Positions 1-64,000 of a stretch of DNA of 64,000 nt are shown piece by piece (within the stretch, counting starts at the first letter, position 1; every line of letters begins with the position of its first letter). This stretch comes from Aliihoeflea sp. 40Bstr573. GTDB taxonomy: Bacteria > Pseudomonadota > Alphaproteobacteria > Rhizobiales > Rhizobiaceae. The stretch covers positions 62,001-126,000 of the forward strand of contig NZ_JAAAMH010000005.1 in assembly GCF_024105655.1 (NCBI RefSeq), given 5' to 3'. The position numbers and the translations under genes are program-made. The notes beneath the pieces were generated by a model that ran no database searches, was not told the DNA's origin, and saw only the letters and a list, made by a program, of their open reading frames with translations.

Positions 1-1176
1 ATGGCGGTCGTGCGCGGCCATATCGGGCAGTTTCCGGTCGTGCTCGCCTCGGCGACGCCGTCGGTCGAAAGCCGCGTCAATGCCGGGCAGGGGCGCTATG
101 CGCGCGAGATCCTGTCGGGGCGCTATGCGGAAGCTGCGCTGCCCGACATCCGGGCGATCGACATGCGCCGTCACCCGCCGGCACGCGGGGGGTTCATCTC
201 GCCGGTGCTTGTCTCGGCGGCGCGCGCGACCGTGGAGCGCGGCGAACAGGCGCTGTTCTTCCTGAACCGGCGCGGCTACGCGCCGCTAACGCTCTGCCGG
301 GTCTGCGGGCATCGCTTCCAGTGCCCGTCCTGCTCGAGCTGGCTGGTGGAGCACCGCTTTCGCGGGCAACTGATGTGCCATCATTGCGGGCACTCGGAGC
401 CGAGGCCGGAAGCCTGCCCGTCCTGCGGGACGCTCGACCATCTCGTGCCGTGCGGGCCGGGCGTGGAGCGGATCGCCGAGGAGATCGTCTCGCATTTTCC
501 CGACCAACGCGTCATCGTCCTCTCCTCCGACATGTTGGGCGGCGTGAAGCGGTTGCGGCTCGAACTCGAAGCCATCGCAAAGGGCGAGGCCGACATCGTG
601 ATCGGCACGCAGCTCGTCGCCAAGGGGCATAATTTTCCGAATATGACGCTGGTCGGCGTGGTGGATGCGGATCTCGGCCTCGCGAATGGCGACCCGCGCG
701 CGGCCGAGCGCACCTTCCAGCTTCTCAGCCAGGTGACGGGCCGGGCGGGGCGGACCGGCAAGAAGAGCGTCGGCCTTTTGCAGACCTATCAGCCGGATCA
801 TCCGGTGATGCGCGCGCTCGTTTCCGGCGATGCGGAGGCCTTCTACGACCGTGAAGTCGCCGAGCGCGAGCGCGGACGTCTGCCACCCTTCGGTCGGCTG
901 GCCGGCGTGATCGTCAGCGCCGCGACCCGCGCCGAGGCCGAAGGTCATGCGCGCGGGCTGCGGCAGGCCGCCGCTCGCTCGAACGAGATCATGGTTCTCG
1001 GTCCGGCCGAAGCGCCGCTCTCGCTCGTCGCCGGCCGTCACCGCTTCCGCCTGCTCGTCCATGCCGAGCGCAAGGCGGACATTCAAGGATACATCCGGGC
1101 GATGCTGAGCGCCGGGCCGAAGGAGCGGGGGTCGGTGCGGGTCAATGTCGACATCGACCCGCAGAGCTTTCTGTAG
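1..1176 (+). CDS. priA: Primosomal protein N' (PriA helicase), C-terminal part; 5' end outside window
   Basis: PriA is the 3'-to-5' DNA helicase that reloads the replisome at stalled forks. Only the last 391 residues lie here; the gene is cut by the window edge, so the ATG at base 1 need not be a start. Eight cysteines at fragment residues 99, 102, 108, 111, 126, 129, 139 and 142 form the CxxC pairs of the two zinc sites inserted in the helicase core. GTQLVAKGHNFPNMTLVGVV (about 203) and QVTGRAGRTG (about 246) are helicase motifs V and VI. The PriA C-terminal domain follows. The gene lies just upstream of the atp genes, an arrangement I recall as common in Rhizobiales. Confidence 0.95.
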   Translation: MAVVRGHIGQFPVVLASATPSVESRVNAGQGRYAREILSGRYAEAALPDIRAIDMRRHPPARGGFISPVLVSAARATVERGEQALFFLNRRGYAPLTLCRVCGHRFQCPSCSSWLVEHRFRGQLMCHHCGHSEPRPEACPSCGTLDHLVPCGPGVERIAEEIVSHFPDQRVIVLSSDMLGGVKRLRLELEAIAKGEADIVIGTQLVAKGHNFPNMTLVGVVDADLGLANGDPRAAERTFQLLSQVTGRAGRTGKKSVGLLQTYQPDHPVMRALVSGDAEAFYDREVAERERGRLPPFGRLAGVIVSAATRAEAEGHARGLRQAAARSNEIMVLGPAEAPLSLVAGRHRFRLLVHAERKADIQGYIRAMLSAGPKERGSVRVNVDIDPQSFL

Positions 1177-1233
1177 ACAGATCGCCCGCCGCCCGCGTAA
1201 GCGGATGTCCACAATCTCGAGGGGAATTCACAA

Positions 1234-1629
1234 ATGGAACTCGCATTTCCGTGGCCGTATTCGCAGGGGGAGTGGTTGGCGTGGACGTCTGCGGCCATTA
1301 CCGTGCTTTTCGGACTGGTCACACTGTTCGCGCCGCGGCTGTCGCTGAAGGCGCTGCGGTTGCAGACGGCGCCGAACCATCCAGAGGCACTGGCGGAATC
1401 GCGCGCGACGATGTCGGGATTTTATCTTGGCGTAGGGCTTTGCTGTATTCTCCTTGCCCAGCCGCTTCTATATCTGACGCTCGGCGCCTCCTGGGCGCTG
1501 ACGGCGTTCGGGCGGATCGTTTCGATGCTCTCCGACCGAGGGAACACGGCGTATAACTGGTTCGTCCTCGCAATCGAGATCGTACTTGCCGGACTGCCGC
1601 TGGCCTTCGCTCTCGGCTTCGTGGGCTGA
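1234..1629 (+). CDS. Small integral membrane protein, about four TM segments (DUF4345-like), function unknown
   Basis: A 131-residue protein with hydrophobic stretches near residues 15-32, 63-85, 84-100 and 108-130, so it is probably a four-helix inner-membrane protein. The middle part (SRATMSGFYLGVGLCCILLA) recalls the DUF4345 family, but I name that family from memory. It begins 57 bp after priA and is followed by a 212-bp gap before atpH that carries a promoter-like sequence, so it probably belongs with priA and not with the ATPase operon. The start follows AGGGGAATTCACAA, an acceptable ribosome-binding site. No function can be assigned. Confidence 0.7.
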   Translation: MELAFPWPYSQGEWLAWTSAAITVLFGLVTLFAPRLSLKALRLQTAPNHPEALAESRATMSGFYLGVGLCCILLAQPLLYLTLGASWALTAFGRIVSMLSDRGNTAYNWFVLAIEIVLAGLPLAFALGFVG

Positions 1630-1677
1630 TCTTCCGGAACTGCGACAAAACGGCCAAAAACCGCCGGGAAAGGCGTG

Positions 1678-1706
1678 TTGCGAGTCCCGAAAGCGTGTGC
1701 TAGACG
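1678..1706 (+). promoter_or_regulatory. Candidate sigma-70 promoter for the atpHAGDC operon
   Basis: TTGCGA (1678-1683) and TAGACG (1701-1706) are separated by exactly 17 bp in the gap upstream of atpH. The -35 fits the alphaproteobacterial preference for a strong TTG. The -10 is only a partial match. No transcript data support it. Confidence 0.35.
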
Positions 1707-1841
1707 GCAATCGACTTTTGACCGGGGGAGGCGGCTCGCTCGCTCGTTCCGGGGAAATTTTCAACGAGGTCGGGGATTTAGCCGGTGATTCGTCCCGGCG
1801 TGCGAATTCGCTGCCTTCCAGATGAAGAGAAAATACACCTC

Positions 1842-2401
1842 GTGGCACAATCCGGCTCGATGATCTCAGGTGTCTCGCAGCGCTACGCGCGCTCGCTGTT
1901 CGAACTGGCGAAGGAAGAGAACTCCATTGCCGAAACCGAGAAAGAGCTCGGCCGTTTCGCCGCCATGCTCGAAGAGAGCGACGACCTGAAGCGCCTCGTC
2001 TCGAGCCCGGTCTTCTCCGCCGAAGACCAGCTTCGCGCGATCTCGGTGATCCTGGACAAGGCCGGCATCAAGGGCCTCGTCGGCAATTTCCTGCGCGTCG
2101 TCGCGCAGAACCGTCGGCTTTTCGCCGTGCTTGGCATGATCCGCGCCTTCCGCCAGATCGCGGCCGAGGCGCGCGGCGAGGTTTCGGCCGACGTGATTTC
2201 GGCGCACGCGCTTTCCGCAGCGCAGGAAAATGAACTCAAGGCGGCGCTCAAGAGCGTTGCCGGCAAGGACGTGACCGTCAATCTCACGGTCGACCCATCG
2301 ATCCTCGGCGGTCTCGTCGTCAAGATGGGCTCGCGCCAGATCGACACGTCGCTCAAGACTAAACTCAATTCGCTCAAGCTTGCACTGAAAGAGGTCGGCT
2401 G

Positions 2402-2402
<1 letters not shown>
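1842..2402 (+). CDS. atpH: ATP synthase F1 delta subunit
   Basis: The delta subunit joins the F1 head to the b subunits of the peripheral stalk. The open frame reaches back to 1785, but GTG at 1842 is preferred. It gives [20 protein letters not shown], a normal delta N-terminus (186 aa), and AAGAGA lies upstream. The conserved YARSLFELA motif near residue 15 and the C-terminal block [20 protein letters not shown] are typical. The stop codon overlaps the atpA start by one base (TGATG), which indicates translational coupling. It heads the F1 operon; F0 genes are not in the window, as usual in Rhizobiales where they form a separate cluster. Confidence 0.95.
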
Positions 2403-3931
<1,529 letters not shown>

Positions 3932-3961
3932 GGCCTTTGACGAGAAAGCAGAGATTGCCGC

Positions 3962-4849
3962 ATGGCTTCACTGAAAGACCTTCGTAACCGCATCGCCTCG
4001 GTCAAGGCGACGCAGAAAATCACCAAGGCGATGCAGATGGTCGCCGCGGCGAAGCTGCGTCGCGCCCAAGAGGCCGCCGAGGCCGCACGCCCCTACTCGG
4101 AGCGCATGGCGACGGTTCTGGCGAACATCTCGGCTGCGGTCGACAGCGCGGATGCGCCGACGCTGATGGCGGGCACCGGCAAGGATGACGTGCATCTGCT
4201 CGTCGTCGCGACCGCCGAACGCGGGCTTTGCGGCGGCTTCAACAGCCAGATCGCCCGCCTTGCCCGCGAGCATGTCCGCCGGCTTCTCTCCGAAGGCAAG
4301 ACGGTCAAGATCATCACCGTCGGCAAGAAGGGCTACGACATCCTTCGCCGCGACTATGCCAACCTGATCATCGAGCGCATCGAACTGCGCGACGTGAAGC
4401 AGGTCGGCTTCGCGAATGCCGACCAGATCGCGCGCAAGGTCATCCATCTCTTCAATCAGGGCGAGTTCGACGTCGCGACACTGTTCTACTCGCAGTTCAA
4501 GTCGGTGATCAGCCAGATTCCGACCGCGCAGCAGATCATCCCGGCTTCGGCTCCGGTGGCGCCCGAAGCTTCGGCCGACCAGGCCGGCGGCAACGCGGTG
4601 TACGAGTACGAGCCAGATGCGAGCGAAATCCTCGGCGACCTCATCCCGCGCAACATCTCGGTGCAGATCTTCCGGGCGCTGCTCGAGAACGCTGCCGGCG
4701 AGATGGGCGCCAAGATGACCGCGATGGACAACGCCACGCGCAACGCCGGCGACATGATCAACAAGCTTTCGATCACGTATAACCGTCAGCGCCAGGCGCA
4801 GATCACCAAGGAACTGATCGAAATCATTTCCGGCGCGGAAGCGCTGTAA
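3962..4849 (+). CDS. atpG: ATP synthase F1 gamma subunit
   Basis: Gamma is the rotating central shaft of F1. The protein (295 aa) opens with [20 protein letters not shown] and has the conserved helix [17 protein letters not shown]; it closes with the family's terminal coil ([20 protein letters not shown] then [14 protein letters not shown]). These two helices build the coiled-coil axle. The region around residues 195-220 is rich in Ala and acidic residues, a variable surface loop. The gene lies between atpA and atpD as expected. A 46-bp gap to atpD contains the sequence gggcgcctttcaggcgcc, a short inverted repeat between the two genes. Confidence 0.97.
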
Positions 4850-4877
4850 TCGACCGGGCGCCTTTCAGGCGCCGTGA

Positions 4878-6359
<1,482 letters not shown>

Positions 6360-6424
6360 TCGCAGGTCCGGGGCGCGTCGCGACGGCGCGCCTCCCACTT
6401 TCCGCATCCTTTCCGTGAGTTACC

Positions 6425-6823
6425 ATGGCTGACCGCTTCAAGTTCGAACTCGTCTCGCCGGAGCGTCTGCTCGTCTCCGAAGAGGTCGAGGCTGTCGTCA
6501 TCCCCGGCACTGAGGGTGAACTGACCGTCATGGCCAACCATGCGCCCTTGATGACGACCATCAAGCCGGGCGTCGTGCGCGTCCAATTGGGTGGCGGCCG
6601 CGAGGATCGCTATGTCGTGTTCGGCGGTTTCGCCGACATCCTGCCGGAAGGCTGCACGCTGCTCGCCGAATCCGCGATTGCGGTGGCGGATGTCAACAAG
6701 GACGACATTGCCCAGCGCATCAAGGACGCGCGGGAGGACCTCGACGATGCCAAGGACGACGACCAGCGGTCCAAGGCCGAGCAACTCATCGCTCAGCTTT
6801 CGACGCTGCAGGACGCAGTCTGA
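6425..6823 (+). CDS. atpC: ATP synthase F1 epsilon subunit
   Basis: Epsilon sits at the foot of gamma and can inhibit ATP hydrolysis. The 132-residue protein has the N-terminal beta-sandwich (FKFELVSPERLLVSEEVEAV, GTEGELTVMANHAPLMTTIK) and the short C-terminal helical pair (AEQLIAQLSTLQ). The C-terminal helix is acidic (DAREDLDDAKDDDQ). It is the last gene of the atpHAGDC operon. No clear intrinsic terminator was found before the next gene. Confidence 0.96.
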   Translation: MADRFKFELVSPERLLVSEEVEAVVIPGTEGELTVMANHAPLMTTIKPGVVRVQLGGGREDRYVVFGGFADILPEGCTLLAESAIAVADVNKDDIAQRIKDAREDLDDAKDDDQRSKAEQLIAQLSTLQDAV

Positions 6824-7000
6824 CATCAAGTCTTCCTTAACGCGAAATTGACCACCGCGGGCGAAAGTCCGCCGTTTTCGCATCTGTCGCCTGCAGTTCA
6901 GTGTTCCTTAAGGCATCGCTGGCTTGCTGCGTTCGATGTCCGCTCGCGAAAAAGCGGCACGACTGCTCATGCCAGCTGGGGCGCTGGATGGAGAGACGAC

Positions 7001-8302
7001 ATGGCAATGGTTTCCGCTCACCTCCCTCAGCGTTCGGGAACGGCACGCCCGCATCGGCTCAACGTCGCCTACGCGATGCTCGCCGTACTCGCAATCATCA
7101 ACCTCATGAACTTCATGGACCGGGTGCTGTTCTCGGTCATGCTCGAGGCGATCAAGGTTGATCTTGCCCTGTCTGATTCACAGATGGGGATCATCAGCGG
7201 CGTTGCCTTCGCAGTGCTTTACGGGGCGTGCGGGCTGGTGATGGGGCGCCTTGCCGATACGCGCAATCGCGTGAAGCTGATTTCAGGGGCGCTCGCCGTC
7301 TGGAGTACCGCGTCGGCGCTATGCGGGTCGGCCGCGGGTTTCGGACAGATGTTCGCCGCGCGCGCCTTGGTCGGCGTCGGGGTGGCGGGCTGTGCGCCGT
7401 GCGGGCAATCGATCATTGCGGACTATTTTCCTCCCGAGCGCCGGGCGCTTGCGCTTTCGGTCTTTGCGGGCGTCGGTACGCTCGGCACGTTCATCGGCCT
7501 TGTCGCGGGTGGTCATCTCGCCGAGGCCTATGGCTGGCGAATGACTTTCGCGTATTTCGCCATCCCCGGACTTATCATCGCGCCGCTGGTCTTCTTTCTG
7601 GGGCGCGAGCCGAAACGGGGCGCCTTCGACAAGGTGATGTCGACACAGGTTCCCTGGGCGCAAGCGATCCGGCATCTTCTAGGCATGCGCACGGCGCGCA
7701 ACCTCCTGATCGGGACACCGCTCGTTCTCGTCACCGTGGGCGTCGCCAACTGGGTGCCTGCCTTCCTGCAGCGCGCGCACGGCGCGAGCGTTGCCGAGGT
7801 TGGCACGTATGGCGGCGCAAGCCTCGGCGTCGGCCTTGTCATCGGAACGCTCGCCGGCGGCCTGATCGTCACCGCCCTGCGCAGGCGCAACCGGCTCTGG
7901 GAGTTCTGGTGGCCAGCGATCGCGACCGCGGTCTCGGTGCCGCTCCTTGCTGCATTCTATCTCGTCGGCAGCGCGTCGGCGGCCTACACGATCCTGTTCT
8001 TCGCCTTCCTTGCCGCTGGAACCAGTCTTGGTCCGTCGCTCGCCTGCATCATGGTCGTCGCGGATGCGTCGCTGCGCGGGACGATGGTTGCGCTGGCCGT
8101 CCTTGTATCGTCGCTCATCGCCTATGGCCTTGCGCCGGCGCTGGTCGGCCTCATCAGCGATACGCTGATCGCGCACGGATTTGGCGAAGCCAACGGCGAA
8201 TCGCTGCGCTATGCGCTGATGATGGCGCTGGTTTTCCCCCTCGTCGGGGCGTTTTTCTTCCACCGCGCGGCATCGAGCGCGGCGGCGGACGCCGTCGACT
8301 GA
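7001..8302 (+). CDS. Major facilitator superfamily permease
   Basis: A 433-residue, roughly twelve-helix secondary transporter. The conserved MFS loop 2-3 motif appears as GRLADTRNRV after the second helix, and the first helix holds NFMDRVLFSVML, a form seen in Spinster-like and anion:cation symporter MFS branches. The open frame could start at TTG 6848, but ATG 7001 is chosen because GGAGAG lies seven bases upstream and because the extra N-terminus looks non-coding. The substrate cannot be read from sequence. It converges with the AI-2E-type gene, and their stop codons abut at 8302/8303. Confidence 0.85.
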   Translation: MAMVSAHLPQRSGTARPHRLNVAYAMLAVLAIINLMNFMDRVLFSVMLEAIKVDLALSDSQMGIISGVAFAVLYGACGLVMGRLADTRNRVKLISGALAVWSTASALCGSAAGFGQMFAARALVGVGVAGCAPCGQSIIADYFPPERRALALSVFAGVGTLGTFIGLVAGGHLAEAYGWRMTFAYFAIPGLIIAPLVFFLGREPKRGAFDKVMSTQVPWAQAIRHLLGMRTARNLLIGTPLVLVTVGVANWVPAFLQRAHGASVAEVGTYGGASLGVGLVIGTLAGGLIVTALRRRNRLWEFWWPAIATAVSVPLLAAFYLVGSASAAYTILFFAFLAAGTSLGPSLACIMVVADASLRGTMVALAVLVSSLIAYGLAPALVGLISDTLIAHGFGEANGESLRYALMMALVFPLVGAFFFHRAASSAAADAVD

Positions 8303-9490
8303 TCAGCCCAGGGTGGAAGCCGGCGGGGTCGTGTGCGGGGAATCCGGCGGCACGGCCTCGGCGACCGGTTCCGTCCGCTCCAGTTCGCGCACCCATTCGC
8401 GCCAGATGGCGACCAGCAGCGCCATCAGCACCGGGCCGATGAAGAGGCCGACGAAGCCCATCGTCTTCACGCCGCCGATGAGGCCGAAGAAGGTCGGAAG
8501 GAAAGGCAGCTTGATGGGGCCCCCGACGAGCTTGGGACGCAGCGTCTTGTCGACGATGAAGAGCTCGACCGACCCCCAGATCCATAGCGCAATGCCTGCA
8601 ATGGGCGAGCCGGAGGCGATCAGGTAGATCGAGACCAGGCTGAACGAGAGCGGAGCGCCACCGGGGATAAGCGCCATGACGCCGGTGATGACACCGAGCG
8701 TAACGGGCGAGGGTGCGCCGGCGATCCAGTAGGCGATGCCGAGCACGATGCCTTCGCCGATGGCGATCAGCGTCATGCCCGTGACGGTGGAGGATATCGT
8801 CGCCGGTACGACGCGCGAGATGCGGCCCCAGCGCGTGGGAAGAATACGGTCGCCGATCCTGTCGACCTGGCCGACGAAGCGCTCGCCGTCCTTGTAGATG
8901 AAGAACAGCGCGATCAGCATGAAGAGGAGGTTGAGGAACAGCTCGAACAGACCGCCGCCGGCCGCGAGCACCGCCCGGTAGATGTTGCCGATATTGGCGC
9001 CGGAGACGATCTGGACAAGTTCGCCGATCGCGCCGGGATGGCCGATATAGCGCACCCACTGCTCGTCGATCCAGCCGCCGACGGCAGGAAGCGCCGCCAT
9101 CCAGTCCGGCGTCGGGCTGCCCGTTCGGTTGGTCTCGACCGCCCAAAAGAACCACTCGCGCATCTCGTTGGCCGCATAGCTGACGGCCATGATGATCGGC
9201 ACGACGAGAAACGTGACGATGAGCAGGATGGCGAGCGATGCCGCAAGGATGTTGGAGCCGCCGATGCGACTGCGCAGGCGGCTGTAGAGCGGCCAGCTCG
9301 CAAAGCCGATGACGAGCGCCGCCAGGACCGGCACCAGGAAGCCGTGGAAGAAATAGATGCCGGCGGCGACCACGAGCACCAGCAGCCAGCGCGCCGCAGA
9401 CAAAGGCGGCACGAGCGCGATGCGGCCGGAGGCCGATGGCCCGAGCCAACTCTGTTCCTTCGCAGGGCGTTGCGGGTGATGTTCGTTCAA
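8303..9490 (-). CDS. AI-2E family transporter (UPF0118/TqsA-like permease)
   Basis: A 395-residue inner-membrane protein with the AI-2E exporter layout: a hydrophobic pair at the N-terminus, a soluble middle region, then a block of helices with the conserved glycine-rich stretch GVITGVMALIPGGAPLSFSL and PKLVGGPIKLPFLPTFFGLI near the end. Members export small molecules or act as Na+/H+ antiporters, and the family name should not be read as proof of autoinducer transport. The apparent start is a TTG at 9490 with no good ribosome-binding site, so the true start could differ by some residues. It is transcribed alone. Confidence 0.85.
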   Translation of the reverse strand: MNEHHPQRPAKEQSWLGPSASGRIALVPPLSAARWLLVLVVAAGIYFFHGFLVPVLAALVIGFASWPLYSRLRSRIGGSNILAASLAILLIVTFLVVPIIMAVSYAANEMREWFFWAVETNRTGSPTPDWMAALPAVGGWIDEQWVRYIGHPGAIGELVQIVSGANIGNIYRAVLAAGGGLFELFLNLLFMLIALFFIYKDGERFVGQVDRIGDRILPTRWGRISRVVPATISSTVTGMTLIAIGEGIVLGIAYWIAGAPSPVTLGVITGVMALIPGGAPLSFSLVSIYLIASGSPIAGIALWIWGSVELFIVDKTLRPKLVGGPIKLPFLPTFFGLIGGVKTMGFVGLFIGPVLMALLVAIWREWVRELERTEPVAEAVPPDSPHTTPPASTLG

Positions 9491-9569
9491 TGGACTGCCG
9501 TCGGCCTGCCGGGCGTCCCGGTAGAGACACCTTCTTCACTGCCAGCAAGGCATTGTTTTGCCGGCATGG

Positions 9570-9956
9570 TCAAGGTTCGCTTTCGTCGCGGGCGCACGGT
9601 GAAAGGCGGATGACCGCACCGGAGGCCGGGATGATCTCGGAAAGCTGGCGGCACCGGCCGTCCGGCTCGCACAGCGTCCAGTCGGCGCCGCGTCCGGCAT
9701 CCGAGAGAACCAGTTCGGGAAGGGGCGGCAGACCAGGGCGATAGTGCCAGGCGCCATCCCGAAGGACGGAACCTTCAGGGATTTCCATGCCGGCGCCGGT
9801 GCCCTCGACGGACGCCTCTTGAAGAACCAGTCCCGCATCGCTCACGGCCCAGCTTTCCGACCACTCGATCTTCTCGACGGAATGCTGCCAGGAGAGCGTG
9901 AAGGTTTGCAGCGCCAAGGCGACGATCGCTCCCGCCGCCTCGATGCACAGATTCAT
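9570..9956 (-). CDS. DUF1850 protein, accessory to the TAXI-TRAP transporter
   Basis: A 128-residue protein with an N-terminal hydrophobic segment (CIEAAGAIVALALQTFTLSW) followed by a small exported domain, WQHSVEKIEWSESWAV at its start. DUF1850 proteins are known next to fused TRAP permeases of the TAXI class, which is the case here. The ATG overlaps the permease stop (ATGA at 9953-9956), so translation is coupled. Its biochemical role is not known; a periplasmic part of the transport system is the reasonable inference. Confidence 0.75.
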   Translation of the reverse strand: MNLCIEAAGAIVALALQTFTLSWQHSVEKIEWSESWAVSDAGLVLQEASVEGTGAGMEIPEGSVLRDGAWHYRPGLPPLPELVLSDAGRGADWTLCEPDGRCRQLSEIIPASGAVIRLSPCARDESEP

Positions 9957-12115
9957 GCGGCCGGCGCCGTGTTGCGCGCGGCCCGTGCGCGCCACCAGAG
10001 ATAACCGATCAGAGCAAAGCCGAGCGCGAAGCCGACCTCGTCGGTCACCGGCAAGGCGAGCACGACGGTGAAGGCGGCGACCATCGCGACGATACGCTCG
10101 ACCCAGTTGAGTGGGGCAAACAGGAAGCCGATGGCAGCCGCTCCCCACAGCGTGATCGAGAACACGGTCTTGAAGGTCACATAAAGGACAGCGGGCCAGA
10201 ACCCGATCGCCGCCTCAAGCGGACCTCCAGGCTGCATCATCAATGCGGGTGTATAGACGGCCATGTAGGGGATGACGAAGCCGGCGAGTGCGATCTTGAC
10301 CGCCTGCATGCCGATCTTCATGCCCGATTCCTTGGCGATCGGCGCGGCGGCGAAAGCCGCCAGCGCGACCGGCGGCGTCAGGTCCGCGAGGATGCCGAAA
10401 TAGAAAACGAACATGTGGCTGACGAGGAGCGGTACGCCCAGTTCGAGCAGCGCCGGCCCAGCGATCGACGAGGTGATGATGTAGTTCGGGATGGTCGGAA
10501 TGCCCATGCCCAAGACAAGGCAGGTGAGCATGGTGAGGACCAGCGACAGGAACAGGCTCTGCTCGCCGATGCGTACGATGAACGAAGCGAAGGTGGAGGC
10601 GGAGCCGGTGAGGCTGAGGATGCCGATGATGACGCCGACCATCGCGCAGGCGATGGCGACGGGCAGCGCGTTCTTGGCACCTTCGGCCAGAGCGTCGCGC
10701 GCGGTGGCAAGCGTCTCGCGGCCGCCTTTGACGAACAGATTGACCAGAACGAGCGCCGCGATCGTCCAGATGATGACGGTGACGCCGTACTGGAAGAACG
10801 AGGCGCAGACGAGGCCCAGCAGCACCCAGTAGAGATAGCGCAGCGTCTGGCTCGGCAGACCGCGCGCAATGGCGCCGCCCAGAATGAGGACGGCGGTGAG
10901 CGCGAGGCCCATCGTGCCGGCGAAGAGCGGCGTGAAACCGGTAAAGAGCAGGTAGACGAGGACGCCGAGGGGGATCAGCAGATACCAGCCGACCCGCAAT
11001 GCGCCGAGGGCGCTCGGGGTTTCTTCCTTGCGCATGCCGAGCAGGCCGCGCTTGCCGGCTTCCAGATGCACCATCCAGAAGGCGGAGAAGAAGTAGAGGC
11101 ACGCCGGGATGATCGCCGCGATCACGACCTGCGAATAGGGGATGTTGAGCGTTTCGGCCATGATGAACGCGACCGCGCCCATGACCGGAGGCATGATCTG
11201 GCCGCCCATAGAGGACACCGCCTCGACGCCGCCCGCAAAGGCGGGCTTGTAGCCGAAGCGCTTCATCAGCGGGATGGTGAACTGACCGGTGGTGACGACA
11301 TTGGCGACGCCCGATCCGGAGATCGTGCCCATGAAGGCGGACGAGACTACCGCGACCTTGGCCGGGCCGCCCCTGGTGTGGCCGACCATGCCGAGCGAGA
11401 CGTCCGTGAAGAGCTTGATCATGCCGGCGCGCTCGAGGAAGGAGCCGAACAGGATGAACAGGAAAATGTAGCTCGACGACACATAGACGGGCGTGCCGTA
11501 GATGCCTTCGGTGCCGAAGCCGAGCTGGCCGATGACCTGATCCCAGTCATAGCCGCGATGCGCAAGGACGCCCGGGGCGTATTCGCCGAAGAGACCGTAG
11601 AGCAGGAAGATGCCGGCGATGATCGGCAGCGCAGGGCCCATCAGGCGACGGGTCGCTTCGAAGACGAGAACGATGAGCAGTCCGCCGACGATCAGGTCCT
11701 GCGTCAGAAGGAAGCCGCCCTCGCGCAGGATGAGGTCGTTGTAGAACACCCAGTAATAACAGCCGATGCCGAAGCCGATGATGCCCATCGCCCACAGGAT
11801 CGTCTTCTTGACCAGACCGCCGCCGGTCAGGTTGGCGATCAGCGTGAAGCCGAGGAGAAGCACGAAGCCGACATGCATGGAACGCACGACCTGACTCGGA
11901 ATGGAGTGAAACGCCGCGACCCAGAGCTGGAAGACCGAGAACGCGATAGCGATGCCGAAGACGACCTTGCCGGCCAGTCCGATGCCGAAGCCGGACGGCA
12001 GGCCGTGCTCGGGATCCACGGGAGCCGTCGATTGGGTTTCGGCGGCTGCGGCCATGGGTGCGTCGCCAACTCGCTTTTCCGCTTCCGCCCCGCCCAATTC
12101 GGTGTTCTTCGTCAT
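9953..12115 (-). CDS. TRAP transporter fused permease, TAXI class (DctQ-DctM fusion)
   Basis: A 720-residue inner-membrane protein. The N-terminal third holds about four helices, the small-subunit equivalent. The remainder is the large DctM-like unit with the family signature GTISGSGVANVVTTGQFTIP and MPPVMGAVAFIMAETL. It works with the periplasmic binding protein encoded just upstream to import a substrate with Na+ or H+; TAXI systems have been linked to glutamate or other carboxylates. The gap to the binding-protein gene (12116-12234) carries a stem-loop followed by a T run on the minus strand. Confidence 0.93.
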   Translation of the reverse strand: MTKNTELGGAEAEKRVGDAPMAAAAETQSTAPVDPEHGLPSGFGIGLAGKVVFGIAIAFSVFQLWVAAFHSIPSQVVRSMHVGFVLLLGFTLIANLTGGGLVKKTILWAMGIIGFGIGCYYWVFYNDLILREGGFLLTQDLIVGGLLIVLVFEATRRLMGPALPIIAGIFLLYGLFGEYAPGVLAHRGYDWDQVIGQLGFGTEGIYGTPVYVSSSYIFLFILFGSFLERAGMIKLFTDVSLGMVGHTRGGPAKVAVVSSAFMGTISGSGVANVVTTGQFTIPLMKRFGYKPAFAGGVEAVSSMGGQIMPPVMGAVAFIMAETLNIPYSQVVIAAIIPACLYFFSAFWMVHLEAGKRGLLGMRKEETPSALGALRVGWYLLIPLGVLVYLLFTGFTPLFAGTMGLALTAVLILGGAIARGLPSQTLRYLYWVLLGLVCASFFQYGVTVIIWTIAALVLVNLFVKGGRETLATARDALAEGAKNALPVAIACAMVGVIIGILSLTGSASTFASFIVRIGEQSLFLSLVLTMLTCLVLGMGIPTIPNYIITSSIAGPALLELGVPLLVSHMFVFYFGILADLTPPVALAAFAAAPIAKESGMKIGMQAVKIALAGFVIPYMAVYTPALMMQPGGPLEAAIGFWPAVLYVTFKTVFSITLWGAAAIGFLFAPLNWVERIVAMVAAFTVVLALPVTDEVGFALGFALIGYLWWRARAARNTAPAA

Positions 12116-12160
12116 GTCGGGTGACCTCTCCCCAGTGCGGGTGCACCCCCCGCTTCATCG

Positions 12161-12190
12161 AAAAATCCGCCGGCGGGGCATATCCCCGCC
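12161..12190 (-). terminator. Stem-loop plus T-run between binding-protein and permease genes
   Basis: GGCGGGG (12172-12178) and CCCCGCC (12184-12190) form a perfect 7-bp stem with a 5-base loop. On the minus strand it is followed, after a few bases, by five T residues (12161-12165). It fits a leaky terminator or processing site that would let the binding protein be made in excess over the permease. Confidence 0.5.
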
Positions 12191-12234
12191 AACGGATGCG
12201 TCAAGTCCGGCAGTCTGTCGCTCTCGAGCGATCC

Positions 12235-13197
12235 TTACTGGATCAGGCCCTGTTCGCGGTAGTAGCGCTCGGCGCCCGGATGCAGCGGCACCGGGTTCTC
12301 GTCGACGGCGTTTTCCAGTGCGATGGCCGATGCGGCCGCGTGCGAGGAGACCATGCGATCGAGGTTTTCAAAGAGCAGCTTCGTCATCTGGTAGGCGGTC
12401 TCTTCTGAGACGTCCTCATGCGTGACGAGGTAGTTGACGACGGTCGCGGTCTGCACATCCGCCTCCTGACCCTGATACGTGCCGGCCGGAATGACGCCCG
12501 GTGCGTAGGGAGCCCCGATGGACTCAACGAGATCCGCCGGGATCTCCACCACGGTCGTCGGATTGGTCGTCGCCAGATCCTGGATCGAGGCAACGCCGAG
12601 GCCGGCGGACTGGAGGGTCGCGTTGAGCTGGCGATTCTTCATCAGTTCGACCGACTCGGCGAAGGGCAGGTACTGGACCTGGCCAAGATCCTCATAGGTC
12701 ATACCGGCTGCTTCGAGGATGGCGCGGGTGTTGAGTTCGGTGCCGGACGCCGGAGCGCCGACCGACAGGGTCTTGCCGCGCAGATCCTCCAGCGTCGTGA
12801 TGCCGCTGTCGGCGGTCGAGACGAGCTGGATGTAGTTCGGGTAAATGGCGGCGATGCGGCGCAGCTTGGTCAGCGGCTCGCGGAAGCCTGCTTGCTCGTC
12901 ACCTTCCCAGCCCATGACGAGCGAGTCACCCAGCGAGAAGCCGATCTCGCCGCGGCCCTGCTGCAGCAGGTTGAGGTTTTCCACGGACGCCTTGGTCGCC
13001 TGGACCTGGGTGCGCGAGCCTTCGATGCCCTCGCCGTAGATTTCGGACAGAGCGACGCCGAGCGGATAATAGACGCCGGACGTGCCGCCGGTGAGGACGT
13101 TGATGAATTCCTGCGCCTTGGCGCCGGTCATGGCAACGCCGATGACGAGCGAAGCGCCTACGAGACGCGCGAGGGTCTTGGACGGACGATTGAGCAT
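12235..13197 (-). CDS. TAXI-family TRAP transporter solute-binding protein
   Basis: A secreted periplasmic receptor of about 320 residues. The signal peptide ends near AMTGAKA-QEF, and the mature protein begins FINVLTGGTSGVYYPLGVAL, the TAXI hallmark. EIGFSLGDSLVMGWEG and GAPASGTELNTRAI are further family segments. Two ATGs are possible, at 13203 and 13197. AGGGAGGA directly abuts the first and stands seven bases before the second, so 13197 is chosen. It is the first gene of the three-gene transporter operon and diverges from the alpha/beta hydrolase gene. Confidence 0.92.
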   Translation of the reverse strand: MLNRPSKTLARLVGASLVIGVAMTGAKAQEFINVLTGGTSGVYYPLGVALSEIYGEGIEGSRTQVQATKASVENLNLLQQGRGEIGFSLGDSLVMGWEGDEQAGFREPLTKLRRIAAIYPNYIQLVSTADSGITTLEDLRGKTLSVGAPASGTELNTRAILEAAGMTYEDLGQVQYLPFAESVELMKNRQLNATLQSAGLGVASIQDLATTNPTTVVEIPADLVESIGAPYAPGVIPAGTYQGQEADVQTATVVNYLVTHEDVSEETAYQMTKLLFENLDRMVSSHAAASAIALENAVDENPVPLHPGAERYYREQGLIQ

Positions 13198-13400
13198 GGG
13201 CATTCCTCCCTGGAAGGTGTCTGTTCTTGTCGACCTGGTATCTCAAGTAACGAGACCTGTTCGATAAACCCCCAGCAGGACAAGTCAAGCAGGAAGGGCG
13301 CCCATCTCGCGCGGCGGATGCCGCGGCAGGACATTTTGCAACTGTCGCGCGTGACCGAGACACTTGCCAAAAGCGGTGCCGACTGGAAGTAAGTACGGCG

Positions 13401-14357
13401 ATGACAGATGCCGCCCCGACCGCCCGGCGCGCCCGCGCCACGCTGCTTGCGCCCTTCTCCGGCGAGCCGCCGCCCGCACCCGACTGGTTCGCCGACGCGC
13501 TCGCGCAGGCGCCGGAACGCCGTGTCGTGACGGTCGATGGAGCGGCGATCGAGACGCTTTCGTGGGGCCAACGCGGCCGGCGCGGGCTGGTTTTCCTGCA
13601 CGGCAACGGAGCCCATGCCGACTGGTGGGATTTCATCGCTCCCTTTTTCGCGGACCGCTTCCGCGTCGGGGCGCTCTCCTGGTCCGGGATGGGGCGTTCG
13701 GACTGGCGCGATGCGTATTCGATCGACCAGCATGTCGACGAGGCTGTGGGGGCGGCCGAGGACACAGGCGCGTTCGAGCCCGCGCTCAAGCCGATCATCG
13801 TCGCACATTCATTCGGTTCCCTGCCGGCGCTGCGCCTCGCCAACCGGATGCCCGAGCGATTTGGGGGCATGGTGATTGTCGACCCGCCGCTCTTTGCCGA
13901 GGCGACCCGGGCGGCGCGCAAGCCGGCCGATCCCGATGCCTATCGCCTCCACCGGGTCTATCCGAGCCTTGCCGAAGCGCTTTCGCGCTTTCGCTTCGCA
14001 CCCGAGCAGCCTTGCGAAAATCTCTTCATCGCCGACCACATCGCCCGGCACGGCCTCAAGCAGGTCGATGGCGGCTGGACGTGGCGGTTTGATCCGCGCC
14101 ATTGGCGCCGCGGCAACCGCAAGCATGATTTCGATGCGATGTTCGCGGGATCGAAGGTCAAGCTGGCGCTGGTTCTCGGGGCCAATTCGGCGCTCTACAA
14201 TTTGGACGACCTGGCGCATCTCGACGCGCTTTGCGCCTTGGCCGGGGCGCCGAAGACCGTTGTCGCGAACGCGGCGCATCACGTCATGGTCGACCACCCG
14301 CTTGGCTTCATCGATGTGCTGCGCCGGCAACTCGAGGCGTTCATCGCTGCGCCATAG
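13401..14357 (+). CDS. Alpha/beta hydrolase
   Basis: A 318-residue soluble hydrolase of the alpha/beta fold. The oxyanion segment VFLHGNGAHADWW is near residue 60. The nucleophile elbow reads VAHSFGSLPA near residue 135, a G-x-S-x-G variant with Ala at the first position (A-H-S-F-G), and a His near the C-terminus (ANAAHHVMVDHPLGF) completes the triad. Such enzymes cleave esters, thioesters or C-C bonds, and the substrate is not evident. The ABC-F gene follows 74 bp downstream. Confidence 0.8.
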   Translation: MTDAAPTARRARATLLAPFSGEPPPAPDWFADALAQAPERRVVTVDGAAIETLSWGQRGRRGLVFLHGNGAHADWWDFIAPFFADRFRVGALSWSGMGRSDWRDAYSIDQHVDEAVGAAEDTGAFEPALKPIIVAHSFGSLPALRLANRMPERFGGMVIVDPPLFAEATRAARKPADPDAYRLHRVYPSLAEALSRFRFAPEQPCENLFIADHIARHGLKQVDGGWTWRFDPRHWRRGNRKHDFDAMFAGSKVKLALVLGANSALYNLDDLAHLDALCALAGAPKTVVANAAHHVMVDHPLGFIDVLRRQLEAFIAAP

Positions 14358-14431
14358 TGCCGCCCGCCCTTTCGCGCGCGGTCCCAATCGCGTATTGGCC
14401 GCGCTCCAGCGCGCGCGAGGTTTTCCCCGGA

Positions 14432-16054
14432 ATGATACGACTCGAAAATATCAGCAAGCAGAATGGCAAGCAGATTGTCTTCATCGAGGCATCGGCGGCG
14501 CTGCAAAAAGGCGAGAGGATCGGCCTCGTCGGCCCGAATGGCGCCGGCAAGACCACGCTCTTTCGCATGATCACCGGCGAGGAGCAGCCCGATGAGGGCC
14601 AGGTCGCGATCGATCGCGGCGTGACGATCGGCTATTTCAGCCAGGATGTCGGCGACATGGCCGGCAAGAGCGCGGTGTCGGAAGTGATCGACGGCGTCGG
14701 CCCGGTGAGCGCGCTTGCCGCCGAGATGGCCGAGCTCGAAGCTGCGATGGGCGATCCGGACCGGGCCGACGAGATGGACGAAATCATCACCCGTTATGGC
14801 GATGTGCAGGGTAGGTTCGACGAACTCGACGGCTATGCGCTCGACGGCCGCGCGCGCGAAGTCCTGGCCGGGCTCGGCTTTTCCCAGGAGATGATGGACG
14901 GCGATGTCGGCAAGCTTTCGGGCGGCTGGAAGATGCGCGTCGCGCTCGCCAAAATCCTGCTGATGCGGCCCGACGTGATGCTGCTCGACGAGCCGAGCAA
15001 CCATCTCGACCTAGAAAGCCTGATCTGGCTCGAAGCCTTCCTGCAAGGGTTTGACGGCGCGCTCTTGATGACGTCGCATGACCGCGAGTTCATGAACCGC
15101 ATCGTCAACAAGATCGTCGAGATCGATGCCGGCTCGCTTACTTCCTATTCGGGCGACTACGCCTTCTACCAGGAGCAGCGCGCGCTGGCCGACGCGCAGC
15201 AGCAGGCGCAGTTCGAGCGGCAGCAGGCAATGCTCGCCAAGGAGATTGCCTTCATCGAGCGGTTCAAGGCGCGCGCGTCGCATGCCGCGCAGGTGCAGAG
15301 CCGCGTGAAGAAGCTCGACAAGATCGACAAGGTCGAGCCGCCGAAGCGGCGCCAGACGGTGCGCTTCGAGTTCCAGCCGGCCCCGCGCTCGGGCGAGGAC
15401 GTCGCGACCTTGAAGAACGTCTCCAAGAGCTATGGCAGCCGGACCATCTATGACGGGCTCGACTTCCAGGTACGCCGGCGCGAGCGCTGGTGCGTGATGG
15501 GGATCAACGGCGCCGGCAAGTCGACGCTTCTGAAGCTCGTCACCGGCACGGCCGATCCCGACGACGGTTCGGTCTCGCGCGGGCCCAGCGTGAAGATGGG
15601 CTATTTCGCGCAGCACGCGATGGAGGTGCTCGAGGGCGAACGCACGGTGCTGCAATCGCTCGAAGATTCGTTTCCTCAGGCGGGGCAGGCGCCGCTTCGC
15701 GCGCTTGCCGGCTGCTTCGGCTTTTCAGGCGACGAGATCGAGAAAAAGTGCCGCGTGCTTTCCGGCGGAGAGAAGGCGCGGCTGGTGATGGCGAAGATGC
15801 TGTTCGATCCGCCGAACTTCCTCGTTCTCGACGAGCCGACCAACCATCTCGACATCGCGACAAAGGAGATGCTGATCGCCGCGCTCCAGCAATATGAGGG
15901 CACGATGCTGTTCGTCAGTCACGACCGGCATTTCCTCGCCGCGCTGTCGAACCGGGTCCTGGAACTGACCGAGGACGGCATCCGCACCTATGGCGGCGGC
16001 TATTCCGAATATGTAGCCAGCACGGGGCAGGAAGCGCCGGGCCTGAGAAGCTAG
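14432..16054 (+). CDS. ABC-F family ATPase (ribosome-associated)
   Basis: A 540-residue soluble protein with two ABC cassettes and no membrane domain, the ABC-F pattern of translation factors that act at the ribosomal E site. Cassette 1 has GPNGAGKT at 34-41, LSGGWKMRVALA and LLDEPSNHLD. Cassette 2 has GINGAGKST, LSGGEKARLVMA and LDEPTNHLD. The linker between them is rich in charged residues. The frame is open back to 14231, but that would overlap the hydrolase gene; ATG 14432 gives the conserved MIRLENISK start. The last bases overlap the LysR gene on the other strand. Confidence 0.92.
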   Translation: MIRLENISKQNGKQIVFIEASAALQKGERIGLVGPNGAGKTTLFRMITGEEQPDEGQVAIDRGVTIGYFSQDVGDMAGKSAVSEVIDGVGPVSALAAEMAELEAAMGDPDRADEMDEIITRYGDVQGRFDELDGYALDGRAREVLAGLGFSQEMMDGDVGKLSGGWKMRVALAKILLMRPDVMLLDEPSNHLDLESLIWLEAFLQGFDGALLMTSHDREFMNRIVNKIVEIDAGSLTSYSGDYAFYQEQRALADAQQQAQFERQQAMLAKEIAFIERFKARASHAAQVQSRVKKLDKIDKVEPPKRRQTVRFEFQPAPRSGEDVATLKNVSKSYGSRTIYDGLDFQVRRRERWCVMGINGAGKSTLLKLVTGTADPDDGSVSRGPSVKMGYFAQHAMEVLEGERTVLQSLEDSFPQAGQAPLRALAGCFGFSGDEIEKKCRVLSGGEKARLVMAKMLFDPPNFLVLDEPTNHLDIATKEMLIAALQQYEGTMLFVSHDRHFLAALSNRVLELTEDGIRTYGGGYSEYVASTGQEAPGLRS

Positions 16055-17265
16055 AGTTTCTGGGCAGCGGCGCGCAGCGCGCCGAGCAATTCGGCCTGAA
16101 GGGTGGTGGGCATCCAGCCCTGCCGGGTCGCGATGCCGATGGGTCGCGCCGTTGCGGGCAGGGGAAGGTTCAGCGGCACGAGAAGGCCGGCTTCTTCCTC
16201 ATAGGCGATCTGGCGCCGCGACATCAGCGTCAGCCGATCGGAATTGACGAGGAGGCCACGCAGCGCGACCAGCGAGCCGGTCTCGACAAGACCGCTGTCG
16301 CATTGCGCCAAGCCGTACCGCATCGACAGGTCGTCGAAGATCGCACGGGTGGGCGTGCCCTTGCGCGGCAGTATCCACGGATATGCGCGAAGATCGTCGA
16401 AGGTGACCGCAGCGCGCGCGGCAAGCGGATGGCCCGCGCGCACCACCACCGACAACGGGTCCTCGAAAAGCGCTTCCTGGGCGATGCCCTTCGCCTCGGA
16501 AGCGGGGCGCAGCGCGCCGACCAGCAGGTCGATCTCACCGATGGCAAGCGCATGGGCGAGCGTGTCGTAGGAGCCGTCGACGATTTCCACCGATGCCGCC
16601 GGGCGCCGGCCGGTCCAAGCGACGATGGCTTCCGGCACGATACGCGTGCGGGCGAAAGGCAGGGTGCCGATGACGACGCGGCCGGTGAAGCGTCCGTCGA
16701 GCTCGCGTGTATCCTCCAGCGCGTTCTCGAGTTCGCGCAGAACGAGGCTGGCGGCGCGGGCGAGCATGGTGCCGGTTGCCGTCAACCGGATCGAGTTCTG
16801 CCGGCCTTCGAAGAGCGGGACCGTGCCGATGCGCTCCAGTTCGCGCGCGGCGCGCTGGACAGAGGGCTCAGCCTGTTCGAGACGGCGGGCGGCCGCGGTG
16901 AAGCTGCTGGTCGAGGCGAAGGCGGCAATGGCGCGCAAGTGTGCGATGGTGGCGTGGGTTTCCAGAAGGTCGATCGCCAGGGCGCGGCCGATGGAAGCGT
17001 GGCGCGCCAGACGCTCATTGGCCTCACGCAGGAGCGACAGCGCGCGTGCGGCGCGCTCGGCGAGAAGCCGGCCGCGCTCGGTGACGAAGACCCCCGAGCC
17101 GCGCCGCTCGAAAAGCGCGCCGCCGAACTGCGTTTCCAGCTTGGCGATTGCCTGCGAGGCGGCGGGCTGGGACACGCGCACGGCTTCGGCGGCGCGGGTC
17201 AGCGAATTGGTTTCGGCGGCAAACTGGAAGAGCCGGACATGGCGCAGGTTCGGGTAGGACGACAT
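16051..17265 (-). CDS. LysR-family transcriptional regulator, candidate regulator of the aromatic-acid cluster
   Basis: At 404 residues it is longer than the usual 300. The N-terminal winged helix-turn-helix (SLTRAAEAVRVSQPAASQAI, about 18-37) is clear. A second HTH-like stretch, SFTAAARRLEQAEPSVQRAA, lies near 120-140, followed by the effector-binding region. GbpR/GalR-type regulators of aromatic clusters share this size and the repeated HTH-like segment. It lies 41 bp downstream of the GalD-like gene on the same strand, so it may be the last gene of that operon and control it in response to a pathway intermediate. Confidence 0.85.
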   Translation of the reverse strand: MSSYPNLRHVRLFQFAAETNSLTRAAEAVRVSQPAASQAIAKLETQFGGALFERRGSGVFVTERGRLLAERAARALSLLREANERLARHASIGRALAIDLLETHATIAHLRAIAAFASTSSFTAAARRLEQAEPSVQRAARELERIGTVPLFEGRQNSIRLTATGTMLARAASLVLRELENALEDTRELDGRFTGRVVIGTLPFARTRIVPEAIVAWTGRRPAASVEIVDGSYDTLAHALAIGEIDLLVGALRPASEAKGIAQEALFEDPLSVVVRAGHPLAARAAVTFDDLRAYPWILPRKGTPTRAIFDDLSMRYGLAQCDSGLVETGSLVALRGLLVNSDRLTLMSRRQIAYEEEAGLLVPLNLPLPATARPIGIATRQGWMPTTLQAELLGALRAAAQKL

Positions 17266-17306
17266 GGCGCGGATTTAGGCATCCAACATGTCGTTTGGGA
17301 AGTGGC

Positions 17307-18377
17307 TCAGTCGTAGACGAGCCCATCAAAGAGCTTGCGGGCCGTTCGCAGAACGCCCGCCTCGTTCAGACCGCCGGCCGCGTCGAGGCTTGCCGTGACG
17401 GTGAACTCGCCCGTCGGATGCTCGATCGAGATCAGCATGTCGCGCGCGCGCTGCAGGCGCGCGATCTTCGCCGCCGGGCCGTCTTCGAGAAGGCAGGCGG
17501 TGGCGACGCTGACGGCGCCGAGGACGCCGATCGCCTGGTGGCAGACATGGGGGATGAAGGTACGGGTGGAGATCGCGCCGCCCGCTTGCGGCGCGCTGAC
17601 GAGCGTCATCTTCGGCACGGATTTTTCCGCGACGTCGCCGAGATTCATCAATGGCCCTGCCTTGAGGCGGATAGCCTCGATGCGCGCCTTCAGGTCGGTG
17701 TTCGCGTTGAGCTCGGCCGGGCTTTCCGTGCCGGTGAGGCCGAAATCGGCAGCGGCCATGACGACGCACGGCATGCCGTTGTCGATCATGGTTACGTCCA
17801 CGCCCTCGATCTCGTCGACGTCGTTGCCGGTCGGCAGCAGCGCGCCGCAGGAGGAGCCGGCCGTGTCCTTGAATATGATGGGGATGGGTGCGGCCGTGCC
17901 GGGCACGCCGTCGATGCGCGCGTTTCCGGCATAGACCACGTGGCCGTCCGGCGTCTGGATCGTGGCGACGGCGATCTGGCCGGTGTTCTCCATGAAGATG
18001 CGCACGCGCGTCTCGCCGTCATTGGCTGGAACGAGGCCGCGCTCGATGGCGAAGGGGCCGATGCCGGCCAGGATGTTGCCGCAGTTCTGCGCGTCCGTGA
18101 CGATGGCCTTGTCGACGAACACCTGCAGGAAAAGATAGTCGACGTCGACATCCAGCCGGACTGATTTCGAGACGATGGCGACCTTGGAGGTGAGCGGGTC
18201 AGCTCCGCCGAGCCCATCGATCTGGCGCGGATCGGGGGAGCCCATGACGCGCAGGAGAAGCGCATCGCGCGCAGCCGGGTCGTCGGGCAGGTCACTCGCA
18301 AGAAAATAGCCGCCCTTCGACGTGCCGCCGCGCATCCACATGGCGCGGACGCCATTGTGGTGGTCGGCGCTCGGCAT
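17307..18377 (-). CDS. galD: GalD-like 4-oxalomesaconate tautomerase (PrpF family isomerase)
   Basis: A 356-residue PrpF-fold isomerase. GalD converts the keto form of 4-oxalomesaconate, the ring-cleavage product of gallate, to the enol form used by GalB. Family marks are RGGTSKG (16-22), DAQNCGNILAGIGPFAIE with a conserved Cys, and a second region FIPHVCHQAIG. The start overlaps the stop of the GalB-like gene by one base (TGATG), so the two are translated together, which strongly supports the pathway assignment. A methylaconitate isomerase (PrpF) role is the alternative, but no methylcitrate-cycle gene is nearby. Confidence 0.82.
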   Translation of the reverse strand: MPSADHHNGVRAMWMRGGTSKGGYFLASDLPDDPAARDALLLRVMGSPDPRQIDGLGGADPLTSKVAIVSKSVRLDVDVDYLFLQVFVDKAIVTDAQNCGNILAGIGPFAIERGLVPANDGETRVRIFMENTGQIAVATIQTPDGHVVYAGNARIDGVPGTAAPIPIIFKDTAGSSCGALLPTGNDVDEIEGVDVTMIDNGMPCVVMAAADFGLTGTESPAELNANTDLKARIEAIRLKAGPLMNLGDVAEKSVPKMTLVSAPQAGGAISTRTFIPHVCHQAIGVLGAVSVATACLLEDGPAAKIARLQRARDMLISIEHPTGEFTVTASLDAAGGLNEAGVLRTARKLFDGLVYD

Positions 18378-19102
18378 CACAGCGCGTCCACCGTGCGCGG
18401 GAAGATAGACTGGAAGCCTTCGGCGTATTTCGCCTCGCGCCCGCCGGCCTGGCCACCGGAATTGCGCCGGAACTGATTGGCGCGGTTTTCGGCGACGTTG
18501 GTGTAGTAGTCCCAAAGGTGCTGCTGGCCTTCCATGCACTCGATGGCGGCCTTCTTCTTCTCCCAGACCGGCGTGATGTCGAGGATCGTGTCGGGCTTCC
18601 AGGCGCATTGCTCGGTCTGGTGCGGCTCGAACAGATAGAGTTGCGGCGCGCCCAGCACCTTCTCGCCGGGATTGTGACCCCAGGCCTGCGCGATCATCCG
18701 GCATTCGAGCGCGACGCGCGTCGCATAGGGATGGTCGGTATTGTAGGGGTCCTCCATCGAGTGCGACAGCATGAATTCCGGCTGGACCTTGCGGATGACG
18801 TCGACGAGGCGGAATTTCGCGTCGCGGTCGAGCTCAAGCGGATAGTCGCCGCAGTCGAAGAACTGAATGTCGGCGACGCCGAGCGTCGTCGCGGCAGCTT
18901 CGGCCTCCTTGCGCCGCGCGGCCTTGACGCCTTCGAGCGTGGCGCCGGCATTCTTCCACAGCTTGGCGCTCTCGCCGCGCTCGCCATAGGAGAGGCACAC
19001 AACCGTCACGTCGATGCGCTTTTCGGCGTGCAGCGCGATGGCGCCGCCGCACCGCCAGACGAAATCGGCCGAGTGCGCGCTGATGACGAGAGCCGTGCTC
19101 AT
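18377..19102 (-). CDS. galB: GalB-like 4-oxalomesaconate hydratase (PIG-L/LmbE fold)
   Basis: A 241-residue member of the zinc-dependent PIG-L/LmbE family. Putative zinc ligands are His10 and Asp13 in SAHSADF and His124 in YNTDHPYA. The motif is SAHSAD and not the AHPDD of deacetylases, which is how the gallate-pathway hydratase differs. GalB hydrates 4-oxalomesaconate to 4-carboxy-4-hydroxy-2-oxoadipate. The frame is open to 19207, but AAGGAGG nine bases before ATG 19102 fixes the start. The start overlaps the end of the dioxygenase gene by four bases, and the gene is coupled to the GalD-like gene downstream. Confidence 0.83.
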   Translation of the reverse strand: MSTALVISAHSADFVWRCGGAIALHAEKRIDVTVVCLSYGERGESAKLWKNAGATLEGVKAARRKEAEAAATTLGVADIQFFDCGDYPLELDRDAKFRLVDVIRKVQPEFMLSHSMEDPYNTDHPYATRVALECRMIAQAWGHNPGEKVLGAPQLYLFEPHQTEQCAWKPDTILDITPVWEKKKAAIECMEGQQHLWDYYTNVAENRANQFRRNSGGQAGGREAKYAEGFQSIFPRTVDAL

Positions 19103-20067
19103 GATTTGGTGCCTCCTTTGGGAACGGGCGGCGTGCCGTGAGTGTGGAAGGATTCGATCGTCTTCAGGCCCCAGGCCTGGCCCTTCCTGCGCTCGGCTTC
19201 TGTCCATACGATCGTCTGCCAGTCGGGATCGAGGACGAGGCGCGCACCGGCATTGGCAATCTCGATGCGGTTGCCTGCCGGCTCGTAGACGTAGAGGAAG
19301 AAGGTGCCCTGGATGGCATGGCGGTGCGGGCCGGTCTCGATGAAGACGCCGTTTTCAAGGAAGATGTCGGCGGCGCGCAGGATGTCGTCGCGGTGGTCGG
19401 CCGCATAGGTCAGATGATGGAAACGGCCGCGCGTGCCCGAATGGTCCTCGGTGCAGGCCATGTCGTAGCCCTTGTTGTTGACCGTGAACCAGCAGCCGCC
19501 GATGCGGCCATTGTCGAGCCGGATCATCTCGGTCACGCGGCTTCCCAGCGCCTCGACCATGAAGTCGCGGATCTTCGACACGTCGGTCGCCAGAAGGTTG
19601 AAGTGGTCGATGCGGCGTGGTGCCGCGCCGCGCCCGTGAAAGCGCTGGGCGACGTTCTTGAGCGCGGGCCTTTCAGCCTCGGGCGGCTGGTATTTGTGCG
19701 TGTCCCAATAAAGTTCGAACACGTGACCGTCCGGGCTGTTGAAGCGGTAGGAGCGGCCATGGCCGAGATCGCCGTCGGTCCAGCCGATGCCGAGACCCAT
19801 CTTCTCGATGACCGCGACACGCCGGTCGAGCGCGGCTTGCGATGACGTGCGGTAGGCGCAGTGCGCCATGCCGGTCGTATCCGACGCGGTCAGTTTCAGG
19901 GAGTGGAATTCATAGTCGTCCCACGCGCGCAGGTAGACCGAATCGCCCTCGCGGCCGGCCTCCGTCAGCCCGTAGACGTTGACGAAGAAATCGAGGCTTT
20001 CCTCGAACTTGTCCGTCAGGAGTTCGACATGGCCGAGATGGGCGACGTCGAAGCAGGGTTCACTCAT
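19099..20067 (-). CDS. Type I (VOC-fold) extradiol ring-cleavage dioxygenase
   Basis: A 322-residue catechol 2,3-dioxygenase-like protein with two VOC modules. Expected Fe(II) ligands are His155 (RIDH), His218 (RFHHLTY) and Glu269 (GNRIE). GPHRH (246-250) and Tyr259 match the conserved His and Tyr of XylE-type enzymes. The position of XylE His199 seems to hold Tyr201 (GYDMAC). ATG 20067 is chosen over 20073 because GGAAAGG lies seven bases before it. The gene overlaps the GalB-like gene by four bases, so its product is expected to feed 4-oxalomesaconate chemistry. The substrate is inferred, not known: a trihydroxy- or methoxy-dihydroxybenzoate. Confidence 0.88.
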   Translation of the reverse strand: MSEPCFDVAHLGHVELLTDKFEESLDFFVNVYGLTEAGREGDSVYLRAWDDYEFHSLKLTASDTTGMAHCAYRTSSQAALDRRVAVIEKMGLGIGWTDGDLGHGRSYRFNSPDGHVFELYWDTHKYQPPEAERPALKNVAQRFHGRGAAPRRIDHFNLLATDVSKIRDFMVEALGSRVTEMIRLDNGRIGGCWFTVNNKGYDMACTEDHSGTRGRFHHLTYAADHRDDILRAADIFLENGVFIETGPHRHAIQGTFFLYVYEPAGNRIEIANAGARLVLDPDWQTIVWTEAERRKGQAWGLKTIESFHTHGTPPVPKGGTKS

Positions 20068-20069
20068 GA

Positions 20070-20807
20070 TCATGCCTTTCCGGATGCCGGCTCATCGACA
20101 TCGAGATTCATGCCGACGTAGCGGTCGAGCGTCGCGCGGTCTTCGACAAGCGCCTGCGATTTCGCCCGGTGCGCGACCGTGCCGCGCTCGATGACCAGCG
20201 CGTCCTCGGTCAGCGCGAGCGCGACATCGGCGTGCTGCTCGACGAGGACGAGCGCCATGCCTTCGTTGCGGGCCATGCTGCGGATCGCGGCGGTCAGTTC
20301 CTCGACGATGATCGGCGCAAGGCCCTCAAGCGGTTCGTCGAGGAGGAGGACGGCGGGATTGGTCATCAGCGTGCGGCCGATGGTCAGCATCTGCTGCTCG
20401 CCGCCGGAGAGCTGGTTGCCCATGTTGGCGCGCCGCTCCTTGAGGCGCGGGAAGAGCTCCCAGATGGCGTCGAGCGTCCAGCGGCCGGAGCGGGCAGCGA
20501 CCGTCAGATTTTCCTCGACCGAGAGCGAGGGGAAGATGTCGCGTTCCTGCGGAACCCAGCCAAGGCCAAGCCGGGCGCGCCTGTGGGACGGCAGGCGCGA
20601 GACGTCCTGTCCGCGAAAATGGACGCTGCCGCCGCTGAGCGGCAGGAAGCCCATGGCCGTCAGAATGATCGTCGTCTTGCCGACGCCGTTGCGGCCGAGA
20701 AGGGCGAGGCTGCGGCCTTCAGGCAAGGCGAAGGAGACGTGATCGAGCACGATGCCGGACCCGTAGCCGGCGCTGACGTCCCGGAATTCGAGGATCGGCT
20801 CAGCCAT
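20070..20807 (-). CDS. Branched-chain-type ABC transporter ATPase (LivF-like)
   Basis: A 245-residue ATPase. GRNGVGKTT is the Walker A, LSGGEQQMLTIGRTL the signature and VLLLDEPLEGLAP the Walker B with the LivF-typical EGLAP. It pairs with the LivG-like ATPase to power the importer encoded upstream. ATG 20807 (MAEPILEF) lies inside the end of the LivG-like gene, an 8-base overlap. The gene ends just before the dioxygenase gene, so importer and catabolic genes share an mRNA; an aromatic acid is the likely cargo instead of leucine. Confidence 0.92.
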   Translation of the reverse strand: MAEPILEFRDVSAGYGSGIVLDHVSFALPEGRSLALLGRNGVGKTTIILTAMGFLPLSGGSVHFRGQDVSRLPSHRRARLGLGWVPQERDIFPSLSVEENLTVAARSGRWTLDAIWELFPRLKERRANMGNQLSGGEQQMLTIGRTLMTNPAVLLLDEPLEGLAPIIVEELTAAIRSMARNEGMALVLVEQHADVALALTEDALVIERGTVAHRAKSQALVEDRATLDRYVGMNLDVDEPASGKA

Positions 20808-21564
20808 GGGCGCCGTGCCCCAGATAGACGTCGCGCACGCGCGCATCGGTGCGGATGTTCGCCGTCGTGTCCTCGACCAGCACGCCGCCGCTGACCAGCA
20901 CGATGATGCGGGTGGCGAAGCGGAAGACGATGTTCATGTCATGCTCGATAAAGAGGACCGAAATGTCCTCCGGCAGGCCGGCGATGACCGAAAAGAGCAT
21001 CGCGCTCTCGTCCTTCGGGACGCCGGCGGCGGGCTCGTCGAGGAGCAGGACCTTGGGGCGCGTGGCGAGCGCCAGCGCGATCTCGAGCAGGCGCTGCTGG
21101 CCATAGGCCAGGGTGCGGGTCGGCCTGGTCGCGACGTCCGCGAGGCGAAGGCGTGTCAGGATTTCGAACGCCTCGTCGATCGCCTCGGTTTGTGTCGACA
21201 GGCGGCGCCAGAACTGGCCGGCGACAGCTTCGCGCTCGCTGACCACGAGCGTCACCGCCTCGATCGGCGTCAACTCGGGAAAGAGGGTGTTGATTTGAAA
21301 GGTGCGGGCGAGGCCCTTGCGCACGCGGGCCGCGGCAGGCGTGGCCGTGATGTCCTCGCCGTCGAGCTCGATGGTTCCCGAATCCGGCTTGAGCTGGCCG
21401 GTGATCAGGTTGATCAGCGTCGTCTTGCCGGCGCCGTTGGGGCCGATCAGCGCGTAGCGGCAACCGCGCGGCAGGGCCAGCGAAACGTCGCGCGAGACCT
21501 GAAGCGCGCCGAAACTTTTCCGCAGCGCATTTGTCTTGAGCATGATCGGCTGCGTCTGCCCCAT
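20800..21564 (-). CDS. Branched-chain-type ABC transporter ATPase (LivG-like)
   Basis: A 254-residue ATPase with GPNGAGKTT as Walker A. The signature-motif region is replaced by the LivG form LAYGQQRLLEIALALA, and VLLLDEPAAGVPKDE is the Walker B. The frame is open far upstream, but the start MGQTQPIM at 21564 overlaps the LivM-like stop by one base, which fits the tight packing of this operon. Together with the LivF-like protein it energises the HM-type permease. Confidence 0.92.
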   Translation of the reverse strand: MGQTQPIMLKTNALRKSFGALQVSRDVSLALPRGCRYALIGPNGAGKTTLINLITGQLKPDSGTIELDGEDITATPAAARVRKGLARTFQINTLFPELTPIEAVTLVVSEREAVAGQFWRRLSTQTEAIDEAFEILTRLRLADVATRPTRTLAYGQQRLLEIALALATRPKVLLLDEPAAGVPKDESAMLFSVIAGLPEDISVLFIEHDMNIVFRFATRIIVLVSGGVLVEDTTANIRTDARVRDVYLGHGAHG

Positions 21565-22550
21565 CAGCCGCGCCTTTCCACGAACCTGGCGAAGAAGCCC
21601 AAAATGCCTTTCGGCATGAAGAGCACGACGAGCATGAGGAGAAGGCCGATCCAGAAGTACCAATATTGCGGGTTGACGCCGGCGAGCTGGTCGCGGGCGA
21701 CGAGGAAGATGATGGCGCCGACGATCGCGCCGTAGAGCCTGCCGGTGCCGCCGAGGATGAGCATGACCACCACGTCGGCGGAGCGCTGGAAGCTCAGGAC
21801 GTCGAGCCCGACCGTGTTGGTGGTCTGCGTCAGAAGCCCGCCCGCTATGCCCGCCAGCGCAGCGGAGATCGTGTAGATCTTGCGCAGGTGCCAGGAATGG
21901 TCCGAGCCGATGGCCGGCATGCGTTTGACGTTTTCGCGGATGCCGCGCAGCGCAAGGCCGAAGGACGAGTTGACGATGGTCCGGCTGACAAGGAGGCCGA
22001 GGAACAGCACGACCAGCGAATAGGTGTAGGCGGTGTAGCCCCACAGGTCGAAACGGAACGTGCCGAAGATCTGCCAGGTGCTGACGCCGCGCAGGCCGTC
22101 CGTTCCCCCGGTCAGCCATGTCATCGCATTGGCGAGTTCATAGCCGAGGAAGCCAAGGCCGAGCGTGACCATGATGAGGGCGAGATGCTGGACGCGCACG
22201 ATCAGGTAGCTCGCCACGAAGCCGACGAGACCAGCCACGAGGCCGGCGAAGGCGAGGCTGGAAATCGGCTCGCCCCATCCGAGCCGCGCGCTCAGGAGCC
22301 CGACGGAATAGGCTCCGAGGCCGAAGAACAGCGCATGGCCGAGCGTGACGATGCCGGCATAGCCGAGGATCAGGTCGACTGAGATGGCGAAGAGGGCGGC
22401 GATGGCGATCTGGCTCGCCAGGGTCAGGTAGGTCGGGAACAGGAAGAAGGGCAGGAGCGTCGCCATCCAGAAGGCGACCTCGAACCAGGACCAGCGGCTC
22501 TGGCGGGCAAGCCAGGTGTGGGGGGCAGTTGTGCGGTTGAGGGTCGTCAT
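21564..22550 (-). CDS. Branched-chain-type ABC transporter permease (LivM-like)
   Basis: A permease of about 328 residues with about nine helices. The LivM core SVDLILGYAGIVTLGHALFF and the cytoplasmic coupling loop (ALRGIRENVKRMPAIGSD) are present. Two ATGs compete: 22556 and 22550. GAGGGAG abuts the first and lies six bases before the second, so 22550 is preferred. It forms a heterodimer with the LivH-like permease. Confidence 0.9.
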   Translation of the reverse strand: MTTLNRTTAPHTWLARQSRWSWFEVAFWMATLLPFFLFPTYLTLASQIAIAALFAISVDLILGYAGIVTLGHALFFGLGAYSVGLLSARLGWGEPISSLAFAGLVAGLVGFVASYLIVRVQHLALIMVTLGLGFLGYELANAMTWLTGGTDGLRGVSTWQIFGTFRFDLWGYTAYTYSLVVLFLGLLVSRTIVNSSFGLALRGIRENVKRMPAIGSDHSWHLRKIYTISAALAGIAGGLLTQTTNTVGLDVLSFQRSADVVVMLILGGTGRLYGAIVGAIIFLVARDQLAGVNPQYWYFWIGLLLMLVVLFMPKGILGFFARFVERRG

Positions 22551-22561
22551 GGGCATCTCCC

Positions 22562-23422
22562 TCACCGCCTTCCGAACAAGCCGAGTGGCCGCCACAAGAG
22601 GACGGCGACGAGGATCAGATAGATCAGGAAGGAGCCGATTTCGGGCACGAAATACTTGCCCGCGACGTCGCCGATGCCGAGGAGCGCGGCCCCGACAAAG
22701 GAGCCGGTGATGGAGCCGAGGCCTCCGACGGAAACCACGATCAGCACGTAGACGAGGTAGTGGAAGGCGAAGGAAGGGTCGAGACCGACGATCTCGATCG
22801 CGAGCGCGCCGCCGAGGCCGGCGAGTCCGCTGCCGAGCGCGAAGGTGATGCCGAAGATCTGCTCGACATTGAGGCCGAGTCCCTGCGCGACGCGCTGATT
22901 GTCGACGGCGGCCCGGATCTGCGCGCCGAGACGCGTGCGCTCGATTCCGAAGACGAGGAGCGCGGTGATGGCAAGGGCGATGGCGATGAGGAAGAGCCGG
23001 TAGGTGCCGAAGCGGATGCCGCCGATCTCGACCGTGCCGCGCAGCCATGCAGGCAGGCGGATCGGCTGCTGAACCGTGCCGAAGAAATAGGTCGCCGCCG
23101 CCGTCGCGACGAAAACCATGCCGATCGTGAAGAGGACCTGGTTGAGTTCGCCGGCCCGGTAGAGCCGGCGAAACAGGGTGCGTTCGATAACGATGCTGGC
23201 GAGCGCGGCGGCGAGGAATGCCACCGGCAGCGCCAGAATGAAGGGGAGACCGAACTGGCGCATGACGAGCACGGTGACGTAGCCGCCAAGCATGCCAAAG
23301 GCGCCGTGCGCGAGGTTGATGAAGTTCATCATGCCCAGCGTCACCGACAGGCCCACGGACAGGACGAACAGAAGCATCCCGAAGGCGAACCCGTCGAACA
23401 GAACGATGACGATGTTGGTCAT
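22562..23422 (-). CDS. Branched-chain-type ABC transporter permease (LivH-like)
   Basis: A 286-residue inner-membrane permease with about eight helices. LSVTLGMMNFINLAHGAFGM is the conserved LivH N-terminal block, and RAAVDNQRVAQGLGLNVEQI is the coupling loop to the ATPase. The gene begins 25 bp after the binding-protein gene and is followed 11 bp later by the LivM-like gene. Confidence 0.92.
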   Translation of the reverse strand: MTNIVIVLFDGFAFGMLLFVLSVGLSVTLGMMNFINLAHGAFGMLGGYVTVLVMRQFGLPFILALPVAFLAAALASIVIERTLFRRLYRAGELNQVLFTIGMVFVATAAATYFFGTVQQPIRLPAWLRGTVEIGGIRFGTYRLFLIAIALAITALLVFGIERTRLGAQIRAAVDNQRVAQGLGLNVEQIFGITFALGSGLAGLGGALAIEIVGLDPSFAFHYLVYVLIVVSVGGLGSITGSFVGAALLGIGDVAGKYFVPEIGSFLIYLILVAVLLWRPLGLFGRR

Positions 23423-23447
23423 CTAGGCGCGGCCCGGTCGATTGCAG

Positions 23448-24623
23448 TCACTGCTTGCCGTGGAGCGGGTCCTTGACCTCGGGGATTTCGTCGATGATGA
23501 CATTCTGCAATTCGCCGTCGACCTCCTGCACCTCGCGAATGTAGACGGTCTGGACGACGTCACGCGTTTCCGGGTCGATCGACATCGGCCCGCGCGGGCT
23601 GTCCCAGGCCATGCCCTTCGCGGCCTCGACCAGCGCATCGCCGGAAGTGTCGCCTTCGGTCTTCTTCAGCGCCTCGTAGATCAGGTGCATGCCGTCATAG
23701 CCGCCGATCGAGAACAGGTCGGGCGAGCGGCCGCCATTGGCCTCGCGATAGGCTTCGCGGAACTCGTTGTTGAGCGGGTCGTCGCGCTCGAGCGAGTAGT
23801 GGTAGGTCGTGATGATGCCGCGCGCGGTGTCACCCATGCTTTCGAGCGCTTCTGGGTGGGTGAGTTCGCCTTGCGCGAAGATCTTGGTGTCCGGCGGGGC
23901 GAGGCCGCGATCGACCAGTGCCTTGCCGATGGCGGCGGGCTGCGCGCCACCTGGCACGAAGATGTAGACGGCCTCGGGATTGGCGTCGCGCACGCGCTGG
24001 ACGAAGGCGGAGAAATCGGGATTGGCGACCGGCGTGCGGTCGGCGCCGATGATCTTGCCGCCCGCCTCAGTGAAGCCTGCGGCGAACGCCTTCTCGGCAT
24101 CATGGCCCGGGCCGTAGTCGGCGACGAGCGTATAGGCTTCCTTGACGCCGGATTCGAACGCCCACTGGCCCAGGACGGTGTTGAGCTGCGGAATCGTCAC
24201 GCCGGTGCGCACGATGTAGTCGGACTGCTCGGTGACGATCGAGGTCGCCGCATTCATGACGACCATCAGCTTTTGCGCCTCGGTCGCGATCGGGGCTGCG
24301 CCGAGGGCTTCGGGCGTGAGCGCGAAGCCGGCGATGATGTCGACTCCGTCACGCACGACGAGTTCCTGTGCAAGGCGCTGGGCGACATCCGGGGCCGGGC
24401 CGCCAGTGTCCTTCTTGACCAGCTCGATCGTTTTTCCGGCGACCTCGTTTCCATGCTCGGCGATGTAGAGGTCGATGCCGGCCTGCAACTGGTTGGCGGC
24501 GTCCGCGAACGGGCCCGAATAGGGCAGGATGACGCCGATCTTGACGGTTTCCTGCGCATGCGAGTGCACCGACCACGACAGGCCGGCGGCCAGAATCGTG
24601 GCAAACATCATCTTCGTCTTCAT
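23448..24623 (-). CDS. Periplasmic binding protein of the Liv-type ABC importer
   Basis: A 391-residue receptor with a signal peptide (MKTKMMFATILAAGLSW, cleavage near SHAQ-ETV). The mature protein starts VKIGVILPYSGPFADAANQ, the standard LivJ/K fold, and NAATSIVTEQSDYIVRTGVT covers the hinge area. This family includes receptors for aromatic acids in soil alphaproteobacteria; the operon context favours that over amino acids here. AGGGAGGA stands six bases before ATG 24623, so upstream codons in the same frame are not used. A 136-bp gap separates it from the O-demethylase gene and may hold its own promoter. Confidence 0.92.
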   Translation of the reverse strand: MKTKMMFATILAAGLSWSVHSHAQETVKIGVILPYSGPFADAANQLQAGIDLYIAEHGNEVAGKTIELVKKDTGGPAPDVAQRLAQELVVRDGVDIIAGFALTPEALGAAPIATEAQKLMVVMNAATSIVTEQSDYIVRTGVTIPQLNTVLGQWAFESGVKEAYTLVADYGPGHDAEKAFAAGFTEAGGKIIGADRTPVANPDFSAFVQRVRDANPEAVYIFVPGGAQPAAIGKALVDRGLAPPDTKIFAQGELTHPEALESMGDTARGIITTYHYSLERDDPLNNEFREAYREANGGRSPDLFSIGGYDGMHLIYEALKKTEGDTSGDALVEAAKGMAWDSPRGPMSIDPETRDVVQTVYIREVQEVDGELQNVIIDEIPEVKDPLHGKQ

Positions 24624-24759
24624 TCTTTTTCCTCCCTTGGGCCGGCCGCCAGGCGCGGCCACCGGACCCCAGTCTCGGCGTATCGGGGACGCTCCGCAAC
24701 CACCAATCGAAAGGCGGACCGGCGGCATAAGCTTTGCCTACTGTGCGTGTGAGACGGGT

Positions 24760-26217
<1,458 letters not shown>

Positions 26218-26259
26218 TCACATTCGAAACGGGCCTGCCGGCATAACGCGCCTCGTGCT

Positions 26260-27531
26260 CTAGACGAGGGCGCCCTGCTCGGCGAGGCGCGCCTGAACGC
26301 TGCGTGCGTCGTTGCGGTGGTCCGCGTCGACATGATCGGCGGCCGCGACGCCGGCAGCCTGGCCGGTGGCAAACGCCGTGCCCATGACGCGTATCGAGCC
26401 GTAGGCATGCGGATCGGCGCCGATGACGCGACCGCCATACCACAGATTGTCGAGGCCCTTGGCGCGGATCGAATCGTAGGGAACGTGGCAGTAGCCCGCG
26501 CCGCCGATCGACGTGTAGCTCGGCTTGCCGGCCTCGCCATGGAGCTCTATCGGCCAGGCGGCGCGGGCGATGCCGTCCTCGCGCAGGCGGCCGGAGACGA
26601 CGTCCTCGCCGGTCATCTCGTAGCGCGCGGCGGGATGGCGCGTCTCGCGCACGCCGATCTGCGGCCCCGTGGCGACGAGATAGGCGCGCTCGAAACCCGG
26701 CATGTCGCGCTTGAGCATGGCGACATAGTCGTTGGCACGGGCGCGAGCTTCCATCTCGGCCACCGTGAAGCTTTCGGAGGAAAGGTCCGGCAGGCCGACA
26801 TCGACGGTCATCCACCACATGTCGTGCGAGAGCGGGAGGCGGATGATGATGCCGCCATCGGTGCGCTGGATGGGATGCGCGCCGTTCTGGTTGTAGCGCG
26901 CGATGGCCGCCTGCAGCGCCTTGCGGTCGATGTCGAGATCGGGCGCAATGCCGCCGACCCGGATCGGCATCGTCAGTGCCTGCAACTTGCCTTCGGCATC
27001 GCCGGTGCGAAACGAAACGCCGGCGAGCATGGCGAGATTGGCATCGCCCGACGCATCCACGAAGGCTTCGGCGACGACACGGCTGCGCCCGCCCATGCCG
27101 GCGAGCGTGACGGCTTCGAGCCGGTCCGCCGTGCGGGCGACGGAGGCGACGCGGGTGTGGAGCCTGACGTCGATGCCGTAGCGGCGGACGAGATTGTCGA
27201 GTGCGAATTTCAGGACTTCCCCGTCGAGGAGGACGATCCAGTTGCCGGTCGTTTCCGAACGGAAGGCTTCGCCGTCGAGGCCGTGTTTGCGAAGTTCGCC
27301 GACGACCTCCTCGCCGACGCCGCCGACGGCTTTCACCGGCTCGCGGCCCTGCTGGAAGAGGCCGCAATAGGCATAGACCTGCGAGGTCGTCGCCGCGCCG
27401 CCAAGGAACCCGTATTTTTCGACGAGGCAGACCTTCGCGCCTGCCTTCGCCGCGCCGATGGCCGCGGCAACGCCGGCCGCCCCGCCGCCGCACACGACGA
27501 CGTCGTAATCGGCTTCCACTCGCTTGGTCAT
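26260..27531 (-). CDS. FAD-dependent oxidoreductase
   Basis: A 423-residue flavoprotein. The dinucleotide fold is at the N-terminus (DVVVCGGGAAGVAAAIGAAK, about 9-28), followed by GFLGGAATTSQV, typical of the FAD_oxidored group (PF12831). The C-terminus holds the second FAD contact, IRVMGTAFATGQAAGVAA. The substrate is unknown. It lies 10 bp downstream of the ABC permease gene and 99 bp before the O-demethylase gene, so it probably acts on the same imported compound, perhaps by oxidising or hydroxylating it before demethylation or ring cleavage. Confidence 0.85.
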   Translation of the reverse strand: MTKRVEADYDVVVCGGGAAGVAAAIGAAKAGAKVCLVEKYGFLGGAATTSQVYAYCGLFQQGREPVKAVGGVGEEVVGELRKHGLDGEAFRSETTGNWIVLLDGEVLKFALDNLVRRYGIDVRLHTRVASVARTADRLEAVTLAGMGGRSRVVAEAFVDASGDANLAMLAGVSFRTGDAEGKLQALTMPIRVGGIAPDLDIDRKALQAAIARYNQNGAHPIQRTDGGIIIRLPLSHDMWWMTVDVGLPDLSSESFTVAEMEARARANDYVAMLKRDMPGFERAYLVATGPQIGVRETRHPAARYEMTGEDVVSGRLREDGIARAAWPIELHGEAGKPSYTSIGGAGYCHVPYDSIRAKGLDNLWYGGRVIGADPHAYGSIRVMGTAFATGQAAGVAAADHVDADHRNDARSVQARLAEQGALV

Positions 27532-27541
27532 GTCAGGTCCG

Positions 27542-28396
27542 TCAGGTGCGCCAGTTGAGGAAATACTGCTCGGCCTTACCGATCAGCCAGCCGATGGTGA
27601 GGCCGAGGATGGAGAGCATCGCGACGCCGGCGATGAGCTGGTCGGTCGCGAAGATCGCGCCGGCCATGAGGATGTAGGCGCCGATGCCGTATTGCGCGCC
27701 GATCATCTCTGCCGCGACGAGCAGCACGATCGCGATCGAGGCGGAGATGCGGAAGCCCGACAGGATCGCCGGCAGCGCGCCGGGGATGATGATCTTGCGC
27801 ACGATCGACAGCCACGACAGACCGAAGGACTGGCCCATGCGGATCAGGTTGCGGTCGACATTGTCGACGCCGCCATAGGTGGCGATGACGGTTGGGAAGA
27901 AGGTGCCGAACAGGATCGTCGCGACCTTCGAGCCTTCGCCGATGCCGAACCAGACGATGAAGAGCGGCAGGAGCGCGATCTTCGGAATTGGGAAAAGCGC
28001 CGAGACGATGGGCGAGATGCCGGCGCGGGCGACCGAGAAGAGGCCGATCGCAAGCCCCACCGTCACGCCCAGCATCGAGCCGAAGAACCAGCCGACCGAG
28101 AGGCGGTAAAGGCTCGCCTGAAGATGGGTCCATAGCTGGCCGGTGCGCACAAGGTCCTGGATCGCGCCGAAGGCCTCCGACGGGGCGGGCAGCGCGATCG
28201 GGCTGATGATGCCGGACTGCGAGCCGAACTCCCAGATCGCGATGATGACGATGAAGACGAGCGGCCCGACATAGCCGAATTTGCGCGTCTTGAAGCCGCC
28301 GCCGCGGAACGGCACAGGCTTGGCGCCGGAAGGCGCAATGACACGCTTTTGCGGGACTTCGGCGGGGTGGGTCGAGTTCATGGTGTCAAGCGACAT
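27542..28396 (-). CDS. ABC transporter permease, nitrate/sulfonate/taurine type (SsuC-like)
   Basis: A 284-residue permease with six helices. The binding-protein-dependent permease loop reads AATEMIGAQYGIGAYI-like (VAAEMIGAQYGIGAYILMAG) near residue 220. The long N-terminus (about 45 residues) is polar and basic. The start at 28396 overlaps the ATPase gene by 11 bases, with GGAG eight bases upstream; an inner ATG at 28381 is the alternative. It forms one importer with the two genes upstream. Confidence 0.9.
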   Translation of the reverse strand: MSLDTMNSTHPAEVPQKRVIAPSGAKPVPFRGGGFKTRKFGYVGPLVFIVIIAIWEFGSQSGIISPIALPAPSEAFGAIQDLVRTGQLWTHLQASLYRLSVGWFFGSMLGVTVGLAIGLFSVARAGISPIVSALFPIPKIALLPLFIVWFGIGEGSKVATILFGTFFPTVIATYGGVDNVDRNLIRMGQSFGLSWLSIVRKIIIPGALPAILSGFRISASIAIVLLVAAEMIGAQYGIGAYILMAGAIFATDQLIAGVAMLSILGLTIGWLIGKAEQYFLNWRT

Positions 28397-29156
28397 CGGC
28401 CAACTCCATGTCGGCGGCGCGCGCTTCGTCGCGCATCAGATTCCACAGGTGACGCTGGGTTTCTTCCAGCTCGGCGAGGCGGCCGGCACGCTCGGCCAGC
28501 GGCATGTTGATCTCGACGACCTGCCGGATGCGGCCGGGACGGCGCGACAGGACGATGATCTTATGGCCAAGCCGGACGGCCTCGGCCAGGTTGTGGGTGA
28601 CGTAGCAGGCGGAGAACTTCTCGCGCGACCACAGCTCGACCAGATCGTCGAGCAGAAGCTCGCGGGTCTGGCTGTCGAGCGCGGAGAGCGGCTCGTCCAT
28701 CAGCATGACGGCGGGGTTGACCGAAAGCGCGCGGGCGATCGCCACGCGCTGTTTCATGCCGCCGGAGAGCTGGCGCGGCAGGGCCTTGCGGAAATCCGAC
28801 AGCTTGGTGCGGCGAAGCACATCCTCAATGACGGCCTCGGCCTTGTCGCCGCGGATGCCGTGATCTTCGAGGACGAGACTGACATTGCCCTCCACCGTGC
28901 GCCACGGAAGCAGCGCGAAATCCTGGAAGATGTAGGTGAGCGGGTTGAGCGAGCCCGCAGGCGGCTCGCCGGCGATCAGGACGCGGCCGGAGGTCGGCCG
29001 CTCCAGCCCGCCGATGAAGCGAAGGAGCGTGGACTTGCCGCAGCCCGACGGGCCGATGATGCAGACGATCTCACCGCTCTTCAGCTCGAAATTGATGTTC
29101 TCGAGCACGTCGGTCTGGCCGTAGCGATGCGTGATGTTATCGATCACAAGATCCAT
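28386..29156 (-). CDS. ABC transporter ATPase, nitrate/sulfonate/taurine type (SsuB-like)
   Basis: A 256-residue ATPase with GPSGCGKST (Walker A), LSGGMKQRVAIARAL (signature) and VMLMDEPLSALD (Walker B). It starts with the typical IDNITHRYGQTDVLENINFE. The stop overlaps the permease start. An 84-bp gap with a nested stem-loop separates it from the binding-protein gene. Confidence 0.92.
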   Translation of the reverse strand: MDLVIDNITHRYGQTDVLENINFELKSGEIVCIIGPSGCGKSTLLRFIGGLERPTSGRVLIAGEPPAGSLNPLTYIFQDFALLPWRTVEGNVSLVLEDHGIRGDKAEAVIEDVLRRTKLSDFRKALPRQLSGGMKQRVAIARALSVNPAVMLMDEPLSALDSQTRELLLDDLVELWSREKFSACYVTHNLAEAVRLGHKIIVLSRRPGRIRQVVEINMPLAERAGRLAELEETQRHLWNLMRDEARAADMELADVA

Positions 29157-29197
29157 GATCGGCTCCTCGGGTTGCGCAGAATGGCTCTTCGGGTCGA

Positions 29198-29228
29198 GCC
29201 GGCCCCGAGCGCAACGCTCAGGACCGGC
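29198..29228 (-). promoter_or_regulatory. Stem-loop between binding-protein and ATPase genes
   Basis: GCCGG (29198-29202) pairs with CCGGC (29224-29228), and GAGCG pairs with CGCTC inside it around a three-base loop. No T-run follows, so this looks like an mRNA-stabilising or attenuating hairpin at the 3' end of the receptor gene and not a full terminator. Confidence 0.35.
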
Positions 29229-29240
29229 AGCCTTGGGAGA

Positions 29241-30254
29241 TCAGAAGGTCTCGACGAAGCTCGTGTCGACCAGATTCTCGATCGAGGCGTCCTGGGGAAC
29301 GAGGTTTTCGGACTTGAACCATTCGAGCTGGTCCTCGATGCTCGCCACGTTCAGCTTCGCATTCTCGTTGATGCGCATCGCGCCGGCGCGGATCGCCGGG
29401 TCGGCCTCGGCCAGCGGCCGGTCGGTGTAGACCCATTCATGGATCATCGCGACGATCTCGGCGCTTTCCTCTTCAGACATCGTCTTGTCGACGAAGGCGG
29501 CGTTGTAGTCATCGGCGCCCTTGGAGAACGCGGCGAGGAATTCTTCGACGAGTTCGCCATTGTTCTCGGCGATCTCGGTCGAGGTGAAGATCGTCGTCAC
29601 CTGATAGTCCTCGACATAAACGGCGATGGAGCCGATCTCGAACACGTCTCCGCTCTTGACGAGGCCCGAGGCGATGTTGGGCACGATCGACCACGCGTCG
29701 ATCTGGCCCGAGCGAAGCGAGGCGATGACAGCCGGCACGCCGTTGAGCGGCACGAGTTCCATCGTCGAGCGCTCGAAGCCTTCCTTGTCGGCGATCTTGT
29801 GCGCCATGTAGTGGAATGAGGAGCCCGCCGTCGTGATGCCGAAGCGCTTGCCTTCGAGGTCTGCCGGGGTGGTAAGGCCCGCTTCATGCGCGGCCTTGGA
29901 TACGAGGATCTTCTGGCCCTCGATCTGGGCGGTTTCCTGCAGCGCGCCGCCGATGATCTTGACTGCGCCGCGCTCGGAAAGGCTGACGAGGCCGGCGGTC
30001 ATGGCGGTCAGGCCGAAATCGACGTCGCCCGACGCAATCGCGACGGCCATGGGCTGGGCAGCCTGGAACGGAACGAACTCGACCTCGAGGCCGGCTTCGT
30101 CGAAATAGCCCTTGCCTTCGGCAATGATCGACGGCGAGTGCGAGGTCAACGACAGGATGCCGACCTTGATCGGCTCGGCGCTGGCAGCGCCCGCGCCCAT
30201 CAGCATCGTGGCGGCGGCAAGGGCGCCGAAGGTTCTGCGTGTGATCGAAAGCAT
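29241..30254 (-). CDS. NMT1/SsuA-like periplasmic binding protein
   Basis: A 337-residue receptor with a Tat-like signal peptide (SITRRTFGALAAATMLMG, cleavage near ASA-EPI). VKIG-type start IKVGILSLTSHSPSIIAEGK and GDVDFGLTAMTAGLV are typical of the NMT1/THI5-like group that also binds taurine, sulfonates and some aromatic compounds. GGGAGGA lies six bases before ATG 30254. The twin arginines suggest export of a folded protein. It is the first transport gene below the GntR regulator. Confidence 0.88.
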   Translation of the reverse strand: MLSITRRTFGALAAATMLMGAGAASAEPIKVGILSLTSHSPSIIAEGKGYFDEAGLEVEFVPFQAAQPMAVAIASGDVDFGLTAMTAGLVSLSERGAVKIIGGALQETAQIEGQKILVSKAAHEAGLTTPADLEGKRFGITTAGSSFHYMAHKIADKEGFERSTMELVPLNGVPAVIASLRSGQIDAWSIVPNIASGLVKSGDVFEIGSIAVYVEDYQVTTIFTSTEIAENNGELVEEFLAAFSKGADDYNAAFVDKTMSEEESAEIVAMIHEWVYTDRPLAEADPAIRAGAMRINENAKLNVASIEDQLEWFKSENLVPQDASIENLVDTSFVETF

Positions 30255-30267
30255 GGATATTCCTCCC

Positions 30268-30310
30268 TGAGACTGGTGCTTTCCTTGATTGGCCGAGATG
30301 GCCGGTCTCA
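30268..30310 (-). promoter_or_regulatory. Inverted repeat between GntR gene end and the ssuA-like ribosome-binding site
   Basis: TGAGACTGG (30268-30276) and CCGGTCTCA (30302-30310) can pair over nine positions with one mismatch around a 25-base loop. The inner end touches the ribosome-binding site of the receptor gene, so it could act as a terminator for the GntR gene or modulate translation of the receptor. Confidence 0.3.
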
Positions 30311-30967
30311 GCGCTCGAGAACGCTGAGAATGTGTTGCGAGAGCGCAGCGCTCGCTGCGCCCGCGTCGCGCGCGATGGATGCTTCGACGACGTTGCGCAG
30401 CGCATGCGTCTCGGCGGAAAGATCGATCCGGCCCTCGACCAGCGCGGCGTAGCGGAAGCGGCGGCTTTGCGCATGGAGCCGGTCCTGAAATTCGATCAGG
30501 CGCGGCGAGCGACAGGCGGAAACGAGCGTGCCGTGGAACTGGCGACCGGCCTCGTCCCACTCGATGGCAAGCGCGGACCGATCCGTATCGGCCTGCGCGC
30601 ACAGGCGTGCGTAGGTGTGGAAAGCGGCGAGCACCTCGCTCTCCCACCGCAGGTCGCCATGCTTGATCGACCAGCCGAGGCCAAGCGTCTCGATCTCTGC
30701 GCGCAGGCGGGTTATGTCCTCCAGATCGGTCTGGGTGGCCGAGGCCACGCGAAAGCCGCGCTGCGCGCTCGCCTCGACCAGGCCCTCGCTGGCAAGCTGG
30801 GTCAGCGCCTCGCGGAAGGAATGGGCCGAGCCGCCATAGCGCTGGCGCAACTCGTCGATTTTCAGCTTCGCGTCGGGCGCAAGCAGACCAACCGAGATGT
30901 CGCGGCGGACCTGCGCGGCGAGCAGGCGCACGACCGTATCGGAATCAGAGGTTTTCCGCCCGAACAC
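30308..30967 (-). CDS. GntR-family regulator (FadR/FCD subgroup)
   Basis: A 219-residue regulator with an N-terminal winged helix (ELRQRYGGSAHSFREALTQL, then ASEGLVEASAQRGFRVAS) and a helical FCD ligand-binding domain (AEIETLGLGWSIKHG onward). The frame is open to 31000, but GTG 30967 is chosen because GGAGGAG stands five bases before it. It heads the fifteen-gene minus-strand array and diverges from the shikimate-dehydrogenase-like gene with only 92 bp between the starts, so it probably controls both units from that gap. Confidence 0.87.
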   Translation of the reverse strand: MFGRKTSDSDTVVRLLAAQVRRDISVGLLAPDAKLKIDELRQRYGGSAHSFREALTQLASEGLVEASAQRGFRVASATQTDLEDITRLRAEIETLGLGWSIKHGDLRWESEVLAAFHTYARLCAQADTDRSALAIEWDEAGRQFHGTLVSACRSPRLIEFQDRLHAQSRRFRYAALVEGRIDLSAETHALRNVVEASIARDAGAASAALSQHILSVLER

Positions 30968-31059
30968 GCATTCTCCTCCAACGCGCAGAAAAATCTTCAA
31001 TATTTCGCCTGTTATGGATTATGGCTGTCGGCGTCAAGCAGGAGGAGGACAATTTCGCC

Positions 31060-31869
31060 ATGAACCAAGGCATCGTTACGGCAGCCACGCGCGTCGTCTT
31101 CATGATCGGAACGCCGATCGCGCAGGTACGTTCGCCGACGCTGTTCAACAGATACTTCGCCGAGCGGCGCATCGACCGCATCATGGTGCCGCTTGAGGTC
31201 AGCGTCGATACGCTTGCCGGTTTCGTGGCGATGGTGCGCGAGGCGGAGAACTGTGACGGCTTCGTCGCTACGCTGCCGCACAAGCGTGCGCTCTTGACGA
31301 TGGTCGATGAAGCCGGGCCGACGGCGCGAGCTCTGGAGAGCGTCAATGCCGTTCGCCGCAATCCGGACGGGCGCCTTTTCGGCGACATGGCGGACGGCGC
31401 GGGATTCTGGAACGGCGCGCGGGCCGCCGGCTTCGAACCGTTCGGCAAGTCCGCCGTCCTGGCCGGCGCGGGCGCGGCGGGAACCGCGATCGCCTTCGAG
31501 TTTGCACAGCGCGGCGGTCGGCGACTGGCGATCTGGTCGCGATCAGATGACGAGGTCGGTGCGCTGGCGCGCCGTCTGGCGGGCACAGGAATCGAGGTGG
31601 TGACGGGTCTGCCCGAAAGCCTCGACAGCTATGACATCGCGATCAATGCGACACCGCTGGGCATGGACTATGCGCCCGGCAGCGCGTTTTCGCCGGAGCT
31701 CGTCGCGACGCTGCCAACCGGCGCGTTCGCCGCCGATGCCATAACAGAGCCCACGGTGACACAGTTTCTTGCCGCCGCGCGGGCGTGCGGCCTGCGAACT
31801 ATAGACGGGCGAGCCATGGCGTGCGGGCAGTTTGAATTGCTGAGGGCCTTCGTGGCGCCTGACGACTGA
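31060..31869 (+). CDS. Shikimate/quinate dehydrogenase-like oxidoreductase (AroE paralogue)
   Basis: A 269-residue AroE-fold protein. Lys75 in TLPHKRAL is the catalytic lysine position and Asp112 in GDMADGAGF the paired aspartate. SVNAVRR (95-101) and the nucleotide loop GAGAAG (136-141) are also present. The usual NTDG motif reads MADG, which suggests a substrate other than shikimate. GGAGGAGG lies before ATG 31060. It diverges from the GntR gene of the aromatic array, and 3-dehydroshikimate can lead to protocatechuate or gallate, so a catabolic role with quinate- or shikimate-like compounds is plausible. It converges with phnN. Confidence 0.75.
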   Translation: MNQGIVTAATRVVFMIGTPIAQVRSPTLFNRYFAERRIDRIMVPLEVSVDTLAGFVAMVREAENCDGFVATLPHKRALLTMVDEAGPTARALESVNAVRRNPDGRLFGDMADGAGFWNGARAAGFEPFGKSAVLAGAGAAGTAIAFEFAQRGGRRLAIWSRSDDEVGALARRLAGTGIEVVTGLPESLDSYDIAINATPLGMDYAPGSAFSPELVATLPTGAFAADAITEPTVTQFLAAARACGLRTIDGRAMACGQFELLRAFVAPDD

Positions 31870-31870
31870 A

Positions 31871-32440
31871 TCAGGACAAGGCGTTTCGGATCAGGTCGGC
31901 GAAGGCGCGCCCGGCGTCTTCGAGACGCCCGCCATTGTCGATGACGATGGTGCCGGGGAAGGGCTCAATCACCACCTTGCGGCCAAGGCGGATTGCGATT
32001 TCCGCTTCACTTTCGCGCCCGCGCGCAGCGATGCGGCGGGCAAGGATCTGAGGCGCAGCGGTAATCTCGACGACAAGCGGGCGGCGGTAGCGGCCGGGAA
32101 GATCGGCAAGCACCGTGCGCGAGAGATTGGCGATCACAGCGTGGCCCATTGCCACCATCGCGTCGGCTTCGGCGGGAATGCCGTAGCTGTTGCCGTGCGC
32201 CTGCCAGTGCAGCGCAAAGCCGCCCGCCTCTCGCATCGCCTCGAACGTCGCCTCGTCGGCGGGCTGGTGGTCCTCGCCGACCGCGTCATAAGGACGTGTG
32301 ATGACCCGGCGGATGAAATGGACGCGAGGATTGGCTGCCAGCGCCTCGCTCGCAACGCGCATGACGGAATCCTTGCCAGCGCCGCTCGGGCCGACGACGG
32401 CAATGAAGCAACCGCCCTCGATTGGGTCTGCGGGCATCAT
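31871..32440 (-). CDS. phnN: Ribose 1,5-bisphosphate phosphokinase
   Basis: PhnN phosphorylates ribose 1,5-bisphosphate to PRPP at the end of C-P lyase phosphonate breakdown. The 189-residue protein has the P-loop GPSGAGKDS near residues 17-25 and the guanylate-kinase-like fold; FIRRVITRPYDAVGEDHQPA is the conserved lid region. Its ATG overlaps the phnM stop (ATGA), so the two are coupled. Its 3' end is one base from the convergent AroE-like gene. Confidence 0.88.
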   Translation of the reverse strand: MMPADPIEGGCFIAVVGPSGAGKDSVMRVASEALAANPRVHFIRRVITRPYDAVGEDHQPADEATFEAMREAGGFALHWQAHGNSYGIPAEADAMVAMGHAVIANLSRTVLADLPGRYRRPLVVEITAAPQILARRIAARGRESEAEIAIRLGRKVVIEPFPGTIVIDNGGRLEDAGRAFADLIRNALS

Positions 32441-33576
32441 GCGACGCGCCTGCCCTCGCGCCAGACGGAGCGGACGACCGGCAGGCCGGCCATGTTGTCG
32501 ACGCGGATGAGATCGGCGCGGCGGCCGGCCTCGATCTGGCCGCGATCCTCCATGCCGACGGTGCGGGCGGGGGTGGCGGAGACCAGCGCGACCGCCTGCG
32601 GCAACGAAATCTTGTCGACCTCCTCGGCCAGCCGGAACGCCGCCTGCAGCAAGCTTGACGGCACGTAGTCAGACGACAGCACGTCGAGGATGCCGGCCTC
32701 GGCGAGATCGCGCGCGGCGATGTTGCCGGAGTGCGAGCCGCCGCGCACGACGTTGGGCGCGCCCATCAGGACACTCATGCCGGCCTCGTGCGAGGCGCGG
32801 GCGGCTTCGACGGAGGTCGGGAACTCGGCCAGCCGCACGCCGTCCCCGACAGCCTCGTCGACATGGGCAAGCGTCGCATCGTCATGGCTGGCGAGCGTGA
32901 CGCCAGCGGCGCGGCAATGCTCGCCGATGGCGCGTCGGTGCGGCGCCGAATAACGTGCGGACTGCTCCTGCCTTTGCGTCACGAAGCGCTCGAACTGGTC
33001 GTCGGTGAGGCCGCGCTTGGTCTTGTAGTAGAGCGTGTACTGACCCATCGTCTGGAACTGGCGCTGGCCCGGCGCGTGGTCCATCAGCGAGGCGATACGG
33101 ACGCGCGGGTCGTCGCGGAAGCCCTCGAACGAAGCGAGCACGTCCGGCGAGGAGACCTCGCAGCGCAGATGCAGGAAATGGTCGGCGCGCAGGCGGCCGT
33201 CGGCCTGCGCGGTTTCGATGGCGTCGGCCAGAAGCCGCATCTCGCCGGGCGCGAAGCCGCCATCCTCGTCGGAGCCCATGCGCAGGCAATCGAAGACGGT
33301 GGTGATGCCCGAGGTGGCGATCTGCGCGTCATGCGCCTGGACGGCGGCGACGGCGTTCCAGCGCACGCCGGGACGGGGCGCGAAATGGCCTTCGAGATGG
33401 TCGGTGTGAAGTTCGACCAGGCCAGGCAGGAGGTAGTCCCCGCCAAAATCCTCGCCAGTGCGGCTAGCGCCGGCGTCGATGTCGGCGATGCGTCCGTCGA
33501 CGATGCGCACCGAGCCTTCGACGATCCTGTCGGCAAGGACGATGCGGGCATTGGAGAAGTTGGTTTCGGTGGGCAT
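32437..33576 (-). CDS. phnM: Alpha-D-ribose 1-methylphosphonate 5-triphosphate diphosphatase
   Basis: PhnM is a metal-dependent amidohydrolase-fold enzyme that removes pyrophosphate from the phosphonate-ribose triphosphate made by PhnGHI and PhnL. The 379-residue length fits. LPGLVELHTDHLEGHFAPRP carries the metal-binding His pair, and GEHCRAAGVTLASHDDATLA and LSSDYVPSSLL are further metal-site segments. The start at 33576 (MPTETNFSN) lies two bases after the DUF1045 gene. The core lyase genes phnGHIJKL are absent from the window. Confidence 0.93.
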   Translation of the reverse strand: MPTETNFSNARIVLADRIVEGSVRIVDGRIADIDAGASRTGEDFGGDYLLPGLVELHTDHLEGHFAPRPGVRWNAVAAVQAHDAQIATSGITTVFDCLRMGSDEDGGFAPGEMRLLADAIETAQADGRLRADHFLHLRCEVSSPDVLASFEGFRDDPRVRIASLMDHAPGQRQFQTMGQYTLYYKTKRGLTDDQFERFVTQRQEQSARYSAPHRRAIGEHCRAAGVTLASHDDATLAHVDEAVGDGVRLAEFPTSVEAARASHEAGMSVLMGAPNVVRGGSHSGNIAARDLAEAGILDVLSSDYVPSSLLQAAFRLAEEVDKISLPQAVALVSATPARTVGMEDRGQIEAGRRADLIRVDNMAGLPVVRSVWREGRRVA

Positions 33577-33577
33577 G

Positions 33578-34267
33578 TCAGGCAGTCTTTCGTGCAAGGT
33601 TTCGGCCGAGCGGGCGGAAGGCCCGGACCGTGAAGGGAGCGCCCGGCTCCGGTTCGACGAAAAGCGCGAGCGAGGCAAATGCGACGGGCGCATCGAGAAG
33701 GAAGCCGAAATGCGCGTCGAGGCGCCGGCGAAGGCGTAGCGCTTCCTCTCCGGCGACGCGGCCGGTCAGCGTCATGTGGAAGCCGAAATCCTCCATCACG
33801 TAGGGATAGCCCCACTCATGCAGATGACGGACCTGACGGGTGGTCAGGTTTTCGGGATTGCGCCGCGCGATCTCCGCCTCGCTGGGGGATGCGCGAAAGG
33901 CGTCGAAATCGACGGTCAGGTCCCGGGCGAGCGCTTCGATATCGGTGCTGCGGACTTCCGGCACGAGCGCGAAGAAGCCGTCGATCTGGCCGATGACGAG
34001 GCGCGGGCCGACGAAGGGATCGCGCGCAGCGGTCCAGCGGTCGAACGCGTCGATGAGCTCGGGCTCGCTGCGGTGGGGGGGCAGGCGGAAAGGGGCCTTC
34101 ATCGTCGCGTGGAAGCCATAGCGGCGCGCCGAGGCGGTGTGAAAGGCGAGGTCGGCGTCGAGCGGCGCGTGCCCCGCATCGGAAAAGGCGCTGCGGCCGA
34201 TCCAGCGCTCGGCTGCGCGTGTCAGCGGGTCGGTTTCACCGGGGGTGAAGTAGATTGCGTAGCGCAT
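33578..34267 (-). CDS. DUF1045 phosphonate-metabolism protein (2H phosphoesterase-like)
   Basis: A 229-residue protein. AIYFTPGETDPLTRAAERWI at the start and RYGFHATMKAPFRLP with FHMTLTGRV give the two H-x-T motifs of a 2H phosphoesterase fold. Proteins of this family (DUF1045) accompany phn genes in alphaproteobacteria and have been suggested to open the cyclic phosphate intermediate in place of PhnP. It forms an operon with phnM and phnN on the minus strand and lies next to a damaged phnF. Confidence 0.85.
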   Translation of the reverse strand: MRYAIYFTPGETDPLTRAAERWIGRSAFSDAGHAPLDADLAFHTASARRYGFHATMKAPFRLPPHRSEPELIDAFDRWTAARDPFVGPRLVIGQIDGFFALVPEVRSTDIEALARDLTVDFDAFRASPSEAEIARRNPENLTTRQVRHLHEWGYPYVMEDFGFHMTLTGRVAGEEALRLRRRLDAHFGFLLDAPVAFASLALFVEPEPGAPFTVRAFRPLGRNLARKTA

Positions 34268-34746
34268 AGGTCCAATCTCATCGCGAAGAGGCGTCGGGCT
34301 AGACGATTCTCATGACAACAATACGAAAGACGGTGGCGCTTCGCGACCTGCCGTTCAGTGCGCCGCTTCGCCAATGAAGCGCGCGTTCCAGAGATCGGCG
34401 CGCTCCTTCGTGCGACGGGGTCGATATCGAAGTCGGTCGAAGCGGTCGGTATGGGAGATTACGTCCGCGCTTCGATGCGGATCACCGCGCGGCGAGCGTC
34501 GTCGCGCGATGCGGAGGCGCTGCGACTTGCCGAAGGCGCGCCGGTGCTGATGGTCGAGGCGGTGAACGCACAGGGTGGACGCCCGATCCAGGTCTCGCGC
34601 AGCCGGTTCGCCGCTGATCGCATCGCGCTGATGATCGGCTCCATCGACGGCGCATAGGCGTCGCTTATGCGGATCGGCCGATTATTTCATTGAGCGCTGG
34701 TGCTGCGCGGCGCATCTCTAGGCCCGGATCGAACGGGACGGGTGTG
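34268..34746. other. 479-bp gap with a phnF remnant and otherwise no gene
   Basis: Apart from the phnF remnant at 34358-34657 this stretch shows no intact reading frame. 34268-34357 would be the DUF1045 promoter side and the lost 5' part of phnF. 34658-34746 precedes the aldolase gene and holds no clear promoter. Confidence 0.5.
34358..34657 (+). pseudogene. phnF: Truncated phnF-type GntR/UTRA regulator, effector domain only
   Basis: The 99 readable residues match the UTRA effector domain of PhnF: GDYVRASMRITARR, then [37 protein letters not shown]. The N-terminal winged helix needed for DNA binding is missing; the frame is blocked upstream by a stop at 34313-34315 and the short stretch after it does not read as an HTH. 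The only start candidate is a GTG without a ribosome-binding site. It diverges from the phnM operon, the normal place for its regulator, so this looks like a decayed phnF. Confidence 0.65.
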
Positions 34747-35418
34747 ATGGGCGTCGTCGTACAGACTATCGAGCGGGCCAAGGACAGCGTCATCGAGCGG
34801 CTGGCCGCCTGCGGCGTCGCGACGGTGCACGAGGCGCAGGGCCGGACGGGGCTTCTCGCCAGCCATATGCGGCCGATCTATTGCGGCGCGCGGATCGCTG
34901 GGAGCGCGGTGACGATCTCGGCGCCGCCCGGCGACAATTGGATGATCCATGTGGCGATCGAGCAGTTGCAGGCTGGCGACATCCTGCTGCTCGCGCCCAC
35001 CAGCCCCTGCGAGGACGGCTATTTCGGAGATCTTCTCGCCACGTCGGCGATGGCGCGCGGCTGCAAGGGGCTCGTGATCGATGCCGGCGTGCGGGACGTC
35101 GCGGACCTGACGCAGATGCGGTTCCCCGTCTGGTCGAAGGCGATTTTCGCGCAAGGGACGGTCAAGGAAACGCTTGGTTCGGTCAACGTGCCGGTGGTGT
35201 GCGCGGGCGCGTCGGTCAATCCGGGGGACGTGATCGTCGCCGACGATGACGGGGTTTGCGTCGTGCGGCGGGAGGCTGCCGGGGAGATCGCCGACAAGGC
35301 AGAGGCGCGCGTCGCGGCGGAAGACGAGAAGCGCACCCGCATGGCTGCAGGCGAACTTGGGCTCGACATCTACAAGATGCGTGAGAGGCTGGCCGCCAAG
35401 GGTCTCAAATACATCTGA
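34747..35418 (+). CDS. ligK: 4-carboxy-4-hydroxy-2-oxoadipate aldolase (LigK/GalC, RraA-like fold)
   Basis: LigK/GalC splits 4-carboxy-4-hydroxy-2-oxoadipate to pyruvate and oxaloacetate, the last step of the protocatechuate 4,5-cleavage and gallate routes. The protein (223 aa) has the family's D-x20-R-D motif: Asp95, then Arg116-Asp117 in IDAGVRD. GDNWMIH (62-68) and [11 protein letters not shown] (163-173) are also typical. The frame is open to 34690, but ATG 34747 gives the normal length. It lies apart from the GalB/GalD genes, separated by the phn genes, but supplies the enzyme they need. Confidence 0.85.
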
Positions 35419-35434
35419 CGGCGGCTAGCCGTCG
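35417..35434 (+). terminator. Weak stem-loop after the aldolase gene
   Basis: GACGGC (35417-35422) pairs with GCCGTC (35428-35433) around a five-base loop, starting at the stop codon, and GATTTC follows. The T-run is short, so this is at best a weak terminator. Confidence 0.35.
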
Positions 35435-35553
35435 ATTTCCCACGGCTCGCGATTTCGCTTTCGCAAATCTTTTGCATAGGGCACACCTATTTGTCGTGAC
35501 CAACAATCGGGCGTAATCCTTCGCTGCCTATTTGATGAGCGAGGAACCCCATC

Positions 35554-36543
35554 ATGAACATGCCCTTCAAGGCCAAGAACATTCTCGGCAGCGCAATCGC
35601 CGCCGCTTTTCTGTCCACCGCGCCGGTGCACGCCGCCGATGTCGAAATCCGTCTCGGCCACGTGCTTGCCGAAAGCCATAGCTGGCATCAGGCCGCGCTC
35701 GGCTTCGCCGAGCAGGTCGCCGCCGAAACCGACGGCCGGGTCGAGATCAGCATCTTCCCGTCCGGCCAGCTCGGCACCGAAACCGAAGTGATCGAAGGAT
35801 TGCAGTTTGGCTCGGTTCAGGCCGCCATCATCGGCAGCGGATCCTTCCAGTCGATCGAGCCCAAGCTGGGCATCATCGAGATGCCCTATGCCTGGTCCTC
35901 GCGCGAAATCGCCTTCGAGGCGCTCGACGGCGAATTCGGAGACCAGCTTGCCGCGCTTTTGGCGGATAAGGGCATCGTCAACCTCGCCTGGTGGGAAAAC
36001 GGCTACCGCAATATCACCAACAATCGCGGTCCGATCGAGACGCCGGCCGATCTCGCCGGCCTCAAGATCCGCGTGACGCCCGATCCGATTCGTCTCGCGA
36101 CTTTCCAGGCGTTCGGCGCCGAGCCCGCGCCGCTCGCCTTCGGCGAACTCTATTCCGCGCTCCAGCAGGGTGTGTTCGATGCGCAGGAAAACCCTGTCTC
36201 GATCATCCTCGGCTCGTCCTTCTACGAAGTGCAGGACTACCTGTCCCTTTCCGAGCACGTGTGGGGCGCAGCTTCCCTCGTGATCTCGCAGTCGGTCTGG
36301 GACCAGATTTCGGCTGAGGACCAGCCGATCGTGCAGGCGGCCGCCGAGGCCTGGCGCGACAAGCAGCGCGAGATGGTCGGCTCGGCAAGCGCCGAAGTGA
36401 TCGCAGAGCTCGAGGAAAAGGGCATGCAGGTCAACGAGGTCGACAAGGCCACCTTCATCAAGGCCGCGCAGCCGATCTGGGAAGCGCAGGCCGAGACCTT
36501 CGGTCCCGAGCTGATGTCGGCCATCGAGGCTTACCGCCAGTGA
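35554..36543 (+). CDS. TRAP transporter DctP-type solute-binding protein
   Basis: A 329-residue periplasmic receptor. The signal peptide runs to about residue 30 (APVHA-ADVEI) and the mature start is VEIRLGHVLAESHSWHQAAL. RITPD-like segment GLKIRVTPDPIRLATFQAFG contains the conserved arginine that binds the substrate carboxylate. AQENPVSIILGSSFYEVQDY is the DctP signature region. GAGGAA lies seven bases before the ATG. It is the first gene of an operon with a cupin, the two membrane subunits, an M20 hydrolase and an ornithine-cyclodeaminase-like enzyme, so the cargo is likely an N-acyl or N-carbamoyl acid. Confidence 0.92.
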   Translation: MNMPFKAKNILGSAIAAAFLSTAPVHAADVEIRLGHVLAESHSWHQAALGFAEQVAAETDGRVEISIFPSGQLGTETEVIEGLQFGSVQAAIIGSGSFQSIEPKLGIIEMPYAWSSREIAFEALDGEFGDQLAALLADKGIVNLAWWENGYRNITNNRGPIETPADLAGLKIRVTPDPIRLATFQAFGAEPAPLAFGELYSALQQGVFDAQENPVSIILGSSFYEVQDYLSLSEHVWGAASLVISQSVWDQISAEDQPIVQAAAEAWRDKQREMVGSASAEVIAELEEKGMQVNEVDKATFIKAAQPIWEAQAETFGPELMSAIEAYRQ

Positions 36544-36950
36544 GCGATCTGGTTTGCGAAATCATCGAACTGGACGGGATCGAACCCGTCCAGCTCTTCG
36601 ATTTCCAGCAGAAGGTGCTGTTCTCGCCGAAGGAACGCGGCGAGGGCTTCATCAAGTTCGCCGTCACGACCGGAAAGCGCGGCGCGAAGAGCATTGCGCA
36701 TTCCCATCCGCGCGACGAGGTGACGCTGACGCTCAAGGGCGAAGCGATCCTTCGGGCGGGCGGCAGGGAGTATCACCTGCGCGAAGGCTCCGCCGTGCGC
36801 CTGGCGCCAGGGCTCGACCATACGGTCGAGGTGATCTCGGAGGAGTGGGTCGTGGTCGCCGCCTATTGCGACGAATGCTCGCTTTGCCGCGCCGACATCA
36901 AGATACCTCCAACCGCCAGGACGGGACGCGAGGATGGTGGAAAAGTCTGA
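36540..36950 (+). CDS. Small cupin-domain protein inside the TRAP operon
   Basis: A 136-residue single-domain cupin. HSHPRDEVTLTLKGEA (about 51-66) is cupin motif 1 and APGLDHTVEV (about 88-97) supplies the motif 2 histidine. The C-terminus has the Cys cluster CDECSLC. The start is a GTG that overlaps the receptor stop (GTGA), and the last 17 bases overlap the DctQ gene, so it is tightly woven into the transporter operon. It may bind or isomerise the imported ligand; no activity can be assigned. Confidence 0.75.
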   Translation: MSDLVCEIIELDGIEPVQLFDFQQKVLFSPKERGEGFIKFAVTTGKRGAKSIAHSHPRDEVTLTLKGEAILRAGGREYHLREGSAVRLAPGLDHTVEVISEEWVVVAAYCDECSLCRADIKIPPTARTGREDGGKV

Positions 36951-37422
36951 AACGAAATCCGGCGTTTCGCGCGCGGTAGGACTGCTCGACAGCGCGGCGC
37001 TCTTTGCCGGATCGGTGGGCGTCGTCGCATTCACCGTGATCGTCATATATGTCGTCGGCGCGCGGTACGTCCTCGGACAGACGCCGTTCTGGGCCGAAGA
37101 ACTGCCACGCCTTCTCCTGATCTGGGTGACCTTCATCGGCGCGATCGCCGCCTTTGCGCGCGGCACGCATTTCGAAGCGGGAATCCTGCCGCTGATCGTG
37201 AAGAGCGAAGGCGCGCGAAGGGTCGCGCGGCTGGTCGCTGCGCTCGCTTCGGTCGCCTTCCTGGTGATCCTCGCCAAGACCGGCTTCGACATCACCCGCC
37301 ACACCTGGGGCAACATGACGACGGCACTGCGCTGGCCGGTCGGGCTGGCCTATCTCGCGCTGCCGATCTGCTGCTCGCTTTCCGCACTCGCCGTTCTCGG
37401 CCGCATCCTGGCCAGGGATTGA
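36934..37422 (+). CDS. TRAP transporter small permease subunit (DctQ-type)
   Basis: A 162-residue protein with four hydrophobic helices. ARYVLGQTPFWAEELPRLLL is the DctQ signature just after the first helix. It lies 4 bp before the large subunit gene and overlaps the cupin gene by 17 bases. AGGATG-type initiation occurs within the cupin frame. Confidence 0.9.
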   Translation: MVEKSETKSGVSRAVGLLDSAALFAGSVGVVAFTVIVIYVVGARYVLGQTPFWAEELPRLLLIWVTFIGAIAAFARGTHFEAGILPLIVKSEGARRVARLVAALASVAFLVILAKTGFDITRHTWGNMTTALRWPVGLAYLALPICCSLSALAVLGRILARD

Positions 37423-37426
37423 CGAC

Positions 37427-38710
37427 ATGACATTCGAACTCTTGCTCCTTCTCGGCGTCTTCGTGGCGCTCGTCCTGATCGACGCACCCATCGCGGTCGC
37501 GCTCGGCCTTGCCTCGGTCGTCTACATTCTCGTCGCCGATCTCGCGCCGATGATCGTCGTTGCGCAGCGCGCGGTCGCAGGCATCGATTCCTTTACGCTT
37601 CTCGCGATTCCTCTCTTTCTGCTCGCGGGCCTCTTGATGGTCCATGGAGGGCTGGCGCCGCGCATCGTGCGGCTGTGCTCGGCGATTGTGGGACGCACGA
37701 CCGGCGGCCTTGCCATCGTCATGGTCGCGGCGTGCATGCTTTTCGGCTCGCTCTCGGGCTCCGGCGTCGCCGACGTCGTCGCGATCGGCACGATGATGCT
37801 GCCGGCGATGAAGGCGCGCGGCTATAACGAGGGCTTCTCCGCCTCGCTGCTCGGCACCGCCGGCTCGCTCGGAACGGTCATCCCGCCCTCGATCGTTCTG
37901 ATCGTCTACGGAACGGCGACCAATTCCTCGATCGGGCAGCTCTTCATCGCCTCGATCATTCCCGGCATCCTGCTCGGCGCCGGACTGATGGTCGTCGCCT
38001 ATGTTATCTCGCGCAAGAATGGCTGGAAAGGCGGCGACGCCTTCTCCTGGCAGGAGTTCTGGAGCGCGCTGCGCGGGTCCTTCCTGGCATTGCTGGCGCC
38101 CATCATCATCGTCGGCGGCATTCGCGGCGGGTTCTTCACGCCGACGGAAGCGGCGGGCATCGGCGTTCTCTACGCGATCATCGTCGGCGGCCTGATCTAT
38201 CGCGAGTTGACCTTCCCCCTGATCGGCAATCTGCTGCGCCAGACGACTGAGATGACGGGAGCGATCCTGATTGTCATCGCCAGTGCCTCGATCTTCGGCT
38301 GGATCCTCGCGGCCGAACAGGTGCCGCAGATCGCCGTCGATGCGATCTCGGGCTTCACGGACAGCGCAACGATCGCGCTTTTGCTGATGATGGCGGTGGT
38401 TCTGGTGCTCGGCACCTTCATGGAATCGATCGCGATCATCCTCGTGCTTGCGCCGGTGTTCCTGCCGATCCTGCGGCTCTACGGCATCGATCCGGTCTAT
38501 TTCGGCATCCTCCTCACGATCAACCTTGCGATCGGCGCCAACACGCCGCCGCTCGGCATCGACCTGATGGCGGCCTGCCGGGTCGGCGGCATCCCGATGT
38601 CGCGTGCCTTCGGCTATCTGATGCCGTTCCTTGGCGTGATGATCGGGGTGCTCGTCTTTCTGGTGTTCTTTCCCTGGTTCGTCACGGACCTGCCGCACCT
38701 GATCTTCTGA
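37427..38710 (+). CDS. TRAP transporter large permease subunit (DctM-type)
   Basis: A 427-residue permease with about twelve helices. LLAGLLMVHGGLAPRIVRL, GSLSGSGVADVVAIGTMMLP and GTAGSLGTVIPPSIVLIVYG are conserved DctM segments including the paired hairpin loops that bind the coupling ion. It works with the receptor and DctQ-like subunit encoded upstream. Confidence 0.94.
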   Translation: MTFELLLLLGVFVALVLIDAPIAVALGLASVVYILVADLAPMIVVAQRAVAGIDSFTLLAIPLFLLAGLLMVHGGLAPRIVRLCSAIVGRTTGGLAIVMVAACMLFGSLSGSGVADVVAIGTMMLPAMKARGYNEGFSASLLGTAGSLGTVIPPSIVLIVYGTATNSSIGQLFIASIIPGILLGAGLMVVAYVISRKNGWKGGDAFSWQEFWSALRGSFLALLAPIIIVGGIRGGFFTPTEAAGIGVLYAIIVGGLIYRELTFPLIGNLLRQTTEMTGAILIVIASASIFGWILAAEQVPQIAVDAISGFTDSATIALLLMMAVVLVLGTFMESIAIILVLAPVFLPILRLYGIDPVYFGILLTINLAIGANTPPLGIDLMAACRVGGIPMSRAFGYLMPFLGVMIGVLVFLVFFPWFVTDLPHLIF

Positions 38711-38754
38711 CGGTCCAGCCGTTTCCCATTCCAAGTTTTTCCAAGAGGATGAAG

Positions 38755-40002
38755 ATGAGCTTCACGCCTGATGCATGCATGTCCCTCGAGCGCTTCTGGG
38801 CCACGATCGAACGTTCGGCCGAAATCGGTGTCGGCCGGCCCGGCGGGCTGGCGCGGCTGACGTTGTCGGACGCCGACCGCCAGATGCGCGACCAGTTCGT
38901 CGCCTGGTGCAAGGAGACGGGACTTGCCGTGACGGTCGACGAGGTCGGCTCGATCTTCGCGCGGCGCGAGGGGACCGATCCGACCGCTGACCCGATCCTC
39001 ATCGGCAGCCATCTCGACACACAGATCAATGGCGGCCGCTATGACGGCATCGCCGGCGTACTCGCCGGGCTCGAGCTTTGCCGCACGCTCAACGATCTCG
39101 GCCACGTGACACGTCGGCCGATCGAGATCGTCGACTGGACGAATGAGGAAGGCTGCCGGTATTCGCCGCCCATGGTCGCGTCGGGCTGCTTTGTCGGCGC
39201 CTATGCGCCAGACTGGGTGCGTGACCGTATCGGCGACGATGGCTCGCGCTTCGGCGACGAACTGGAGAAGATCGGCTATCGCGGCGAAGCGGCATGCGGC
39301 CCCCGCCCGGTCGATGCCTATTTCGAGCTGCATATCGAGCAGGGACCCATCCTCGATGCGGAAGGCTACGAGGTCGGCGTCGTCACCAGCGGTTTCCCGA
39401 GCCACGGAATGCTGGCGCGCTTTTCCGGCGAGACGGCGCATACCGGACCCTGGCCGATGGAACTCAGGCGCAATGCGCTCGCGGCCGGCGCGCGGTGGCT
39501 CGTGGCGGTCGACGACCTTGGCATGGACTATGCGGGGACCGGCGGGAAGGCGACGGCGGCCCGGCTCGCCGCCTGGCCGAACAAGCCGGGTATCTTGTCC
39601 GACACGGCCGATGCCGTGTGCGACGTGCGGCACGAAAACCAGGCCACGGCGAAGGTGATGGCCGAGCGCATGCGCCGCTCGCTCCACGAAGCGGCGGCGC
39701 GCAATGGCTGCGACGTGGAAATCGTCGACGAGTGGCTGTGGGGCGGTGATATTTTCGACGCGGGCCTCGTCGCTTCCGTGCGCGAACATGCCGGCCGCCT
39801 TGGCTACCGCTGGCGCGACATCGCCAGCCAGGCAGGGCACGACGCCTACTTCATGGCCCGTCACTGCCCGACCGCAATGGTGTTCACGCCGTGCCGCGGC
39901 GGCATCACCCACAACAATGGCGAGCATTGCGAACCGTCCGATTTCCGCGCGGGGCTTGACGTGCTTCTCCATGCCGTCGTTGAACGTGCGGACCGGAACT
40001 GA
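38755..40002 (+). CDS. M20-family Zn-dependent amidohydrolase (N-carbamoyl-amino-acid hydrolase/allantoate amidohydrolase type)
   Basis: A 415-residue metallohydrolase. Zinc-binding positions are His86 in GSHLDTQINGG, Asp97 in RYDG, Glu131/Glu132 in TNEEG, the His of HIEQGP near 192 and the His of NNGEHCEPSD near the C-terminus. GETAHTGPWPMELRRNAL is the dimerisation-lid region with the substrate-binding His. ATG 38755 is chosen over 38749 because CAAGAGG abuts the first ATG. Members release NH3 and CO2 or a carbamoyl group from ureido acids, so the TRAP cargo may be such a compound. The exact substrate is open. Confidence 0.88.
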   Translation: MSFTPDACMSLERFWATIERSAEIGVGRPGGLARLTLSDADRQMRDQFVAWCKETGLAVTVDEVGSIFARREGTDPTADPILIGSHLDTQINGGRYDGIAGVLAGLELCRTLNDLGHVTRRPIEIVDWTNEEGCRYSPPMVASGCFVGAYAPDWVRDRIGDDGSRFGDELEKIGYRGEAACGPRPVDAYFELHIEQGPILDAEGYEVGVVTSGFPSHGMLARFSGETAHTGPWPMELRRNALAAGARWLVAVDDLGMDYAGTGGKATAARLAAWPNKPGILSDTADAVCDVRHENQATAKVMAERMRRSLHEAAARNGCDVEIVDEWLWGGDIFDAGLVASVREHAGRLGYRWRDIASQAGHDAYFMARHCPTAMVFTPCRGGITHNNGEHCEPSDFRAGLDVLLHAVVERADRN

Positions 40003-40013
40003 GGGAAAAAGGC

Positions 40014-40949
40014 ATGCAGATGATTGGCGAACACGAGCTTGCGGAGCGGCTTGGCTGGCCGGAACTGATCGATGCGATCGAGGCCGAGCTCAAGGCGGGG
40101 CGCGTGACGTCACCCGAACGCTCCAGCATCGCGATCCCGATGCCGGGTGGGGGCACATCGAATCTTCTCGTCATGCCGGCCTGGGTGGAAGGCGAATCGC
40201 TTGGCGTGAAGCTGGTCACCTTCTTCCCCGAAAACGGCGCGAAGGGTCTGTCGACGATCAACGCAAGCTATGCGCTCTTCTCGGGCGCGGATGGCCGGTT
40301 GCAAGCCATCATCGAAGGCGATGAACTGACGGCGCGCCGAACGGCGGCCGCTTCGGCACTCGCCGCACGCTTCCTCGCAAGGCCAGATGCCAGGCGGCTT
40401 CTCGTCGTCGGCACTGGCCAGCTTTCCGCCAAGGTCGCCGCTGCTCATGCGAGCGTGCGGTCCTATGAGAGGATCGAAATCTATGGGCGCAATACCGCAA
40501 AGGCCGAGGCTGTCGTGGCCGCGCTCGCTGCGGAGGGCATTGACGCACATGCCACCGACGATCTCGACGGGGCCGTTGCCGCTGCCGACGTGATCTCTTC
40601 GGTGACGAGTTCCACAGCGCCGCTGATCCGCGGCGCGCATGTGAAGCCGGGAACGCATGTCGACCTGATCGGTGCATTCAAGGACGACATGCGTGAGAGT
40701 GACGATGCGCTCGTGACGACGGCAAGCCTTTTCGTCGATTTTCGGCCCGGCGCGATGAAGGCCGGCGATCTGGCGCAGCCTTTGTCGGCGGGGCTCATTT
40801 CCGAAGCCGACATCAGGGCCGACCTTGCCGAACTCGTCGCCGGAAAGCATTCCGGGCGGGCCTCCGACGAAGAGATCACCTTCTTCAAGTCTGCCGGCTT
40901 CTCGTTGCTCGACCTTGCCGCCGCGCGGCTGGCGGTCCGTCAGGGCTGA
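40014..40949 (+). CDS. Ornithine cyclodeaminase/mu-crystallin family protein
   Basis: A 311-residue NAD(P)-binding protein. The dinucleotide loop VGTGQLSAKVAAAHASV is near residues 127-143, and GVKLVTFFPEN carries the conserved lysine. Members include ornithine cyclodeaminase, alanine dehydrogenase and imine reductases. It starts 12 bp after the M20 gene, so it may process the amino acid released by that enzyme. Its last ten bases overlap the convergent LysR gene. Confidence 0.85.
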   Translation: MQMIGEHELAERLGWPELIDAIEAELKAGRVTSPERSSIAIPMPGGGTSNLLVMPAWVEGESLGVKLVTFFPENGAKGLSTINASYALFSGADGRLQAIIEGDELTARRTAAASALAARFLARPDARRLLVVGTGQLSAKVAAAHASVRSYERIEIYGRNTAKAEAVVAALAAEGIDAHATDDLDGAVAAADVISSVTSSTAPLIRGAHVKPGTHVDLIGAFKDDMRESDDALVTTASLFVDFRPGAMKAGDLAQPLSAGLISEADIRADLAELVAGKHSGRASDEEITFFKSAGFSLLDLAAARLAVRQG

Positions 40950-41875
40950 TCGGCGAGCGCCAGCAATTCATCGACGATGCCGAGATAAACGCGCTCGACC
41001 GGGCGCAGCTCGACATTCGGATTGGTCACCATGTAGACGTCCGCGCCGATCATGCCCTCCAGCGTCGGCAGGGGGTAGATCGTGCCGGAGGCGACGTCCT
41101 GCTCGACGGCGGCGACAGGCAGGACGCCGATGCCGAGTCCGGACATGATCATGCGCCGGACCTCCTCGAGGTTGGAACTGGAACCGACGACGCGCTGGCC
41201 GAGGCCGGAGCCGCTGCGCAGCATGGCCATCGGCTCGAAGCCGCCGCCATCGGTCGCGCAGGTGAAGGCGACGAAGGGTTCCTGCTGGAGGGAGCCGACC
41301 GATATGTCGGTGCTGCCGAACAGGCGGTGCTCCCGGCCGCAGAAAATAGCGAAATCCTCACGGCACAAGAGGCGGCAATCGAGCCCGACGACCGGTTTCA
41401 TCAAGAGGCAGATTCCGATCGGCAGCACTTCCTGAGCCACCTGCCGGACGATGTCGCTGCTGTTGGCGACGTCGATGCGCCAGGTCACGGACGGGTGCCT
41501 CTCATGGGCAAGACGGATGGATTCGTCGACGAGAGCCGACTGCAGATGGCTGACGATCGATAGCCGCAGCAGGCCGATGGTGACGTCCTCGTCTGCCGCG
41601 ATCTGGTCGCTCAACCGCGTGACGCTCTGGAATATCTCGGCGCAATGCTTGGCGACGAGCTCGCCATTCGTGGTCAGCAGGAAATTGCGGCTGTTGCGCT
41701 CGACGAGCTGGACGCCCAGCGTTTCCTCCAGCCGCTGCAGCGAGAGCGACACGGAGGGCTGACGAAGCGCGAGGCGCTGCGCAGCGCGCGTGATGCTCTT
41801 CTCCTCGGCGATGACGTGAAACGTCCGCAGAAGATTCCAATTCATGCTGGCGACCAGCGAGGGAAGTCCGTTCAT
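40940..41875 (-). CDS. LysR-family transcriptional regulator
   Basis: A 311-residue regulator of standard size. The helix-turn-helix is SITRAAQRLALRQPSVSLSL (about 27-46). CGGAGG lies five bases before ATG 41875. It converges with the ornithine-cyclodeaminase-like gene, so it does not sit in the divergent position typical for LysR control of the neighbouring operon; control of the TRAP/M20 operon is possible but not shown. Confidence 0.88.
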   Translation of the reverse strand: MNGLPSLVASMNWNLLRTFHVIAEEKSITRAAQRLALRQPSVSLSLQRLEETLGVQLVERNSRNFLLTTNGELVAKHCAEIFQSVTRLSDQIAADEDVTIGLLRLSIVSHLQSALVDESIRLAHERHPSVTWRIDVANSSDIVRQVAQEVLPIGICLLMKPVVGLDCRLLCREDFAIFCGREHRLFGSTDISVGSLQQEPFVAFTCATDGGGFEPMAMLRSGSGLGQRVVGSSSNLEEVRRMIMSGLGIGVLPVAAVEQDVASGTIYPLPTLEGMIGADVYMVTNPNVELRPVERVYLGIVDELLALADQP

Positions 41876-41943
41876 GCCTGCCTCCGGAATGGAGCGCCAT
41901 TAGCATGAATGGAGCCGCGTGCGACAGCAACGCGCGAAACGAG

Positions 41944-41981
41944 AAAAGCCACCGGGCGGTCCTCGGGACAGCCGGGTGGCT
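41944..41981 (-). terminator. Intrinsic terminator of the min operon
   Basis: AGCCACC (41947-41953) pairs with GGTGGCT (41975-41981), with further GC pairing inside. Read on the minus strand the stem is followed directly by TTTT (41944-41947). It lies just after the last gene of the min operon. Confidence 0.6.
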
Positions 41982-42004
41982 CCATGATTGGCGCTGGCTC
42001 GGGT

Positions 42005-42211
42005 TCAGGCCCTGAGGCTTGCTCTCACCGGTCCGGACTCCGCACGCCCATCGGCCATGGGCGGAACGCCGGCGGCAATTTCACAAAGCTCGACATGCCT
42101 TGCGAGCGCCTCGGTGGAGAGCATCGCGCTGACGGTGGTGATGTCCCGCTTCACGTGCGGGGGCATCTGTTGCAGCGTCTTCAGCCGTTCGAGGAGTTTC
42201 AGTCGGGTCAC
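42005..42211 (-). CDS. Small protein encoded downstream of minE, unknown function
   Basis: A 68-residue protein starting at a GTG. AAGGAGGG stands seven bases before the GTG, an almost perfect ribosome-binding site, which argues that the frame is translated. The first half is basic and helical (RLKLLERLKTLQQMPPHVKR, then DITTVSAMLSTEALARHVEL). The gene lies 54 bp after minE and just before the operon terminator, so it is a fourth gene of the min transcript. I do not recognise a family. Confidence 0.6.
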   Translation of the reverse strand: MTRLKLLERLKTLQQMPPHVKRDITTVSAMLSTEALARHVELCEIAAGVPPMADGRAESGPVRASLRA

Positions 42212-42265
42212 TTGTAGTCCCTCCTTTCCATCAGGGCGCGGCCTATCCGCATTTCAGGCGGCCGG

Positions 42266-42538
42266 TCAGGCCGCCTTTTTCTTCTTCTTTGCGGCGTCGA
42301 ACGGGATTTCGACGTCAACGGCGAGCGTGGAGACCTGGGCTCCCCGTTCCATCTTGACGCTGACCTTGTCGCTGTCGATCTGCATGTGCTTGGCGATGAC
42401 GGTCATGATCTCGTCGCGCAGAATCTTGACCAGATCGGAGTCGCCGGTCGAGGCGCGCTCGTGGGCGAGAAGCACCTGCAATCGCTCGCGCGCCGCAGGG
42501 GCCGAATCGGACTTGGCGAAGAAACGGAAGATGTTCAT
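42266..42538 (-). CDS. minE: Cell division topological specificity factor MinE
   Basis: MinE drives MinD off the membrane and sets the pole-to-pole oscillation that confines the division inhibitor. The 90-residue protein has the N-terminal membrane/MinD-binding helix ([28 protein letters not shown]), then the topological domain ([20 protein letters not shown]). It ends in a lysine cluster (AAKKKKKAA), a common rhizobial feature. The ATG overlaps the minD stop (ATGA). Confidence 0.95.
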
Positions 42539-43350
42539 GCGGCCTTCCTCCCGAAGATCTTGCCGAAGAAGCCGCGCTTTTCGCCAGGGATCGTGACCGG
42601 GATCGACTCGCCGTTCAGCCGGCGCGCGGCATCGAAATAGGCCAGCGCCGGAGCGCTGCGGTCGTCGGAAAGCGTGACCGGCGCGCCGACGTTTGAGGCG
42701 CGCAGCACGTCCATGCTCTCGGGGATGATGCCGAGGAGCGGGATCGACAGGATTTCCAGAACATCGTCGACCTTGAGCATGTCGCCGCGCTCGGCGCGGT
42801 TGGCGTCGTAGCGCGTCAGGAGCAGATGCTTTTCCATCTGCTCGCCGCGCTCGGCCTTGAGGGTCTTGGAGTCCAGAAGGCCGATGATGCGGTCGGAATC
42901 GCGGACCGACGAGACTTCCGGGTTGGTCACCACGATGGCGACGTCGGCATGGCGCATCGCGAGCGTGGCGCCACGCTCGATGCCGGCCGGGCTGTCGCAG
43001 ATGACCCAGTCGAAATTCTTGCGCAGCGCTGTGATGACCTTCTCGACGCCTTCGGCGGTCAGATTGTCCTTGTCGCGCGTCTGCGAGGCGGGGAGCAGGT
43101 AGAGCGTCTGCAGCCGCTTGTCGCGGATCAGCGCCTGCGTCAGCTTCGCATCGCCCTGGATCACGTTGACCAGATCGTAGACGACGCGCCGCTCGGCGCC
43201 CATCACCAGATCCAGATTGCGCAGGCCGACGTCGAAATCGACCACCACGACCTTGGCGCCGCCCTGCGCAAGAGCCGCGCCGAGGGCTGCGGTCGACGTG
43301 GTCTTGCCAACGCCTCCCTTGCCCGATGTCACCACGATTACCTTGCCCAT
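42535..43350 (-). CDS. minD: Septum site-determining ATPase MinD
   Basis: A 271-residue membrane-associated ParA/MinD ATPase. The deviant Walker A KGGVGKT is at residues 11-17, [17 protein letters not shown] holds the second motif, and [10 protein letters not shown] the Walker B region. The C-terminal tail ([14 protein letters not shown]) is a basic amphipathic helix for membrane binding. The frame is open to 43368, but ATG 43350 gives the conserved [10 protein letters not shown] start with AGGAGAGG upstream. Confidence 0.97.
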
Positions 43351-43372
43351 AGACCTCTCCTGTTCCATCGCC

Positions 43373-44119
43373 TCAGCCCAACGTTCCCGTCACGATCTTG
43401 TCCCCTTCAAGCCAGATCTGAACGGCTCGTCCGCGCAGGCCCGGCTCCATGTCTTCCGCCGTCTTGTAGAAGCCGTCGATCGCGATCAGCTCGGCTTCCA
43501 GCTTGCGGCAGAAAATGCGCGCCGCCGAGTTGCCCATCGTGCCGGCGAGCGCCCTGCCGCGCAGGGTTCCGTAGACGTGGATCGAACCTCCGGCGACGAC
43601 TTCCGATCCCGAGGCGACCGATCCGACGATCGTCACGTCGCCCTCGGGGAATATGATCGACTGGCCCGAACGCACGGGCTGCGTGACCATCAGCGAGGGC
43701 GCCGCCTTGATGGCGTGCGTCGCATGTTCGAGGGGCGCGTCGTCGTCCGCCTCACCCCCGGCGGGTGCCGGCTCGGCCTCGGCAACGGGCGCCTCGATGT
43801 CGGATGTGGGGCGGCCATCGGACAAGGCCGGCGGCATTGCCGAATCGAGCCAGGACGGCCGGGCACCCTCGATGCCCATGATTCGCACGTTGCGGGCGGC
43901 GAGCATCTCGACCATCTCGCGCAGTTGCGCGCGGTCGATCGCAAGGCCATCGACGTCGAGGACGATCGGGCGACGAAGGAAGAAACCCGCCGAACGCGCG
44001 GCCAGATCGTCCAGCCGCGCGACCCAGTCCTCGAAGGGAAGCTCCGGGGTCAATACCAGCGCAAGGAAGGAGCGACCCTTGAGACGGATCGGCCGGGCTT
44101 GGGTTAACACGTTGGTCAT
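43373..44119 (-). CDS. minC: Septum site-determining protein MinC
   Basis: MinC, brought to the membrane by MinD, inhibits FtsZ assembly away from midcell. The 248-residue protein has an N-terminal FtsZ-binding domain (GRSFLALVLTPELPFEDWVA), an Ala/Pro/Glu-rich linker (about 105-135) and the C-terminal beta-helix dimer domain (RSGQSIIFPEGDVTIVGSVA, then GSIHVYGTLRGRALAG). minD follows after 22 bp. The promoter region upstream contains a CtrA-type site. Confidence 0.93.
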   Translation of the reverse strand: MTNVLTQARPIRLKGRSFLALVLTPELPFEDWVARLDDLAARSAGFFLRRPIVLDVDGLAIDRAQLREMVEMLAARNVRIMGIEGARPSWLDSAMPPALSDGRPTSDIEAPVAEAEPAPAGGEADDDAPLEHATHAIKAAPSLMVTQPVRSGQSIIFPEGDVTIVGSVASGSEVVAGGSIHVYGTLRGRALAGTMGNSAARIFCRKLEAELIAIDGFYKTAEDMEPGLRGRAVQIWLEGDKIVTGTLG

Positions 44120-44158
44120 CTTGGTTAATTTTCGGTTGTTTCGGTGTAGGCCAGAATG

Positions 44159-44174
44159 GTTAACAACTGGTTAA
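44159..44174 (-). promoter_or_regulatory. CtrA-type binding site upstream of minC
   Basis: Read on the minus strand the sequence is TTAA-N7-TTAAC, an exact match to the full CtrA consensus, 40 bp before the minC start. Two more GGTTAA hexamers lie at 44102-44107 and 44123-44128. CtrA is the cell-cycle master regulator of alphaproteobacteria, and control of min genes by it is known in Sinorhizobium. Confidence 0.65.
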
Positions 44175-44336
44175 TTTCATGGCCAGCGACATGCCGGATG
44201 GCCGCAGTTGCAAGCATTCTTCGCCTCGAAGCTGGTGCGAGGCATACCATCCCTTCCCGCGCCGAAACGTGCGGGTTCGCAGCGGCGAGGTGGCCGCGCC
44301 TGTCATCGACAATCAGGCATGGTGGCCGAATCAGCG

Positions 44337-44374
44337 CAGCCGACGGCGTCGGGAATTCCCCCGGCCGTCGGCTG
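44337..44374 (-). terminator. Strong stem-loop downstream of the aldehyde dehydrogenase gene
   Basis: CAGCCGACGGC (44337-44347) and GCCGTCGGCTG (44364-44374) form a perfect 11-bp stem with a 16-base loop, just after the stop codon. No T-run follows, so it may be a Rho-assisted terminator or an mRNA 3'-end hairpin. Confidence 0.45.
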
Positions 44375-44390
44375 CTCCATGTCGCCTTAA

Positions 44391-45839
44391 TCAGGCGGCG
44401 GTCTGCGTCACGAACTTGGTGACGAGATAGGCGTCGATGGCGTCGGAACCGCCTTCGGTGCCGTGGCCGGAATCCTTGATGCCGCCGAAGGGCACTTCGG
44501 GGAGGGCAAGGCCGATATGGTTGATCGTGGTCATGCCCGCCTCGATCTCCATGCCAAGACGCGCCGCGGTCTGCGTCGAGCCGGTGAACGCGTAGCTCGC
44601 AAGGCCGAAGGGCAGGCGGTTCGCCTCCTCGATCACCTCGTCGACCGAGCCGAAGCGGGCAAAGGCGGCGACCGGGCCAAAGGGCTCCTCGTTCATGATG
44701 CGCGCGTCGGACGGCACCCGGGACAGGACCGTCGGCTCGAAGAAGTTGCCCTTGTTGCCAATGCGTCGGCCGCCTGTCTTCAGCTCCGCGCCGCGCTCGA
44801 CCGCGTCCTGAATCAACGGCTCGAGCGAGGGAATGCGGCGCTCATTGGCGAGCGGGCCCATCTGCACGCCCTCTTCGAAGCCATTGCCGACCTTGATCGC
44901 GGCGGCAGCTTCGGTGAAACGCTCGACGACGCGGTCGTAGACGCCGTCCTGCACGAGGAAGCGGGTCGGCGAGATGCAGACCTGGCCGGCATTGCGGAAC
45001 TTCGACGCGGCAAGCAGTTTCACCGCCTTGTCGACATCGGCATCCTCGAAAATGATTGCCGGGGCATGGCCGCCGAGTTCCATCGTCGCCAGCTTCATGT
45101 GCTCGCCGGCGAGGGCTGCGAGCTTCTTGCCGACCGGCGTCGAGCCCGTGAAGGAGATCTTGCGGATAGTGGGGTGCGGGATGAGGTACTCGGAAATCTC
45201 GGACGGCACGCCGTAGACGAGATTGACGACGCCGGCCGGCACGCCGGCATCGACGAAGGCGCGGATCAGTTCGGCCGGTGAGGCGGGCGTTTCCTCCGGC
45301 GCCTTGACGATGATCGAGCAGCCGGCGGCAAGCGCCGCGGACAGCTTGCGCACGACCTGGTTGATCGGGAAGTTCCATGGCGTGAAGGCAGCGACCGGCC
45401 CGACCGGCAGCTTGACCGCCATCTGCATCACGCCCGGCGCGCGCGCCGGAATGATCTGGCCGTAGGTACGGCGCGCTTCCTCGGCGAACCAGTCGATGAC
45501 GTCGGCGCCGGCAAGGACCTCGCCCTTGGCCTCGGCTAGCGGCTTGCCCTGTTCGCGCGTCATCATCGGCGCGATCGAGCCGGCGCGTTCGCGCAGGAGT
45601 TCGGCCGCCTTGCGCATGATCTTCGAACGCTCGAAAGCCGACATCGCGCTCCATACCTTGAAGCCGCGCGCAACAGCATCGAGGGCGGCGTCGAGATCGG
45701 TGCGCGTGGCATGGGCGACCTTGCCGATGACGTCACCCGTCGCCGGATCAATGATCTCGAGCCACTTGCCCTCGGCCCCGGCGCGCCATTCGCCGTCAAT
45801 GAGAAGCTTGGTGTCGGGATAGGCGGCGCGGTCGGTCAT
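44391..45839 (-). CDS. gabD: NAD(P)-dependent succinate-semialdehyde dehydrogenase
   Basis: A 482-residue aldehyde dehydrogenase of the GabD type. [12 protein letters not shown] is the cofactor-binding stretch, [11 protein letters not shown] carries the catalytic Glu, and [12 protein letters not shown] the nucleophilic Cys. Other marks are [20 protein letters not shown] and [12 protein letters not shown]. It oxidises succinate semialdehyde, or a close relative such as glutarate semialdehyde, to the acid. The frame is open to 45932, but ATG 45839 gives the normal start. It is transcribed alone. Confidence 0.85.
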
Positions 45840-45987
45840 GGCTATCGATCTCTCTTTGGATTCGGACGTTGCGGCCCGGCGCGGGGCCGGGGACTGAAGG
45901 CGACACCATGCACGGGATGGCCCGATTGGCAACCGGCCTGTCCGACGAAGGATGAGCGGCTGGCGAGCGGGCGGGCCAATCGAAGGC

Positions 45988-46875
45988 TCACGATGCGGGA
46001 TTTGCCTTGGCTCGCACGCGTTCGCGCCAGAGCGTGAACAGCCCGGCGCCTGCGACTATGGCGACGCCTACCAGCACATTGACGCCGAGCGTTTCCCCGA
46101 ACACCAAAAGGCCGACGGCCGATACGAACGGAAACTGAAGGTAGGAAAAGGGCTGGATGCTCGATGCATCCGCTGCCTCGTACGCCTTGATCAACAGCCA
46201 GTTGCCGGTAATCGCCAACAGGCACAGGACAGCGATCCAGCCCGCGTCGGCGAGCGCGATCGGCTGCCAGTGCAAGAGGCCGAGCGGCGTTATGATGACC
46301 GCACCGCAAAATCCCGTCCAGAAGAAGCTGACATTGGCGCTGTCCTTGCGCGCCACATAGCGGGTCAGGAGGCTGTAGCTGGCGAAGAGGGTTGCACAGG
46401 CCAGCGGCACGAGTGTCCAGGGGGTCAAGATTGCGGAGCCGGGATTGATGATCACCATGACCCCGACGAAGCCCACGACAATGGCCAGCCAGCGGCGCCA
46501 GCCGACCGTCTCGCCCAGAAAGGGCATGGACAGAGCGGCAATGATCAGCGGATAGCAGATGAAGACGGCATGGGTGGCAATCAGGCCGATTCTGACGAAG
46601 GAAAACATGATCAGGCATATCTCGCTGATCAGAAGGAGTGCACGCAGCGCCTGCAGCAAGGGAAACGCGGTCCTGACCGCCGCCCGGAACCCGCCATTCG
46701 AACGCGCCGCCCACATGCCGGCGAGAAGAGCGAAGAACCAGAAGCGCAGCATGACGATCATGTAGACGCTGACAGTCTCGGCCGCGTGCCGCGACACGCC
46801 GTCCTGAATCGCGAAGACAGCGCACGTCGCGATCATGTAGAACATGCCGCGCCGGATGTCGGAGGTCTCGCTCAT
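45988..46875 (-). CDS. DMT-family (EamA) permease
   Basis: A 295-residue membrane protein with ten helices arranged as two EamA repeats (first near [20 protein letters not shown], second near [20 protein letters not shown]). Members export metabolites or drugs across the inner membrane. ATG 46875 ([11 protein letters not shown]) is preferred over the ORF start at 46935 because the extra residues look non-coding, though its ribosome-binding site is weak. It lies downstream of a LysR gene. Confidence 0.85.
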
Positions 46876-47202
46876 TGGAATGCTCTCGGCGGCAATTGAC
46901 GCGCATCGGTGGGAAGGCAGAAGCGGGCGCCGCACGCCGCCTTATCCCTGGAGCCTAATGCAGCGGGGCACGCATCTTGGAAAGGGCCAGTATCCATATC
47001 CCTTCGGTCAGGCGGCTGCTTCGTCCCTGCCGGCAATTGTCAGGCCCTCCCTGCAGATGTGCCGGCTCGAGTTCCAGGCCGACAGACATGATTCTTTACC
47101 GGCGGCGGTTCATGACCCACGGCTGGCCGGACGGGTTCCGCAATATGTACGTCCCCGCGGGGGCGGGCCGTTCCCATTTTGGAGTTCAGCTCACGCCGGT
47201 TA
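46876..47202. other. 327-bp intergenic gap, no gene seen
   Basis: Between the LysR gene (minus) and the DMT permease gene (minus). Frames on either strand here have no ribosome-binding site and no recognisable product. A GC palindrome at the stretch gtccccgcgggggc (about 47151-47164) is the only structure seen. The permease promoter is presumably here. Confidence 0.6.
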
Positions 47203-48105
47203 TCAATGGAGCGCTGTGTCGAGCGACTGGGCCCGGGCGACGCGGGCTGCGATGTCGACGACGAGCTCGACTGCCAGCGTGTCCGGCGATTCGAGCCAGC
47301 TTGCGCAAAATGACAGCTGCGGCATCCGGACGTCCGACTGGATCAGTTCCAATCTGCCCGAACGAAGCTCTTCCTTGACGAGCTGATCGGGGATGACGGC
47401 GACGCCGATGCCTTCCAGTGCGAGATGAACGACCGTCGCCATCGAGGCGCTGGCGTGCAGCTTGATTGCCGGCAAGTCGGGACGGTTGAAGAGCGACTTC
47501 ACCAGCTCATAGGGTTGCGTCTTGCGCGCGAAGGTGATGATGGGGAAGCTCGCGAGCTGACGAATGTCTGCAGGGTTGGGCACCTTCATCGCCGGGCTGG
47601 CGATGAAGCCCACGGCATATTCGCACAACAGACGGTTGCGCAGGAGCGGCGCGGTGAGAGGACCCAGCAGGAATGCGATGTCGACCTCCTGCGCCAGCAG
47701 ACGCGCACGCAGCGAGGGCGAGATGTCGACCTCGATCTCGACCGACAGATGCGGATAGCAGCGGTTCACTTCCTTGATGAAATCCGGCAGCCAGGTATGG
47801 ACGATCGTCTCGGCGACGCCCAGCCTGATGATGCCGCGGATCGCTGTCGTGTCCCGAAGGGCGGCCAGCATCTCGGCGCGCATCCCGATCATCTTCTCGG
47901 CGTAGCCGAGCACTTGCCGGCCGCGCGCCGTCGGCGTGATGTTGCGCGCTTCGCGCGTCAGAAGCTTGAAGCCAAGCTCGTCTTCGAGCTGGGCGATCCG
48001 GTGGGAGATGGCGGGCTGGGTGGTGTTGAGCTTTTGCGCCGCGCCGCGAAAGCTGCCGAGCGCCACGACCCACACGAAGGTTTCGAGCCCCTTGAAATCA
48101 ACCAT
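47203..48105 (-). CDS. LysR-family transcriptional regulator
   Basis: A 300-residue regulator. The helix-turn-helix is SFRGAAQKLNTTQPAISHRI (about 18-37), of the type seen in many catabolic regulators. AAGGGTGG lies immediately before the ATG. It follows the amidase/membrane-protein genes of the second catabolic island on the same strand after 73 bp, so it is a candidate regulator of that island, though it may instead act on the DMT permease gene. Confidence 0.9.
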   Translation of the reverse strand: MVDFKGLETFVWVVALGSFRGAAQKLNTTQPAISHRIAQLEDELGFKLLTREARNITPTARGRQVLGYAEKMIGMRAEMLAALRDTTAIRGIIRLGVAETIVHTWLPDFIKEVNRCYPHLSVEIEVDISPSLRARLLAQEVDIAFLLGPLTAPLLRNRLLCEYAVGFIASPAMKVPNPADIRQLASFPIITFARKTQPYELVKSLFNRPDLPAIKLHASASMATVVHLALEGIGVAVIPDQLVKEELRSGRLELIQSDVRMPQLSFCASWLESPDTLAVELVVDIAARVARAQSLDTALH

Positions 48106-48178
48106 CCACCCTTAGCCCTGCAATATGCTCAACCGTACGTACCATGCTCATTGGCAACGCCTGAGCGCAATCAATTCA

Positions 48179-48970
48179 TCACGTGCGCCGACTTTGAGCG
48201 ATAACGGTCAAGGCGATGGTTGTCCCAAAGGATGCCAGAAGAGCAGCGCCGTAGCCCTGCCATTGGCCGATCGGCACACTCGTCACCGCCAGCGCAAGGC
48301 AAAAGCCCACGAGACTGACGACGCCGACGAGGCCGGCATGGGCGGTCTGGCTGGCGATTTCGGCGCCGTGGTCGAGCCGCAGCGACAAGAGGATGACGCA
48401 AAAGCCGATGGGGAAAGCCAGCAGCGTTCCGGCGAGCGACGCGCCGAGACGCGATGCGCCGAATGTCACGCACCCCACGAGAACTCCTGCCGCGACACCG
48501 CGCAGGATCAAGAGGTTCCAGCGTGTGGGTGAGGGCGTGCGCCTGTCGGGATCGACGAAACGGCGGCCGACCGAGCGTGCAATCAAGGTTGTGAACGCGA
48601 ACAGGGCCGCGCCAACCAGAGGGTCGTGCGGCACGAAGGCCAGAGGAATGGCGAACACGCACCAGGCCGCAATGGCGGCGGCTGTGGCGCCCAGTGCTCC
48701 AAGACGTGCCGAAGCGATGACGAATGCGCCGAGGAATATCTGCGTGGCGGCGAGCGAATAGATTGCTCCCGAAGCGCTGGCGGCGACGAAGTCGGCCGAA
48801 TGTTCGCGCAGCATGAAGAAGAAACCGGGCGCGAGCACGATGGGCAGACCGATGACGACACCGCCGATGGCGGGGCCGAGCCGAGCTGCGATCCAGGCAA
48901 CGAAAACAACGACGAAGGCCGTGGACGCGGCCCTGATCGCGAACTCCGTCCACTGGCCGACATCACTCAT
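48179..48970 (-). CDS. Polytopic membrane protein, function unknown
   Basis: A 263-residue protein, almost entirely hydrophobic, with about eight predicted helices and one polar loop near residues 140-150 (RRFVDPDRRTPSPTRW). The N- and C-terminal halves each hold a repeated pattern of GxxIG(L/F)P segments (GGVVIGLPIVLAPGFFFML; AGTLLAFPIGFCVILLSL), which suggests an internal duplication. The start overlaps the amidase stop (ATGA), so it belongs to the TRAP/amidase operon and may be an exporter or second uptake protein. I do not recognise the family. Confidence 0.7.
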   Translation of the reverse strand: MSDVGQWTEFAIRAASTAFVVVFVAWIAARLGPAIGGVVIGLPIVLAPGFFFMLREHSADFVAASASGAIYSLAATQIFLGAFVIASARLGALGATAAAIAAWCVFAIPLAFVPHDPLVGAALFAFTTLIARSVGRRFVDPDRRTPSPTRWNLLILRGVAAGVLVGCVTFGASRLGASLAGTLLAFPIGFCVILLSLRLDHGAEIASQTAHAGLVGVVSLVGFCLALAVTSVPIGQWQGYGAALLASFGTTIALTVIAQSRRT

Positions 48971-50253
48971 GCGTCGAGGATGGCTTGCGCCTGCTCCGCC
49001 AGGTTCAGCACGCGCCAGTCGGCTCCGCCGGGCGCAAAGAGCATCAACCCCGTCGCAAGGGTTTGTTCGCCTTGCATGGGCAACGTCGCCGCACAGCCAT
49101 CGAGGAAGTTCACGGCGGACGGATTACGCAGCATCGACGCATTGAGCCTGTCGAAATCGGCCTCGACATCTGCGATCGACGGCGCGACGGTTGGCAGGGT
49201 CGGCGCGACGAAACCGTCGAAATCCTGACCCAGTAACTCGAACGCGGCGACGGCGACCTTGCGTTTGGCGCGGGCGTCCGCGACATCGGATGGGCCAAAT
49301 CCTTCGGCTGCCCGAATCCGGCTGAGGACCCGCGCATCGCCGACCGTTGCCAACGCGTCGAGTCTGTCCTCGTGGATCGCGTATGCCTCGGTCGCGACGA
49401 GGATGCGGTTCACGCTGCCGAAGCCTTCGAGCATCGGCAGGTCCACATCGACGAGTTCGAATCCCGCAGCCGCAAGACGCTTGAGCGCCGCGTCGAAATC
49501 GCGCGCAACCTGTTCGTCGAGCCCGTCGGTCAGGAGGCCGCGGGCTACGCCGATTCGGGGATTGCGAGTGGTGCCGGTTTCGGGGCGCTGGGTTTGCGAC
49601 AGCACGGCGTAGACGGCCGCACATTGTGCAATCGTGCGGGCGAGCGGTCCGATGCTGTCATAAGTCTGGGACAGCGGAAACGCGCCGTCGAGCGGCACCG
49701 ACGCCTGCGTCGGCTTAAATCCGGACAAGCCGTTCAGGGCCGCCGGAATGCGCACCGAGCCACCCGTATCCGAACCCAGAGCCACGTCGGCCAGACCGAG
49801 CGCCACAGTGACGGCGCCGCCCGAGGTCGATCCGCCCGTAATCCGCGTGGGGTCGAGCGCGTTCGACGGATTGCCGAAATGCGGGTTCAGCCCGACGCCC
49901 GAATATGCGAATTCGGACATGGTCGTGCGCCCGAAGGCAACCGCGCCTGCAGCCTTCAGCCGCCGAACGGCCTCAGCGTCCCGCGTCGCCGCCGGTTCGC
50001 TCGCAAGAATGGTCGAGCCGGCGGTCGTGGTGATGCCGGCCTCGTCGAACAGATCCTTGATCGACACAAGAAGGCCGGCCAGAGGTTTGCCGCTGCGTAC
50101 CGCATCGGCATCGAGCGCGCGGGCATCATCGACGATGCGCGCGGCATCGAAGCTGGTGAAGATCGACGCCCGCACGTCTGGCGACAGCGCCATCGTGCGT
50201 TCGATGGCGGTGCGCGCGCGATCCTCGGCGCGAGGGAGCGGACTATCGGTCAT
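48967..50253 (-). CDS. Amidase (amidase-signature family)
   Basis: A 428-residue hydrolase of the Ser-cisSer-Lys type. Lys66 in SIKDLFD is the catalytic lysine, the GGSTSGGA loop (140-147) holds the cis-serine, and Ser166 in SDTGGSVRIPA is the nucleophile. It cleaves an amide to an acid and ammonia; the substrate is not evident. It begins 8 bp after the DUF2848 gene. In this island it could open a ring-derived amide after the cyclic substrate has been cleaved by the oxoprolinase. Confidence 0.88.
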   Translation of the reverse strand: MTDSPLPRAEDRARTAIERTMALSPDVRASIFTSFDAARIVDDARALDADAVRSGKPLAGLLVSIKDLFDEAGITTTAGSTILASEPAATRDAEAVRRLKAAGAVAFGRTTMSEFAYSGVGLNPHFGNPSNALDPTRITGGSTSGGAVTVALGLADVALGSDTGGSVRIPAALNGLSGFKPTQASVPLDGAFPLSQTYDSIGPLARTIAQCAAVYAVLSQTQRPETGTTRNPRIGVARGLLTDGLDEQVARDFDAALKRLAAAGFELVDVDLPMLEGFGSVNRILVATEAYAIHEDRLDALATVGDARVLSRIRAAEGFGPSDVADARAKRKVAVAAFELLGQDFDGFVAPTLPTVAPSIADVEADFDRLNASMLRNPSAVNFLDGCAATLPMQGEQTLATGLMLFAPGGADWRVLNLAEQAQAILDA

Positions 50254-50261
50254 GCTGGTCC

Positions 50262-50960
50262 TCAGGAAATGACGGGCAGGGGGGTCATCTCGTAGCAGTG
50301 CTCGATCGTCCGGCCCAGCCTTTCATCGATCATTTCCATGCGGAAAAAGCGTGCCGGGCGCACGCCGCCCGACAAGACGGCAAAGGTACCGCACATCATT
50401 GCCGTGCCGGCTTCAAGGCGCAGCGCGCCGGATGCGGCGGGCGAGGATGCGACGAGTTCGCCCAGCGGACGGATCGAGGCGAGCTTGCCATCCTGATAGG
50501 GCGTCCATTCGGCATTCGCGTCGTCGCGAACGAAGGAGCGGATGCGGATTTCGTCGAGATGGCCTTCGACCTCCTCGAATGGCCACAGGACTGGTGCGAC
50601 CGGCTTGGCGCAGATCTGCTTCGACAGCGCAACGGAATGCGTTTCAAGCGCGCGGTCCGTATGGTCGGAGCCGAGGCCCAGATAGAGCCGCGCGCCGTCA
50701 TCGACCAGAACCGGCTCTGCTTCTCCCGACGACGTGCCGTCGACGGTCTCGATCGCAGCCTGGGTGGTCAGCAGGCTGGCCGAGACGCGGTAGAAGAGCG
50801 GCACGGTGCTCGGCGGCGGAACGCCAATCTCCTCCAGTTCAGCGATGTGATGGTTGACTGCATCGGCATTGCGTCCCGTCCAGCCGGCGATGATACCCCG
50901 GTTTATATCGATGGATGCCTTGCCGTGGCCGACAATCTCGAATTCCAGTTTGTTGGTCAT
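50262..50960 (-). CDS. DUF2848 protein
   Basis: A 232-residue protein, which I assign to DUF2848 from recall of its motifs: VPLFYRVSASLLTTQ, LGLGSDHTDRALETHSV and MCGTFAVLSGGVRPARFFRM. The fold is thought to resemble fumarylacetoacetate hydrolase, but the function is not known. The gene lies in the TRAP/amidase operon, between DctM and the amidase gene. ATG 50960 gives MTNKLEFEI; the ribosome-binding site is weak. Confidence 0.75.
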   Translation of the reverse strand: MTNKLEFEIVGHGKASIDINRGIIAGWTGRNADAVNHHIAELEEIGVPPPSTVPLFYRVSASLLTTQAAIETVDGTSSGEAEPVLVDDGARLYLGLGSDHTDRALETHSVALSKQICAKPVAPVLWPFEEVEGHLDEIRIRSFVRDDANAEWTPYQDGKLASIRPLGELVASSPAASGALRLEAGTAMMCGTFAVLSGGVRPARFFRMEMIDERLGRTIEHCYEMTPLPVIS

Positions 50961-50991
50961 GCGTTTTCCGTGACTTCTCGAATGTGTGTGG

Positions 50992-52269
50992 TCAGGCGGG
51001 TGCAAAGAACAGGGCAATGCTCGGGAAGGCCACGAGCAGAACCACCATCAGCAGCATCACGAAGACGTAGGGGATGACGCCGATCATGACCTCGCTCAAT
51101 CGGCCACTCTTGCGCGCGCCCTGAACCACATAAAGGTTCAGACCGACCGGCGGCGTGATGAGCGCCATTTCAACCAGGACGATCAGCAGGATGCCGAACC
51201 AGACCTTGTCGAAGCCGAGGCCGGCGATGATCGGGACGACGATGGGGATCGTCGCGATCATCAGCGCGAGCGTCTCGATGAAGAAGCCAAGCACGATGTA
51301 CATCAAGATGATGACGAGCAGCATGCCGTAGGGCCCGAGACCGAGATCGTTGAGGAACGTCGTCAACTGACGGCCGAGCCCCGTCGCGCCGAGTGCGTAG
51401 TTGAGGAAGTAGGCGCCGACGATGACGAACATCACCATCGACGTGGTGCGAATCGTGCCGAGAAGGGCTGCGCGGATGTTGGGGAGCGTGACCGCGCCGT
51501 GGAAGGCAGCGATGACGAGCGCCATCGCGACACCGATGGCAGCCGCTTCGGTGGGCGTCGCCCAGCCGCGATAGATCGAGCCGATGATCACCGCGAAGAC
51601 GAGGAAGACCGGGATCAGATGCGGCAACCCGGCGAGCCTCTCTCGCCAGGTGAAGGAGCGGCTGGGGCCACCGAGTTCCGGCTTGATCTTGCAGATGATG
51701 GCCGTGACCAGCATGAAGCCGAGAGCCATCAAAAGACCGGGCAGAATGCCCGCCATGAAGAGCTGCGGCACCGAGGTCTGGGTCAGGAAGCCGTAGACGA
51801 TCAGGTTGATCGAGGGCGGCAGCATGATGCCGAGCGTGCCGCCGGCAGCGATCGCACCGGCAAACAGCTTGGGATCGTAACCCTGCTTTTCGGCCTGCGG
51901 CATCGCGACGGTCGCAACCGTCGCAGCCGTTGCGACCGACGAGCCGGATGTCGCCGAAAACATCGTCGCCGTGCCGATATTGGCGTGGACCAGCCCGCCC
52001 GGCAGCCATGAGAACCAGGTGTCGAGCGTCGTATAGGTCCGCTCGGCGATGCCCGCCCGCACAAGGATTTCGCCTAGAAGCACGAAGAGCGGAATGGCGA
52101 TCAAGAGAAAGCTGTCCGACGACGAATAGACCATCTGACCCAAGCCGCGCATCAGCGGCAGGGGCGAGAAAAATGCGTCGAGGCCAAATCCGAGGATAAA
52201 AAGTGCGGCACCCACGGGGATGGAAAGCGCCAGCAGGACGGCAAGTCCGATCGCGACATAGGTGATCAT
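50992..52269 (-). CDS. TRAP transporter large permease subunit (DctM-type)
   Basis: A 425-residue permease with about twelve helices. FVLLGEILVRAGIAERTYTT, ATSGSSVATAATVATVAMPQ and GGTLGIMLPPSINLIVYGFL are conserved DctM segments. The start overlaps the DctQ stop (ATGA at 52266-52269). Confidence 0.94.
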   Translation of the reverse strand: MITYVAIGLAVLLALSIPVGAALFILGFGLDAFFSPLPLMRGLGQMVYSSSDSFLLIAIPLFVLLGEILVRAGIAERTYTTLDTWFSWLPGGLVHANIGTATMFSATSGSSVATAATVATVAMPQAEKQGYDPKLFAGAIAAGGTLGIMLPPSINLIVYGFLTQTSVPQLFMAGILPGLLMALGFMLVTAIICKIKPELGGPSRSFTWRERLAGLPHLIPVFLVFAVIIGSIYRGWATPTEAAAIGVAMALVIAAFHGAVTLPNIRAALLGTIRTTSMVMFVIVGAYFLNYALGATGLGRQLTTFLNDLGLGPYGMLLVIILMYIVLGFFIETLALMIATIPIVVPIIAGLGFDKVWFGILLIVLVEMALITPPVGLNLYVVQGARKSGRLSEVMIGVIPYVFVMLLMVVLLVAFPSIALFFAPA

Positions 52270-52844
52270 GAGACTTCTCCCGTTTCCAACGGAATGCCGG
52301 AGAGATCGGTGACGAGATTCCACTGCCGCGAGAAGGCGAGGATCACGGTACAGGCCAGCATGGCGGACGCCGTCAACGTCATCCACGCCCATCCGGCAAA
52401 CCAGATCACCTGTGGTATCCATAGCTGGATCGCCATCGGGGTGTTGGATCGCGAGCCGCGCTCGACCGATTTGGCGAGAACGTCATAGGCATAGTAGGCG
52501 ACGAGCACCGCCACGCAGAGCACGCTCGCAAGCGCGATCATGTCGAACAGCGCGCGTCCGGGGGCGGGCAGTTTCGCGTGGACGAGGTCGATGCGCACAT
52601 GGGCACGCTCCACCAGCGCATATGAAAAGCCCCAGGTCGCGATGCCGGCCATGACGTAGCCGGCAAGCTCATCGGCGCCGCCGACGCGAAAGAACGGAAT
52701 GCGGCGGCCGACGACCTCGGAAAGGATGAGGGCGACGGTGATCATCAGAACCACGCCGCAAATGAGCGCGATCCATCGGTTGAGTGTTTTCACGAGGTCG
52801 GCGATATGCATCGCCGACCCCGCAAGTGACCTTGTCCCAGTCAT
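52266..52844 (-). CDS. TRAP transporter small permease subunit (DctQ-type)
   Basis: A 192-residue protein with four helices. SEVVGRRIPFFRVGGADELA is the DctQ signature near residue 50. The start at 52844 has GAGGG five bases upstream; an inner ATG at 52811 is possible. It is coupled to the large subunit. Confidence 0.9.
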   Translation of the reverse strand: MTGTRSLAGSAMHIADLVKTLNRWIALICGVVLMITVALILSEVVGRRIPFFRVGGADELAGYVMAGIATWGFSYALVERAHVRIDLVHAKLPAPGRALFDMIALASVLCVAVLVAYYAYDVLAKSVERGSRSNTPMAIQLWIPQVIWFAGWAWMTLTASAMLACTVILAFSRQWNLVTDLSGIPLETGEVS

Positions 52845-52867
52845 CGCGTCGCCCTCGGTTTTTAGGC

Positions 52868-53923
52868 TTACTGGGCGATCGTTACGTCGAATTCAGCGCC
52901 GATGCTCTCGTTCCAGCGCGTGGCCCAGTCGCCGCCGGCCCGTTCCGCCCAATCGGGGAGGATCGTCTCTTCGAGAACCGAGACGGCGCGCGCCTTGTCC
53001 TCGTCGGACAGTTCGACCAGGGTCATGGAAGCTGCTGCGCCCGCCGCGCATTCACCGCCGGTCAGGCAGGCGATGTCACGCTCCAGCGCGCCGCCGGCAT
53101 CCGCCCACGCCTTCGCCTCGAACTCGGTCGCAACCTGCTCGGTGAGGAAGGTCTGGACCGCGGGATCGAGGCCTTCCCAGACGTCGAGATTGACGGCAGT
53201 GATGACGGGGTCCCAGCCGCCGAGCGGCAGGTTGACGAGGTGGGTCGAGGATTCGAACCAGCCCGAAGCATAGCCCGAGCCAGCGCCCGTAACCGCACAG
53301 TCGATGACGCCGCGCTCAAGCGCGCCGGGCACTTCCGAGAACGCCATGGTCACGCCTTCGGCGCCGAGCGCTTCGAGGAAGAGCGAGGTCATGCGGCCCG
53401 AACCGCGAATCTTTTTTCCTTCCAGGTCGGCAAGGCTGGCAACTTCCGCGTTGCAGAAGACGATCTGCGGCGGATAGGGCGCGATGGCGAGCGCGTGGGC
53501 GTTGAAGCGGTCGCGCATGATGTCAGCGACCATCGGTTTGGCGGCTTCCGTCATGCGCTTGGCGGCATCGGCGTCGGTGGCGATCAGCGGCACATCGAGG
53601 CCTTCGAGTTCGGGCGCATCGCCGACCGTGTAGTCGCCGACCGTCATTCCGATGTCGAACACGCCGTCACCGAGCATGCGGAAGACGTCGCCACCGGTAA
53701 CGCCCATCTGGTCGAAGGTGGTCATGTTGACCGTGATCTTGCCGTTGGAGGCGGTCGGAACGGTCTCTTCCCAGAAGCCGCGCTCGAATTCCTGATAGAG
53801 CGGAAGGTTGCTCCAGCTTCCCACGACGTTGAGCATCGTCTCGGGCAGGTCCTGCGCGGATGCGGCGAAGGCGAGCGGAGCCAAAGCGGCACCGGCAAGA
53901 AGCGTGCGAATGATGGTTTTCAT
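52868..53923 (-). CDS. TRAP transporter DctP-type solute-binding protein
   Basis: A 351-residue periplasmic receptor with a signal peptide ending near AFAASA-QDL. LADLEGKKIRGSGRMTSLFL has the conserved arginine at the carboxylate site, and GALERGVIDCAVTGAGSGYA is the next conserved block. Two Cys in a C-terminal insertion (CLTGGEC) may form a disulfide. AGGGGAA lies before the ATG. It is separated from the DUF1445 gene upstream by 64 bp that contain a hairpin. Confidence 0.92.
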   Translation of the reverse strand: MKTIIRTLLAGAALAPLAFAASAQDLPETMLNVVGSWSNLPLYQEFERGFWEETVPTASNGKITVNMTTFDQMGVTGGDVFRMLGDGVFDIGMTVGDYTVGDAPELEGLDVPLIATDADAAKRMTEAAKPMVADIMRDRFNAHALAIAPYPPQIVFCNAEVASLADLEGKKIRGSGRMTSLFLEALGAEGVTMAFSEVPGALERGVIDCAVTGAGSGYASGWFESSTHLVNLPLGGWDPVITAVNLDVWEGLDPAVQTFLTEQVATEFEAKAWADAGGALERDIACLTGGECAAGAAASMTLVELSDEDKARAVSVLEETILPDWAERAGGDWATRWNESIGAEFDVTIAQ

Positions 53924-53963
53924 ATTCTCAGTTCCCCTTGGTTTTGTTGACGATGATTATCGA

Positions 53964-53980
53964 CCGGCGCCTGGCGCCGG
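53964..53980 (-). promoter_or_regulatory. Short perfect hairpin between DUF1445 and receptor genes
   Basis: CCGGCGC (53964-53970) and GCGCCGG (53974-53980) form a 7-bp stem around three bases. No T-run follows on the minus strand. It could modulate read-through from the DUF1445 gene into the TRAP genes. Confidence 0.3.
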
Positions 53981-53987
53981 TTTGCGG

Positions 53988-54767
53988 CTACGCGATTTCC
54001 GCTCGAAGGTCGGTCACCAGCATATGACCCGGCGCATGCGTGATCGCGATTTCCGGCCTGGCGTGCCGGATGGCGGATTGCGGCGTGACACCGCAGGCCC
54101 AGAAGACGGGAACGTCGCCGGGGCGAATGTCTGGCGCATCGCCGAAATCCGGCTTTGCGAGATCAACGCCGATCAACGCAGGATCGCCGATATGAACCGG
54201 CGCGCCATGCGCCTGCGGCAAGTGCGAGGACAGGATGATCGCGCGGATGGCGTCCTGCGGGTTGAAAGAGCGCATCGAGACCACCAGAGGACCGGCGAAC
54301 GGGCCTGCCGCGACGGTCGGGATGTTGGTCTCGTACATTGCGACGTTGCGGCCCGCCTCGATATGGCGCACCGGGATGTCGGCGCGCAGCAATGCCGTTT
54401 CGAAAGAGAACGAACAGCCTATCACGAAGGTCACGAAATCCTCGCGCCAGAATGCTTCGATGTCCGTTACCGTGTCCGTTGCCTCGCCATTCCGGAAGAC
54501 GCGATAGGCCGGCGCGTCATAGCGGATGTCGAGATCAGCGCCGAGCGAGGGCAACCGCGGATCGCCGACTTCGGACACGCCCAGTATCGGCGCGGGCTTG
54601 GGGTTGCGAACGCAAAAGCGCAGGAAATCGTCGGCATAGGCCGCTGGCAAGATCACCACATTGCCTTGCTGAAATCCTTGGGCGAGTCCGCTCGTCGGTG
54701 CGGCGAGCTGACCGGTACGGCACGCCTTGCGTACCTGTTCGGCTGTATCGAAACGAACGCTATCCAT
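53988..54767 (-). CDS. DUF1445 protein (putative hydro-lyase/D-glutamate cyclase family)
   Basis: A 259-residue protein. Conserved DUF1445 segments are [49 protein letters not shown] and the C-terminal [11 protein letters not shown]. Bacterial members are annotated as hydro-lyases, and the mammalian member is D-glutamate cyclase (D-glutamate to 5-oxo-D-proline), so a lactam-forming or lactam-handling role would fit the oxoprolinase nearby. ATG 54767 (MDSVRF) is chosen within a longer frame. The gene is first in line before the TRAP genes and is preceded by copy 1 of the four-copy operator. Confidence 0.82.
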
Positions 54768-54858
54768 TCTGACTGGTCTCGTATCTGGTCTGGCGTCGGG
54801 CACCGAAGATCACTTCGCGCCGGCAACTTCTCGCAATTAAGTCGCGAGAATGGCGATG

Positions 54859-54892
54859 AGTCGAATTTTTAGTTTTCATCGCCTTCGATTAA
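54859..54892 (+). repeat. Operator-like repeat, copy 1 (upstream of the DUF1445 gene)
   Basis: 34-bp element beginning AGTCGAAT and containing TTCATCG-CCTT-CGATTAA, an imperfect inverted repeat (54875-54892). It aligns without gaps with copies 2, 3 and 4; 18 of 34 columns are the same in all four. It ends 91 bp before the DUF1445 start and points the same way relative to its gene as the other copies. Confidence 0.75.
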
Positions 54893-54916
54893 TTTCATTC
54901 ATCGCGCGGCGGGGTA

Positions 54917-56074
54917 TTAGAAGATGTTGGACCGCTCATATTGGACCGGCCAGGACACATCGGCAGCGCGCAGCGAATTTGCGGCACGGAGCGGCCAGTG
55001 GGGATCGGCCATCAGGCCTCGACCCAGCAGGACGAGGTCGGCCGAGCCGTTGGCGACGATGGATTCGGCCAGGTCCGGCGCGTTGAGCAGACCGACCGCC
55101 GCCGTCGCCATGCCTGTTGCCTCGCGCACTTTTTGGGCGAGGGGCACCTGATAGCCGGGATGGATCGGAATCGACTGGCGCGGATCGTTGCCGCCCGACG
55201 AGCAGTCGACGAGATCGACGTCGCCGCGCTCCTTCAAGATTCGAACGAGCCGAATCGTGTCGTCCATGCTCCATCCGCCTTCCACCCAATCCGTCACCGA
55301 CAGGCGCAGGAACAGGGGCAGGTCGTCGGGCCATTCGCGACGTACGGCGTCCAGCGATTCCAGCAGGAAGCGGATGCGGTTTTCGAAGCTGCCGCCATAC
55401 AGATCGTCGCGGCTGTTGCTCAGCGGCGAATAGAACTGATGGATCAGATAGCCGTGGGCCGCATGGATCTCGAGTATCCGGAAACCGGCTTCCCGGGCGC
55501 GGCGTGTTGCCTGCGCAAGGGCCTCGATCTCGGCGCGGATGCCATCGATGTCGAGTGGCTGCGGCGCAGGCCATGCGGCTGCATAGGGCAGGCCGGAGCA
55601 CGACACCGTTTCCCAGCCGCCATCTAGTGGCGTCACCGGCCCGCTTCCTTCCCACGGCCTTCCAACCGACGCCTTGCGCCCGGCATGGCCAAGCTGGATG
55701 GCCGGCACGGCGCCCTGCGCGGAGACGAACCGGACGATGCGCGCCAGCGCGTCGCGCTGGTCGTCGTTCCAAAGGCCCAGATCGTGCTGCGTGATGCGGC
55801 CATGCGGCGCGACATGCACCGCTTCCGTGCAGACGATGCCTGCACCGCCGACGGCGCGCGCGCCCAGATGAACGAGGTGCCAGTCATTGGGCATGCCGTC
55901 GACGGCAGAATATTGGCACATCGGCGACAGCATGATGCGATTGCGCGTTTCGACGGAGCGGAAGCTGATCGGCCGGAACAGGTGAGGCCGAGGATCGCGA
56001 CGCAGGATGCGGCGGCCATCTTCGCCCGAAACCCTCGAATCCGTGCTCGACTTTTGGCTGTCGGGTTTCGTCAT
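54917..56074 (-). CDS. NADH:flavin oxidoreductase, Old Yellow Enzyme (YqjM/NamA type)
   Basis: A 385-residue TIM-barrel flavoprotein. MCQYSAVDGMPNDWHLVHLG has the Cys that contacts FMN in the YqjM class and the active-site segment. EIHAAHGYLIHQFYSPLSN and RDDLYGGSFENRIRFL are the substrate and FMN signatures, and VLLGRGLMADPHWPLRAAN binds the FMN phosphate. It reduces activated C=C bonds, such as an unsaturated lactam or imide. ACAGGAGA lies before ATG 56074. It is a single-gene unit with operator copy 2 upstream. Confidence 0.9.
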   Translation of the reverse strand: MTKPDSQKSSTDSRVSGEDGRRILRRDPRPHLFRPISFRSVETRNRIMLSPMCQYSAVDGMPNDWHLVHLGARAVGGAGIVCTEAVHVAPHGRITQHDLGLWNDDQRDALARIVRFVSAQGAVPAIQLGHAGRKASVGRPWEGSGPVTPLDGGWETVSCSGLPYAAAWPAPQPLDIDGIRAEIEALAQATRRAREAGFRILEIHAAHGYLIHQFYSPLSNSRDDLYGGSFENRIRFLLESLDAVRREWPDDLPLFLRLSVTDWVEGGWSMDDTIRLVRILKERGDVDLVDCSSGGNDPRQSIPIHPGYQVPLAQKVREATGMATAAVGLLNAPDLAESIVANGSADLVLLGRGLMADPHWPLRAANSLRAADVSWPVQYERSNIF

Positions 56075-56151
56075 GCGCTTCTCCTGTCTGCCGTTCCCAT
56101 GGGGTTGGTTCCCATCCATTTGCCGCAAATAGGTGCATGGCGAATGAGCCG

Positions 56152-56185
56152 AGTCGAATGGTCAGTTTTGATCGCCGCCGATCAA
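56152..56185 (+). repeat. Operator-like repeat, copy 2 (upstream of the OYE gene)
   Basis: 34-bp element with the best symmetry of the four: TTGATCG-CCGC-CGATCAA (56168-56185) is a perfect 7-bp inverted repeat. It starts 77 bp from the OYE start codon, in the 117-bp gap after the AllA-like gene. Confidence 0.8.
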
Positions 56186-56191
56186 TCCCGC

Positions 56192-56710
56192 TTATCGCGC
56201 CAGGACGAGTGAGATAGGGTGAAACGCGCTTTCGACGAGCGCGCTGCCCGTGTTGAGATGATGGGCAAGATCCAGCGTCGTGGAACGGCGCGTCAGCATT
56301 GCACAGGTGACTTCGTCGCGCTCGATTCTTGTGGCGTGCCAGCATCCGGGCCGCATGCAGATACCCTGTCCGCTTAGGATAAGGAACGCGCGAGCGCTGA
56401 CTTCATCCAGCGAGCCGTCCGGATGGCTCAGTCCGACGACATGGATGATCGGGCCGGTCAGCGGTATGATGGCCTGCTGTGTCAGGAGATGGGTTTCCTG
56501 CCGGGCGATCGCGACATCGCGGCTGCGATAGACGACCCAAAGCACTTCGGTCTCCCCGCCGGCCGTGTCGAAGACATGTTCGCTCCAGAAATCGCTCGCC
56601 GGGCTGACGAAGCTCGCCGCGTCCAACGGATCGCAGGGCTTGCCCAGCATCCAGCCGTAAGGCGCGATGGTCTCGGCCGTCAGCGGTTCGACTGCGAGTG
56701 CTCGTGCCAT
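56192..56710 (-). CDS. Ureidoglycolate lyase-like protein (AllA family)
   Basis: A 172-residue cupin-fold protein of the AllA family. ALAVEPLTAETIAPYGWMLG is the usual N-terminus and PLTGPIIHVVGLSHPDGSLD with GICMRPGCWHATRI is the cupin core. AllA splits ureidoglycolate to urea and glyoxylate; no other ureide-pathway gene is close, so the natural substrate may differ. AGGAAA six bases before ATG 56710 decides that start over 56740. It diverges from the oxoprolinase-like gene and has operator copy 3 upstream. Confidence 0.78.
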   Translation of the reverse strand: MARALAVEPLTAETIAPYGWMLGKPCDPLDAASFVSPASDFWSEHVFDTAGGETEVLWVVYRSRDVAIARQETHLLTQQAIIPLTGPIIHVVGLSHPDGSLDEVSARAFLILSGQGICMRPGCWHATRIERDEVTCAMLTRRSTTLDLAHHLNTGSALVESAFHPISLVLAR

Positions 56711-56759
56711 GCCGGTTTCCTGTGGGCCACGCTCCTGCATTGGGCATTTCCACGCCGAA

Positions 56760-56793
56760 TGTCGAATTGTCGCTATTGATCATCACCGATCCA
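56760..56793 (+). repeat. Operator-like repeat, copy 3 (upstream of the AllA-like gene)
   Basis: 34-bp element TGTCGAAT... with the core TTGATCA-TCAC-CGATCCA (56776-56793). It starts 49 bp from the AllA-like start, in the divergent gap shared with copy 4. Confidence 0.75.
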
Positions 56794-56817
56794 GCCCGTC
56801 TATCAGATGTCGATTTA

Positions 56818-56851
56818 TTTATCGATTTTGATCCAAAACGATAATTCGACT
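56818..56851 (-). repeat. Operator-like repeat, copy 4 (inverted, upstream of the oxoprolinase gene)
   Basis: Same 34-bp element on the minus strand, AGTCGAATTATCGTTT then TGGATC-AAAAT-CGATAAA. Its outer edge is 55 bp before the start at 56907. It faces copy 3 with 24 bp between them, so each divergent gene has its own copy. Confidence 0.75.
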
Positions 56852-56906
56852 TATCGGACGGGATCGACAAGATTGCCGCCATCTTCAAAACCGGGATGGC
56901 GAAGCT

Positions 56907-60518
<3,612 letters not shown>

Positions 60519-60690
60519 ACCGCGGCGGCGACTGCGCTGCCACCGAGTTTTCCGATCCTCGGCGCGCTGCGCGAGCAGGAGGCGGACCAAATGCCGGGCG
60601 GCGGCCGTGCCGTCCGGTATCCGATCCGCAGGCTTGCCCCTAATCGCGATGGGCGTCGACATTTGCCGACGCCCCCGACCAGCCTTTCGG

Positions 60691-61002
60691 TCAGCGCTCT
60701 GTCGAAGATTGCCAGCCTACTCGTCGTGCCAGGGTGTCTGCATCCCCATGAGCGGCGTACTGCGCTTCGCGCGTCAATCGGATGGCGGGCTTCATCAAGA
60801 ATAGGGCCGATCCGACGATGAACAGATACGTTCCCAGCGTCTTCGTCGCGTCCGACAGAAACAAGATGCTGCCCGCGAGAAATGAGAGGGCCGCGCCAAC
60901 ATCGACTACGGTGTACCAAAGCTCATAGGCCGCATAGATTTCCTTGCGGCGCGCCGATTGGCCGGGATCATGGTAGGTCCACAGGTGGCGGATGCGCGTC
61001 AT
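60691..61002 (-). CDS. YrhK-domain small membrane protein
   Basis: A 103-residue protein with two hydrophobic helices (VVDVGAALSFLAGSILFL and GTYLFIVGSALFLMKPAIRL), which matches the YrhK domain (PF14145) in spacing. The N-terminus is polar and contains EIYAAYELWYTVVD. The 172 bp between it and the oxoprolinase gene on the other strand show no gene. The function is unknown. Confidence 0.75.
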   Translation of the reverse strand: MTRIRHLWTYHDPGQSARRKEIYAAYELWYTVVDVGAALSFLAGSILFLSDATKTLGTYLFIVGSALFLMKPAIRLTREAQYAAHGDADTLARRVGWQSSTER

Positions 61003-61013
61003 GGTCGTGCTCG

Positions 61014-61202
61014 CTACTCGGAGCGGTCTTCGATGAAGTCACGGGGCTGCTCGCGCCCGTCATTGGGCCGCGCCTTGTCTCCCTTCGCGTCCACGGTGGA
61101 GGTTGTTTTCGCGTCCTTGCCCTGGCCGAGATGGGTGCCGCCGAGGTGTCCGCCAGTGCTCATCTTGCGCGTTTGATCGTCGGCATTGTGGTGCTTGGTC
61201 AA
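61014..61202 (-). CDS. Short hydrophilic protein with TTG start, unknown function
   Basis: A 62-residue, highly polar protein (Lys, Asp, Thr, Gly-rich: TGGHLGGTHLGQGKDAK, DGREQPRDFIEDRSE). AAGGAGA stands six bases before TTG 61202, which supports translation from there; the frame without that start extends further upstream but lacks a good start. It ends 11 bp before the YrhK gene, so the two may be co-transcribed. It recalls small unstructured stress-type proteins of rhizobia, but I do not recognise a family. Confidence 0.5.
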   Translation of the reverse strand: MTKHHNADDQTRKMSTGGHLGGTHLGQGKDAKTTSTVDAKGDKARPNDGREQPRDFIEDRSE

Positions 61203-61533
61203 TTCGTTTCTCCTTTTGGTGGCAGAACTCCAGCTTCCAGCCTGAGTTCCAACAGTCGAAACACTCCCTGTCATGAGGCTAAAGGGGCCGCCCTGACGGT
61301 CCCCAATGTGCAGATTGCAGGAGCATCAGGCCCGCTGCGTCCAGAGTTCGTCGGTGGCGCGACGTTCGTCCATCATCGTCTCGGGATGACGGAACCGTTC
61401 CGGGTCAACTGCCGGAGCTGCACGGCTCCCAGATTGTTCCGAAGAGATTTCTATCGTGAATAGAGGGCCATCTGCCGGAACGGATTGTGTTTCGGGTCGT
61501 TCGGCCTTCAGAAAATTGACCACAAGAGGCCCG
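61203..61533. other. 331-bp intergenic gap
   Basis: Lies between the TTG-start small gene (minus) and the DUF421 gene (plus). A minus-strand frame ending at 61326 contains PERFRHPETMMDERRATDEL, which recalls a family of short rhizobial hypothetical proteins, but no start codon with a ribosome-binding site is present. At most it is a decayed copy. Confidence 0.45.
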
Positions 61534-62094
61534 ATGGAACAGCCAATCTTCTTCGATACCTGGACAAGTCTTGGCCGCGTGTTTCTCGTCGGCACCTTGG
61601 CTTACGTGACACTTGTTCTGATGCTTCGCATATCGGGTAAGCGAACGCTCTCGAAGATGAACGCGTTCGACCTCATCGTGACGGTCGCTTTGGGATCGAC
61701 CCTCGCTACCGTGCTGCTCAGCCGCTCGGTGCCTCTGGTCGAGGGGATCGCGGCACTGGCGCTCCTGATCGCGCTACAGTTCGTCATCACATGGGTTTCG
61801 GTCCGTTCTGATGCGTTCCAAGGACTGATCAAAGCTGAACCGACCATCCTTCTGAATCGCGGCGATGTCCTGGACAGCGCGCTGCTGCGCGAACGTCTCA
61901 CCTTCGACGAGATCGAGGCCGCCGTACGCCAGGCAGGCCACTCTGCGATCGACGAAACGATCACGGTCGTTCTCGAAACGGACGGCTCTTTAAGTGTCTT
62001 GCAATCTCGCCCGGCAAACGGAGCATCGGCGCACAAGACTGGTGGAGAGCCGGTCCGACTCTCGACCATTTCCAGCCAAAAGGAAATGTCATGA
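61534..62094 (+). CDS. DUF421 (YetF-like) membrane protein
   Basis: A 186-residue protein with three N-terminal helices (VFLVGTLAYVTLVLMLRISG, then LIVTVALGSTLATVLLSRSV and a third near 85) and a small cytoplasmic domain with the family pattern ALLRERLTFDEIEAAVRQAG and ETITVVLETDGSLSVL. ATG 61534 follows AAGAGG by four bases and gives the typical N-terminus; the frame is open to 61456. Family members lack a settled function, with links to stress and spore physiology. Confidence 0.85.
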   Translation: MEQPIFFDTWTSLGRVFLVGTLAYVTLVLMLRISGKRTLSKMNAFDLIVTVALGSTLATVLLSRSVPLVEGIAALALLIALQFVITWVSVRSDAFQGLIKAEPTILLNRGDVLDSALLRERLTFDEIEAAVRQAGHSAIDETITVVLETDGSLSVLQSRPANGASAHKTGGEPVRLSTISSQKEMS

Positions 62095-62192
62095 ACGCGT
62101 GTCTCAGATTCGCGCTCATGATTGCGACGTCGACCCTCGTCATGTTCGGCCTCAAGTACCATGGGCAGGGCGGCCTTACTCGTAACAGTTAA
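62091..62192 (+). CDS. 33-residue membrane peptide, probably truncated, coupled to DUF421 gene
   Basis: The ATG overlaps the DUF421 stop (ATGA). The 33 residues contain one hydrophobic helix, FALMIATSTLVMFGLKY, which matches the start of a small multi-helix membrane protein found beside DUF305 genes in alphaproteobacteria, where the helix is followed by more transmembrane segments. Here it stops after one helix. Its end overlaps the SulP stop by four bases. Confidence 0.35.
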   Translation: MNACLRFALMIATSTLVMFGLKYHGQGGLTRNS

Positions 62193-63901
62193 GCGCCCTC
62201 CAGGCTCTTCACCGCCTCATACTGGCTGAGGAAAATCCGGCCTGTCAGGTCGGCGAGGAAGTGGGTGCGCTTTAGGCGGTCCATGACCGGGCCCTTGACC
62301 TCCGACAGGTGCAGCTTGATGCCGGCATCGTTCAGGCGGTGGCTGATCTCCTCGAGGCTTTCGAGCGCGGAGGCGTCGATCATGTTGACGGCCGAGCACA
62401 TCAGGACGACGTGCCTGAGTTCCGGCCGCTCGGCGACGAGGGCGGAGATGCGGTCTTCGAGATAGCGGGTGTTGGCGAAGTAAAGGCTTTCGTCGACCCG
62501 CACCGACAGGATGTGCGGCGAGGTTTCCACCTGATGGCGATCCACGTTGCGGAAGTGCTCCGTGCCGGGCACTTGGCCGACAACGGCCATGTGCGGGCGC
62601 GACGTTCGGTGGAGGTGGAGGAGCAGCGACAGCGCCACGCCCATGACAACGCCGATCTCGACGCCGAGGAAGAGCGTGCCGAGGATGGTGGCCGCCATGG
62701 CCGAAAAATCGACCTTGGAGTAGCTCCAGACGCGGCGGATGACTTCAATATTCACGAGCGACAAGACGGCGACGATGATGGTTGCCGCGAGCGTTGCCTG
62801 CGGCAGATTGGCGAGGAGCGGCGTCAGGAACAGCGTGGCGAGCGCGATGCCGATGGCGGTGTAGATGCCGGCTGCGGGCGTCTCGGCTCCGGCGTCGAAA
62901 TTGACGACCGAGCGGGCAAAGCCGCCGGTGACGGGATAGCCCGACGAGATCGCCGAAGCGATGTTGGCCGCGCCGAGGCCGATCAGTTCCTGGTCCGGGA
63001 TGATGCGCTGACGCCGCTTGGCGGCGAGCGTCTGGGCGACCGAGACCGATTCCACGAAGCCGATCAGCGAAATCAGCAGCGCGGGCACGGCCAGCATACG
63101 GATGAAGTCGAGATCGAAGATCGGCAGGGCGGGCACGGGCAAGCCCTGCGGAATGGCGCCGACGAGGGCGACGCCTTTGTCGCCGAGATCGAGCATCGTG
63201 GCGGCAAGGATCGTCGCGACGACCGCCGCGACCGGCCCGGCCTTGGTGGCGACGTCGGCCATGCGCGGCGAAAGGCCGAGCGCAACGAGCACGCGCTTCA
63301 GGCGCAGCCGCACGAAATAGAGGAAAGCCACTACCGAAGCGCCGATGGCGAGCGTCGGCACGTTGGTCGAGCCGACATTTTCGACGAGGCCGATTGCGAT
63401 CTGCGTCAGCGTGTGGCCGCCGGCCTCGATGCCGAGAATATATTTGAGCTGGCCGGCTGCGATCAGCAGGCCAGAGGCGGTGATGAAGCCGGAAATGACC
63501 GGGTGACTCAAGAAGTTCGCGACGAAGCCGAGCCGGAAGAGGCCCATGGCGATCAGCATCGCGCCCGACAAGAAAGCGAGCAGCATGGCGGCGGCGAGAT
63601 AGGCGGGCGTGCCCTGCGCGGCGATCTCGCCGATGGCCGAGGCGGTCATCAGCGAGACCACTGCGACGGGACCGATGGCGAGCGTCCGGCTGGTGCCGAA
63701 CACCGCGTAGGCGACCAGCGGCAGGATCGAGGCGTAGAGTCCGATCTCTGCCGGCAGGTCTGCCAGCATCGCATAGGCGAGCGATTGCGGGATCAGCATG
63801 ATGGTGACGATGATCGCCGCGACCATGTCGTTGATCAGGGTCGCGCGGGAATAGCGCCGACCCCATTGGAGGATCGGCAGGTAGTCTGCCAGCCGGTTCA
63901 T
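62189..63901 (-). CDS. SulP-family anion permease with STAS domain
   Basis: A 570-residue transporter. The SulP signature region is PQSLAYAMLADLPAEIGLYA near residue 40, followed by about twelve to fourteen helices. The cytoplasmic STAS domain covers about 440-570 (HILSVRVDESLYFANTRYLE, then VLMCSAVNMIDASALESLEE). SulP proteins carry sulfate, bicarbonate, or dicarboxylates by H+ or Na+ coupling; the substrate cannot be told. Its stop abuts the DUF421 side genes convergently. Confidence 0.93.
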   Translation of the reverse strand: MNRLADYLPILQWGRRYSRATLINDMVAAIIVTIMLIPQSLAYAMLADLPAEIGLYASILPLVAYAVFGTSRTLAIGPVAVVSLMTASAIGEIAAQGTPAYLAAAMLLAFLSGAMLIAMGLFRLGFVANFLSHPVISGFITASGLLIAAGQLKYILGIEAGGHTLTQIAIGLVENVGSTNVPTLAIGASVVAFLYFVRLRLKRVLVALGLSPRMADVATKAGPVAAVVATILAATMLDLGDKGVALVGAIPQGLPVPALPIFDLDFIRMLAVPALLISLIGFVESVSVAQTLAAKRRQRIIPDQELIGLGAANIASAISSGYPVTGGFARSVVNFDAGAETPAAGIYTAIGIALATLFLTPLLANLPQATLAATIIVAVLSLVNIEVIRRVWSYSKVDFSAMAATILGTLFLGVEIGVVMGVALSLLLHLHRTSRPHMAVVGQVPGTEHFRNVDRHQVETSPHILSVRVDESLYFANTRYLEDRISALVAERPELRHVVLMCSAVNMIDASALESLEEISHRLNDAGIKLHLSEVKGPVMDRLKRTHFLADLTGRIFLSQYEAVKSLEGA

Positions 63902-63928
63902 TCTGTTAGACTTTCGGTCGTGCCCGCG

Positions 63929-64000
63929 TCAGGCGGCGCGTGGTGCGGCGGTTCCCTCGGCGAGCAGCCTCGCGGCCCACATGCCGAGGATCATGGCGGG
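63929..64000 (-). CDS. C-terminal end of an unidentified gene, rest outside window
   Basis: On the minus strand a frame without stops enters from the window edge and ends at TGA 63929-63931, 27 bp before the SulP start. The 23 visible residues end PAMILGMWAARLLAEG-TAAPRAA. Too short to assign; it could be the gene upstream of SulP in the same operon. Confidence 0.4.
   Translation of the reverse strand, partial: PAMILGMWAARLLAEGTAAPRAA

Follow-up and report, generated by a model that had tools for sequence, protein, structure and literature searches.

A 64,000-nucleotide stretch of the Aliihoeflea sp. 40Bstr573 genome (hereafter the window) carries four copies of a conserved DNA element within 2 kb of one gene cluster, and these copies most probably serve as operators for the LysR-type regulator whose gene lies at 47203-48105 on the minus strand. 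The repetition itself is confirmed as real and beyond chance. As 34-mers, the copies lie at 54859-54892, 56152-56185 and 56760-56793 on the plus strand and at 56818-56851 on the minus strand, where the original prediction had placed them, and they align without gaps; 18 of the 34 columns are identical in all four (GTCGAAT, T, T, T, ATC, CGAT and A). The GTCGAAT end faces the gene in every copy, giving all four the same orientation relative to their genes as predicted. The gaps between the 34-mers and the start codons are 91, 77, 49 and 55 bp for copies 1 to 4 (start codons with first bases at 54767, 56074, 56710 and 56907), matching the 49-91 bp anticipated. The length of 34 bp did not hold up: the full unit spans 44 bp, and in copies 1-3 the conserved unit extends 11 bases farther from the gene, to 54903, 56196 and 56804. 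In this longer form, operator 1 (54860-54903, minus strand; 16/16 letters of the longer search pattern) precedes the gene for a DUF1445 (D-glutamate cyclase family) protein and the row of genes behind it. Operator 2 (56153-56196, minus strand) precedes the OYE gene and operator 3 (56761-56804, minus strand) the AllA-like gene, both with 0 mismatches, and operator 4 (56807-56850, plus strand) precedes the oxoprolinase-like gene. Operators 3 and 4 share the intergenic region of two divergent genes, where they are arranged back to back with 2 bases between them (56761-56850). The four operators presumably head four transcription units, and the whole very probably constitutes a local regulon that is clearly delimited yet of an ordinary kind, with genes that look like those of lactam or oxoproline breakdown.

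The genes behind operator 1 all lie on the minus strand. The DUF1445 gene (53988-54767, the start at 54767 being our own reading) encodes a protein that scores above the cut-off of the NCBIfam model 'putative hydro-lyase'. It is accompanied by genes for the TRAP transporter components DctP (52868-53923), DctQ (52266-52844) and DctM (50992-52422), a DUF2848 protein (50262-51017), an amidase (48967-50253) and a 263-aa protein (48179-48970) with no Pfam or NCBIfam match, homologues of which (55-88%) occur in the clusters of five other loci (L087, L088, L089, L150 and L268). The LysR-type regulator matches the Pfam families HTH_1 and LysR_substrate. The OYE family oxidoreductase (54917-56074, start ATG at 56074) and the AllA-like protein of the ureidoglycolate lyase family (56192-56710, start ATG at 56710) are likewise encoded on the minus strand. 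The fused hydantoinase A/B, oxoprolinase-like protein is encoded on the plus strand (56907-60518), and its best NCBIfam model, caprolactamase, stays below the cut-off. Together, these genes suggest a pathway that imports a small lactam or oxoproline-like compound and opens it. The ycs/kip oxoprolinase region of Bacillus subtilis presumably offers a parallel, with a DUF1445 gene (ycsI) beside oxoprolinase genes as here; we take that region to have a different regulator (kipR) and a PxpABC-type oxoprolinase rather than a fused hydantoinase A/B.

The element is rare in its own genome. In the window, an 18-letter pattern matches the four copies with 0 mismatches and nothing else at up to 3 mismatches; shuffles of the window average 0.03 matches at that threshold, and 0 of 100 reach four. 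Because the copies themselves supplied the pattern, this count is partly circular, and the independent tests are those in other genomes. Across the whole genome (4,208,512 bases in 69 contigs), the same pattern at up to 3 mismatches returns the four copies and one 3-mismatch match, which is taken for chance; a one-letter variant of its 33-mer recurs in relatives. A search with the 44-bp-site pattern returns 29 places, 25 of them background-like, with about 30 expected by a rough count. A model built from 12 operators including copies 1-3 (model R1) recovers these members of its training set at E values of 1.4e-8, 2.8e-8 and 1.2e-5, and operator 4, from outside the training set, at 2.9e-5 over 56816-56850. 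The next R1 matches in the genome have E values of 0.35 (an antisense overlap of copy 4) and 1.09, among the 150 of 1119 first-look candidates that were scored. With that scope for R1, neither the pattern nor the model reveals a fifth site above background in the 4.2-Mb genome. The original prediction had allowed that the motif might prove to occur hundreds of times without relation to start sites, and the genome-wide search instead finds it infrequent. Before the genes for LysR, EamA, ALDH, DUF2848, DctM, DctQ, DctP, a 193-aa ORF and SulP, the best matches hold 8-10 of 16 letters, the level of control windows. A weak antisense match (13.5 bits with R1) overlaps operator 4 at 56821-56855 on the minus strand, and it is also present in L087 and L088.

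Relatives keep the motif before the same genes, the outcome on which the original prediction had also staked itself. A search of 397 genomes of the order by DNA pattern only, at no more than 1 mismatch, yields 41 places in 38 genomes, three of these places being in the genome of the window. Outside that genome, 23 of the 38 places are followed at 76-119 bases by a DUF1445 match, and the remaining 15 are taken for chance. Of the 23 loci, 14 were examined. Each contains a DUF1445 homologue, and in 13 of them a LysR homologue shares 44-64% identity with the protein at 47203-48105; at the fourteenth (L096), the LysR homologue lies farther out, at the cut edge of L150. Over 53 loci, R1 detects four operators in L087, two in L088 and at most one match below E 0.05 in each of the others. 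Operator 1 is kept in L087, L088, L089 and L150, and operators 2 and 3 are kept in L087. Operator 4 has identical letters in L087 and L088, including an ATG in place of the distal GAT. In L088, where OYE and AllA matches are absent, operators 1 and 4 precede the divergent DUF1445 and oxoprolinase-like genes. Between the window and L087, 159 of 171 operator bases are identical, compared with 219 of 287 other intergenic bases (p 3e-6). Rarity in the genome and conservation before the same genes thus support the proposal of one operator in front of four units. The AllA-like protein was also tried as an anchor and set aside: in 44 of 52 such loci, the flanks hold no cluster gene other than LysR-type matches, and the initial 34-mer pattern at up to 2 mismatches occurs only in L035 among the 52. 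AllA-like proteins of 52-60% identity occur in L036-L074 (Achromobacter and others), mostly with no other cluster genes in the flanks.

A broader survey was anchored on the DUF1445 protein, which at E<=1e-40 has 105 matches, including that of the window, in 101 of the 397 genomes. We analysed 80 of the other 104 regions with a search pattern fitted on near relatives. These 80 were not drawn blindly: the 24 omitted regions include 13 found by the DNA-only search, and six of the 80 were included after their motif had already been seen. At least 14 of 16 letters occur in 27 of the 80 upstream regions, whereas none of 1600 control windows from other parts of these loci and none of 1580 shuffles reaches this level; at a threshold of at least 12 letters, the counts are 33/80, 20/1600 and 31/1580. 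After the DNA-found regions are dropped, 17 of 70 still reach at least 14 letters. The motif also tracks the presence of an adjacent LysR gene, defined as a homologue scoring at least 110 bits and located no more than 1.3 kb upstream: at least 14 letters are found in 24 of 44 regions with such a gene and in 3 of 36 without one (p 1.2e-5). Removal of the six regions known to carry the motif leaves 18/38 against 3/36 (p 2.3e-4), and removal of all ten DNA-found regions leaves 15/35 against 2/35 (p 5.3e-4). The first box alone (GAT-N11-ATC), a dyad with T-N11-A spacing that is present in copies 1-3, occurs within 300 bp upstream in 37 of the 44 LysR-adjacent regions, 8 of the 36 others and 3 of 80 shuffled sequences. 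Several loci count against this association. Sixteen of the 44 LysR-adjacent regions have fewer than 12 letters (15 with homologues of 31-37% identity, and L183 with one of 52%), and the motif is absent from L157 and L160, which have a 42% LysR homologue 2-3 kb away. Conversely, five of the 36 regions with no adjacent LysR gene reach 12 letters. In three of them (L150, L159 and L176), the locus contains a LysR homologue at another position or at its margin; L213 has a homologue at a distance of 4.5 kb, and L218 has none.

Within the family, the regulator and the motif occur together. The LysR protein is matched at E<=1e-70 in 7 of 297 family genomes, six of which have a site. Four of these (G000, G060, G211 and G090) carry the initial 34-mer pattern in the cluster with 0 mismatches. 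G172 carries it with 2 mismatches, at 15/16 letters of the longer pattern and before the DUF1445 gene, and G029 has 14/16 letters before its DUF1445 gene (L159). The seventh, G017, counts against the association: its LysR homologue is 42% identical, and the 16 kb read there (L269) contain neither a site at 12/16 letters nor a DUF1445 match. The same-genus genomes G148 and G265 have neither a LysR match at E<=1e-70 nor the motif at 2 mismatches. By itself, the 34-mer pattern at 2 mismatches is found in 53 of the 297 genomes, mostly outside the cluster. Placement in the cluster was made for G000, G060, G090, G211 and G172, and the other matches include a recurrent 33-mer, of which the genome of the window has a one-letter variant. 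The LysR protein of L117 finds its best match in the genome of the window at 47203-48105 (65% identity, next match 26%), and the two are reciprocal best matches. Motif carriers of more than 50% identity show good conservation of the recognition-helix region. Linkage and co-occurrence thus connect a cognate LysR gene to the site, and the candidate regulator named in the original prediction gains support.

It is improbable that the motif serves a regulator encoded elsewhere, such as a second LysR (about 41057-41836) or a global regulator, with the LysR of the cluster a mere bystander. Such a reading could appeal to the position of the LysR gene, about 6.7 kb from operator 1 and with no operator of its own, to the second LysR homologue near the cluster (41057-41836, minus strand) and to the five regions that have at least 12 letters and no adjacent LysR. 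However, the search with DNA only leads to orthologues of the LysR of the cluster in 13 of the 14 loci examined, the second LysR is only 26% identical to one such orthologue (that of L117), and more than four strong sites would be expected of a global regulator.

The anatomy of the site is consistent with control by the LysR protein of the cluster. Facing the gene, the four copies read T..ATCG.....GAT..A.A...A..ATTCGAC in the 34-bp part, and the 44-bp site reads GAT-N11-ATCG-N5-GAT-N11-ATTNGAC, with two T-N11-A spacings whose centres lie 23 bp apart. The distal box is a 17-bp dyad with the T-N11-A spacing of LysR-type operators, and the second T-N11-A pair runs into a -35-like TTNGAC that may be the -35 element itself. 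The extra GAT 11 bases before ATCG is found in copies 1, 2 and 3 and in 3 of the 4 sites of L087 (G211), and it recurs before the DUF1445 gene in L088 (G060) and in L089 (G090, another genus). Copy 4 departs from this spacing, with ATG in place of the distal GAT; a GAT one base farther out is seen in the window only. T-N12-A variants have been reported for PcaQ and CutR, according to excerpts of one source (PMC12609908). Columns outside the search pattern are also kept, column 5 being A in 34 and column 13 being T in 31 of 39 sites selected at 12 letters or more. In 30 sites of less than 80% mutual identity (kinship beyond this cut is uncorrected), columns 4 and 14 are complementary in 19, compared with 12.8 expected (p 0.011), and the centre of the distal 17-bp box has the highest excess of complementarity among the centres tested. 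When the second box is treated as a dyad, no pair covaries at 5% in these 30 sites; its T-N11-A at columns 26-38 is kept.

The perfect palindrome TTGATCG-N4-CGATCAA claimed for copy 2 is present, although it is probably not the symmetric box of the regulator. It joins the inner halves of the two boxes and is absent from copies 1, 3 and 4, and its centre is outside the eight best centres in the covariation test. One of its twelve column pairs, 12-29, counts against the anatomy preferred here: it is complementary in 24 of 30 sites (14.1 expected, p 0.0005) and covaries more than any single pair of the 17-bp box. An FNR-like box, the consensus of which is TTGAT-N4-ATCAA, was considered and rejected: copy 2 reads TTGAT-N8-ATCAA, and the other three copies lack the palindrome.

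That the repeat reflects no more than a common promoter, or the recent duplication of a promoter segment, would account for some of these features and is nevertheless a decidedly remote prospect. ATTNGAC, one of the most constant parts of the site, could act as a -35, a T located 24 bases behind it is kept in 29 of 39 sites, and all four copies lie within 2 kb. Set against this, the 17-bp dyad, with its complementary columns 4 and 14, lies 22-38 bases before the supposed -35, and a recent duplication here fails to explain why relatives in other genera with a single copy keep the motif. Chance similarity of AT-rich intergenic stretches is scarcely credible: the 34-mer pattern was derived from the copies and its 2-mismatch matches in the family fall mostly outside the cluster, but the 27 of 80 upstream regions with at least 14 letters have no counterpart in the control windows or shuffles.

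As operators of the LysR protein, the four sites fit the published recognition/activation-site scheme, in which, according to excerpts of two sources (PMC12609908, PMC11739112), a LysR tetramer occupies both sites and moves at the activation site upon inducer binding. Shared with the operators described in those excerpts are the two T-N11-A spacings, a linked LysR gene, a distal box that is symmetric and, beside a -35-like hexamer, a second box of lower symmetry. In contrast to them, the present sites have family-specific GAT/ATC half-sites and occur as four copies in one cluster, of which copy 4 lacks the T-N11-A distal half. By analogy, one DNA-binding dimer would use the distal 17 bp as its recognition box, and another would use the second box, which would overlap the -35 (TTNGAC), as its activation site, with a LysR tetramer lying across both. 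A pathway metabolite, once bound, would make the tetramer shift position at this activation site and bring in RNA polymerase; the genes for uptake (TRAP), DUF1445, DUF2848, the amidase, OYE, the AllA-like protein and the oxoprolinase-like protein would thereby be switched on together. In this scheme, LysR binding, the tetramer, the direction of control, the inducer and the promoter elements are inferred; the sites themselves, with their order, spacing and conservation, the lack of a conspicuous fifth site in the genome, and the tie to this LysR gene by linkage and co-occurrence are observed.

These observations tie four promoters, one regulator and the DUF1445, DUF2848, AllA-like, OYE and caprolactamase-like enzymes into one probable regulon, and an inducer screen with the reporter of a single promoter could therefore reveal the substrate. 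None of the titles and abstracts listed in a literature search deals with this regulon. The operator, whose conservation extends past the genus, can serve to mark pathway members in other genomes. More broadly, we lean towards the view that DUF1445-centred catabolism in Hyphomicrobiales and some more distant genomes is controlled by a LysR subfamily that has an operator code to itself, a GATAA..TTATC dyad followed by GAT-N11-ATTNGAC, and that in Aliihoeflea this control has spread to four promoters, taking in the OYE, AllA-like and oxoprolinase-like genes. If so, the operator would serve as a marker for other genes of the pathway in each genome. The transporter behind the DUF1445 gene varies among loci: a TRAP transporter is found in L227, and a branched-chain-type ABC transporter takes its place in L169 (6847-11389).
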